Shown here piece after piece: positions 1 to 37,694 of a DNA stretch of 37,694 nucleotides. The notes under the pieces are model-generated. The model was not told where the DNA came from. It searched no databases and worked only from the letters and a program-made list of their open reading frames with translations. Each line of letters begins with the position of its first letter. The first letter of the stretch is position 1. A program made the translations under genes and the position numbers. Source of the stretch: a virus; the IMG/VR virus record IMGVR_UViG_3300029448_000135, positions 1-37,694 of that record; one strand, written 5' to 3'.

Positions 1-2507
1 TTAATATCTTTGACTCTGAAAATGGTGAAGAAGTAGCACACTTCTCAGGTGACCCACAAAATGGACTTACTATTCATTCGCATGCTCATGCTACAGAAGG
101 TGGTATTAGATTTATTATTCATGATACTGCTGATTCCGACTACTTAATTATTTCTCAGCCAACGGGTGTGTCTTTAGTCAATAGAAGAATTAGAAACCTT
201 GCTCGACCTGTAGTCGATAATGATGCTGCTACAAAAGCATACGTAGACCAAACCTCTCAAGGACTTACAGTTAAAGATGCTGTTGAAGCAGCAACTGTTG
301 ATAGTCTTGGCGCAATACCTGGAATTGGCACTATTTCGTATTCGAATGGAACTGCTGGTGTAGGTGCAAACCTTACATTTACTGGTGCCTTAGACTCTAT
401 TGATAACTTTGCTCTTACTCTCAATGACAGAATTCTGATTAAAGACCAACCAAGTAAATTGCAAAATGGTATCTATAGGTATGTTAGTTCTACAGAAATT
501 GAACGTACAACTGATGCAGACTCGAGCACTGAACTTGGTGGTGGTGTATTTGTATTCGTTGAAAACGGCACACAGAATCAGAGTCAAGGGTATGTAACAT
601 CTCACTCTGGAATTACAACTATCGGTACTACTGATATTATCTGGACACACTTCTCGGGTGCTGGATTTATTGAACCCGGGAATGGTTTAGAAAAGGTTGG
701 TAATACTCTCTCTATAGATTTAAAACCTTCCTCTTCAGGTTTACAGTTTGTTGATGGCGATTTAGCGATCAAAGTAGCTGGTGCTCTGAGTGTTGATGCA
801 GGAACAAACAGTGTTGTAATTGCCGATAATGCGATTAATATCAATAAATTAAAGCAAACTGGAGTAACACCATCAACTGATGTGACACTCGGAAACTTAG
901 TTGGATCGAATGGAGAATTTGGTAACACAGACAGTTTACCTGAAGGCACTACTAACCTTTACTTTACCACTGCTCGAGCAAACACTGCAATTGATGGTAG
1001 AGTGACACTTTCGTTTATTAATGCATTTAGTGGTGGTGATTTTGACTCTGACTTAATTCCACCTCTATCTTCCGCAGACATTACATCCGGCACTTTTGCT
1101 GATACTCGTATTGCTGCATCGAACGTTACACAGCACCAAGGTAGTATTACTGGAACAGGAGTATTAAACTCTGGTAGTATTAACACTGGCTTTGGCAACA
1201 TTAATATTGGATCAAGTACCTTTACAGGTAATGGTAGTGGATTGAGTAGTCTTGCTGCATCAGCACTTACAGGAACTATTGACTCTGCTCGCATTCCCGT
1301 ATTAGAAGCACCAGACATTAAGTATGGTGGTGATGCATTTGACTCTGATCTGATTCCACAGTTAAGGCAGCAAGATATTAATGGTCTTGAAGAGGCTCTT
1401 AGCAGTATTGACTCTGACTATATCGAACTGCGCAGACCAGCAGAAACAATCTTTACTGTAGGTAATAGTAATAGTAATTATTACCACTTTACAGGTGATG
1501 GTTTCCCAACACAAGCAAATGACAACCCCGATCTGTTCTTAACTAGAGGTAAGACTTACAGATTTAAGGTTACAAATGGCGGTGCGCATCCACTTGCAAT
1601 TGGAAACGCAGATGCTGATGCTAATAATAATGATGCTTACACATCTGGATGGAATGCAATCGGTCAAATTGGTGGTACTGGTCCTTACATTTATGACTTT
1701 ACTGTCCCAATGGATGCACCTAATAAACTCAGATACTACTGCACGAACCATGCAGCAATGGTCGGTAACATCTATGTTGATGGTAATTATGATGAAGGGT
1801 TCTTCTATGACTCTGCACAGAGAGAAGGTGGTTTAGTAGTTGGCTCTCCAGTCTTCTATAACACAACCACTTCTAAGTGGACAGGTGCTGACTATGACTC
1901 TACTGGTGATAATGTTGCTTCCCATGTTGTAACAGACATTCAAGCAGGTGTAGGTATTAGTGTTGCTTCCTCTGGTATCTTTGATGTAAGTGGACATGGG
2001 TTAAACTTAACTCCACACTCTTACTACTACCTTGCTGGAACTGCTGGTGGAACAGTAACAACTGCTCCTGCTGCTGATAGCGGTATCTTCCAACCTCTCT
2101 ACTACACTCTTGATTCTAATACTCTTGATATTTTTGTCGGTAACCCAGTTGATCAAACAGTAATTACTCTTTCAGACTCTGAGGGTCAAGGTGTGCTTTC
2201 TGATGCTAGATATAAGCAGAACGTGAATACTTTGACTATGGATGCAACCGGAACTATTCAGCAGTTGAATCCTGTAAGCTTTGAGTTTATCTCTCCAGAT
2301 AACAGATCGATGCAAGGCGAACAACTTGGTTTCATTGCACAAGAGATTAGTGAAATTATTCCTCAGTCTGTATGGACTAAGGATAATGAAGAACAAACAA
2401 TGATGCTGAAACCTGAAACAGTAATTCCTGTCTTAGTGAAAGCAGTGCAAGAGTTAAAACAAGAACTTAATGAAGTTAAAGCAAAGTTGGAAGAAATGAA
2501 TGGCTAG
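1..2507 (+). CDS. Tail fibre protein with cupredoxin-like insert and C-terminal S74 chaperone domain (5' partial)
   Basis: The frame is open from the left edge (first full codon at 3), so the N-terminus lies outside the window; the GTG at 168 is probably internal. A DAATKAYVD segment followed by a NDRILIK...NGIYRY module (about nt 220-600) is typical of phage tail fibres. Aspartate/serine-rich repeats with 'DSDLIP' follow. Nt 1440-1785 encode a cupredoxin-like domain with candidate copper ligands His (1587), Cys (1740), His (1749) and Met (1758). The C-terminus (about 2196-2500) starts with SDARYK, has GFIAQE, and ends in a coiled coil; this is the S74 intramolecular chaperone, whose Ser (2199) and Lys (2214) normally drive self-cleavage after trimerisation. 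Likely role: trimeric adhesin recognising the host surface. It overlaps gene 13 by 8 nt. Confidence 0.85.
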   Translation, partial: NIFDSENGEEVAHFSGDPQNGLTIHSHAHATEGGIRFIIHDTADSDYLIISQPTGVSLVNRRIRNLARPVVDNDAATKAYVDQTSQGLTVKDAVEAATVDSLGAIPGIGTISYSNGTAGVGANLTFTGALDSIDNFALTLNDRILIKDQPSKLQNGIYRYVSSTEIERTTDADSSTELGGGVFVFVENGTQNQSQGYVTSHSGITTIGTTDIIWTHFSGAGFIEPGNGLEKVGNTLSIDLKPSSSGLQFVDGDLAIKVAGALSVDAGTNSVVIADNAININKLKQTGVTPSTDVTLGNLVGSNGEFGNTDSLPEGTTNLYFTTARANTAIDGRVTLSFINAFSGGDFDSDLIPPLSSADITSGTFADTRIAASNVTQHQGSITGTGVLNSGSINTGFGNINIGSSTFTGNGSGLSSLAASALTGTIDSARIPVLEAPDIKYGGDAFDSDLIPQLRQQDINGLEEALSSIDSDYIELRRPAETIFTVGNSNSNYYHFTGDGFPTQANDNPDLFLTRGKTYRFKVTNGGAHPLAIGNADADANNNDAYTSGWNAIGQIGGTGPYIYDFTVPMDAPNKLRYYCTNHAAMVGNIYVDGNYDEGFFYDSAQREGGLVVGSPVFYNTTTSKWTGADYDSTGDNVASHVVTDIQAGVGISVASSGIFDVSGHGLNLTPHSYYYLAGTAGGTVTTAPAADSGIFQPLYYTLDSNTLDIFVGNPVDQTVITLSDSEGQGVLSDARYKQNVNTLTMDATGTIQQLNPVSFEFISPDNRSMQGEQLGFIAQEISEIIPQSVWTKDNEEQTMMLKPETVIPVLVKAVQELKQELNEVKAKLEEMNG

Positions 2508-3255
2508 TCCATCCTCAAGAGTTGAACTAATAAATCATTGCCTACGAAAACTTGGAGCTCCAGTTGTTGAAATTAATGTTGACGATCAACAACTGGAGGA
2601 CCGACTTGATGATGCCTTACAATTTTTTCAAGAATATAACTCTGATGCTGTAGTTAAAACTTATCTGAAACATCAGATTACTTCTGATGATGCAAATAAC
2701 GGATATATAGAAGTTTCTGACAATATTGTATTTGTAAAGAAACTTTTCCCTATTACTGCCTCCGGGACAACATCTGGAAACTTTTTTGATTTCAAATATC
2801 AAATGTCTTTAAATGAGATTTATGACTTAAATACATTTATTGGAGACCTTGCTTATTATGAACAAATGAGACAGTATATCTCTTTAATTGAAATGAAGTT
2901 GACTGGACATCCACAGATAACATTTAATCGTTTACAAAATCGTGTTTATATTCATGGAGATTTTTCCACACAAGAGATTAATGTCGGAGATTATATTGTA
3001 TTAGAGGTATTCTCTACAGTAGATGGAGAAACTTATACAGACGTATATAATGATATTTTCTTAAAAGACTACCTGACACAATTAATCAAACAGCAGTGGG
3101 GAACTAACCTAAGTAAGTTTGAAGGTATGCAACTTCCGGGTGGAGTTACTCTAAATGGACGTATTATCTATGAAGAAGCTACTCAAGAATTAGAACGATT
3201 AGAGGAAAAAGTAAGGTTAAACTACGAACTCCCTGTTGACTTTTTTTTGGGGTAA
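2500..3255 (+). CDS. 13: Neck/head completion protein gp13
   Basis: 251 residues, recognised as T4 gp13-like from its N-terminus (ELINHCLRKLGAPVVEINVD, then an acidic DRLDDALQFF helix) and from its place directly before genes 14 and 15. In T4, gp13 and gp14 form the neck that closes the DNA-filled head and provides the docking site for the tail. It is shorter than T4 gp13 (309 residues), as is usual for the marine relatives. The ATG overlaps the upstream fibre stop by 8 nt, suggesting co-translation. No promoter is visible before it, so transcription should come from upstream of the window. Confidence 0.85.
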   Translation: MASPSSRVELINHCLRKLGAPVVEINVDDQQLEDRLDDALQFFQEYNSDAVVKTYLKHQITSDDANNGYIEVSDNIVFVKKLFPITASGTTSGNFFDFKYQMSLNEIYDLNTFIGDLAYYEQMRQYISLIEMKLTGHPQITFNRLQNRVYIHGDFSTQEINVGDYIVLEVFSTVDGETYTDVYNDIFLKDYLTQLIKQQWGTNLSKFEGMQLPGGVTLNGRIIYEEATQELERLEEKVRLNYELPVDFFLG

Positions 3256-3258
3256 GTT

Positions 3259-4122
3259 ATGAGAAACATATACATTTCGCAAACAGTACAATCTGAGCAG
3301 GATTTGTATGAAAATATTATTATTGAATCTATGCAAATCTATGGTCAAGAAGTTCAGTATATTCCCCGCACACTAGTTAATGAAGATCGTATCTTTGGTG
3401 AAGATGTAGTTTCTCGGTTTGATAGAGCATATCAAATTGAAATGTATCTTGAGAATCTAGATGGATTTGACGGAGATCAAGAACTCTTTACAAAGTTTGG
3501 TGTAGAGATTAGAGATCGTGCTACACTTCATGTTTCCCGAAAGAGATGGAATCGTGAAGTTGGTCAACATGTAGACTATGACAGACCTCAAGAGGGGGAT
3601 TTAATTTATCTTACACTTTCCAATCAAATCTTTGAAATCATGCGAGTGATTGACGATAGACCTTTCTATCAAATGTCTGACCTTCCAACTTATAGAATGG
3701 AAGTTGAACTCTTCGAATTCTCTGACGAAGACTTTGACACTTCTCTTGAAATTGTAGATGATGTTGAGGTATTAGGTGCTTCAACTATTCTCAATCTTTC
3801 TCCGGGTGCTGGTGTAGATTTTCAAATTGGAGAAACGATTAGACAAGTTTATAGCAGTGGTAAAATTGTAGAGGCAGAGATTGTAGACTGGAATGCTGAT
3901 AGTGATAAATTATCGGTAGCACACATCTCTACACCTGATGGTCTATTCAGGGAGTTTACAACAGGAACAATTTTAGGATTGTCGAGTAACATTACTCGCA
4001 CTGTTGCTTCTGTAGGAGATAATTTATTACAGCAAGACAATGCACAGAATGATGACTTTGAAGACTTTGCTGATGATATTCTAGACTTCAGTGAAGGCAA
4101 TCCATTTGGAGAACCATCATAA
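3259..4122 (+). CDS. 14: Neck protein gp14
   Basis: 287 residues. The N-terminus (QDLYENIIIESMQIYGQEVQ) and the conserved stretch YIPRTLVNEDRIFGED identify T4 gp14, the second neck component. The middle part (RDRATLHVSRKRW...RPQEGDLIYL) is also typical. The C-terminus is unusually acidic (DDFEDFADDILDF). It starts 3 nt after gene 13, and its stop shares a base with the start of gene 15 (TAATG). Acting with gp13, it seals the portal after packaging and joins the head to the completed tail. Confidence 0.9.
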   Translation: MRNIYISQTVQSEQDLYENIIIESMQIYGQEVQYIPRTLVNEDRIFGEDVVSRFDRAYQIEMYLENLDGFDGDQELFTKFGVEIRDRATLHVSRKRWNREVGQHVDYDRPQEGDLIYLTLSNQIFEIMRVIDDRPFYQMSDLPTYRMEVELFEFSDEDFDTSLEIVDDVEVLGASTILNLSPGAGVDFQIGETIRQVYSSGKIVEAEIVDWNADSDKLSVAHISTPDGLFREFTTGTILGLSSNITRTVASVGDNLLQQDNAQNDDFEDFADDILDFSEGNPFGEPS

Positions 4123-4928
4123 TGTTTGGAACGCATTTCTATCATGAAAAGACCAGAAAGATTGTCGCTACTTTTGGAGCACTATTCAATAATCTTCATG
4201 TCATCCGTACAAATGCCTCTGGAGAGTCTATCAGTCAGTTAAAAGTTCCATTGTCTTATGCACCGAAGCAAAAGTTTCTAGATCGTATCAGAGAAACTGC
4301 TAGTTTAGAAGATGCAAAAGTAGCATTGAGACTTCCTAGAATGTCTTTTGAGATTAGTGCTATGTATTTTGACCCTACTAGACAGTTACCAAAAGTAAAT
4401 AACTTTACTAAGAATGTTTCTGGTGATAGAACAAAAAGAACAAAGTTCTTTACCTCTGTACCTTATATTCTTAATTTTCAGTTAAATATTCTATCAAAGA
4501 CAAATGAAGATGCTATTCAGATTGTAGAGCAAATTTTACCGTTCTTCAATCCATCCTATACTGTAACAATGAAGCAGTTTAGTGATTACCCAGATGTAAC
4601 TGAAGATATTCCTATTTCTTTAATTGGTATTTCTTATACTGATGATTATGAGGGACAATTAGAGAACAGAAGAACTATCATATATACATTAGATTTTGAA
4701 GTAAAAACAAGTTTCTATGGACCTATTTCTGATAGTTCTATTATCCGTAAGGCAATTGTTGACTTTAGAGACCCTGATGTTCCAACAATAGGTTCTTACA
4801 GTCTTACAGATTCGGACAACTTGTTTGAACGTATAATTGTGCAACTTGACCCATTAGATGCTCATCCTGATAGTGATTACGGATTTATTGAAACAATCCT
4901 AGTTCCAGGTGAGGGTGATAGCATATAA
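4122..4928 (+). CDS. 15: Tail sheath stabiliser and completion protein gp15
   Basis: 268 residues, almost the T4 gp15 length (272). The N-terminus (FGTHFYHEKTRKIVATFGAL followed by FNNLHVIR) is a recognisable gp15 signature. In T4, gp15 forms the hexameric ring that caps the tail tube and sheath and binds the neck. It is translationally coupled to gene 14 through a TAATG overlap. A late promoter box overlaps its stop codon, so the following fibre gene has its own transcription start. Confidence 0.9.
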   Translation: MFGTHFYHEKTRKIVATFGALFNNLHVIRTNASGESISQLKVPLSYAPKQKFLDRIRETASLEDAKVALRLPRMSFEISAMYFDPTRQLPKVNNFTKNVSGDRTKRTKFFTSVPYILNFQLNILSKTNEDAIQIVEQILPFFNPSYTVTMKQFSDYPDVTEDIPISLIGISYTDDYEGQLENRRTIIYTLDFEVKTSFYGPISDSSIIRKAIVDFRDPDVPTIGSYSLTDSDNLFERIIVQLDPLDAHPDSDYGFIETILVPGEGDSI

Positions 4929-4931
4929 ATA
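4924..4931 (+). promoter_or_regulatory. Late promoter (TATAAATA)
   Basis: Exact match to the T4 late promoter element TATAAATA, read by a gp55-type sigma factor. It overlaps the stop codon of gene 15 and lies 22 nt before the ATG of the next gene. Confidence 0.75.
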
Positions 4932-4952
4932 TAACTAAAAAAGGTATTATTA

Positions 4953-7034
4953 ATGGCGAGACTTAATAGTAGATTTCTAAATCAGAAAATAATTATCGGC
5001 AATAAGTCTATTCAAGAGGGGGACTTGACCGATTCTGCACGGGATGCGTTAGGGGCTGATTCTGATTTCGTAAAGACTGTAGAAAACCTTCCAGGTGGTA
5101 ATATTGCAGCCTCTAGTATCAGTCCTTCCTCTATTGCAGATCAAGATCAATTGGTTTCCTCTACGGGAGCATTGACTACTGGCGGGATTTTAACCATCTC
5201 CAGAGATGGAGGAAATAGTTTTATTAACTTTGATGATAGTAGTCAGTTTCAGGCGATAGACTCTAGTTTAGAGGTACTTTCAACTCCTACTGGATTTGAC
5301 TTTATCACAAGAACTCCCATAGGTGCTGCTCCAACTTACCAAGGTCCGATTCCATTAAACGCTTCTTCTAGAATTAGAATTCATTTGAACACTCCTATTC
5401 AAAATCAGCAAGACCTTTTACATTTTTTCAACGTTAATGCTGCGACGGAAACAGATGAGATTCATTCTGTCCAAATCTTAGACTCTGCAACAGAAAATAA
5501 TCATGATTTTGCATTAAAAGATGAAAGTGGAGTCTTGCATTACTTAAACCTTCTAGATAGCATTCCTTTTGGAGACCCTAGATTAACATATGTAGGTGGT
5601 GACAATGAGGTTGATATTATCAGCGGTAGGAGATTATGGGAGGGGATTAAAGGTGCGAAGTTAGCGAACAGTACACCAGAATTTACTCATGATGCAACTA
5701 GCAATATCTCAACTAGGAATGTGGCATCTAGATTAAGATTTAGAACGAGAAAGTCTGTCCCTTCTGGAATTACAGGGGGTGCACCTTCGACATATAAATT
5801 AGATGCACCAGAAGGTCCAATTGGAGAGGGCGTATCAAATCCTGTTTACTCTAAAGTATCAGAAAGATTTGTATATAAAGTTGCTCATGTTTCTCCCGGT
5901 CAAGGATACTTGAACGGATATACTGCTGGTGGTTATTATAATCTTCCGGCTCCAACTAATTTGCCGATACCGGCACCTTCTAATACCGATACAAATCCTG
6001 CGGGTTATAAAAGACAGAAGTTCCCGTTCAGTGGACCAGCGCAATATGCGTACATTACAGGCGGAGATTTAAATTCAAATGCTACTGGTGGAGCTGGACA
6101 TAGTAGTTCTATTAAAGGTTACTCTACTGGAGATGGTATACCTTATCAGGTTGAAAAATTTCCAGCATCTAACTTCTTTGAGTTTGCATTTGCATCTGAG
6201 ACATCTGTAACATTTCATCCAGCGGCTGCCAATGATATATGGGGTAGCAATGCTTCAGCGCAACAATCTGATACTCATGGATATACTGCTGGTGGTAAAT
6301 ATATTAGCCCCGCCCCCGCTTATCCTCAGGCACCTTCTAATACCCTTCGGGATTTTCCGACCCTAACAACTGCTTCTAGTAATGATAGGCGTCAGAAGTT
6401 CCCATTCTATGGTCCAGCGCAATATGCGTACATTACAGGCGGAGATTTATTAGGTGAAAATGCTACTGGTGGAACTGGACATAGCACTTTTACTAAAGGA
6501 TATTCGACCGGAAATACACTAAGGCCTGATATTACAGCCAGATTTTATCCAGGTTATACCTTCGTTGAGTTTCCATTTGCATCTGAGACATCTGTAACAT
6601 TACATCCAAGAGATGCCGTCGATCAATGGGGGGCTGCATCATCCTCTCAACAATCTGATACTCATGGATATACTCTTGGTCACCTTTTTTATGGCCCGAG
6701 TAACTTTGCACCACTGGCACCTTCTAATACTAGCGCCTCCCCCAGCGACCCTGTATATGCAGATGCAAGAAAAAGACAGAAGTTCCCGTTCACTGGAGCA
6801 GCGGTATATGCGTACATTACAGGCGGAGATTTAAGTAATGATGGCATGGGTGGGACTGGACATAGTAGTCACGCTAAAGGTTACTCTACTGGAGACCATG
6901 CTCCTGCTGATCCTAGACCCTACCCAGCAGCTAACTTCTTTGAGTTTCCATTTGCATCTGAGACATCTGTAACATTACATCCAGCGACTGCCAATGATAT
7001 ATGGGGCATTGAAGCATCCCCTCAGTTTCAATAG
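4953..7034 (+). CDS. Repeat-containing tail fibre/adhesin (paralogue A)
   Basis: 693 residues, with RBS AAAAAAGG before ATG. The N-terminal ~270 residues (MARLNSRFLNQKIIIGNKS..., GVLHYLNLLDSIPFGDPRL, GGDNEVDII) are shared with the gene at 8898, so both fibres probably attach to the virion in the same way. The C-terminal half holds three ~126-residue repeats with KFPF, AQYAYITGGD, GHSS.KGYSTG, FASETSVT.HP and DTHGYT, separated by proline-rich linkers (PAPTNLPIPAPSNT; PAPAYPQAPSNT). The repeats suggest a beta-rich receptor-binding region. No enzyme motif is seen. The family is known only as predicted tail proteins in marine T4-like phages; the adhesin role is inferred. Confidence 0.75.
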   Translation: MARLNSRFLNQKIIIGNKSIQEGDLTDSARDALGADSDFVKTVENLPGGNIAASSISPSSIADQDQLVSSTGALTTGGILTISRDGGNSFINFDDSSQFQAIDSSLEVLSTPTGFDFITRTPIGAAPTYQGPIPLNASSRIRIHLNTPIQNQQDLLHFFNVNAATETDEIHSVQILDSATENNHDFALKDESGVLHYLNLLDSIPFGDPRLTYVGGDNEVDIISGRRLWEGIKGAKLANSTPEFTHDATSNISTRNVASRLRFRTRKSVPSGITGGAPSTYKLDAPEGPIGEGVSNPVYSKVSERFVYKVAHVSPGQGYLNGYTAGGYYNLPAPTNLPIPAPSNTDTNPAGYKRQKFPFSGPAQYAYITGGDLNSNATGGAGHSSSIKGYSTGDGIPYQVEKFPASNFFEFAFASETSVTFHPAAANDIWGSNASAQQSDTHGYTAGGKYISPAPAYPQAPSNTLRDFPTLTTASSNDRRQKFPFYGPAQYAYITGGDLLGENATGGTGHSTFTKGYSTGNTLRPDITARFYPGYTFVEFPFASETSVTLHPRDAVDQWGAASSSQQSDTHGYTLGHLFYGPSNFAPLAPSNTSASPSDPVYADARKRQKFPFTGAAVYAYITGGDLSNDGMGGTGHSSHAKGYSTGDHAPADPRPYPAANFFEFPFASETSVTLHPATANDIWGIEASPQFQ
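5920..7031 (+). repeat. Three tandem ~380-bp in-frame repeats in fibre A
   Basis: The shared core TTCCC(G/A)TTC begins at 6021, 6399 and 6783, giving periods of 378 and 384 bp, both multiples of three. Copies 1 and 2 are identical over GCAATATGCGTACATTACAG and beyond, while the proline-coding linkers differ. This points to recent duplication or gene conversion of the cores. Confidence 0.85.
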
Positions 7035-7090
7035 AAGGTTTTGCAGATAAAATGAATTTGGCAAAATATTTTAGTTTAAGGTAAAAATTA

Positions 7091-7108
7091 ATGGCGAGAA
7101 TTAAATGA
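7091..7108 (+). pseudogene. Fossil fibre start: five-codon MARIK remnant
   Basis: ATGGCGAGAATTAAATGA encodes MARIK and stops. Its context TTAATGGCGAGA matches the start of the fibre gene at 4953 (TTAATGGCGAGACTTAAT), including the upstream AAGG. Its TGA overlaps the ATG of the next gene, so it could now act as a leader cistron. It is best read as the stump of a former third fibre paralogue. Confidence 0.5.
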
Positions 7109-7512
7109 ATACCATTCAAATAAAAATTTCTTTTGAGAATATTGAAAACTATTTTATAATTATTGGTGAGGATGATTCTATAAATTTTGTAGAACATGAT
7201 GGAGTATGCCTGACTGAAGAATCACTATCTTTACTTAAAGATAATATTCGTGGATTTGATGAAGAAGAAGATAGGACAAAAATATACGAATTTGAATTTG
7301 TTAGTCCTTCATACCTTACTGATAACATTCAGGCAACAGGTGATATAGATATCACTGCATATACAAAAATTCACCCTTATCCATCTTGGATTATTGGTCA
7401 TGATGGGGAATGGAAACCACCTCTGCCTTATCCTGATGGAGATGGGTCTGGAATGGGAACACTATATAATTGGAATGAAGAAACTACTTCTTGGAAAGAT
7501 GTTTTAGTATAA
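7105..7512 (+). CDS. Small fibre-associated protein with PYPSW...WNEETTSW tail motif
   Basis: 135 residues, acidic, no signal peptide or membrane segment. The last ~45 residues (HPYPSWIIG, EWKPPLPYPD, YNWNEETTSWKDV) form a tryptophan/proline motif that recurs at the C-termini of many predicted tail proteins in marine T4-like phages. The rest is not recognised. Placed between a fibre gene and an oxygenase, it may be a fibre accessory or chaperone-like protein (inference). The start overlaps the MARIK remnant by ATGA, and there is no strong RBS of its own. Confidence 0.65.
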   Translation: MNTIQIKISFENIENYFIIIGEDDSINFVEHDGVCLTEESLSLLKDNIRGFDEEEDRTKIYEFEFVSPSYLTDNIQATGDIDITAYTKIHPYPSWIIGHDGEWKPPLPYPDGDGSGMGTLYNWNEETTSWKDVLV

Positions 7513-7533
7513 CTTTAAAAGGACTATTGATTG

Positions 7534-8850
7534 ATGTATACAAATAATGGTATTAATAATCTTGAAGAACATTACAAAATGACTGCTGATGCATTTGAGC
7601 AAAATGGGTATGTTGTTTTATCAGAAGCTCTTACAAAAGAGCAATGTAAGCAACTCACAGATCATATGTTTGATCTTGATCGGAAAGACAAACTTGTAAA
7701 AGATGACCAATGCCCTTTGTCTGGCGCAGTCTATGGCGATCCTGTTTTTGATGATCTTCTTGTTCAAATGGCAGAAGGTATTGGATTGCAAGTTGGCAAA
7801 AAACTTCTTCCAACATATACTTATGCTCGACTTTATAGACCCGGTGAAGAACTGAAGAGACATAAAGACAGACCTTCTTGTGAAGTTTCTGCTACTCTTA
7901 CTTTAGGATATGATGAAAGCTCTACAGTTTGGCCAATTTTCTTTGATGAACATAAAGAAATTCAAGTCAATCTTGATGTGGGCGAACTTGCTGTCTACAA
8001 AGGTTGTGACGTAGAGCATTGGAGACCTAAGTTTAAAGGTAAGTGGCAGGTTCAAGTGTTCTTGCATTATGTAGATGCCAATGGCCCGTACAAAGATCAT
8101 GCTATGGATGGTCGTAAACAATTTGGCACAGATAAAAGTGGACAAAATTTACGAGAAAATTCTGTTCATCCAGATCATGGGAATAAGAATATTAATTCTG
8201 GTACAATTATTTCACCGCCTACATTTGATGCAGTCTTGTTGCCACAATCTCCAGAAGAACAACACTTTCCGGGGTATATTGGTATGAACCATGAGAACTT
8301 CCCCGATATTGTATTCAGCAAAGAAGAGTGTGCAAAGATTATTTCTTTTGCTGATAATCAATATGGTGGGGCTGCAAGAATTGGTGGTGGACCAGACGAC
8401 AATCTAAAACGTGAAATTAGATCAGCAGATATTTACAATATTTGGCCTGAACCAGAATGGCGTTGGGTTCATGAAAAAGTATGCCGTGCTGTTGCTGTTG
8501 CTAACCATGATCATTTTAAGTATGATGTGAATACTATTTCTCATGGATTACAGTTAATTCATTATCGTGCTGATGAAAAGATTCCGGGTCATTATAATTG
8601 GCATGTAGATGCTGGTCCGGGATATTCTGCTACTCGTAAAATTTCGTTTACTGTTCAGCTGTCAGACTCAAATGATTATAAAGGGTGCGATTTGTTAGTC
8701 GCTGATCATGGCAGAGAACTTACAGCAATTCGTGATCAAGGGTCACTTTCTATGTTCCCAAGTTATATGCCGCACTGTGTTACTCCTATTGAGTCTGGAG
8801 AACGTTGGGCATTGGTTATTTGGGTTCATGGACCAAAACCATTTAGATAA
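7534..8850 (+). CDS. Two-domain 2OG-Fe(II) oxygenase
   Basis: 438 residues from ATG 7534 (RBS AAAAGGA; a TTG one codon upstream is less likely). Two complete 2-oxoglutarate/Fe(II) dioxygenase domains lie in tandem. Domain 1 has H110-x-D112 (RHKDRPS) and distal H162 (VEHWRP). Domain 2 resembles PKHD-type prolyl hydroxylases, with H357-x-D359 (NWHVDAG), distal H414 (MPHCVTP) and R424, ten residues after that His as expected for the 2OG-binding Arg. Both metal triads look intact. The family hydroxylates protein side chains or small molecules using O2 and 2OG. The target is unknown; its position between proline-rich fibre genes makes virion proteins plausible substrates (inference). Confidence 0.88.
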   Translation: MYTNNGINNLEEHYKMTADAFEQNGYVVLSEALTKEQCKQLTDHMFDLDRKDKLVKDDQCPLSGAVYGDPVFDDLLVQMAEGIGLQVGKKLLPTYTYARLYRPGEELKRHKDRPSCEVSATLTLGYDESSTVWPIFFDEHKEIQVNLDVGELAVYKGCDVEHWRPKFKGKWQVQVFLHYVDANGPYKDHAMDGRKQFGTDKSGQNLRENSVHPDHGNKNINSGTIISPPTFDAVLLPQSPEEQHFPGYIGMNHENFPDIVFSKEECAKIISFADNQYGGAARIGGGPDDNLKREIRSADIYNIWPEPEWRWVHEKVCRAVAVANHDHFKYDVNTISHGLQLIHYRADEKIPGHYNWHVDAGPGYSATRKISFTVQLSDSNDYKGCDLLVADHGRELTAIRDQGSLSMFPSYMPHCVTPIESGERWALVIWVHGPKPFR

Positions 8851-8890
8851 TGATTTTCTTATAAATATATAAAAATCAATGCTCAAAGGA
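8848..8890 (+). repeat. Fibre leader repeat, copy 1
   Basis: The stop codon of the oxygenase plus the following leader recurs at 11725-11767, with about four substitutions in the first 40 nt and no gaps (TAATGATTTTCTTAT, then AAAAATCAATG). Both copies begin exactly at the stop codon of the gene before them. Confidence 0.8.
8860..8867 (+). promoter_or_regulatory. Late promoter (TATAAATA)
   Basis: Exact TATAAATA, 30 nt before the ATG of the fibre gene at 8898. The homologous leader at 11725 carries TATGAATA at the same place, so that copy is probably weakened. Confidence 0.72.
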
Positions 8891-8897
8891 CAATCAG

Positions 8898-10748
8898 ATG
8901 GCAAGACGTAATAGTAGATTTGTTAACCAAAAGGTTATCATCGGTAATAAGTCCGTTCAGGCCGGAGACTTAACTGATTCTGCAAAAAACGAATTGATTG
9001 TAGACTCTGATTTTGTGAAGACTGTAGATGGATTAGATGGAAGTAAAATTTCTGATAATAGCATCAGTCCCGCTTCAATTACGAATCAAGGTGATTTGAT
9101 TGCCTCTGCTGGTGGATTGACTACTGGTGGTATGTTGGTTATCACTAGAGATGCTGGAAATAGTTTTATCAACTTTGACAGTAACAATCAATTTGATGGT
9201 ACGGACTCTACTTTAGCAGTGGATTCAACTTCTACTGGATTTGATTTTCTTGTGAGAGATCCAAATAGAGCATTTCCATTTATAACAAGTTCTAGATTAA
9301 CAATTAATCTGAATACACCTTTGCAAAGTTTTCAAGACCTTATAAGTCTATTTAGCATTAATGCTGGAGATGAAGGTGACGAAATTCATTCTGTTCAAAT
9401 CTTAGATTCTGCTACGCAAGGCAGTCATAGCTTTTCATTAAAAGATGAAGGTGGAGTTTTACATTATCTTAATTTGCTTGATAGTATTCCTTATGGAGAC
9501 CCTAGATTAACATATACAGGTGGTGACAATGAAGTCGATATTATCGGTGGTCAAAGGTTATGGCAGGGAATTAAAGGTGCGAAGTTAGCGAATAATGTAT
9601 TAGAATTTGACTCTAATGGTGGTGGTTTAAAAATTAGAAGAATTGGTTCTAGATTGAGGTTTAGAACACGCAAAGCTGTACCCTCTACAGAAACTGGAGG
9701 AGCCCCTTCAACGTATCCACTTAGGGAAGGCGTCTCATCTCCTGCATATACTTTAGTTTCTTCTAGATTTGTATATAAATTTGTCAATGCCTCACAAGCT
9801 CAAGGGTTTACATCTGGTTATGTATCAGGTGGGACTGCGGCGCAGGTGCCAAATGGTATGGTCAATATAATCGAAAAATTCCCTTTTGCTACTGATGCAA
9901 ATGCTACACCTGTAGGTGATTTAAGTGCTGCTCGTAATGAAGTGTCAGGTCAATCTTCTACAGTTTCTGGTTACACAGCAGGTGGTTATCATCTCGGTCC
10001 CGGGTACGGCACTAGACAAAACATAATCGAAAAATTCCCTTTTGCTACTGATGCAAATGCTACAGATGTAGGTAATTTGTCTTACTTTCGAGCCAGTGGC
10101 ACTGGAAACTCTTCTACTGTTTCCGGTTATATATCAGGTGGGTCCGCTCCAAGAAATTTTGCTGCTCCGGGTTATCCGGTCAATTCAGCTGATTTCATAT
10201 ATGTAATAGAAAAATTCCCTTTTGCTACTGATACAAATGCTACACCTGTAGGTAATTTGAACACGACTTCACCGTCGGTGGCCAGAACCGGCCCGATTGC
10301 AGGAAACTCCTCTACTGAATCTGGTTATTATTCGGGCGGCAATACTCACCACAGCGGTATCCAAAAATTCCCTTTTGCTACTGATACAAATGCTACACCT
10401 GTAGGTAATTTGGATACAGATACTTCTGGTACAACCGGCCAATCTTCTGGTGTATCTGGTTATGTAACAGGGGGGGGACCCCCCTTATCGGCGGGTGTAA
10501 TTCAAAAATTCCCTTTTGCTACTGATACAAATGCTGCAGATGTAGGCGATTTGCTTCCCACCGGGCCCGCTGCGACAAATTCTGGGATAGGTCAATCGGG
10601 GGTAAACTTTGGTTATCACTCAGGAGGGGTGTTCGCGAGCGGTGTACAAAATGTAATTCAAAAATTTTCTTTTGCCTCTGATCAAAATGCTACAGATGTA
10701 AGCGATTTGACCAGTGGCCGAAAGCAGGGGGCCGGTCAACAAGTCTAA
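8898..10748 (+). CDS. Kelch-like repeat tail fibre/adhesin (paralogue B)
   Basis: 616 residues, RBS AAAGGA. The N-terminal ~290 residues are homologous to fibre A (MARRNSRFVNQKVIIGNKS, DPRLTYTGGDNEVDI). The C-terminal half has six repeats of the form I(E/Q)KFPFATD.NAT.VG(D/N)L ... GQSS..SGY.(S/A)GG, about 47-60 residues each, consistent with a six-bladed beta-propeller of the kelch type. The protein ends right after the sixth repeat (GRKQGAGQQV). Repeat cores are nearly constant while the linkers vary strongly and are richer in G+C. Likely an exposed, fast-evolving receptor-binding protein; this role is inferred from architecture. Confidence 0.78.
   Translation: MARRNSRFVNQKVIIGNKSVQAGDLTDSAKNELIVDSDFVKTVDGLDGSKISDNSISPASITNQGDLIASAGGLTTGGMLVITRDAGNSFINFDSNNQFDGTDSTLAVDSTSTGFDFLVRDPNRAFPFITSSRLTINLNTPLQSFQDLISLFSINAGDEGDEIHSVQILDSATQGSHSFSLKDEGGVLHYLNLLDSIPYGDPRLTYTGGDNEVDIIGGQRLWQGIKGAKLANNVLEFDSNGGGLKIRRIGSRLRFRTRKAVPSTETGGAPSTYPLREGVSSPAYTLVSSRFVYKFVNASQAQGFTSGYVSGGTAAQVPNGMVNIIEKFPFATDANATPVGDLSAARNEVSGQSSTVSGYTAGGYHLGPGYGTRQNIIEKFPFATDANATDVGNLSYFRASGTGNSSTVSGYISGGSAPRNFAAPGYPVNSADFIYVIEKFPFATDTNATPVGNLNTTSPSVARTGPIAGNSSTESGYYSGGNTHHSGIQKFPFATDTNATPVGNLDTDTSGTTGQSSGVSGYVTGGGPPLSAGVIQKFPFATDTNAADVGDLLPTGPAATNSGIGQSGVNFGYHSGGVFASGVQNVIQKFSFASDQNATDVSDLTSGRKQGAGQQV
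9873..10745 (+). repeat. Six in-frame kelch-like repeats in fibre B
   Basis: The block (G/C)AAAAATTCCCTTTTGCTAC recurs at 9873, 10029, 10209, 10362 and 10503, and in diverged form at 10659. Spacings are 156, 180, 153, 141 and 156 bp, all multiples of three. The block is AT-rich and almost invariant; the DNA between copies differs in length and sequence. Confidence 0.88.
10470..10484 (+). repeat. G8-A-C6 homopolymer tract inside fibre B
   Basis: Eight G (10470-10477), one A and six C (10479-10484) lie in a linker between propeller repeats, encoding GGGPP. Such a tract is rare in AT-rich DNA and is a plausible slippage site. Confidence 0.8.
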
Positions 10749-10815
10749 AATAAATACGAATATAATTATATTGAAATTGATTTAATTTTAGATCATGATT
10801 TAAGGAGATTCAGTT

Positions 10816-11727
10816 ATGAGTGATGAAAAGAATACATCTATTACAGTATTCGAAACAATAAGGCAGAATACTGATATTGCAACACAAGAGCAACTATCAG
10901 TTCCTTTGTCTTTAGTTTTTGGTCATGGAACAGTAGGAGATGTAGCAAGTTTTGGCGATAATACTCTTTTAGAGAATACCAAAAAGGTAGATGTTGCTCT
11001 TAAAAATGTTGGTGAACTTCAAAACATTTGGAATCATTCTCACTCTCAATGGGATTGGAAACATATTAACCTTTCCTACCTTTCACCATATAAAAATATG
11101 AGACAAATAGCAGGTGAAATCGCCAGTAAAAAAACTGCATTAAATGAAGCTAAATGGAACCATGTAAAAACAGAAATCGAGATCAAAAAACTTGAGGAAA
11201 AACTTTCAGATCCTAAAATCGAATATTGGGATGAAGTTGACGCTAAGGTCGAAGTTACTCAAAAAAAGGAACAATTAGCAGAAGGTATGTCATATATTGA
11301 AGGTGCAATGAAAGATATTCTTGCGCTGAATGGAATATATGAACAGTTGAAATCCAAAGTAAGTGGATTTTCTGAAGCAGATTTTGAAAAAGAAGAGTCA
11401 AAGAATCATTTGAAAAGATCTCTTGTTCAATGTATTAGAGATGTGAGACAATCAGGAACTATCACCAAGGGGGAACAAGAATATCTTGAGCAGGTTGGTG
11501 TAAATCCATCTAAAATAATTATGTTGCTACAAGAGTATGTCAAAAGTGAAATGGAATCTGATTCTTGGGATACTACCATGCTATTTGATTTTGTTGACAA
11601 ACTTGTAGATGAACTTATAGATTATCATAATGTTGATGTTACTCGAATGAAACTTATGGGGTTTGATAATAATCCTAATGACGAATATTCTTATGGGAAC
11701 AAAGTGGCATTACTCCCAGATGTATAA
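10816..11727 (+). CDS. Unrecognised helical protein, paralogue 1
   Basis: 303 residues, RBS AAGGAG. Not recognised by function. It is clearly paralogous to the next gene: both share VFETIRQN/VYEEIHSN starts, NIWN.SH.QW.WKHIN, MRQIA.E...KK.AL..AKW, GAMKD.LALN.IYEQLK, QCIRD.RQ, and similar C-termini ending KVALL. Predicted mostly helical, with charged coiled-coil stretches around residues 100-200. No membrane segment, signal peptide or catalytic motif is apparent. Its location between fibres and terminase suggests a late or virion role. Only a degenerate promoter box (AATAAATA at 10749) is visible upstream. Confidence 0.6.
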   Translation: MSDEKNTSITVFETIRQNTDIATQEQLSVPLSLVFGHGTVGDVASFGDNTLLENTKKVDVALKNVGELQNIWNHSHSQWDWKHINLSYLSPYKNMRQIAGEIASKKTALNEAKWNHVKTEIEIKKLEEKLSDPKIEYWDEVDAKVEVTQKKEQLAEGMSYIEGAMKDILALNGIYEQLKSKVSGFSEADFEKEESKNHLKRSLVQCIRDVRQSGTITKGEQEYLEQVGVNPSKIIMLLQEYVKSEMESDSWDTTMLFDFVDKLVDELIDYHNVDVTRMKLMGFDNNPNDEYSYGNKVALLPDV

Positions 11728-11767
11728 TGATTTTCTTATGAATATACAAAAATCAATGTTCAAAAGA
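11725..11767 (+). repeat. Fibre leader repeat, copy 2
   Basis: Near-copy of 8848-8890, again starting at a stop codon. Here it leads into a twelve-codon remnant (11773-11808) rather than a fibre gene, suggesting cassette gain or loss at this junction. Confidence 0.75.
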
Positions 11768-11772
11768 ACACC

Positions 11773-11808
11773 ATGACTGATCAAAAGCAATGGTTTATAA
11801 ATACTTAA
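11773..11808 (+). pseudogene. Remnant mini-ORF MTDQKQWFINT
   Basis: ATG ACT GAT ... ACT TAA, eleven codons plus stop, sits in the position where copy 1 of the leader repeat has the start of fibre B. It contains the late promoter box of the next gene. It may be a fossil start or a leader peptide; nothing more can be said. Confidence 0.4.
11796..11803 (+). promoter_or_regulatory. Late promoter (TATAAATA)
   Basis: Exact TATAAATA, 29 nt before the ATG at 11833, preceded by TGGTT. It likely drives paralogue 2 and the terminase genes. Confidence 0.72.
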
Positions 11809-11832
11809 AAATACACATAGAGAGTCTAAATA

Positions 11833-12753
11833 ATGAGCGATAATACTAAAACTGATATTGCAGTATATGAAGAGATCCATTCGAATAAAGATTTGATTGT
11901 TCAAAGTGAATTTAAATTACCTATGAGTAGAGTGTTTGCTAATACAGTATTAGGTAATGTAGAAAGTTTTGGTAATCGAACAGTGTCAGAAAATGCACAA
12001 TTAGTTGACCTTGCCTTTCAGAATACAGATGATTTACATAATATTTGGAATCGTTCACATACACAGTGGACATGGAAACATATTAATATGAGTCATAGTT
12101 CTGATATTCATAATATGCGACAGATTGCCGCAGAAATGAGTGGTAAAAAAGCAGCACTTCAAAATGCAAAATGGATTACGATTCGTAATGAAGTAGCAGT
12201 AAAAAAACTTGAAGAGAAATTAGAAAAAGGCGATTTAGAATATTGGGAAGAGGTTGATATTAAATTAGAACTTGCTCAGAAAAAAGAAGGTTTGCGAGAG
12301 GGGTTTGCTATGATCGAAGGTGCAATGAAAGATGTTCTTGCACTTAATGAAATTTATGAACAACTTAAAAATAGAGTTTCTAATTTTGATGAGCATGACT
12401 TTGAACTTGCAGAACCTATGCATCAAATGAAGAAAAGTCTTACTCAGTGTATCCGTGATATTCGACAAGGCGGATATATCTCTAAAGGTGAACAGGAATT
12501 CCTTGAGCAGATTGGTGCAAACGTAAGTAAGATTCAAAAACTTCTGAGAGAGTTTGTGCAGAAAGAAGAAGAGGATGAACATTGGGATAATCGTATGCAG
12601 ATTTCGTTTATCGATAAACTAGCAAATGAATTAGTAAATGACCATAGGGTCACTGAAGTTCGTGCTGCAATGTATGGATTCGAAGAAACTCCAATTGAAG
12701 ACCATTCACAAAATTCTAAAGTTGCTTTATTGGAAGATAATAAAGAGAAATGA
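11833..12753 (+). CDS. Unrecognised helical protein, paralogue 2
   Basis: 306 residues, tandem paralogue of the gene at 10816, collinear over the whole length with many identities (NIWNRSHTQWTWKHIN, GAMKDVLALNEIYEQLK, QCIRDIRQGG). Strongly charged and predicted helical. It has its own late promoter and overlaps gene 16 by ATGA, so it is co-translated with the terminase small subunit. This links it to packaging or head assembly by position only. Function unknown; it lacks any motif I recognise. Confidence 0.62.
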   Translation: MSDNTKTDIAVYEEIHSNKDLIVQSEFKLPMSRVFANTVLGNVESFGNRTVSENAQLVDLAFQNTDDLHNIWNRSHTQWTWKHINMSHSSDIHNMRQIAAEMSGKKAALQNAKWITIRNEVAVKKLEEKLEKGDLEYWEEVDIKLELAQKKEGLREGFAMIEGAMKDVLALNEIYEQLKNRVSNFDEHDFELAEPMHQMKKSLTQCIRDIRQGGYISKGEQEFLEQIGANVSKIQKLLREFVQKEEEDEHWDNRMQISFIDKLANELVNDHRVTEVRAAMYGFEETPIEDHSQNSKVALLEDNKEK

Positions 12754-13163
12754 ATAATATAGTGCCAAAAAAAGATATTCCTGAAGGTGTTCATTCTAGT
12801 TATGATGAAGACCTAGACCTTGTTCGGTCTACTTTGCGCACTCTTTTACTTCAGGGTGAGGAAGGTCTTCAACTTGCCAAAAGTGTTGCTGATGAAATGG
12901 AGCATCCTAGAGCTATTGAAGTCTTGACTGGTATGATTAAACAGCAATCAGAAAATGCACATGCTTTATTGGCAATGCATAAAAAGAATCAAGAGATTAA
13001 TGTGACTCAGGCTAAAGGTGCGACAGAGGAACAAAAGTCTCTTACACAGAATGTATTTGTAGGTTCCACAGCAGAGTTACAAAAGATGCTGCGTGGAGAT
13101 GGAGAAAAGGTGATTGACCATGATTATGACAGAACTGACGAGGGGGATATTCAAACTCCTTAA
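12750..13163 (+). CDS. 16: Terminase small subunit gp16
   Basis: 137 residues. Similar in plan to T4 gp16 (164 residues): an acidic N-terminus, a central helical pair (LVRSTLRTLLLQGEEGLQLA, HPRAIEVLTGMIKQQSENAH), then the conserved QNVFVGSTAELQKML. Small terminase forms a ring that recognises concatemeric DNA and stimulates gp17. It overlaps the preceding gene by ATGA, and gene 17 follows after one small membrane-protein gene, supporting the call. Confidence 0.85.
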   Translation: MNNIVPKKDIPEGVHSSYDEDLDLVRSTLRTLLLQGEEGLQLAKSVADEMEHPRAIEVLTGMIKQQSENAHALLAMHKKNQEINVTQAKGATEEQKSLTQNVFVGSTAELQKMLRGDGEKVIDHDYDRTDEGDIQTP

Positions 13164-13359
13164 AAGACTCATTGGCGAGTCTAGTATTGCATTAGCAATC
13201 ATTTATACTTTAGGTCATATTGTTATTGCTACAATCTGCAACTGGTTAATTACAGGTGCAGCTATGGAGTTAGCGGCTATTGATGCAATTGTAGAACCCA
13301 TCATTAACGGGATTTGGTTCTATGCACTCCATAAACTAGCAAAGAGATTTATTAAGTGA
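13120..13359 (+). CDS. Small membrane protein, DUF2061-like
   Basis: About 79 residues from ATG 13120 (RBS GGAGAAAAGG nine nt upstream; 13126 is an alternative). It is out of frame with gene 16 and overlaps its end by about 44 nt. The N-terminus is basic; two hydrophobic helices follow (SIALAIIYTLGHIVIATICN and AAIDAIVEPIINGIWFYALH), with a basic end (KLAKRFIK). The layout, ending in a YALHKLAKR-like motif, resembles the short DUF2061 membrane proteins (usually YYLHERVW), so I call it DUF2061-like with moderate confidence. Its stop overlaps the GTG start of gene 17. Role unknown. Confidence 0.65.
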   Translation: MIMTELTRGIFKLLKRLIGESSIALAIIYTLGHIVIATICNWLITGAAMELAAIDAIVEPIINGIWFYALHKLAKRFIK

Positions 13360-14936
13360 ACGATACCTATCTCGGTAATTCACAGGTCAAAAAAGACGGT
13401 GTTCAACAGGGCTGGACTAAAGGAGACATTGCTGAATATCAGCGGTGTATGAAAGACCCTGTCTATTTTGCCGAGACTTATGGCAAGGTAATTAACCTTG
13501 ATAAAGGTCTAACGCCTTTCAAGATGTATCCTTATCAGAAAGAAATGTTTAAGCATTTCCAAGAAAACAGATTTTCGATTGTGCTAGCTTGTAGGCAATC
13601 TGGTAAGTCGATTAGTTCATGTATGTATATTCTTTGGTATGCATTATTTCATCCTGATCAGACGATTGCTGTTCTGGCAAACAAAGGTGCAACTGCTAGA
13701 GAGATGCTTTCTCGTATTACTCTTGCACTTGAGAATATTCCATTCTTTTTACAACCCGGCACTAAAGCACTCAACAAAGGTTCTTTAGAATTTAGTAATA
13801 ACTCCCGTATTATTGCAGCAGCGACCTCTGGTTCTTCTATTCGTGGTCTGTCTGTAAACCTTCTGTTCCTAGATGAGTTTGCATTTGTGGATGATGCTGC
13901 TACTTTCTATACCTCTACCTATCCTGTTATCTCATCTGGCAAAACTTCTAGGGTTATTATTACTTCTACTGCTAATGGTATCGGAAATATCTTTCATAAA
14001 ATTTATGAGGGTGCAATTCAGTCAACAAATGAATTTAAACCCTTCAGAGTGGACTGGTGGGACGTTCCGGGACGAGATGAAGAGTGGAAACGCCAAACGA
14101 TCTCAAATACTTCTGAACTACAGTTTCAGCAAGAATTTGGAAATACCTTTTTTGGCACAGGTAATACTCTCATTTCTGCTGATGCATTAATGAATATGAA
14201 AGCAGTAAACCCTATTACTGTCCTTGATAATATAAAAGTCTATGAAGAACCAAAAGTAAAGCATGATTATATTATGACAGTAGATGTAGCAAAGGGTCGT
14301 GGGCAAGATTACTCTACATTTAATATTATTGATATTTCAACTAACCCATTTAAACAGGTTGCTTGTTATAAAAATAACATGGTATCACCTATTCTTTTCC
14401 CTGATGTTATTCACAAGTGGGCAAAGAAATATAATGAAGCATATGTTATTATTGAATCAAATGATGCAGGTTCTGTAGTTGCAAATGGACTTTACTATGA
14501 TATTGAATATGAAAATATGCATGTAGAGTCTATGATTAAAGCAGGTGCGATTGGTATGACTATGAATCGTAAAGTGAAACGCATTGGTTGTTCTAATCTT
14601 AAAGACTTGATTGAAGAAAAGAGACTACATGTTGTTGACTTAGATACAATTAGTGAATGCTCCACTTTTGAGGCGAGAGGAAACTCTTTTGAAGCATCTA
14701 ATGGTAATCATGACGATTTAGTGATGAATCTAGTTATGTTTGCATGGTATGTTGGCACAGAGTCTTTTGTGAATCAAACTGATATGACAATGAAACAAAT
14801 GCTATATAAAGAAAAAATAAAATCGATAGAGGATGAGATTACACCAGTAGGTATTATTGATGATGGAATGCAAGTGGAAGAAAGAGAAATCTCTGACGGG
14901 GATATTTGGGTAACGACTCCCACAGAAATGTTCTAA
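13356..14936 (+). CDS. 17: Terminase large subunit gp17 (ATPase and nuclease)
   Basis: 526 residues from a GTG start that overlaps the upstream stop. The packaging motor ATPase has Walker A CRQSGKS (K84), Walker B LLFLDE (D173, E174) and coupling motif TSTANG (203-208). The RNase H-like headful nuclease follows, with acidic residues in TVDVAKG (D310), ESNDAG (367-372) and NHDDLVM (D453/D454). The gp17 family cuts concatemeric DNA and pumps it through the gp20 portal. Shorter than T4 gp17 (610), but all expected motifs are intact. No intron or homing endonuclease interrupts it. Confidence 0.96.
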   Translation: MNDTYLGNSQVKKDGVQQGWTKGDIAEYQRCMKDPVYFAETYGKVINLDKGLTPFKMYPYQKEMFKHFQENRFSIVLACRQSGKSISSCMYILWYALFHPDQTIAVLANKGATAREMLSRITLALENIPFFLQPGTKALNKGSLEFSNNSRIIAAATSGSSIRGLSVNLLFLDEFAFVDDAATFYTSTYPVISSGKTSRVIITSTANGIGNIFHKIYEGAIQSTNEFKPFRVDWWDVPGRDEEWKRQTISNTSELQFQQEFGNTFFGTGNTLISADALMNMKAVNPITVLDNIKVYEEPKVKHDYIMTVDVAKGRGQDYSTFNIIDISTNPFKQVACYKNNMVSPILFPDVIHKWAKKYNEAYVIIESNDAGSVVANGLYYDIEYENMHVESMIKAGAIGMTMNRKVKRIGCSNLKDLIEEKRLHVVDLDTISECSTFEARGNSFEASNGNHDDLVMNLVMFAWYVGTESFVNQTDMTMKQMLYKEKIKSIEDEITPVGIIDDGMQVEEREISDGDIWVTTPTEMF

Positions 14937-14947
14937 GATCAATAATT

Positions 14948-14955
14948 TATAAATA
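14948..14955 (+). promoter_or_regulatory. Late promoter (TATAAATA)
   Basis: Exact TATAAATA in the 88-nt gap between genes 17 and 18. The sheath gene starts 69 nt downstream behind RBS AAAAAAGGAAG. The leader is longer than at other late promoters in the window. Confidence 0.75.
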
Positions 14956-15024
14956 ATATTATTGTTTTGACTATTCTTATCATGGGTAACTTATTATTAA
15001 TTCAAACGAAAAAAGGAAGACACA

Positions 15025-16806
15025 ATGGCATTCTTCACGCCTTCTCAGTCTCCAGCCGTAGTAACCCGTGAGATCGACCTCACTGGTATTGTCCCTAACG
15101 TTGGCACATCGACGGGTGTGTTCGTAGGTAACTTCCGCTGGGGTCCGGTTGATAAACCGACCGCTGTCGATAATGAAGCAAGAATTGTTTCTTTATTTGG
15201 CACACCTGATACAAATAACTCAGTAGATTTTCATACTGCTGCTTACTTTAGTAAATATTCTAGTGAACTTTTCTTAATCCGTACTGTAGATTCTACTGCC
15301 GGTAACTCATACGATTCTAATGGAACAAGAAGTTCTTTGATTGGAAGTAATATTGTAAAGAACAGAGAAAACTTTGAAGATCAAATCACCTCATTAAATG
15401 TTGGAACTGACTCTGCTCACTCCTTCATCGGAAAATATCCCGGCGATCTTGGCAATGGTTTATCTGTTGAACTGTGCCCATTCGATCTGGGAGACTCTTC
15501 ATTTGATAACTGGGCCCATAAATTAAAGTTTGATGCAGCACCCGGAACTTCTGCATATGCATCTGGTAAAAATGCTTCGAATGATGAAGTCCACGTTGCA
15601 ATCATTGATAAAGATGGCAAGTTTAGTGGAACTAAAGGTGAAGTTCTCGAAACTTTCCCATTCCTTTCTCTCGCTTCCGACGCTAAAAACGCAGATGGTT
15701 CCTCCAACTATATTGCTGACGTAATTAATAATCAATCTAGATATGTTTGGTTAGTAGATGCAGCAAATATCGACTCTGACTATAGAGCTGCTGGTGCTGG
15801 TACGGATGTAGCAGATTCTGGTGATGACTTTGCTCTTACTAGTAATATTGCAACTAAGACAGTTAATCTTAGTGGTGGCGCAAACGTTTCTAGTCTTTCC
15901 ACTAGTGAAATTACCAGTGGATATAACTTAGTTGACGATGTAGACACTTTTCAGGTAGATTTCCTGATCGCTCCTCCGACCACAGGTTCTACTGCACAAG
16001 ACACAACAAACCATACAACTATCGTTAATAATCTTGTGACAACTGCTGCTGTAACTCGTAAAGATTGTGTAGTTGTTGCTTCTCCACCAAAACGTGCTGT
16101 ACTTGATACCACTACTCCAGTGACAGATACAGTATCATTTGCCAATGGACTTACAAAAAGTTCTTATCTTTTCTTAGATAACAACTATATCAAGGTATTT
16201 GATAAGTATAATGATGAATTTATCAATATTCCAGCAAACTCTTCAACTGCTGGTTTGATGGCTCAGACTGACCTTAATCAAGCACCATGGTTCTCTCCTG
16301 CTGGTATTCGTCGTGGAACGTACTTTGGTGTGACTGCACTTGCACACTCACCAAATAAAGCAGAAAGAGACACACTTTATAGAGCAGGTGTAAATCCAAT
16401 CACAAACTTACCGGGTCAAGGTATTACACTCTTTGGCGATAAGACAATGTTGAACAGACCTTCTGCGTTTGACAGAATTAACGTTCGTCGTCTTTTCCTT
16501 ACTCTCGAAAGAGCAATCTCTAGTGCTGCACGTTCTGTGCTTTTTGAATTCAACGATGAATTTACCAGAGCAGAATTTGTAAACATTGTAGAACCTTTCT
16601 TAAGAGAAGTAAAGGGTCGTCGTGGTATCACTGACTTCAGAGTGGTTTGTGACGAAACAAACAACACACCTGAAATTATTGATCGCAATGAATTTATTGC
16701 TACTGTCTTTATCAAACCTGCACGTTCTATCAACTTTGTTACTCTTAACTTTGTTGCTACTAGAACTGGTGTAGACTTTGATGAAGTAGTCGGTCTGTCA
16801 TTCTAA
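15025..16806 (+). CDS. 18: Tail sheath protein gp18
   Basis: 593 residues, somewhat shorter than T4 gp18 (659). The N-terminal PAVVTREIDLTGIVPNVGTS, the region FGVTALAHSPNKAERDTLYR, and the C-terminal RSVLFEFNDEFTRAEFVNIV...VTLNFVATRTGVDFDEVVG are typical of contractile sheath subunits. The conserved C-terminal half forms the core that polymerises around the gp19 tube; the variable middle probably faces outward. Codons are visibly richer in G+C than in neighbouring low-expression genes, as expected for an abundant virion protein. Driven by the late promoter at 14948. Confidence 0.95.
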   Translation: MAFFTPSQSPAVVTREIDLTGIVPNVGTSTGVFVGNFRWGPVDKPTAVDNEARIVSLFGTPDTNNSVDFHTAAYFSKYSSELFLIRTVDSTAGNSYDSNGTRSSLIGSNIVKNRENFEDQITSLNVGTDSAHSFIGKYPGDLGNGLSVELCPFDLGDSSFDNWAHKLKFDAAPGTSAYASGKNASNDEVHVAIIDKDGKFSGTKGEVLETFPFLSLASDAKNADGSSNYIADVINNQSRYVWLVDAANIDSDYRAAGAGTDVADSGDDFALTSNIATKTVNLSGGANVSSLSTSEITSGYNLVDDVDTFQVDFLIAPPTTGSTAQDTTNHTTIVNNLVTTAAVTRKDCVVVASPPKRAVLDTTTPVTDTVSFANGLTKSSYLFLDNNYIKVFDKYNDEFINIPANSSTAGLMAQTDLNQAPWFSPAGIRRGTYFGVTALAHSPNKAERDTLYRAGVNPITNLPGQGITLFGDKTMLNRPSAFDRINVRRLFLTLERAISSAARSVLFEFNDEFTRAEFVNIVEPFLREVKGRRGITDFRVVCDETNNTPEIIDRNEFIATVFIKPARSINFVTLNFVATRTGVDFDEVVGLSF

Positions 16807-16832
16807 ACCGCTTAACTAAGGAGATATAAAAG

Positions 16833-17360
16833 ATGGCTATTTTAGGAGTCGATGACTTCAAGGCAAAACTGAAAGGTGGCGGTGCTAGACCCAATCTATT
16901 CAAAGCAACGATCAACTTTCCAGGTTATGCAAACGGAGATGTAGAACTTACATCTTTCATGTGTCGGGCAGCACAGTTGCCCGGTTCTATCATGTCTGAA
17001 ATCATTGTACCATTCCGTGGTCGTGAACTGAAAATTGCTGGTGACCGTACGTTTGATGTATGGACAGCAACCATCATTAACGATACCGACTTTAACGTCC
17101 GTAATGCTATGGAGCGTTGGATGAATGGTATTAATGCACACTCTGCTAACACTGGTCTGAATAATCCTATTGATTATCAAGCAGACTTGGTGGTAGAGCA
17201 ACTCGACAGAGATGGAAGCACACTCAAAACTTATAACTTCCGTGGCACTTTCCCGACTAACATTGACCCTATCGATCTGGCGTACGATCCTGCGGCTGCG
17301 ATTGAAGAGTTCAGTGTTACGTTCCAAGTTCAGTACTGGGAATCTGACACAACTAGTTAA
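16833..17360 (+). CDS. 19: Tail tube protein gp19
   Basis: 175 residues (T4 gp19: 163). Conserved features include PNLFKATINFPG, FMCRAAQLPGSIMSEIIVPF, RTFDVWTATIINDTDFNVRN and the C-terminal EEFSVTFQVQYWE. Forms the inner tube of stacked hexamers through which DNA passes. Strong RBS AAGGAG; no promoter of its own, so it is co-transcribed with gene 18. An intrinsic terminator follows directly, ending the sheath-tube unit. Confidence 0.94.
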   Translation: MAILGVDDFKAKLKGGGARPNLFKATINFPGYANGDVELTSFMCRAAQLPGSIMSEIIVPFRGRELKIAGDRTFDVWTATIINDTDFNVRNAMERWMNGINAHSANTGLNNPIDYQADLVVEQLDRDGSTLKTYNFRGTFPTNIDPIDLAYDPAAAIEEFSVTFQVQYWESDTTS

Positions 17361-17366
17361 AGTAGT

Positions 17367-17374
17367 TATAAATA
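17367..17374 (+). promoter_or_regulatory. Late promoter (TATAAATA) abutting a terminator
   Basis: Exact TATAAATA, 6 nt before the terminator hairpin at 17381. The expected start (about 6 nt past the box) falls at the hairpin base, so the portal transcript would begin with this stem-loop. Confidence 0.72.
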
Positions 17375-17380
17375 TCAAAT

Positions 17381-17413
17381 GGGGGATGGAATCCACTATC
17401 CCCCATTATTTTT
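17381..17413 (+). terminator. Intrinsic terminator after gene 19
   Basis: Seven-base-pair stem GGGGGAT/ATCCCCC (17381-17387 with 17398-17404), ten-nt loop, then an AT-rich tail ATTATTTTT. It ends the 18-19 unit. Confidence 0.8.
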
Positions 17414-17428
17414 ACTCGGAGAGGCATT

Positions 17429-18973
17429 TTGGCAGAAGATACCAACAGTTTAAAAGTCTTTGGTTTTGAAATTAAACGGGCGAATAAACAAAAAGGCAAA
17501 GAACAGTTACCTTCTATTGTACCACCATTAGATGATGATGGCGCTGGTTATGTTACAGCATCTGGAAGTTATTATGGATCATATATTGATCTGAGTGGAG
17601 ATCAAGCAAAAGACGATAAATCTTTAATCACAAAATATAGAGACTTAGCAACTCATCCCGAAGTTGATGCTGCAATTGAAGATATTGTAAATGAAGTAAT
17701 TTCTGGCGAAGACGATATTGTAGAGATTAACTTAGATAATGTTGAAACTTCAGACTCTATCAAAAAACAAATCAAAGAAGAGTTTGAAAGTATCTGTGGA
17801 ATGTTAGATTTTCAAAACTACGGGCATGATATTTTTCGCAGATACTACGTAGATGGACGTATTTACCATCACTTGGTAATAGACCCAAAGAGTCCACAAA
17901 CTGGAATTCAAGAAGTAAGACCTATTGATGCTACTAAGATTCGTAAAGTAAAAGAGGTCAAAAAAGAAAAAGATCCTGTTTCTGGCGCAAACATCGTCAA
18001 AAAGGTTGACGAATATTATATTTACAGTGAAGACAGAGCTGCAGCACATAGTATTCAAAGTGGAGGTAATTCTAAAGCGACCTCTGCTGTAAAATTATCT
18101 CCCGATTCAGTTAGTTATGTAACAAGTGGGTTATTAGATTCGGGAAGAAAAAAAGTAGTTTCTTACTTACATAAAGCAATCAAACCAATCAACCAATTGC
18201 GTATGATGGAAGATGCTTTGGTAATCTATCGTTTAGCAAGAGCACCTGAAAGACGTATTTTTTATATTGATGTAGGTAACTTACCTCGAGGTAAAGCAGA
18301 GCAATATCTTAAAGATATTATGGCTCGATACAGAAACAAACTTGTCTATGATGCAAACACTGGTGATCTTAAAAATGATCAAAAGCATATGTCTATGCTT
18401 GAAGACTTTTGGTTACCGAGACGTGAAGGTGGTAGAGGCACAGAGATTTCTACACTTCCCGGTGGTCAGAACTTAGGTGAAATTGATGACATCGTATATT
18501 TTCAAAAGAAAGTATATAAGTCTTTGAATGTTCCTGTCGGACGTATTAACCCTGAAGAACAATCTGGTGGATTACTTGGAAGAGCATCTGAAATCACTAG
18601 AGATGAGTATAAGTTCCAAAAATTTATTGATAGATTACGTCTCAGATTCTCTGAACTGTTTACAAATATCCTTAAAAAGCAATTGATGCTTAAAGGTATT
18701 ATTACAGAAGAAGATTGGAATACATGGAAAAAAAGCATCGTAATTGACTTTATCACAGATAACTATTTCACAGAATTAAAAGAAAGTGAAATTCTTCGTG
18801 AAAGAGTCAACATGTTGAGAGAAATCGAACCATACCTTGGCACATTTTATTCTAAGCAATGGGTCCAGAAAAATGTTCTGATGTTCACAGATGATGATAC
18901 TAAGAAGATGCAAAAAGATATGGAAGATGAAAAGAAATCTGGTGAAATCCCAGAACCTGACCCCGAAGAATAA
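17429..18973 (+). CDS. 20: Portal vertex protein gp20
   Basis: 514 residues (T4 gp20: 524), probably from TTG 17429 behind RBS CGGAGAGG. Conserved blocks include YRDLATHPEVDAAIEDIVNE, DGRIYHHLVID, RMMEDALVIYRLARAPERRI, FYIDVGNLP and the block from DFWLPRREGG to STLPGGQNLGE. gp20 is the dodecameric portal that starts prohead assembly, anchors the gp17 motor and later joins the neck. The charged C-terminal tail (DMEDEKKSGEIPEPDPEE) is normal for the family. Driven by the late promoter at 17367. Confidence 0.96.
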   Translation: MAEDTNSLKVFGFEIKRANKQKGKEQLPSIVPPLDDDGAGYVTASGSYYGSYIDLSGDQAKDDKSLITKYRDLATHPEVDAAIEDIVNEVISGEDDIVEINLDNVETSDSIKKQIKEEFESICGMLDFQNYGHDIFRRYYVDGRIYHHLVIDPKSPQTGIQEVRPIDATKIRKVKEVKKEKDPVSGANIVKKVDEYYIYSEDRAAAHSIQSGGNSKATSAVKLSPDSVSYVTSGLLDSGRKKVVSYLHKAIKPINQLRMMEDALVIYRLARAPERRIFYIDVGNLPRGKAEQYLKDIMARYRNKLVYDANTGDLKNDQKHMSMLEDFWLPRREGGRGTEISTLPGGQNLGEIDDIVYFQKKVYKSLNVPVGRINPEEQSGGLLGRASEITRDEYKFQKFIDRLRLRFSELFTNILKKQLMLKGIITEEDWNTWKKSIVIDFITDNYFTELKESEILRERVNMLREIEPYLGTFYSKQWVQKNVLMFTDDDTKKMQKDMEDEKKSGEIPEPDPEE

Positions 18974-18978
18974 ATTAT

Positions 18979-18986
18979 TATAAATA
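18979..18986 (+). promoter_or_regulatory. Late promoter (TATAAATA)
   Basis: Exact TATAAATA, 30 nt upstream of the gp67-like ATG and just after the gene 20 stop. It likely drives the prohead core, protease, scaffold and capsid genes up to the terminator at 22616. Confidence 0.75.
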
Positions 18987-19016
18987 TTATTGAATTATTT
19001 TAATAGGATAAAGTAA

Positions 19017-19229
19017 ATGACTGAAATTGTTGATTTTTTAAATAATGTTACAACTAAAAACTTTGTTGAAGCAGAAAAGCAGTTTAATGAATTGCTTAAT
19101 GACAAACTTTCATCACGTTTGGGTGATGAGAAAGCACGAGTCGCCAATCAAGTTTTTAATAATGCAACTGATGATGATACTGAAGAAGAAGAGCAAGTAG
19201 AAGTAGAAACAGAAGATGAAGACATTTAA
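19017..19229 (+). CDS. 67: Prohead core protein gp67-like
   Basis: 70 residues: a helical N-terminus (VEAEKQFNELLNDKLSSRLG, then EKARVANQVF) followed by a run of Asp/Glu (DDDTEEEEQVEVETEDEDI). T4 gp67 has the same size class and plan, and lies in the same place between 20 and 21. gp67 is a minor scaffold-core component needed for normal head shape and is cleaved to small peptides by gp21. The call rests on position and composition, since the family diverges quickly. Its 3' end overlaps the next gene by 14 nt. Confidence 0.75.
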   Translation: MTEIVDFLNNVTTKNFVEAEKQFNELLNDKLSSRLGDEKARVANQVFNNATDDDTEEEEQVEVETEDEDI

Positions 19230-19431
19230 AGAGTTTGCTAAAAATATTGCTCCACGTGGTCACAAGATCGTAAAGGTCTTTGATGTAAAGGGTGTTGAGA
19301 CAATGGTTACTATGAATAATAAAGGCAAATTTAATTTGATGTTTAATAATCAAGTAGTTGATACTTTTGATTCTCAAAAAGAAGCAATGAGAGCTGCCAA
19401 ACAATTCGGCAGCATGATGGGTAAAAGGTAG
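19216..19431 (+). CDS. Prohead core/internal head protein, gp68 position, with capsid-targeting-like N-terminus
   Basis: 71 basic residues. By position it corresponds to T4 gp68 (between 67 and 21), but I cannot confirm homology. The N-terminus MKTFKEFAKN resembles the capsid-targeting sequence of T4 internal head proteins (MKTYQEFIAE in IPIII). The rest (KVFDVKGVETMVTMNNKGKF...EAMRAAKQFGSMMGKR) reads like a small beta-sheet domain plus a basic helix, which could bind DNA. No (L/I)-x-E protease site is obvious. It overlaps the gp67-like gene by 14 nt. Confidence 0.6.
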   Translation: MKTFKEFAKNIAPRGHKIVKVFDVKGVETMVTMNNKGKFNLMFNNQVVDTFDSQKEAMRAAKQFGSMMGKR

Positions 19432-19437
19432 ATTCAA

Positions 19438-20088
19438 ATGAAACTGATCACAGAACATACAGAAGAAGTTTCTTACATTGTCGAAGCTAAAGAAGGCGGC
19501 GGTAAGAACTACATCATTGAAGGTATCTTTGCCCAAGCAGAACAGAAGAACCGCAATGGAAGAATTTATCCAAAAGCAATTTTGGAATCAGCAGTTTCTA
19601 AGTATGATACGGAGCAAGTGAAAACTCAAAGAGCAGTTGGTGAACTGAATCACCCCGCTGGTCCTATTATTAACTTAGATAAAGTATCTCACCGCATCAC
19701 CGAACTCAAGTGGAACGGCAATGATGTGATGGGAAAGGCACTTATTCTTGATACACCGAATGGTCAGATTGTGAAAGGTCTCTTAGATGGTGGTGTTAAG
19801 CTAGGTGTTTCAACTCGTGGAATGGGAACTCTTGAGCAAAAGGGTGGAGTGAACATGGTCGGTAAAGACTTTGTTTTAAACACCGTGGATATCGTACAAG
19901 ATCCATCTGCACCATCAGCTTTCGTTAATGGAATTATGGAAGGTGTGGAGTGGATTTGGAATAACGGTGTCTTGGAAGCCCAAGAACTTGAAAGAATTGA
20001 GACTGAAATTAAAAATGCTTCTAGGTCTGACCGCAGTGCGGTTGAGATTCGGGAGTTTAAGAATTTCCTCTCTAAGATCAATCTTTAA
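19438..20088 (+). CDS. 21: Prohead core protease gp21
   Basis: 216 residues (T4 gp21: 212). A U35-type serine protease of the herpesvirus-assemblin fold: catalytic His in GELNHP (H72) and Ser in GVSTRG (S125), with conserved NRNGRIYPK near the start and VDIVQDPSAPSAFV downstream. It matures the prohead by cutting scaffold gp22, core proteins and capsid gp23 after (L/I)-x-E sites, then destroys itself. RBS AAAAGG lies before ATG. It sits between core and scaffold genes, as in T4. Confidence 0.95.
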   Translation: MKLITEHTEEVSYIVEAKEGGGKNYIIEGIFAQAEQKNRNGRIYPKAILESAVSKYDTEQVKTQRAVGELNHPAGPIINLDKVSHRITELKWNGNDVMGKALILDTPNGQIVKGLLDGGVKLGVSTRGMGTLEQKGGVNMVGKDFVLNTVDIVQDPSAPSAFVNGIMEGVEWIWNNGVLEAQELERIETEIKNASRSDRSAVEIREFKNFLSKINL

Positions 20089-20101
20089 TAGGAGATAAAA
20101 A

Positions 20102-21208
20102 ATGTCCGAACAAGAACTGTATGATGACATTGAATCTGTTGAAGAGGTTATTGAGGAAGATATTTCCGAAGACTCTGAGACTGATGAAGTGTCTGAAGCA
20201 AAAGATGGTGTGGAAACAGAAAAGGCTGCTGTCGATTCTGTAAATAAAGCATCCGATGCAACTAAGCAGGCTGCAGTCCCCGGTGGTGTCGCTAATAAAG
20301 GCGAGCAAATGCCAAAGACTAAAGCTGGTATGATCAGTGCGATGTATGGCAGAATGAATGCTATGCGGAAACAAGACCTTATGGCTTCTTACGATAAAAT
20401 GATGAATGCTATGGCTCATCCTGATAAAAAGGATGATGACATGAAAGAAATGTCTCATGGCAAAAAGAAGAAGATGGAATCTGTAGAGATTGATTTCTCT
20501 GCTGATCTTGGCGCTCTTGTTGAGTCTGAAGCAACTCTTTCCGAAGGATTTAAGGATAAGGCAGCTGTTATCTTTGAAGCAGCAATCAAATCCAAAATTT
20601 CTGAAGAAGTTGATCGCATTGAAACTGAACTTCAAGAAGAATTTGACGAAGAACTCAAAACCACTCGTGAAGAGATGGTAGAGCAAATCGACGGATACTT
20701 GAACTACGTTGTAGAAAAGTTCATGGAAGAGAACAAACTCGCTATCGAGCATGGTCTCCGCACTGAACTTGCAGAAGACTTTATGAACGGTCTTAAGAAC
20801 CTGTTCACTGAGTCTTATGTAGACGTACCAGAGTCCAAAGTTGATTTGGTTGATGAGTTAGGAACTCAGGTTCGTGAACTTGAAGAAAAACTCAATGAAA
20901 CCACAGAACAATCTATCCGTATGAACGGTGAACTGGAAGAACTGAAGCGTGATGCTATCATCCGTGAATATTCCCGTGATCTGGCTGAAACACAGGTAGA
21001 GAAGTTGAAATCCCTCGCTGAAGATATTGATTTCGAAGATGAAGAAACTTTCGCTCAGAAGGTATCTACCATCAAGGAATCGTACTTCACTAAGAAAACT
21101 CCATCTGTTGTAGGTGAAGAAATTGATGAGTCTGTAGAAGAAGAGGAAGTTCCTGCTTCTATGGCTCGCTACGTTTCTGCACTGAGACAAACTCACAAAC
21201 AAAAATAA
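20102..21208 (+). CDS. 22: Prohead core scaffold protein gp22
   Basis: 368 residues, longer than T4 gp22 (269). Very acidic and helical: an N-terminal Asp/Glu-rich region, a Met/Lys segment (PKTKAGMISAMYGRMNAMRK), a coiled-coil middle (EEVDRIETELQEEFDEELKT) and a conserved C-terminal part (LVDELGTQVRELEEKLNETT). gp22 is the major scaffold around which gp23 assembles, and gp21 degrades it afterwards. RBS TAGGAG precedes ATG. Position between 21 and 23 makes the call firm. Confidence 0.9.
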   Translation: MSEQELYDDIESVEEVIEEDISEDSETDEVSEAKDGVETEKAAVDSVNKASDATKQAAVPGGVANKGEQMPKTKAGMISAMYGRMNAMRKQDLMASYDKMMNAMAHPDKKDDDMKEMSHGKKKKMESVEIDFSADLGALVESEATLSEGFKDKAAVIFEAAIKSKISEEVDRIETELQEEFDEELKTTREEMVEQIDGYLNYVVEKFMEENKLAIEHGLRTELAEDFMNGLKNLFTESYVDVPESKVDLVDELGTQVRELEEKLNETTEQSIRMNGELEELKRDAIIREYSRDLAETQVEKLKSLAEDIDFEDEETFAQKVSTIKESYFTKKTPSVVGEEIDESVEEEEVPASMARYVSALRQTHKQK

Positions 21209-21227
21209 GAAAGAAGGTGTATCAATT

Positions 21228-22586
21228 ATGACTCCCAATACTTCTTACGATAAACTCGTACAAAAGTGGGCACCAGTACTGAATGAAGAAACTGCTGGTC
21301 CAATTTCCGATCATTACCGCAAGCAAGTAACTGCGGCAATCCTTGAAAACCAAGAAAAAGCAATGCGTGAAGAAGCTTCTCAGTCTTCTTTTGGCATGAT
21401 TAACGAGTATGGCACAGAAACTACAAATGTTGATAAGTTCGATCCAGTACTGATTTCTCTGGTTCGTCGTGCTATGCCTAACCTGATTGCATACGATGTA
21501 TGTGGTGTACAACCAATGACTGGTCCAACTGGTCTCATCTTTGCGATGAAGTCCCGTTATAAGACTACTCGTGCTGGCACTACTTCTGGTGACGAAGCAC
21601 TGTTCGACGAAGCACTCACTGGTTTCTCTGGTGACTCTGCATTCAATCAGTCTACTGCTTCCACATCAGCTGATCCAGCTGGTTTGTCTGGTACTAACTA
21701 CGACTCCGACTCAACTGGTGATGATGCTAGACAAACTTCTATTGCTGGTGCTGGTATGCCTACTGCTGATGCAGAAGGTCTTGGCGACGGAACTAACTCC
21801 GCATTCGCTGAAATGGGTTTCACCATTGAAAAGCAAACAGTAACTGCTAAGTCCCGTGCACTCAAGGCTGAGTACACAATGGAACTAGCACAAGACCTGA
21901 AAGCAATCCACGGTCTTGACGCTGAGACAGAACTCGCTAACATTCTGTCTGCTGAAATCCTTGCGGAAATTAACCGTGAAGTGATTCGTACCATTAACTC
22001 CCAAGCAAAGACTGGTGCTACTACTGTAACTGGTTCTACTTCTACTCAGGGTATCTTTGACCTGAACGTAGATGCTGACGGTCGTTGGTCGGTAGAGAAG
22101 TTCAAAGGACTGATCTTCCAGCTCGAGCGTGAAGCAAACCAGATTGCTAAGGACACAAGACGTGGCCGTGGTAACTTCATCATCTGTTCGTCTGACGTAG
22201 CATCCGCAATGGCTGCTGCTGGCATGCTGGACTACACTCCTGCACTGAATGCTAACCTTAACGTTGATGACACAGGCAACACTTTTGCTGGTGTTCTGAA
22301 CGGCAAGCACAGAGTATACATTGACCCATATGCAGTTTCTGACTATGTAACTGTTGGTTACAAGGGATCCAATGCATACGACGCTGGTGTATTCTACTGT
22401 CCATACGTGCCTCTGACTATGGTTCGTGCAATTGGTGAGAACACTTTCCAGCCTAAGATTGGATTCAAGACACGTTACGGCATGGCTTCGAACCCATTCG
22501 TAGGTGGCACTCCTTCTGATGGTCTGGCTCCAGTTAAGACCAATCAGTACTACCGTATCTTCCGTGTAGACAACATCTTGGCATAA
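21228..22586 (+). CDS. 23: Major capsid protein gp23
   Basis: 452 residues (T4 gp23: 521), HK97 fold. Key blocks: SLVRRAMPNLIAYDVCGVQP, GPTGLIFAMKSRY, ALKAEYTMELAQDLKAIHGL, EILAEINREVIRTINSQA and GNFIICSSDVASAM. The likely gp21 cleavage site is INE (58-60), close to the T4 site after residue 65, leaving about 392 residues. G+C is clearly higher than in the replication genes, as expected from strong expression. No gp24-type vertex paralogue is present in the window. It ends before a late promoter and terminator. Confidence 0.97.
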   Translation: MTPNTSYDKLVQKWAPVLNEETAGPISDHYRKQVTAAILENQEKAMREEASQSSFGMINEYGTETTNVDKFDPVLISLVRRAMPNLIAYDVCGVQPMTGPTGLIFAMKSRYKTTRAGTTSGDEALFDEALTGFSGDSAFNQSTASTSADPAGLSGTNYDSDSTGDDARQTSIAGAGMPTADAEGLGDGTNSAFAEMGFTIEKQTVTAKSRALKAEYTMELAQDLKAIHGLDAETELANILSAEILAEINREVIRTINSQAKTGATTVTGSTSTQGIFDLNVDADGRWSVEKFKGLIFQLEREANQIAKDTRRGRGNFIICSSDVASAMAAAGMLDYTPALNANLNVDDTGNTFAGVLNGKHRVYIDPYAVSDYVTVGYKGSNAYDAGVFYCPYVPLTMVRAIGENTFQPKIGFKTRYGMASNPFVGGTPSDGLAPVKTNQYYRIFRVDNILA

Positions 22587-22605
22587 TAATAACTATAACT
22601 GCCAA

Positions 22606-22613
22606 TATAAATA
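22606..22613 (+). promoter_or_regulatory. Late promoter (TATAAATA) abutting a terminator
   Basis: Exact TATAAATA ending 2 nt before the terminator stem at 22616, the same arrangement as at 17367. The start site would fall in the 5' arm of the hairpin. Confidence 0.72.
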
Positions 22614-22615
22614 CT

Positions 22616-22643
22616 GGGGGAGCAAACGCTCCCCCTTTTTTTT
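22616..22643 (+). terminator. Strong intrinsic terminator after gene 23
   Basis: Perfect eight-base-pair stem GGGGGAGC/GCTCCCCC (22616-22623 with 22628-22635), loop AAAC, followed by eight T. It ends the long prohead-capsid transcript. Confidence 0.93.
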
Positions 22644-22657
22644 ATTTGGAGTAAAAA

Positions 22658-23167
22658 ATGACATTAACCGCAAATAAGAATTACTTGCAACCCACAGGAT
22701 TTAAAATTGTCATTAGTAGAGAAAATTATCCTAATTTAGAATTCTTTGCTCAGTCGATAAACCATCCAGATGTTACTCTGACTGGACCAAACATTCCATA
22801 TCCCCGTATTGAAAATGTAAACTTTCCTGGAGATGCATTGGGATATTCCGAACTTGGAATTTCTTTTATCTTAGATGAAGAAATTGAGTCTTATACTGAA
22901 CTATATAATTGGATGGTAGGTATTGTAAACAATGACTTTGTGCCTCAACAGGGAAGGACTCAAAGAGTTAATCCGCAGGTGCCCACACAGGCAGATATTT
23001 CTATTTCGATTCTTTCTAGTCATAATAATGAAAATAAAAGAATTTTATATAAAGGGTGCAACCCAACATCTTTAAGTGGTCTTCAATTAACCTCTATCGC
23101 TTCAAGTGTAGAATATTTAACATTTGATGGATCTTTTTCATTTACGAGCTTTGATATCAGAGGATAA
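22658..23167 (+). CDS. Tail tube-superfamily (gp19-like) structural protein
   Basis: 169 residues, RBS TTGGAG. The pattern FKIVISRENYPNLEFFAQSI, then a proline-rich IPYPRIENVNFPGDALGYSE and LDEEIESYTELYNWMVGIVN, matches the plan of T4 gp19-like tube proteins (hydrophobic strand, P-x-P loop, GD.L, ...YNW), but it is distinct from gene 19. Genes of this kind often sit after gene 23 in marine T4-like phages and are annotated as virion proteins. It may be a tube-baseplate adaptor; gp3 is a positional alternative I consider less likely. Late promoter at 22606. Confidence 0.6.
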   Translation: MTLTANKNYLQPTGFKIVISRENYPNLEFFAQSINHPDVTLTGPNIPYPRIENVNFPGDALGYSELGISFILDEEIESYTELYNWMVGIVNNDFVPQQGRTQRVNPQVPTQADISISILSSHNNENKRILYKGCNPTSLSGLQLTSIASSVEYLTFDGSFSFTSFDIRG

Positions 23168-23178
23168 TATAGTATAAT
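23151..23178 (+). promoter_or_regulatory. Possible sigma70-type promoter for uvsY-uvsW
   Basis: TTGATA (23151) and TATAAT (23173) with 16 bp between. The start would fall inside the small membrane-protein gene, so it would serve uvsY and uvsW rather than that gene. The -35 lies in coding sequence, hence moderate confidence. Confidence 0.4.
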
Positions 23179-23180
23179 AT

Positions 23181-23390
23181 ATGAATAGTCAAAAAAGATG
23201 GCTTGTATTCTGGGCTAGAACTGTTGGTATGCCCATTGGAGTACATGATGAAGACAAACCAACAGACTTACCAATTAAAATGGTAGACGTATATAGAGCA
23301 TTATTATTCAGAACCTTTTGGATAGTTTTACACATATTGACCTGTGTATTTATTATTGCTGGGAATGGCAGGACATTAGGATTCTGGTAA
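23181..23390 (+). CDS. Small single-pass membrane protein
   Basis: 69 residues. The N-terminal half is hydrophilic (MNSQKRWLVFWARTVGMPIG, then HDEDKPTDLP); the C-terminal half has one transmembrane helix (LFRTFWIVLHILTCVFIIAG). Similar short proteins occur between 23 and uvsY in related phages, but I know of no function. The RBS is weak (AGGA about 16 nt upstream). Being upstream of uvsY, it may be expressed late with the preceding structural gene. Confidence 0.6.
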   Translation: MNSQKRWLVFWARTVGMPIGVHDEDKPTDLPIKMVDVYRALLFRTFWIVLHILTCVFIIAGNGRTLGFW

Positions 23391-23407
23391 ATTGAGGATA
23401 TTTTATA

Positions 23408-23857
23408 ATGAAACTGGACTTACAAAGCATACTGGAGATGTGGAAAAATGATTGCAAAATTTCTGAACTTAGTCTTGACGATGAATCTAGGAAAACACCA
23501 TCCCTTCACGCCAAGTACTTGGAACTTTACTCGCTCACGAAACTTAAACTCAAGAGAGTTGAACTTGATCAGAAAACGCTTCTAAAAGAGAAGTGGGAAT
23601 ATTATAATGGTAAGATGGATCCAGAGACTATTCAAGAGAAGGGTTGGAAGTTTGACCCCTTCAATGGGTTAAAAGTTCTCAAAGGAGACATGAATCATTA
23701 TTATGACTCTGATACTGACATTCAGGCATCAGAAGAGAAAGTTGTCTACTATAAAACTATACTAGATACACTAGATGAAATAATTAATAACTTGAAATGG
23801 AGACACTCCACAATCAAGAATATGATTGATTGGAGACGTTTCGAAGCTGGTGGATAA
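23408..23857 (+). CDS. uvsY: Recombination mediator UvsY
   Basis: 149 residues (T4 UvsY: 137). The pattern matches UvsY: SLHAKYLELYSLTKLKLKRV, then KTLLKEKWEYYNGKMD, and the C-terminal signature IKNMIDWRRFEAGG (T4 ends MRAFEAGK). UvsY loads the UvsX recombinase on gp32-coated ssDNA during recombination-dependent replication. RBS GAGGAT. Its stop shares a base with the uvsW start (TAATG). UvsX and gp32 are not in the window. Confidence 0.88.
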   Translation: MKLDLQSILEMWKNDCKISELSLDDESRKTPSLHAKYLELYSLTKLKLKRVELDQKTLLKEKWEYYNGKMDPETIQEKGWKFDPFNGLKVLKGDMNHYYDSDTDIQASEEKVVYYKTILDTLDEIINNLKWRHSTIKNMIDWRRFEAGG

Positions 23858-25338
23858 TGACAGACTTATTAGTTAGACAAAAAAACTACTCCGCATTACA
23901 AATTCAATGTGAACCTCATGTAGCAAATGAGTTGAATGATTTCTTTTCATTTGAAACTCCCGGATACAAATATATGCCATCATACAAGAATGGTAGATGG
24001 GATGGTAAAACACGATTATTTAATGTTCGGAATAATGAACTTCCTGTTGGTTTATGGGAATATTTGTCTGACTTTACCTCTCCTAGAAATTATGAGGTTG
24101 AAATTGATTATGATAATCAGTATGGTACACCAGATACAAAACTTTCAGTCGACCCCAAAGAAGTTTATGATTTTATTCAAAAATTAAAACTACCTTTTGA
24201 AGTAAGAGATTATCAGTTTGATGCTATATGCCAAGCATTGCAGTCTAAACGTGCCATTTTACTTTCTCCTACAGGTTCAGGTAAGTCTCTTATTATTTAC
24301 GTTTTAATGATGTGGTATTTAGAGCATTATAAAAAACGTATTCTGATTGTAGTACCTACAACTTCACTCGTACAGCAGATGTTTTCTGATTTTGATAATT
24401 ATGGATTAGAGGCGAGAGAGGTTTGCCATCGTATCTATTCTGGAATGCCCAAACATGATATTAAACAAAGGGTTTTTATTTCAACTTGGCAGTCAATTTA
24501 TAAACTACCTAGTACGTGGTTCGAACAATTTGGATGTATATTTGGCGATGAAGTTCATAATTTCAAAGCAAAGTCACTATCCGGACTAATGAACAAATCT
24601 AGAGAAGCAGAGTTTCGTATTGGTACTACAGGGACTTTAGATGGTACACAATGTCATAAATTAGTTTTAGAAGGTTTGTTTGGTAGAGTGTATAAGGTCA
24701 CAACTACTAAAAAACTAATGGACAATGATACACTTGCAGAATTAAAGATAAAAATACTTGCATTGAAATATCCTCCTGAAGTTTCAAAGGACATTATAAA
24801 TAGTAAGGATTACCACTATGAAGTAGACTTTATTGTTGGTAATATTAAGCGAAATAGACTCATTACAAATTTAGCACTAGATCAAGAGGGTAATACACTA
24901 GTGCTGTTTCAGTTTGTAGAAAAGCATGGAAAAATTCTTTACGATTTAATCAAGGATAAAGCACATGAGCGGCGTAAGATTTTCTTTGTATCAGGAGAGG
25001 TTGATTCTGAAGTCAGAGAAGAAATACGTGGCATCGTCGAGCAGCAAAAAAATGCTATCATTGTTGCTAGCCTTGGCACGTTCTCCACAGGGGTAAATAT
25101 TCGCAATCTTCATAACATTATTTTTGCATCACCTTCTAAGTCTCAGGTAAAGGTTCTACAATCTATTGGTCGTGGTCTTAGAAAGTCTGAAGATGGTAGA
25201 GCAACTACACTTTATGATTTGATGGATGACATGCATTATAGGCAAAAAAAGAATTATACACTCTTACATGGTCTGGAAAGAATGAAGATATATAAGAAAG
25301 AAGAATTTGATTATGAGGTTTTTGAGGTGAAACTATGA
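23857..25338 (+). CDS. uvsW: RNA-DNA/recombination helicase UvsW
   Basis: 493 residues from ATG 23857 (an upstream in-frame ATG at 23830 lies inside uvsY and is rejected). An SF2 helicase with an N-terminal UvsW domain (YKYMPSYKNGRWDGKTRLF), Q motif RDYQ (117-120), Walker A SPTGSGKS (K143), DEVH (231-234) and motif VI QSIGRGLRKSEDGR. T4 UvsW (503 residues) unwinds R-loops and branched DNA, switching replication from origin- to recombination-dependent mode. Coupled to uvsY upstream and to the next gene by ATGA. Confidence 0.95.
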   Translation: MTDLLVRQKNYSALQIQCEPHVANELNDFFSFETPGYKYMPSYKNGRWDGKTRLFNVRNNELPVGLWEYLSDFTSPRNYEVEIDYDNQYGTPDTKLSVDPKEVYDFIQKLKLPFEVRDYQFDAICQALQSKRAILLSPTGSGKSLIIYVLMMWYLEHYKKRILIVVPTTSLVQQMFSDFDNYGLEAREVCHRIYSGMPKHDIKQRVFISTWQSIYKLPSTWFEQFGCIFGDEVHNFKAKSLSGLMNKSREAEFRIGTTGTLDGTQCHKLVLEGLFGRVYKVTTTKKLMDNDTLAELKIKILALKYPPEVSKDIINSKDYHYEVDFIVGNIKRNRLITNLALDQEGNTLVLFQFVEKHGKILYDLIKDKAHERRKIFFVSGEVDSEVREEIRGIVEQQKNAIIVASLGTFSTGVNIRNLHNIIFASPSKSQVKVLQSIGRGLRKSEDGRATTLYDLMDDMHYRQKKNYTLLHGLERMKIYKKEEFDYEVFEVKL

Positions 25339-25727
25339 GTGAATTAGAGAATTATGGAAAGGCGTTCGAAGACGAAAGACCTCGTGTGTTTAAATTAGTC
25401 ACAGGTGAAGAAATTGTCACAACTGTAATTCGCACAGATGATCAATATTTCATAATTGAAGTTCCCTTAGAAATTAGGTATAACTCTATAAAACAATCTT
25501 TATTTTTAACTAAATGGATGTTTGGTGCTGATTATTCTAAAGTTATGACTCTGTCAGGTTCTTCAATTATCTCTGTTTCTACACCTGAAGATATTGTTAG
25601 TGAAAATTATGCTGAATACAGAAAGCAATTAATCGAAGGTCTGTTAGAAGAAACAGAAGATGCAAATAAAGAAGAATATTCTCAGATGGATATTGAATCT
25701 GATGAAGATACTCCAACGTTCCATTAA
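25335..25727 (+). CDS. Conserved phage protein of unknown function, possibly Sm-like N-terminal fold
   Basis: 130 residues. The N-terminal half (VFKLVTGEEIVTTVIRTDDQ, YFIIEVPLEIRY) reads like a short five-stranded Sm-like barrel, a pattern only; the C-terminus is acidic and probably unstructured (ETEDANKEEYSQMDIESDED). Genes of this type sit between uvsW and 55 in related phages, but I know of no assigned role. It overlaps uvsW by ATGA and ends the uvsY-uvsW operon. Confidence 0.6.
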   Translation: MSELENYGKAFEDERPRVFKLVTGEEIVTTVIRTDDQYFIIEVPLEIRYNSIKQSLFLTKWMFGADYSKVMTLSGSSIISVSTPEDIVSENYAEYRKQLIEGLLEETEDANKEEYSQMDIESDEDTPTFH

Positions 25728-25769
25728 GGTATATATTCCCCGCCCCGTAAAGTAAACTTATTATATACC
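25728..25769. repeat. Inverted repeat GGTATATA/TATATACC
   Basis: Perfect eight-bp arms at 25728-25735 and 25762-25769, 26-nt loop, directly after the stop of the uvsW operon. No T-run follows, so it may be an operator or a weak 3'-end structure rather than a terminator. Confidence 0.4.
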
Positions 25770-25801
25770 ACAAACTAAAAAAAGTCAAGCTAAAAAATAA
25801 C

Positions 25802-25830
25802 TTGACGTATACTAATTATTTTAGTATAAT
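25802..25830 (+). promoter_or_regulatory. Sigma70-type promoter of gene 55, overlaid with palindromes
   Basis: TTGACG (25802), 17 bp, TATAAT (25825). The -35 lies in an inverted repeat GTCAAG/CTTGAC (25784-25789, 25801-25806). The spacer and -10 contain TATACTAA/TTAGTATA (25808-25815, 25821-25828). These could be operators. Confidence 0.8.
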
Positions 25831-25865
25831 ATTCTTTATAATGCTTAACTAAAGGTTTATTTTTT

Positions 25866-26459
25866 ATGGCACGAAAAAGGTCTGAAAATTATATTAACAA
25901 TAAAGAGTTTTCAGAAGCAGTTTGTAAATATGTTGAAGAATGCAATAAGTGTGAAGATACTAATAAACCTTTGCCAGTAGTTCCCAACTATATTGCACTA
26001 GGATTTCAGCAAATTGCTGAAGGACTATCACATAGACCCAATTTTATCTCTTACTCTTATCGAGATGAGATGGTAATGGATGCTGTTGAAAACTGTTTGA
26101 AGGCAATTCGAAATTATAATATTGAAGCTGCTACACGTACAGGTAATCCTAATGCCTTTGCATATTTCACACAAATTACCTATTGGGCATTTCTTCGCAG
26201 AATTGCAAAAGAAAAGAAACAGCAAGATATTAAAGATTCTTACTTTGAAAACTCTTTTGCAGCAGATTTGATTGCAAGTTCTTCTAATCAAGACGAAACC
26301 TCTAAAGCGATTACACATGCGGCAATTGAAACTGCAAAAATGCGTATGAGTGAAAATAAAGAGTTGACGGATGATGCATATGTGGATATACTAGAGTCTA
26401 CGTTACCTAAAAGACGTATTCGTAAAACTAATGATTCTGACCTGACGGATTTTTTCTAA
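25866..26459 (+). CDS. 55: Late transcription sigma factor gp55
   Basis: 197 residues (T4 gp55: 185). Recognised from SENYINNKEFSEAVCKYVEE, the block from LGFQQIAEGLSHRPNFI to SYRDEMVMDAVENCLKAI, and a sigma region 2-like core with aromatic residues (AFAYFTQITYWAFLRRIAKE). The basic C-terminus (KRRIRKTNDSDLTDFF) ends with an acidic/hydrophobic tail resembling the clamp-binding end of T4 gp55. It directs host RNA polymerase to TATAAATA promoters, the boxes found before the structural genes here, with gp45 as activator. It has its own sigma70-type promoter. Confidence 0.93.
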   Translation: MARKRSENYINNKEFSEAVCKYVEECNKCEDTNKPLPVVPNYIALGFQQIAEGLSHRPNFISYSYRDEMVMDAVENCLKAIRNYNIEAATRTGNPNAFAYFTQITYWAFLRRIAKEKKQQDIKDSYFENSFAADLIASSSNQDETSKAITHAAIETAKMRMSENKELTDDAYVDILESTLPKRRIRKTNDSDLTDFF

Positions 26460-26460
26460 T

Positions 26461-27513
26461 ATGAAGATTGCTCTTCTTAATGATACACATACTGGCATTC
26501 GAAACTCTGGAGAGATTTTTCTGGATAATGCTGCAAAGTTTTATGATGATATTTTCTTTCCTTATATGAAAGAACATAACATTAAACAAATTGTTCATTT
26601 AGGTGATTACTATGACAACCGTAAAGCAATTAATATCAAAGCTCTACACCATAATCGAAAGCACTTTCTTGAACCTATGCGAGAACTCAGTATTCGAATG
26701 GATATTATTCCTGGTAATCATGACACTTATTATAAAGATACCAATAATCCAAACTCTCTCAAAGAGCTCCTCGGGTTCTTTATCAACGAAGTTGCGATTA
26801 TTGAAAAACCGAAAGTTCTAACATATGACAGTTTAAAGTTTGCTATGATCCCTTGGATAAATAAAAGCAACTATGATGAAATTATGAATTTTATAAATAC
26901 ATGTGAAGCAGACGTTCTTGGCGGTCATCTTGAATTGAGTGGATTCGATATGATGCGTGGACTCAAGAATGAACACGGCATGGACCCATCACCATTCAAA
27001 AGGTTTGATATGGTTTTTTCTGGTCATTATCATACAAAATCTAGTATTGATAACATTTATTATCTTGGCACTCAGATGGAGTTTTTCTGGTCTGATGCTA
27101 ATGATAAAAAGCATTTTCATATTTTAGATACAGAAACCCGTGAACTCACTGCTATTCACAATCCTCATACTCTTTTTCAGAAAATTGTTTACGACGATAC
27201 AAAATACGAGTATAATAGTGTTCGTAATTTGACCAATAAGTTTGTGAAAGTAGTAGTTGTGAATAAGACTAATCCAAAGATGTTTGAAGACTTTATTGAT
27301 AAGATTCAAGATCAAGATATTCATGAACTGAAGATTGCAGAAAACTTTGATGACATTCTTTCCGATGTAGATGATAAAAAAGTTTCTTTGGAAGACACTG
27401 CAACTCTGCTCGATAGTTATGTAGATGCGATTAGAACTGATTTAAGCAAAGATAGATTGAAAACTGATATGCGCAGTCTTTATAATCAAGCGCAAGCATT
27501 GGAGTTAGTATGA
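26461..27513 (+). CDS. 47: Recombination endonuclease subunit gp47 (Mre11-like)
   Basis: 350 residues (T4 gp47: 339). The calcineurin-like phosphoesterase motifs are all present: NDTHTG (D8, H10), HLGDYYDNR, IPGNHD, a later GGHLE and GHYHT. It is the nuclease partner of gp46 and resects DNA ends for recombination and repair. It follows gene 55 after one base and overlaps the next gene by ATGA. Unusually, gene 46 is displaced by two small genes, a tRNA and pstS. Confidence 0.95.
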   Translation: MKIALLNDTHTGIRNSGEIFLDNAAKFYDDIFFPYMKEHNIKQIVHLGDYYDNRKAINIKALHHNRKHFLEPMRELSIRMDIIPGNHDTYYKDTNNPNSLKELLGFFINEVAIIEKPKVLTYDSLKFAMIPWINKSNYDEIMNFINTCEADVLGGHLELSGFDMMRGLKNEHGMDPSPFKRFDMVFSGHYHTKSSIDNIYYLGTQMEFFWSDANDKKHFHILDTETRELTAIHNPHTLFQKIVYDDTKYEYNSVRNLTNKFVKVVVVNKTNPKMFEDFIDKIQDQDIHELKIAENFDDILSDVDDKKVSLEDTATLLDSYVDAIRTDLSKDRLKTDMRSLYNQAQALELV

Positions 27514-27731
27514 ATAATTATTCTTATAAAGCCTTTATCAAATTAATTGAAAAAGCAGATATTATCTATGGTGAGGTATCTCTTAATGCTGCTGTCACAG
27601 TAAGTGCTAGAGTGCGTAAAAAATCTTTGTTAGAGCAACTAGAAAAACTAGACCCTACTAAGTATGAGTTTGGTTTTTATGGATCACTCACTGAAGATAA
27701 AAAAGGTCGTAAGATACTAAAGGTACTGTAA
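27510..27731 (+). CDS. Small conserved phage protein, function unknown
   Basis: 73 residues, overlapping gene 47 by ATGA. Basic, with a helical centre (VRKKSLLEQLEKLDPTKYEF). The phrase FGFYGSLTEDKKGRKILKVL looks like a beta hairpin at the end. In T4, small genes (46.1, 46.2) also lie near 46/47, but I cannot establish homology. Tight coupling suggests it is expressed with gp47. Confidence 0.6.
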   Translation: MNNYSYKAFIKLIEKADIIYGEVSLNAAVTVSARVRKKSLLEQLEKLDPTKYEFGFYGSLTEDKKGRKILKVL

Positions 27732-27992
27732 ATGACAGATGATATTTTTGACTTTGGTTTTACCGCAGTCTCAGAAGAAGAATTAGAAGTTGTCCAGAAG
27801 ACTGCTGCAAGTGCAGAAGAAGCTGCTGCTACAGCAACGTCTTATGAAGACAAACTAAACAAACTCTACAATGCCATCCTACCTCTCTTATCTAATCTTA
27901 AACTCAATCCAGAAAAGGACTATATCTATTGGCCTAATCGTACAGAAAAGGTCGAAAAATTTGAAGAGATGATTGCTAATATCATTAAATAA
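27732..27992 (+). CDS. Small conserved phage protein with PEKDYIYWPNR motif
   Basis: 86 residues, starting right after the previous stop. An alanine/glutamate-rich helix (QKTAASAEEAAATATSYEDK) is followed by the motif PEKDYIYWPNRTEKVEKFEE, which I recognise as recurring in short hypothetical proteins of marine T4-like phages. No function is assigned. It is the last cistron before the tRNA gene. Confidence 0.65.
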   Translation: MTDDIFDFGFTAVSEEELEVVQKTAASAEEAAATATSYEDKLNKLYNAILPLLSNLKLNPEKDYIYWPNRTEKVEKFEEMIANIIK

Positions 27993-27998
27993 CACTAT

Positions 27999-28072
27999 GC
28001 GGATATAGTATAATGGCATTATTACAGCCTTCCAAGCTGAAGATGCGAGTTCGATTCTCGCTATCCGCTCCA
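27999..28072 (+). tRNA. tRNA-Gly (anticodon TCC), CCA encoded
   Basis: 74 nt including CCA. Acceptor GCGGATA pairs with TATCCGC (28062-28068); anticodon loop CTTCCAA; T arm GCGAG-TTCGATT-CTCGC. Very close in plan to E. coli glyT. One A-A mismatch closes the bottom of the anticodon stem, and the D stem is short, as in glyT. Decodes GGA/GGG glycine codons, useful for an AT-rich phage with glycine-rich fibres. It lies 6 nt after a gene and 33 nt before pstS. Confidence 0.95.
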
Positions 28073-28105
28073 TCATTATCGAGAAACCAAAATAAAGGAA
28101 GAACC

Positions 28106-29089
28106 ATGAAAAACGTTCTTATTTCCATTTTTACAGCAACTGCTGTATCTACCTCTGCATTTGCAGACCGTGCTGACACCATCAACATTGTTGGCTCCTC
28201 TACCGTTTACCCATTTGCTTCTGCTGTTGCAGAATCTTTTGGACAAACCTCCGACTTCAACACTCCTATTATTGAATCTACTGGTTCCGGTGGCGGCATG
28301 AAGCTGTTCTGTGCTGGTATTGGTCTTGAACATCCAGACGTAACTAACGCTTCCCGTGCTATGAAATCTTCTGAGGCAGAAAAGTGTGCTGCTAACGAAG
28401 TAGAATTTGTTGAATTTATGGTTGGTTATGATGGTATCGTAATCGCTAACTCTCTCCGTGGTGGTCCTGCTCTGAACATGACTCGTGAGCATGTTGCACT
28501 GGCAGTATCCGCACAAGTTCCAGATGCTAACGGTAATCTGATGGATAATCCATACGAAAAGTGGTCTGATATTGACCGTTCTCTGCCAAACCGTCCAATT
28601 CTTGTACTTGGTCCACCAACTTCTTCTGGCACACGTGACGCCTTTGAAGAGCTGGTAATCCATAAAGCATACAAGGCTATGGGTTTTGACAAAAAGACTT
28701 ACAAGGCAATTGAAATCCGTGAAGACGGTGCATATGTTGAATCCGGCGAAAATGACTCGTTGATTGTTGATCAGCTTACTTCTGATGGTAACGCTGTAGG
28801 TATCTTTGGTTTCTCCTTCCTGCAAAACAACGCTGACCGTGTAAAAGGTGCAGTGATTGATGGTGTTGCTCCAACATTTGAAAACATTGCCTCTGGTGAC
28901 TACCCTGTATCTCGTTCCCTGTTCTTCTACGTTAAGACCAATCATATTGGTGTAGTTCCAGGTATCGTTGAATACGCAGAGGAGTTTGTAGATCAAGCTG
29001 ATCAGGATGGTCCACTTGCAGACATCGGCCTGATCCCTGGTGGTGACGCTGATCAAGATGCAATGCAAGACGCACTGAACTCTCTTTAA
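28106..29089 (+). CDS. pstS: Periplasmic phosphate-binding protein PstS (auxiliary metabolic gene)
   Basis: 327 residues from ATG 28106 (RBS AAAGGAAG); a frame extension upstream runs through the tRNA and is rejected. Signal peptide MKNVLISIFTATAVSTSAFA, cleaved before DRAD. Phosphate-binding loops GSSTVYPF, ESTGSGGGMK, NASRAMK, GYDGIVIA and SGTRDAF match PstS. It captures phosphate in the periplasm and hands it to the host PstCAB importer, sustaining nucleotide supply during infection. The type looks alphaproteobacterial. G+C is high (31/60 at 28441-28500 against 16/60 in gene 46 at 29821-29880), though expression-related codon bias could contribute. No Pho box is seen. A terminator follows. 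Confidence 0.95.
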   Translation: MKNVLISIFTATAVSTSAFADRADTINIVGSSTVYPFASAVAESFGQTSDFNTPIIESTGSGGGMKLFCAGIGLEHPDVTNASRAMKSSEAEKCAANEVEFVEFMVGYDGIVIANSLRGGPALNMTREHVALAVSAQVPDANGNLMDNPYEKWSDIDRSLPNRPILVLGPPTSSGTRDAFEELVIHKAYKAMGFDKKTYKAIEIREDGAYVESGENDSLIVDQLTSDGNAVGIFGFSFLQNNADRVKGAVIDGVAPTFENIASGDYPVSRSLFFYVKTNHIGVVPGIVEYAEEFVDQADQDGPLADIGLIPGGDADQDAMQDALNSL

Positions 29090-29110
29090 GTTTTTTAGAG
29101 TTTTTTGAGA

Positions 29111-29136
29111 AAGGGTCGTTTCGGCGACCCTTTTTT
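29111..29136 (+). terminator. Intrinsic terminator after pstS
   Basis: Stem AAGGGTCG/CGACCCTT (29111-29118 with 29125-29132), loop TTTCGG, T-run to 29136. The T-run leads straight into the -35 of the next promoter. Confidence 0.92.
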
Positions 29137-29137
29137 G

Positions 29138-29166
29138 TTGACAACAATGTAAAAATGATATATAAT
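29138..29166 (+). promoter_or_regulatory. Sigma70-type promoter of gene 46
   Basis: TTGACA (29138), 17 bp, TATAAT (29161): both boxes are consensus. The start should be near 29173, which makes a TTG start at 29181 unlikely for gene 46. Confidence 0.88.
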
Positions 29167-29204
29167 ATTCTATATTATGTTTGAGTGATCAGGAGAGTCT
29201 TATC

Positions 29205-30917
29205 ATTAAGTTTCGTTCCGTCCAGTTTAAAAACTTTCTTTCCACTGGCAATACATTTACCAAGATCGATTTAGATAAGTCACCTACCACTCTGATTGTA
29301 GGTGCAAATGGTGCTGGTAAATCTACCATGCTAGATGCATTATCTTTTGGATTATTTGGTAAACCATATCGGAATATCAATAAACCACAATTGATCAATA
29401 CTATTAATAGTAAAGATTGCGTTGTAGAGGTAGAGTTCTCCGTTGGTCCTACGGGGTATAAAGTAATCCGAGGTATAAAACCTAACATCTTTGAAATTTA
29501 TAAGAATGGGCAGGTTATCAACGAGTCCTCTCATGCCAAAGAGTTTCAAAAACTATTAGAACAAAATATTTTAAAGTTGAATCATAAATCGTTTCATCAG
29601 ATTGTAGTTCTTGGTTCATCTTCTTTTATTCCTTTCATGCAGTTGGCTGCTGCACATAGACGTGAAGTTATTGAAGACCTATTAGATATTAATATCTTCT
29701 CTAAGATGAATAGTGTTCTGAAAGACAACATTGTAAGTCTCAAAGATAAGATTCGTGATGCTGCGCACAAAGTTGATATTATCAAGAATAAGATTGATGT
29801 TCAACGCAAGTATATTAGCGATATCAAAAATTTAAACGAAGAAAAGATTCGTGAAAAACAAATTGAAATTACCTCTCAGGAAAATGCAATTGAGCAGATT
29901 ACTATTAAAAATGAAGAGATACAAGAAACTCTCCGAACAACATATGATCGAGTTTCAGAACGATTAGAACAGGCTGGTAATTCATTTCAGGATGCAAGAA
30001 TACAAAAATCTGACCTTCAATCGGAGATGAAAAAACTTGTTAAAGAAGATAAATTTTTTCAGGAAAATGATATTTGCCCGACATGTACGCAGGAAATTGA
30101 TGAGAATATTAAGAAAGAGAAGACTAAAGATATTGCAAAGAAAGCGCAGAGCATTCAGAAGACATTCCAAGAGGTAGAAGAGAAACTATCTACTGGTAAA
30201 GAACTGGTTGATGAACTGCAACAGCAAAATAAACAATCTATGGAATTGCATTCTACTTTAAGAGATAACAATACCAAGATTGATATGTCTCTAAGATTGA
30301 TACGGAAATTAGAGCAAGAGATTACAAGCACCTCGGACAGTAAAGAGAATATCAAGAAAGCGAATAAAGAACTTGAGGACTTTATTGATGAGAAAGATTC
30401 TTTGCTTACACAAAAACTTGAACTGTCTGAAGAGTATGATTACAGCACTGTGATTGCAGAGATGTTAAAAGACACTGGAATTAAGACTAAGATTATTCGG
30501 CAATATCTGCCTGTTATGAATAAGTTAGTGAATCAGTATCTACAGACACTAGACTTCTTTGTTCATTTTGAATTGAATGAAAGTTTCTCTGAGACTATCC
30601 GTTCACGACACCGTGATACATTCTCTTACGACTCTTTTAGTGAAGGTGAGAAGCAACGTATTGACCTTGCACTGCTGTTTACTTGGAGACAGATTGCAAA
30701 GATGAAAAACTCTGTAGCAACCAATCTGTTAATCTTAGATGAAACGTTTGACTCAAGCTTAGATAACGATGGTGTAGAAAATCTGTTTAAGATTATTCAT
30801 ACTCTGGGTCAAGACACAAATGTATTTGTAATTTCACACAAAGGTGAGATTTTAGATGGTAGATTCAAGTCTAAGATGGAGTTTTATAAAGATAAAAACT
30901 TTAGTAAAATGCGGTAA
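29205..30917 (+). CDS. 46: Recombination endonuclease subunit gp46 (Rad50-like), probable AUU/AUC start
   Basis: About 570 residues (T4 gp46: 560). An SMC-type ATPase: Walker A GANGAGKST, long coiled coil, zinc hook CPTC (30075-30086), signature SFSEGEKQ and Walker B NLLILDE followed by TFDSSLDNDG. It pairs with gp47 to resect DNA ends. The frame opens at TTG 29181, but that codon lacks an RBS and sits about 8 nt from the predicted transcript start. A clear RBS AGGAG (29191-29195) is followed by in-frame ATC (29202) and ATT (29205) and no ATG/GTG; homologues also begin near this point. I therefore favour ATT 29205 or ATC 29202. Confidence 0.9.
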   Translation: MKFRSVQFKNFLSTGNTFTKIDLDKSPTTLIVGANGAGKSTMLDALSFGLFGKPYRNINKPQLINTINSKDCVVEVEFSVGPTGYKVIRGIKPNIFEIYKNGQVINESSHAKEFQKLLEQNILKLNHKSFHQIVVLGSSSFIPFMQLAAAHRREVIEDLLDINIFSKMNSVLKDNIVSLKDKIRDAAHKVDIIKNKIDVQRKYISDIKNLNEEKIREKQIEITSQENAIEQITIKNEEIQETLRTTYDRVSERLEQAGNSFQDARIQKSDLQSEMKKLVKEDKFFQENDICPTCTQEIDENIKKEKTKDIAKKAQSIQKTFQEVEEKLSTGKELVDELQQQNKQSMELHSTLRDNNTKIDMSLRLIRKLEQEITSTSDSKENIKKANKELEDFIDEKDSLLTQKLELSEEYDYSTVIAEMLKDTGIKTKIIRQYLPVMNKLVNQYLQTLDFFVHFELNESFSETIRSRHRDTFSYDSFSEGEKQRIDLALLFTWRQIAKMKNSVATNLLILDETFDSSLDNDGVENLFKIIHTLGQDTNVFVISHKGEILDGRFKSKMEFYKDKNFSKMR

Positions 30918-30925
30918 GAAAGTTG

Positions 30926-30954
30926 TTGACATTATATTAAGAATGTAGTAAGAT
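30926..30954 (+). promoter_or_regulatory. Sigma70-type promoter
   Basis: TTGACA (30926), 17 bp, TAAGAT (30949), 34 nt before the ATG at 30989. Unlike its neighbours it has no terminator in front, so gene 46 readthrough can also reach the downstream genes. Confidence 0.78.
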
Positions 30955-30988
30955 ACCTATCTAACTATGAGATTACAAAGGTTTTGTT

Positions 30989-31264
30989 ATGAAATACAGT
31001 GAAGATCGGATCATTCGTGAACTTGAAGAATATGTTGCCAATACATACAAAGAACACTACTCTAAGCAGAAGTTCCAAGCTACCGAGTTTATTATTGATG
31101 CTGGTCACGGGATGGGTTTCTGTCTCGGAAACGTAATGAAATACGCTCAACGCTACGGCAAAAAAGATGGACGTAATCGTGACGATTTAATGAAAATCGC
31201 ACATTATGTAATAATGGCTCTGCATGTACACGATTTAGATGAAGAGCAGTTCGATGTTGAATAA
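30989..31264 (+). CDS. DUF3310-like small protein
   Basis: 91 residues. The core GFCLGNVMKYAQRYGKKDGR, followed by RDDLMKIAHYVIMAL, matches the DUF3310 pattern (lGNaiKY..R.g.K...DL.KA..Y), a family common in phages near replication genes and sometimes labelled nucleotide kinase-like without proof. The N-terminal helix is charged. First gene of the unit leading to gp45; role unknown. Confidence 0.75.
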   Translation: MKYSEDRIIRELEEYVANTYKEHYSKQKFQATEFIIDAGHGMGFCLGNVMKYAQRYGKKDGRNRDDLMKIAHYVIMALHVHDLDEEQFDVE

Positions 31265-31300
31265 ATACTATATACACACAATAAATTGGAGTTAATACCT

Positions 31301-31960
31301 ATGAATACCCAAATGCTAGAAATTTTGCGTAATTTCGGCACCATCAACTCAAACCTTGTTTTTCGTGAAGGTGATGTTGTTCGCACTGTTTCTGATGCCA
31401 AGAATGTAATGGCAAAGGCGGATGCAAGTGAACCTATGCCAAAAGAGTTTGGTATCTATGATGTCAATGAACTGCTGAGTGCAATGAGTTTGATTGAAGG
31501 TGCTTCTGTTTCTTATGAAGACACCCACCTTTTGATTAAAGGTGAAAATTCCTCTATTAAGTATTTTTATTCTGATGTAGAAATGCTTACAAGTGCACCA
31601 GACAAGGATATTATGATGCCTCCTTGTGAAATAGGATTTACTTTGACAGAATCTGTTCTTTCTGGTCTGCGCAAAGCTTCTCAAACCTTCGGACATAAAA
31701 CTGTTCTCATTGAAGACGGTGGTGAAGGTAAAGTGAAATTGTCAATTGTTGATGTAAAGAACTCTAGTTCTAATGCATATAATGTATCTGTATCGGGTAA
31801 CTTTGGTGATGTACAAACCACAACTCGACTGAGTATTAACATTGATAATCTTAAACTTGTATCTGGTGATTATCAGGTAGAGGTTTCGTCTAAACTTATC
31901 AGTAAGTTTACTAATACCAGTAAGCCTTTTGAATACTGGATTGCTCTAGAGAAAAACTAA
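31301..31960 (+). CDS. 45: Sliding clamp gp45
   Basis: 219 residues from ATG 31301 (T4 gp45: 228); RBS TTGGAG lies upstream, and a TTG at that site is not used. The N-terminus MNTQMLEILRNFGTINSNLV and the plan of two DNA-clamp repeats match gp45. The trimeric ring tethers polymerase gp43, and in T4-like phages it also activates late transcription by contacting gp55. Loaded by gp44/gp62, encoded about 500 nt downstream. High confidence from position and overall similarity. Confidence 0.9.
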   Translation: MNTQMLEILRNFGTINSNLVFREGDVVRTVSDAKNVMAKADASEPMPKEFGIYDVNELLSAMSLIEGASVSYEDTHLLIKGENSSIKYFYSDVEMLTSAPDKDIMMPPCEIGFTLTESVLSGLRKASQTFGHKTVLIEDGGEGKVKLSIVDVKNSSSNAYNVSVSGNFGDVQTTTRLSINIDNLKLVSGDYQVEVSSKLISKFTNTSKPFEYWIALEKN

Positions 31961-31976
31961 AAGGAATATATTTCTA

Positions 31977-32177
31977 ATGAATGATGCAAAATATTATGAC
32001 TTGGCAACAAAAGTCTCTCGTTCTTCCATTGCTATTATTGATGCGATCACTCAGCGTGGTGCATTTAAAGGTGAAGAACTTTCTACTGTGGGTCAACTCC
32101 GAGACCAGTGTGTGCAACTTGTTCAACAAACTGAAGAGCGAGAGCAAGAACTTGATGATGAAGAGGATGATGAATAA
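31977..32177 (+). CDS. Small acidic protein, function unknown
   Basis: 66 residues, RBS AAAGGAA. One helical region (YYDLATKVSRSSIAIIDAIT) precedes an acidic coiled coil (EEREQELDDEEDDE). An overlapping frame starting at 31981 is rejected. The stop shares a base with the next ATG (TAATG). Located between clamp and clamp loader; no known family recognised. Confidence 0.6.
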   Translation: MNDAKYYDLATKVSRSSIAIIDAITQRGAFKGEELSTVGQLRDQCVQLVQQTEEREQELDDEEDDE

Positions 32178-32383
32178 TGTCTGATGATGATCGTGGTACT
32201 TACACCGAATATACACTTCAAATGCGTCGATATGAAGATTATGATAATGTGAGTGATGTTTCGCATACTTTTCGCTCAGATGATGACAATTTGACTGAAA
32301 TTCTTGAACATGCATCTTATTTTCTTCAAGGATGCTCCTTTACATATGTCAAAGGTCTAACTGCTGATAAAGAAAGCAGTTAA
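32177..32383 (+). CDS. Small protein, function unknown
   Basis: 68 residues, coupled to the upstream gene by TAATG. Polar (YTEYTLQMRRYEDYDNVSDV), with a helix LTEILEHASYFLQGCSF. Not recognised. It is the last cistron of the gp45 unit; a terminator follows within 10 nt. Confidence 0.6.
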   Translation: MSDDDRGTYTEYTLQMRRYEDYDNVSDVSHTFRSDDDNLTEILEHASYFLQGCSFTYVKGLTADKESS

Positions 32384-32391
32384 TATGAAAT

Positions 32392-32417
32392 GGGGGCTTG
32401 ACTGCCCCCTTTCTTTT
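32392..32417 (+). terminator. Intrinsic terminator whose loop is the next -35 box
   Basis: Stem GGGGGC/GCCCCC (32392-32397 with 32404-32409), loop exactly TTGACT, tail TTTCTTTT. The loop doubles as the -35 element of the gene 44 promoter. Confidence 0.88.
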
Positions 32418-32426
32418 GTATATAAT
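32398..32426 (+). promoter_or_regulatory. Sigma70-type promoter of gene 44
   Basis: TTGACT (32398) inside the terminator loop, 17 bp, TATAAT (32421). The start near 32433 leaves a short leader with RBS AAGGAAT before ATG 32455. Confidence 0.87.
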
Positions 32427-32454
32427 GGTTTCCTAACTCTAGTAAGGAATATTG

Positions 32455-33390
32455 ATGACTGATTTTCTTTGGGTCGAAAAATACCGACCACAAACTATTG
32501 ACTCCTGCATTCTACCACAGTCACTGAAAGATACATTTAATCAGATTGTAGAGACAGGTGAAATCCCTAACATGTTATTTACTGGCACTGCTGGTCTTGG
32601 TAAGACTACAGTAGCAAAAGCATTGTGCAATGAACTGGACCTTGATTGGATTTTGATTAACGGTTCTGAAGAGGGTAATATTGACACACTGCGGAATAAA
32701 ATCAAACAGTTTGCATCTACCGTGTCACTGCAAGGTGGTTATAAGGTAGTAATTCTAGATGAGGCGGACTACCTCAATGCACAGTCTTTTCAACCTGCTC
32801 TTCGTGGATTCATCGAAGAGTTTGCAAATAACTGCCGATTTATTCTGACCTGTAACTTCAAGAACCGTATTATTGAACCTTTGCACTCACGGTGTGGTGT
32901 ATATGAATTTAATACAAATAAGAAGTCTATGGCTGAACTTTCTGCTCAGTTCATGAAACGTCTTACTTGGATTTTGAATCAGGAGAATATTACCTATGAT
33001 AAAAAAGTTTTGGCAGAACTTATTATTCGTTTTGCTCCTGATTGGAGGCGTGTTATTAATGAGTGTCAGCGTTACTCTCTTAGTGGCACTATCGACACTG
33101 GGATTCTTAGTCTTCTTTCCAATAATTCTGTTAATGATCTTATTGAATACCTTAAAGTAAAAGACTTCAAAAAGATGAGAAGCTGGGTAAGTAACAATAT
33201 AGATACAGACACTTCTGGTATTTTTAGAAGCATTTACGACTCTATGACAGAAACTATGCAATCGGGCAGCATTCCTCGTGCCGTGCTTATCCTTGCTGAT
33301 TATCAGTATAAGAATGCATTTGTGGCGGACCATGAATTGAATGTTGTTGCTTGTTTAACAGAACTTATGGCGGAGGTAGAATGGAAATGA
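32455..33390 (+). CDS. 44: Clamp loader large subunit gp44
   Basis: 311 residues from ATG 32455 (T4 gp44: 319); a TTG one codon upstream is not needed. An AAA+ ATPase: EKYRPQTIDSCILP start, Walker A GTAGLGKTT, Walker B VILDEADYL, and an arginine finger motif HSRCGVYEF. Four gp44 and one gp62 open the gp45 ring and place it on primed DNA. Its stop overlaps the glutaredoxin ATG, which separates it from gene 62, its usual neighbour. Confidence 0.96.
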   Translation: MTDFLWVEKYRPQTIDSCILPQSLKDTFNQIVETGEIPNMLFTGTAGLGKTTVAKALCNELDLDWILINGSEEGNIDTLRNKIKQFASTVSLQGGYKVVILDEADYLNAQSFQPALRGFIEEFANNCRFILTCNFKNRIIEPLHSRCGVYEFNTNKKSMAELSAQFMKRLTWILNQENITYDKKVLAELIIRFAPDWRRVINECQRYSLSGTIDTGILSLLSNNSVNDLIEYLKVKDFKKMRSWVSNNIDTDTSGIFRSIYDSMTETMQSGSIPRAVLILADYQYKNAFVADHELNVVACLTELMAEVEWK

Positions 33391-33653
33391 AACATGAACT
33401 GACACTATACACTCAACCCAACTGCATGTATTGCGATATGATGAAGACGAAACTTGATCGTTGGGGATATAGATACGATATTGTAAATATTAGACTGGAT
33501 GAAAAGGCCAAAGCATATATTAAAGCTGAAGGTCATAAAACCGTCCCACAACTTTACTATGGTGAAACTCATATTAATCCTAATATCAACACTGAGCAGT
33601 ATACTCTAAATCTTTTAGAAGAGTATATTGGTTATTTGGATTCTGTGGCATGA
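33387..33653 (+). CDS. Glutaredoxin
   Basis: 88 residues from ATG 33387, which overlaps the gene 44 stop by ATGA and has RBS GGAGGT nine nt upstream (ATG 33381 is too close to it). Thioredoxin fold with active site PNCMYC (CxxC), cis-proline motif KTVPQLYY and a C-terminal helix NTEQYTLNLLEEYIG. Probably supplies electrons to ribonucleotide reductase, as phage glutaredoxins do; that enzyme is not in the window. It sits inside the clamp-loader operon and overlaps the next gene by ATGA. Confidence 0.9.
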   Translation: MKHELTLYTQPNCMYCDMMKTKLDRWGYRYDIVNIRLDEKAKAYIKAEGHKTVPQLYYGETHINPNINTEQYTLNLLEEYIGYLDSVA

Positions 33654-34087
33654 GAGTAGGGTTTACTTGTAGCACTTTTGATTTGCTTCATGCTGGTCAT
33701 GTCATGATGTTACGTGAAGCAAAGACTGTTTGTGATTATTTGATTGTTGGTTTACAAACTGATCCAACGATTGATCGCCCAGAAAAAAATAAACCTGTGC
33801 AAACACTTTTGGAACGATATATTCAATTAAATGCTATTGAGTATGTAGACGAGATTATTCCATATCAAACTGAACAGGATTTAGAAGATATTTTAAATAT
33901 GTTCCCTATCAATGTTCGTATTCTAGGTGAAGAATATAAAAATGGTAAGTTCACAGGAAGAAATATTTGTACAAAACGTGGAATTGAGTTATACTACAAT
34001 AAACGTGATCATCGTTTTTCATCCTCAGACCTAAGAGAAAGAGTATCAAATGAGTCCATTCGAGTTCGTGAAAGCGATCAACAATAA
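33650..34087 (+). CDS. Cytidylyltransferase-like nucleotidyltransferase
   Basis: 145 residues. An HIGH-superfamily nucleotidyltransferase: VGFTCSTFDLLHAGHV with the HxGH motif (H14, H17), GLQTDPTIDRP, a conserved ERY, and the late motif FSSSDLR. Closest in plan to glycerol-3-phosphate cytidylyltransferase (TagD-like) and ADP-heptose synthase-type enzymes, which join CTP or ATP to a phosphorylated sugar or alcohol. The substrate cannot be told. Coupled to glutaredoxin by ATGA and overlapping gene 62 by 38 nt. Confidence 0.88.
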   Translation: MRVGFTCSTFDLLHAGHVMMLREAKTVCDYLIVGLQTDPTIDRPEKNKPVQTLLERYIQLNAIEYVDEIIPYQTEQDLEDILNMFPINVRILGEEYKNGKFTGRNICTKRGIELYYNKRDHRFSSSDLRERVSNESIRVRESDQQ

Positions 34088-34442
34088 AACAGATATTATG
34101 CGTGACGATCTAGATGAGAAAGCATATAATTCTTATATGATAAATCGATCGTTTTCTTATTTTCCGGATACTGTACTACTTGCTAATGAAATGAATATAT
34201 ACCATAATCTTGATTCAAAACTGCAAAATGACTTTTTCCTAAATACTATACGGAAGAATCCTAAGCGATTTTCTAAATGGAATAAAGTTGTTGAGGATGA
34301 TGGTTTTGAAGCGGTGAAAGAATATTATGGATATAGCAATAGTAAAGCTCGTTCTGCTCTTTCACTACTTTCTACTGAACAAATAAATATAATTAAAAAG
34401 AAGGTAGATCATGGTGGAAGAAAGAGAAGTAAATCTAGTTGA
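34050..34442 (+). CDS. 62: Clamp loader small subunit gp62
   Basis: 130 residues, shorter than T4 gp62 (187), as in marine relatives. Identified from SPFEFVKAINNKTDIMRDD, YFPDTVLLANEMNIYHNLDS, the RKNPKRFSKW segment, and position just before regA. It completes the gp44/62 loader. It overlaps the upstream nucleotidyltransferase by 38 nt and regA by 32 nt in other frames. Confidence 0.85.
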   Translation: MSPFEFVKAINNKTDIMRDDLDEKAYNSYMINRSFSYFPDTVLLANEMNIYHNLDSKLQNDFFLNTIRKNPKRFSKWNKVVEDDGFEAVKEYYGYSNSKARSALSLLSTEQINIIKKKVDHGGRKRSKSS

Positions 34443-34827
34443 CTGGCAACCGAGCGATATGTTAGAGATTACGCTGAATGAACCAGATGATTTCCTCAAA
34501 GTAAAAGAAACTCTCACTCGTATTGGCATTGCGTCTCGAAAAGATAAAAAGCTTTATCAGTCCTGTCATATACTACACAAACAAGGTCGATATTTTATTA
34601 CACATTTCAAAGAACTATTCTTACTTGATGGTAATAAGTCTACACTTGAAGACACAGATATTCAAAGACGTAATACGATTGCTACTCTTTTATCTGATTG
34701 GGGGTTGCTTACTATTGTCAATGGTGATAAAGCAAAAGATGTTGCACCACTGAGGCAAATTAAGGTTTTACCGTTCAAAGAAAAGAATGCGTGGGAACTT
34801 TGCCCAAAGTATAACATCGGAAAATAA
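34411..34827 (+). CDS. regA: Translational repressor RegA
   Basis: 138 residues. The stretch DDFLKVKETLTRIGIASRKD, then KKLYQSCHILHKQGRY, is nearly the T4 RegA sequence; it ends CPKYNIGK (T4 VPKYTIGN). RegA binds AU-rich start regions of early mRNAs, including its own and the clamp and clamp-loader messages in T4. The N-terminus carries 16 extra residues before MLEITL (T4 starts MIEITL). ATG 34459 is an alternative start, but ATG 34411 overlaps gene 62 and is the usual long form in marine phages. Confidence 0.93.
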   Translation: MVEEREVNLVDWQPSDMLEITLNEPDDFLKVKETLTRIGIASRKDKKLYQSCHILHKQGRYFITHFKELFLLDGNKSTLEDTDIQRRNTIATLLSDWGLLTIVNGDKAKDVAPLRQIKVLPFKEKNAWELCPKYNIGK

Positions 34828-34843
34828 CTTTTTCATTTTTCGC

Positions 34844-34874
34844 TTGACTTTTAAACTCGAATAGAGTATAAATA
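34844..34874 (+). promoter_or_regulatory. Overlapping sigma70-type and late promoters of hsp20
   Basis: TTGACT (34844), 17 bp, TATAAA (34867); the same bases continue to an exact TATAAATA late box (34867-34874). The gene could be read both early by host-type sigma and late by gp55. Confidence 0.75.
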
Positions 34875-34879
34875 TATGT

Positions 34880-34906
34880 GAATTGCCCGAAAGGGGATTC
34901 GTTTTT
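34880..34906 (+). promoter_or_regulatory. Stem-loop in hsp20 leader (GAAA tetraloop)
   Basis: CCC-GAAA-GGG (34886-34895) extended by GAAT/ATTC (34880-34883, 34897-34900) and followed by GTTTTT. It lies at the predicted 5' end of the hsp20 transcript. It could be an RNA stabiliser, an attenuator or a temperature-responsive element. Confidence 0.45.
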
Positions 34907-34932
34907 ACCTTGCTAGTCAATAGGAGGAATAT

Positions 34933-35394
34933 ATGACTGGAAAAAATACTAGATACCCACGCAATGGGTTTATCGGTTTCGATCACATCTTTGCTGATTT
35001 AGAACGTATTCATAATCAAGCAAAGGATACCTATCCCCCACACAACGTTGTTAAGGTTGATGACCTTAAATTCACAGTAGAGATTGCTGTTGCCGGATTT
35101 GGTCAGGATCACATTGACATTGAAGTCAAAGATCATGTGCTGACTATCACTGGTAATCGTCCACAGCGTCGTGAACAAGATATGTATGTGCATAAAGGTA
35201 TTAGTGCTCGAAAGTTTAAAAAGTCATTCAGACTGTCTGAATATACAGAAGTAATCGGAGCAGATCTTTTGGACGGAATCTTGACTGTTGATCTTGAAGT
35301 CGTCCTGCCAAAAGAGAAGCAGCCTCGTAAAATTTCAATTGGAAAAAACGAGGAAAATAGTAATGCTGAATTTCTTACGGAAGGTGGGCAGTAA
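34933..35394 (+). CDS. Small heat-shock protein Hsp20
   Basis: 153 residues with strong RBS TAGGAGG. An N-terminal aromatic region (GFIGFDHIFADLERIHNQAK) precedes the alpha-crystallin domain: FTVEIAVAGFGQDHIDIEVK, LTITGNRP, and the conserved A-x-L-x-x-G-I-L at ADLLDGILTVDLE. Hsp20 proteins bind unfolding proteins without ATP and are common in marine T4-like phages; a role in virion protein folding has been suggested. It may be made both early and late, judging from its promoter. Confidence 0.95.
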   Translation: MTGKNTRYPRNGFIGFDHIFADLERIHNQAKDTYPPHNVVKVDDLKFTVEIAVAGFGQDHIDIEVKDHVLTITGNRPQRREQDMYVHKGISARKFKKSFRLSEYTEVIGADLLDGILTVDLEVVLPKEKQPRKISIGKNEENSNAEFLTEGGQ

Positions 35395-35551
35395 CATCAT
35401 TGAAGCCCGACTCAACTCTGCTTACTGGCAAGTAGCAGGTTATCTTAAAAATGAATATCGTACAGGTAGTAACCATTTTACTCAACACGATATCTGCGAA
35501 ATGTTAAAAAAGGAGGGATTCGATGCAGTGGTTTACAAAGTCACTCAGTAA
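35363..35551 (+). CDS. Small protein, function unknown
   Basis: 62 residues from ATG 35363 (RBS GAGG), overlapping hsp20 by 32 nt in another frame; the longer frame upstream is read-through inside hsp20. Sequence LNSAYWQVAGYLKNEYRTGS, ending CEMLKKEGFDAVVYKVTQ. Not recognised. It overlaps the following small gene by 29 nt. Confidence 0.6.
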   Translation: MLNFLRKVGSNIIEARLNSAYWQVAGYLKNEYRTGSNHFTQHDICEMLKKEGFDAVVYKVTQ

Positions 35552-35708
35552 ATGGTGGAAAGAAGCCCGCATGACTGATGAAGAAAGATATCTTTCCGCA
35601 TCTACAAACTTGATTGATTTTGAAAATCGACAAAGGGACATTGCTTATGGCAGAGCTCCTTATCAACTTCAAAATCAACACTGGTTGAAGACAAACAACT
35701 ATAACTAA
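35523..35708 (+). CDS. Small DUF3563-like protein
   Basis: 61 residues with a strong RBS AAGGAGG. WWKEARMTDEERYLSASTNL followed by IDFENRQRDI resembles the short DUF3563 proteins (helical, ...YLA.A.DL.DLE.R.R...). Function unknown. It ends 8 nt before the terminator that closes the hsp20 unit. Confidence 0.6.
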   Translation: MQWFTKSLSKWWKEARMTDEERYLSASTNLIDFENRQRDIAYGRAPYQLQNQHWLKTNNYN

Positions 35709-35715
35709 AGTAAGA

Positions 35716-35737
35716 GGGGACTTCGGTCCCCTTTTTT
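35716..35737 (+). terminator. Intrinsic terminator with UUCG loop
   Basis: Stem GGGGAC/GTCCCC (35716-35721 with 35726-35731), tetraloop TTCG, six T. It ends the hsp20 unit and abuts the next -35 box. Confidence 0.94.
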
Positions 35738-35738
35738 G

Positions 35739-35767
35739 TTGACAAACAGCAAAAAATATTATATAAT
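35739..35767 (+). promoter_or_regulatory. Sigma70-type promoter of gene 43
   Basis: TTGACA (35739), 17 bp, TATAAT (35762), both consensus, fused to the preceding terminator exactly as at 29111-29166. RBS AGAGGG and ATG 35796 follow. Confidence 0.9.
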
Positions 35768-35795
35768 GATCCTTCAAACTCAAAGAGGGTAGCGA

Positions 35796-37694
35796 ATGCA
35801 ATTTTACACTTCCGTCAATCGTCTAGGTAACTCCATTCTCGTGCGAGGATATAAAGACGGTGTGAAGACGCAGGAACGCATTAAGTTCAAACCAACATAT
35901 TACGTACCAACAAAAGAAAAAACAGAATGGAAATCTTTAAGTGGACAACCAGTCGCACCAGTCACCTTCAATGACGCCAAAGAAGCAAGAGAGTTTATAC
36001 AACGATATAAAGGTATGGATAATTTTCAGGTGGTGGGGAATACAAATCATGTTGCTCAGTGGGTTTATGATGTATATCCTAACCAGATTAGATTTGACCG
36101 TGAAAGCATCAACACGACCACAATCGATATTGAGGTGGCTTCCGACGATGGATTCCCTGAACCAGCTGCTGCCGATTATCCCGTCATTACTATCACTACA
36201 AAAAACAATATTGACAATCTTTATCATGTTTGGGGTATGTATGATTATGAACCTCAGTCTGGCAATGTCAAATATTACCGCTGCCAAGATGAGTATGAAT
36301 TACTTTTATCTTTCCTTGCTTTCTGGCATAATCCTTCTAACTGCCCTGATGTAGTTACAGGTTGGAATACGACATTCTTTGATATTCCTTACCTTGTAAA
36401 TCGCATTACTAAAGTGCTGGGCGAAGAGAAAGCGAAGATGCTTTCACCTTGGAAACATATTCGTGAACGCAATGTTAAGAAGATGAATCGTGAACTACTT
36501 GCGCACGAGGTTACTGGTATTCAACAACTTGACTACCTAGACCTGTTTCAAAAGTTCGGTTATACCTATGGCATGCAGGAGTCCTATAAGTTGGACCATA
36601 TTGCGCATGTTGTTCTGGGCGAAAAGAAACTGTCCTATGATGAGTATGGTTCGCTGCACTCTCTATATAAGCATGACTTCCAAAAGTTTGTCGACTATAA
36701 CATTAAAGACGTTGAACTCGTCGACCGACTAGAGGATAAACTCGGACTGATTACTCTTGCCATGACCATGGCATATAAAGCAGGGTGTAACTTCAACGAT
36801 ACATTTGGCACTACAGGTATCTGGGAAACGATTATCTACCGTGATCTGATGTCCCGCAATATCGTGCCACCGCTCAAGAAAGACAAGAGTAAGAAAAGAT
36901 ATCCCGGTGCATATGTAAAAGAACCTACACCTGCGATGTATGATTGGGTGGTTTCTTTTGACCTTGCCTCGCTGTATCCTAATATCCTTGTACAGTGGAA
37001 TATGTCGCCCGAGACTATCGTAGATACTTTCAAGTCCGGGGTTTCGGTACAAAACTTATTGAATAAAGTTCCTTTGACAAACAAAGAAGACGAGACTACT
37101 GTGGTTCTTGCTTATCTAAAAGAGAATGAGAATGTTGCTGCCAATGGTGCCGTCTTTCGAACTGATGAGACAGGTATTCTCCCACGTATTGTAAAAGATT
37201 ATTATGCTGAACGCAAAGTTATCAAAGGTAAGATGATCGAAGTAAAGCAGCGTCAGCAGGAACAAGGTAACTCCTATGAGATTGAGAAAGAGATTGAACA
37301 TCTAGAGAATCAGCAGATGTCAATTAAGATTCTGCTTAACTCTTTGTATGGTGCACTCGGTAATCAATATTTTAATTACTTTGATCAGCGTATCGCTGAG
37401 GCAATTACCTATAGTGGTCAGTTGTGCATTCTTTGGTCGGAACGTGCCATGAATGCAGCGATGTCTGAAGCATGCGAAAAAGAAGATGATTATGTGATTG
37501 CGATTGATACAGATTCACTCTATGTTAATATGAAACCTCTTATTGATAAGTTTAAACCCAAGAATCCTGTTAACTTTCTCTCGGAGTTAGGTGAAAAACA
37601 TTTTCAACCAATCCTCTCCAAAGCATATGCTGAACTGCACAATTATACGTATAGTAAAGAAAATCGTATGGACATGGAACGTGAGGTGATCGCA
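35796..37694 (+). CDS. 43: DNA polymerase gp43, family B (3' partial)
   Basis: 633 codons to the right edge with no stop (T4 gp43: 898), so about the first two thirds. Start MQFYTSVNRLGNSILVRGY. 3'-5' exonuclease motifs: Exo I TTIDIEVASDD, Exo II VVTGWNTTFFDIPYL, Exo III YNIKDVELV. Polymerase motif A is SFDLASLYPNI, motif B KILLNSLYGALGNQ, and motif C AIDTDSLYVN, all intact. It replicates the phage genome with clamp gp45. No intron or intein is seen in the part present. The unit has its own strong sigma70-type promoter behind a terminator. Confidence 0.96.
   Translation, partial: MQFYTSVNRLGNSILVRGYKDGVKTQERIKFKPTYYVPTKEKTEWKSLSGQPVAPVTFNDAKEAREFIQRYKGMDNFQVVGNTNHVAQWVYDVYPNQIRFDRESINTTTIDIEVASDDGFPEPAAADYPVITITTKNNIDNLYHVWGMYDYEPQSGNVKYYRCQDEYELLLSFLAFWHNPSNCPDVVTGWNTTFFDIPYLVNRITKVLGEEKAKMLSPWKHIRERNVKKMNRELLAHEVTGIQQLDYLDLFQKFGYTYGMQESYKLDHIAHVVLGEKKLSYDEYGSLHSLYKHDFQKFVDYNIKDVELVDRLEDKLGLITLAMTMAYKAGCNFNDTFGTTGIWETIIYRDLMSRNIVPPLKKDKSKKRYPGAYVKEPTPAMYDWVVSFDLASLYPNILVQWNMSPETIVDTFKSGVSVQNLLNKVPLTNKEDETTVVLAYLKENENVAANGAVFRTDETGILPRIVKDYYAERKVIKGKMIEVKQRQQEQGNSYEIEKEIEHLENQQMSIKILLNSLYGALGNQYFNYFDQRIAEAITYSGQLCILWSERAMNAAMSEACEKEDDYVIAIDTDSLYVNMKPLIDKFKPKNPVNFLSELGEKHFQPILSKAYAELHNYTYSKENRMDMEREVIA

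Follow-up and report, generated by a model that had tools for sequence, protein, structure and literature searches.

A predicted cupredoxin domain with a complete set of type 1 copper ligand residues in the tail fibre of a T4-like marine phage

The cupredoxin superfamily is old, and phage-borne members of it are already known, as cyanophage PetE (plastocyanin) has been described as an auxiliary metabolic gene (PMC3037559). In amicyanin of Paracoccus the copper ligands are His53, Cys92, His95, and Met98 (PMC12723479). Ephrins, which are thought to be cupredoxins without copper binding, and coagulation factors V and VIII use the same fold for protein binding and have lost the copper (PMC6485061). 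A search of the open-access literature, which leaves out most subscription journals and all preprints, found no description of a cupredoxin- or plastocyanin-like domain in phage structural proteins, which is weak evidence of absence.

The domain described here, which lies within a tail-fibre open reading frame, shares with amicyanin the order of the ligands and the C-x2-H-x2-M spacing, and amicyanin was the top PDB match of the phage profile. On the other hand, amicyanin is a free protein of the periplasm that carries electrons for methylamine dehydrogenase, and an Asn follows its first His, while the phage domain belongs to a virion protein without a signal peptide and carries a Pro at that place. 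The best structural matches, which were the N-terminal domain of the three-domain nitrite reductase of Hyphomicrobium denitrificans (2dv6, 6tfd), AcoP, and rusticyanin, differ in being exported redox proteins with no known tie to viruses. The type 1 domain of multicopper oxidases such as CueO and CotA is similar around the first His, where the H-P-F-x-I motif of the phage domains was aligned with HPFHIH of CueO; however, the phage domain is single, and it lacks the trinuclear site and the His pairs of the oxidases. Cyanophage PetE is likewise a phage-borne cupredoxin, but it is a stand-alone photosynthesis protein serving the infected host rather than a virion domain, and the explanation by an auxiliary plastocyanin gene was rejected because the domain sits inside a structural reading frame. 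The cyanophage gp9-like "baseplate wedge tail fiber connector" (PHROG 677) contains the same domain and ligands in its C-terminal part (4.6e-26), and in the annotations examined it is described as a baseplate/fibre connector only, with no copper role. The ephrins and factors V and VIII offer a parallel to one ligand-lost phage clade described below, while the domain studied here retains all ligands. Finally, the iron-binding fibres of T4 gp37 type differ in their repeated HxH motifs, and no HxH motif is present within positions 1425-1799.

The tail-fibre gene and its surroundings

The window, which is the whole 37,694-base stretch of DNA that was analysed, comes from a T4-like marine phage according to its virus record. 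It contains a T4-type terminase, a gp44-like clamp loader, and neck and sheath-stabiliser genes, and its major capsid protein shares 65% identity with the one of phage C48C1. The reading frame at its start had been called a tail fibre in an earlier note made from the sequence, and this label is supported by the C-terminal Peptidase_S74 domain, by PHROG tail-fibre matches, and by the adjoining neck and sheath-stabiliser genes (Table 1). Two complete relatives of the fibre have 1030 and 1050 codons (loci L003 and L006), and both start with GTG-AEKDFVVKNNL, with no signal peptide, unlike cellular cupredoxins. The GC content of the cupredoxin-like region is 40.5%, as compared to 39.9% and 40.3% on its flanks, and hence a recent insertion of foreign DNA was rejected. 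A second copy of the domain was sought in the window and was not found.

Table 1. Positions of the tail-fibre reading frame, its domains, and the putative copper ligands in the window
Feature	Position	Strand	Remarks
Tail-fibre ORF	3..2507	+	834 aa; 5' end beyond window edge
Predicted cupredoxin-fold domain (modelled construct)	1425..1799	+	AF2 model, PDB matches, profile search
Putative His ligand 1, H529, motif G-A-H-P-L (GAHPLAIG)	1587..1589	+	just ahead of strand 1593-1604
Putative Cys ligand, C580	1740..1742	+	ends penultimate strand; the only Cys of the fibre
Putative His ligand 2, H583	1749..1751	+	loop preceding last strand
Presumed axial Met ligand, M586	1758..1760	+	in CTNHAAM, followed by VGNI
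Peptidase_S74 (chaperone of endosialidase) domain, fibre C-terminus	2199..2372	+	E 4.9e-12

Several other features of the window were observed. The same fibre contains an HxHxH sequence (HSHAH) at 75-89, which is also present in the two complete relatives (HAHAH and HSHAH, respectively); it resembles the iron-binding HxH of T4 gp37, but it is a single short run. The reading frames 4953-7034 and 8898-10750 are large, structural-looking, free of Cys, and without Pfam matches, and they contain internal repeats in three copies of about 125 nt with a spacing near 380, and in six copies of about 90 nt with a spacing of 141-180 (IEKFPFATDANATPVGNL). A 2OG-Fe(II) oxygenase gene (7531-8850, 8e-12) is located amid the structural genes, while further genes encode a phosphate-binding-protein-like product (28013-29089, PBP_like_2, 2.7e-42), a Glutaredoxin (33351-33653, 1.1e-14), and an Hsp20 protein (34933-35394, 1.4e-19). 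PstS genes like that at 28013-29089 are of the kind carried by marine phages.

Predicted fold and arrangement of the ligand residues

The structure of the domain was predicted with AF2 using a domain alignment of 57 sequences, composed of the window and loci from public collections. The model was an all-beta, Greek-key-like sandwich (pLDDT 83.7, pTM 0.79) with strands at construct residues 8-15, 19-24, 27-31, 37-39, 44-49, 57-60, 76-81, 88-93, 101-106, and 113-118, and the Cys/His/Met loop fell in blocks with pLDDT values of 93 and 90. A Greek-key beta sandwich with some eight strands is typical of the cupredoxin superfamily, and the model agrees with it. The predicted strands correspond to window positions 1446-1778, which fits the span of 1440-1785 proposed for the domain in the earlier note, and the residues and coordinates given there for the four ligands were exact. 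In the model, H55 (construct numbering) is placed just ahead of the strand 57-60, C106 ends the strand 101-106, while H109 and M112 are located in the loop preceding the last strand. The ligands of cupredoxins occupy the same places relative to the strands, and in type 1 copper proteins the first His comes ahead of strand 4, with the other three around the loop that leads to the last strand. Hence, the predicted topology, together with the alignments, speaks against an arrangement in which these residues would be far apart.

The comparison of the model with known structures pointed to the same superfamily. The best match to the PDB in the Foldseek search was AcoP (E 9.8e-6), with rusticyanin, auracyanin, amicyanin, plastocyanin, and multicopper oxidases also found, while the top match in VIA-align was 2dv6, the N-terminal cupredoxin domain of the Hyphomicrobium nitrite reductase (Z 9.6, 101 residues, rmsd 3.4, 25% identity). 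The leading PDB matches of both searches all belonged to the cupredoxin superfamily, including multicopper oxidases, nitrite reductases, and factors V/VIII, so that the cupredoxin fold claimed for this region is supported by both the prediction and the structural search. The best matches in a library of viral structures were cyanophage tail proteins.

The relation to copper proteins was also detected by sequence profiles. The Pfam Copper-bind family (PF00127) matched the domain alone with 17.7 bits at 1536-1778, and the whole fibre with 13.4 bits; because the gathering cut-off of this family is 21.2 bits, the domain is not filed under it. When a profile of 21 phage domains was compared with the whole PDB, amicyanin was the first match (8.6e-6), followed by nitrite reductase, plastocyanin, rusticyanin, and others, and nearly all of the 65 matches were cupredoxins. 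Degenerate-pattern searches were based on closer sub-alignments, as the main alignment was too diverse for this purpose. In hhalign against 16 halocyanin/plastocyanin-like sequences from cellular genomes the probability was 93.9% (1.6e-7), with His, Cys, His, and Met in register, while with a broader phage-plus-cell profile it was lower (63.7%, 6.7e-5). Single-sequence phmmer gave no matches in the PDB, and the match to the NCBIfam plastocyanin family was insignificant. Matches to WD40_RLD, DUF4978, CBM_4_9, and Ig-like families were set aside as weak or isolated.

The positions of individual ligands could be followed in these alignments. The first His was aligned in the profile-profile comparison with the His of the HNV motif of blue-copper proteins; in the HMM alignment to amicyanin Pro was placed on Pro, with the first His off by two, while in other alignments His was placed on His. 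The proposal that an upstream His completes a His/Cys/His/Met set (HCHM) thus agrees with the profile-profile data, in which all four residues are in register with those of blue-copper proteins, and the amicyanin-type C-x2-H-x2-M spacing is present as CTNHAAM. No other C-x2-H-x2-M sequence occurs in the open frames of 60 aa or more of the window, and a chance origin of CTNHAAM was rejected, as only 0.00014 such motifs are expected from the composition of the fibre.

Distribution of the domain and conservation of the ligands

The occurrence of related domains in tail proteins of other marine phages, which had been suggested in the earlier note, was borne out by 326 phage records, all of them from marine cyanophages or marine viruses. 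Among viral contigs, at least 544 and at least 585 relatives were confirmed in two pattern searches. In the cyanomyovirus loci examined the domain mostly forms the C-terminus of a gp9-like baseplate/fibre connector, and several of these loci contain weaker copies of the domain in the gene next to it. In the podoviruses P-GSP1 and P-SCSP2 the domain belongs to a larger protein and lies close to its N-terminus, P-SSM2 has two copies within one fibre-like protein, and in the window fibre it is placed upstream of the chaperone domain. Because its position is so varied, the domain appears to be a module of general use and not one dedicated to receptor tips, and the earlier idea of an adhesin tip does not agree with a placement ahead of the chaperone domain, near the N-terminus, or at the end of a connector.

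Cellular relatives were found in marine Flavobacteriia, in marine group II and halophilic archaea, and in others. Many of them, including proteins of flavobacteria and archaea that are among the closest, carry lipobox-like N-termini and are therefore probably exported lipoproteins. Lipoprotein-like cupredoxins of flavobacteria and archaea make up loci L167-L198, in some of which the domain follows a CHRD-like HPGHIH stretch, and some loci counted as cellular, such as L184 and L173, are probably prophages or phage contigs. A gene of Synechococcus phage S-SCSM2R annotated as PetE (PQ898602.1, 773-1279; locus L021) was grouped in the tree with the gp9-type domains, and hence its plastocyanin label may be wrong.

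The ligand residues are strongly conserved. Since two pattern searches used the sequence YYQC, their counts of Cys conservation are biased, and the unbiased count comes from ligand-free patterns, by which HCHM was found in 57 of 57 distinct domains. In four sets outside the S-B43 clade it was present in 97/98, 63/64, 17/18, and 30/31 rows, and two of the exceptions were truncated rows. The rows without HCHM outside the S-B43 search were L035 (truncated), L299 (partial), L016, which is S-B43 itself, and L196, a verrucomicrobial sequence that is truly different. Among 197 ligand-bearing phage reading frames of at least 350 aa, the ligand Cys accounted for 201 of the 204 Cys residues inside the domain, and 107 had no other Cys at all; outside the domain Cys was rare (2.75 per 1000).

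The exception is a clade consisting of the long fibres of S-B43, S-B05, RN05-S, RB11-B, and viral contigs. In the S-B43 search, 24 of 25 distinct sequences had Phe, Ala or Ser, and Val, Thr or Ile in place of His, Cys, and His, respectively, with the Met kept, while the remaining one (L248) had full HCHM and formed a sister branch to the ligand-lost clade. This clade was supported with values of 100/99 and adjoined the ligand-bearing Bellamy in the tree, and no intermediates between the two states were seen in the sampled sequences. The model of an S-B43-like domain kept the cupredoxin fold (pLDDT 88.3, VIA Z 11.0 to 2dv6), which means that a fibre can make use of this fold without a metal. 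The loss of His, Cys, and His together, on one branch and with no intermediates, shows that the three ligands behave as a unit, and as a single event it counts as one data point. Thus, relatives that lose the ligands and keep the fold, which the earlier note regarded as evidence against a copper site, exist in this one clade only, while the other phage lineages sampled keep HCHM. The loss does not refute the site in the window protein.

These data bear on the view that the domain is a metal-free scaffold, that is, a module for protein or glycan binding or for spacing, in which the ligand residues are retained as components of the fold. The S-B43 clade, the very varied placement in tail proteins, and the precedent of ephrins are consistent with it, and the strong conservation of the ligands might in principle be due to folding and not to metal. 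We nevertheless consider this view unlikely, because HCHM is kept in every other sampled phage lineage at identities down to 25-45%, a free surface thiol and two His residues serve no obvious purpose in folding, and in the clade where one of the ligands was lost all three are gone.

Possible role of the site

The explanation to which we lean, albeit with limited assurance, is that the domain is a captured cupredoxin with an intact type 1 ligand set, which serves as a building or adhesion module of the tail and takes up copper outside the cell. The module would have been captured from an exported cellular lineage into tail proteins of marine phages. Free copper is kept extremely low in the bacterial cytoplasm. 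As the fibre is presumably made there, the site would at that stage hold no metal and be in the reduced state, and given the lack of a signal peptide and the scarcity of cytoplasmic copper, Cu(I) or Cu(II) would be picked up after lysis, either in seawater or at the host surface. The bound metal would stiffen and protect the domain, and it might also make docking stronger or act as a switch for it. A role in redox chemistry is speculative; because we know of no redox partner, electron transfer is not claimed.

It is also conceivable, although rather improbable in our judgement, that the site is real and serves another metal, such as zinc or iron, or acts through its thiol in an inter-subunit disulphide or in a reaction with the host surface. 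Fibre assembly is cytoplasmic, where zinc is easier to obtain than copper, the fibre has its own HxHxH run, and T4 gp37 holds iron via HxH, an idea that was extended to marine phages (PMC11705849); however, the spacing and order of the ligands match type 1 copper sites exactly, the HMM alignment is to copper proteins, and a disulphide does not need two His residues and a Met lost or kept together with the Cys. An active use of copper, by a redox-active adhesin or as a copper "Trojan horse" offered to a host copper-uptake receptor, would accord with the presence of all type 1 ligands in an adhesin, with the analogous iron hypothesis for phage tails (PMC11705849), and with the wide spread among marine phages, as trace metals are scarce where their hosts live. 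It is nevertheless very doubtful: neither a redox partner nor a receptor is known, the domain is found in baseplate connectors and close to the N-termini of fibres as well, rather than consistently at a tip, and one clade infects without the ligands.

If the captured cupredoxin does bind a metal, the cuproproteins would include a class that has so far gone unrecognised, namely the tail fibres and baseplates of abundant ocean phages. This would matter for the stability of the virions, for their docking on the host, and for the speciation of copper in seawater, and it would parallel the iron "Trojan horse" idea. In its boldest form, which we regard as unlikely, a large share of marine tailed-phage virions would be copper proteins, each with several type 1 sites in fibres and baseplate that are loaded outside the cell, with the copper aiding docking or stability. 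The S-B43-like clade, in which the three strong ligands were lost together, provides a natural control, and the C-terminus of the cyanophage gp9-like connector gains a predicted fold and a testable putative site.
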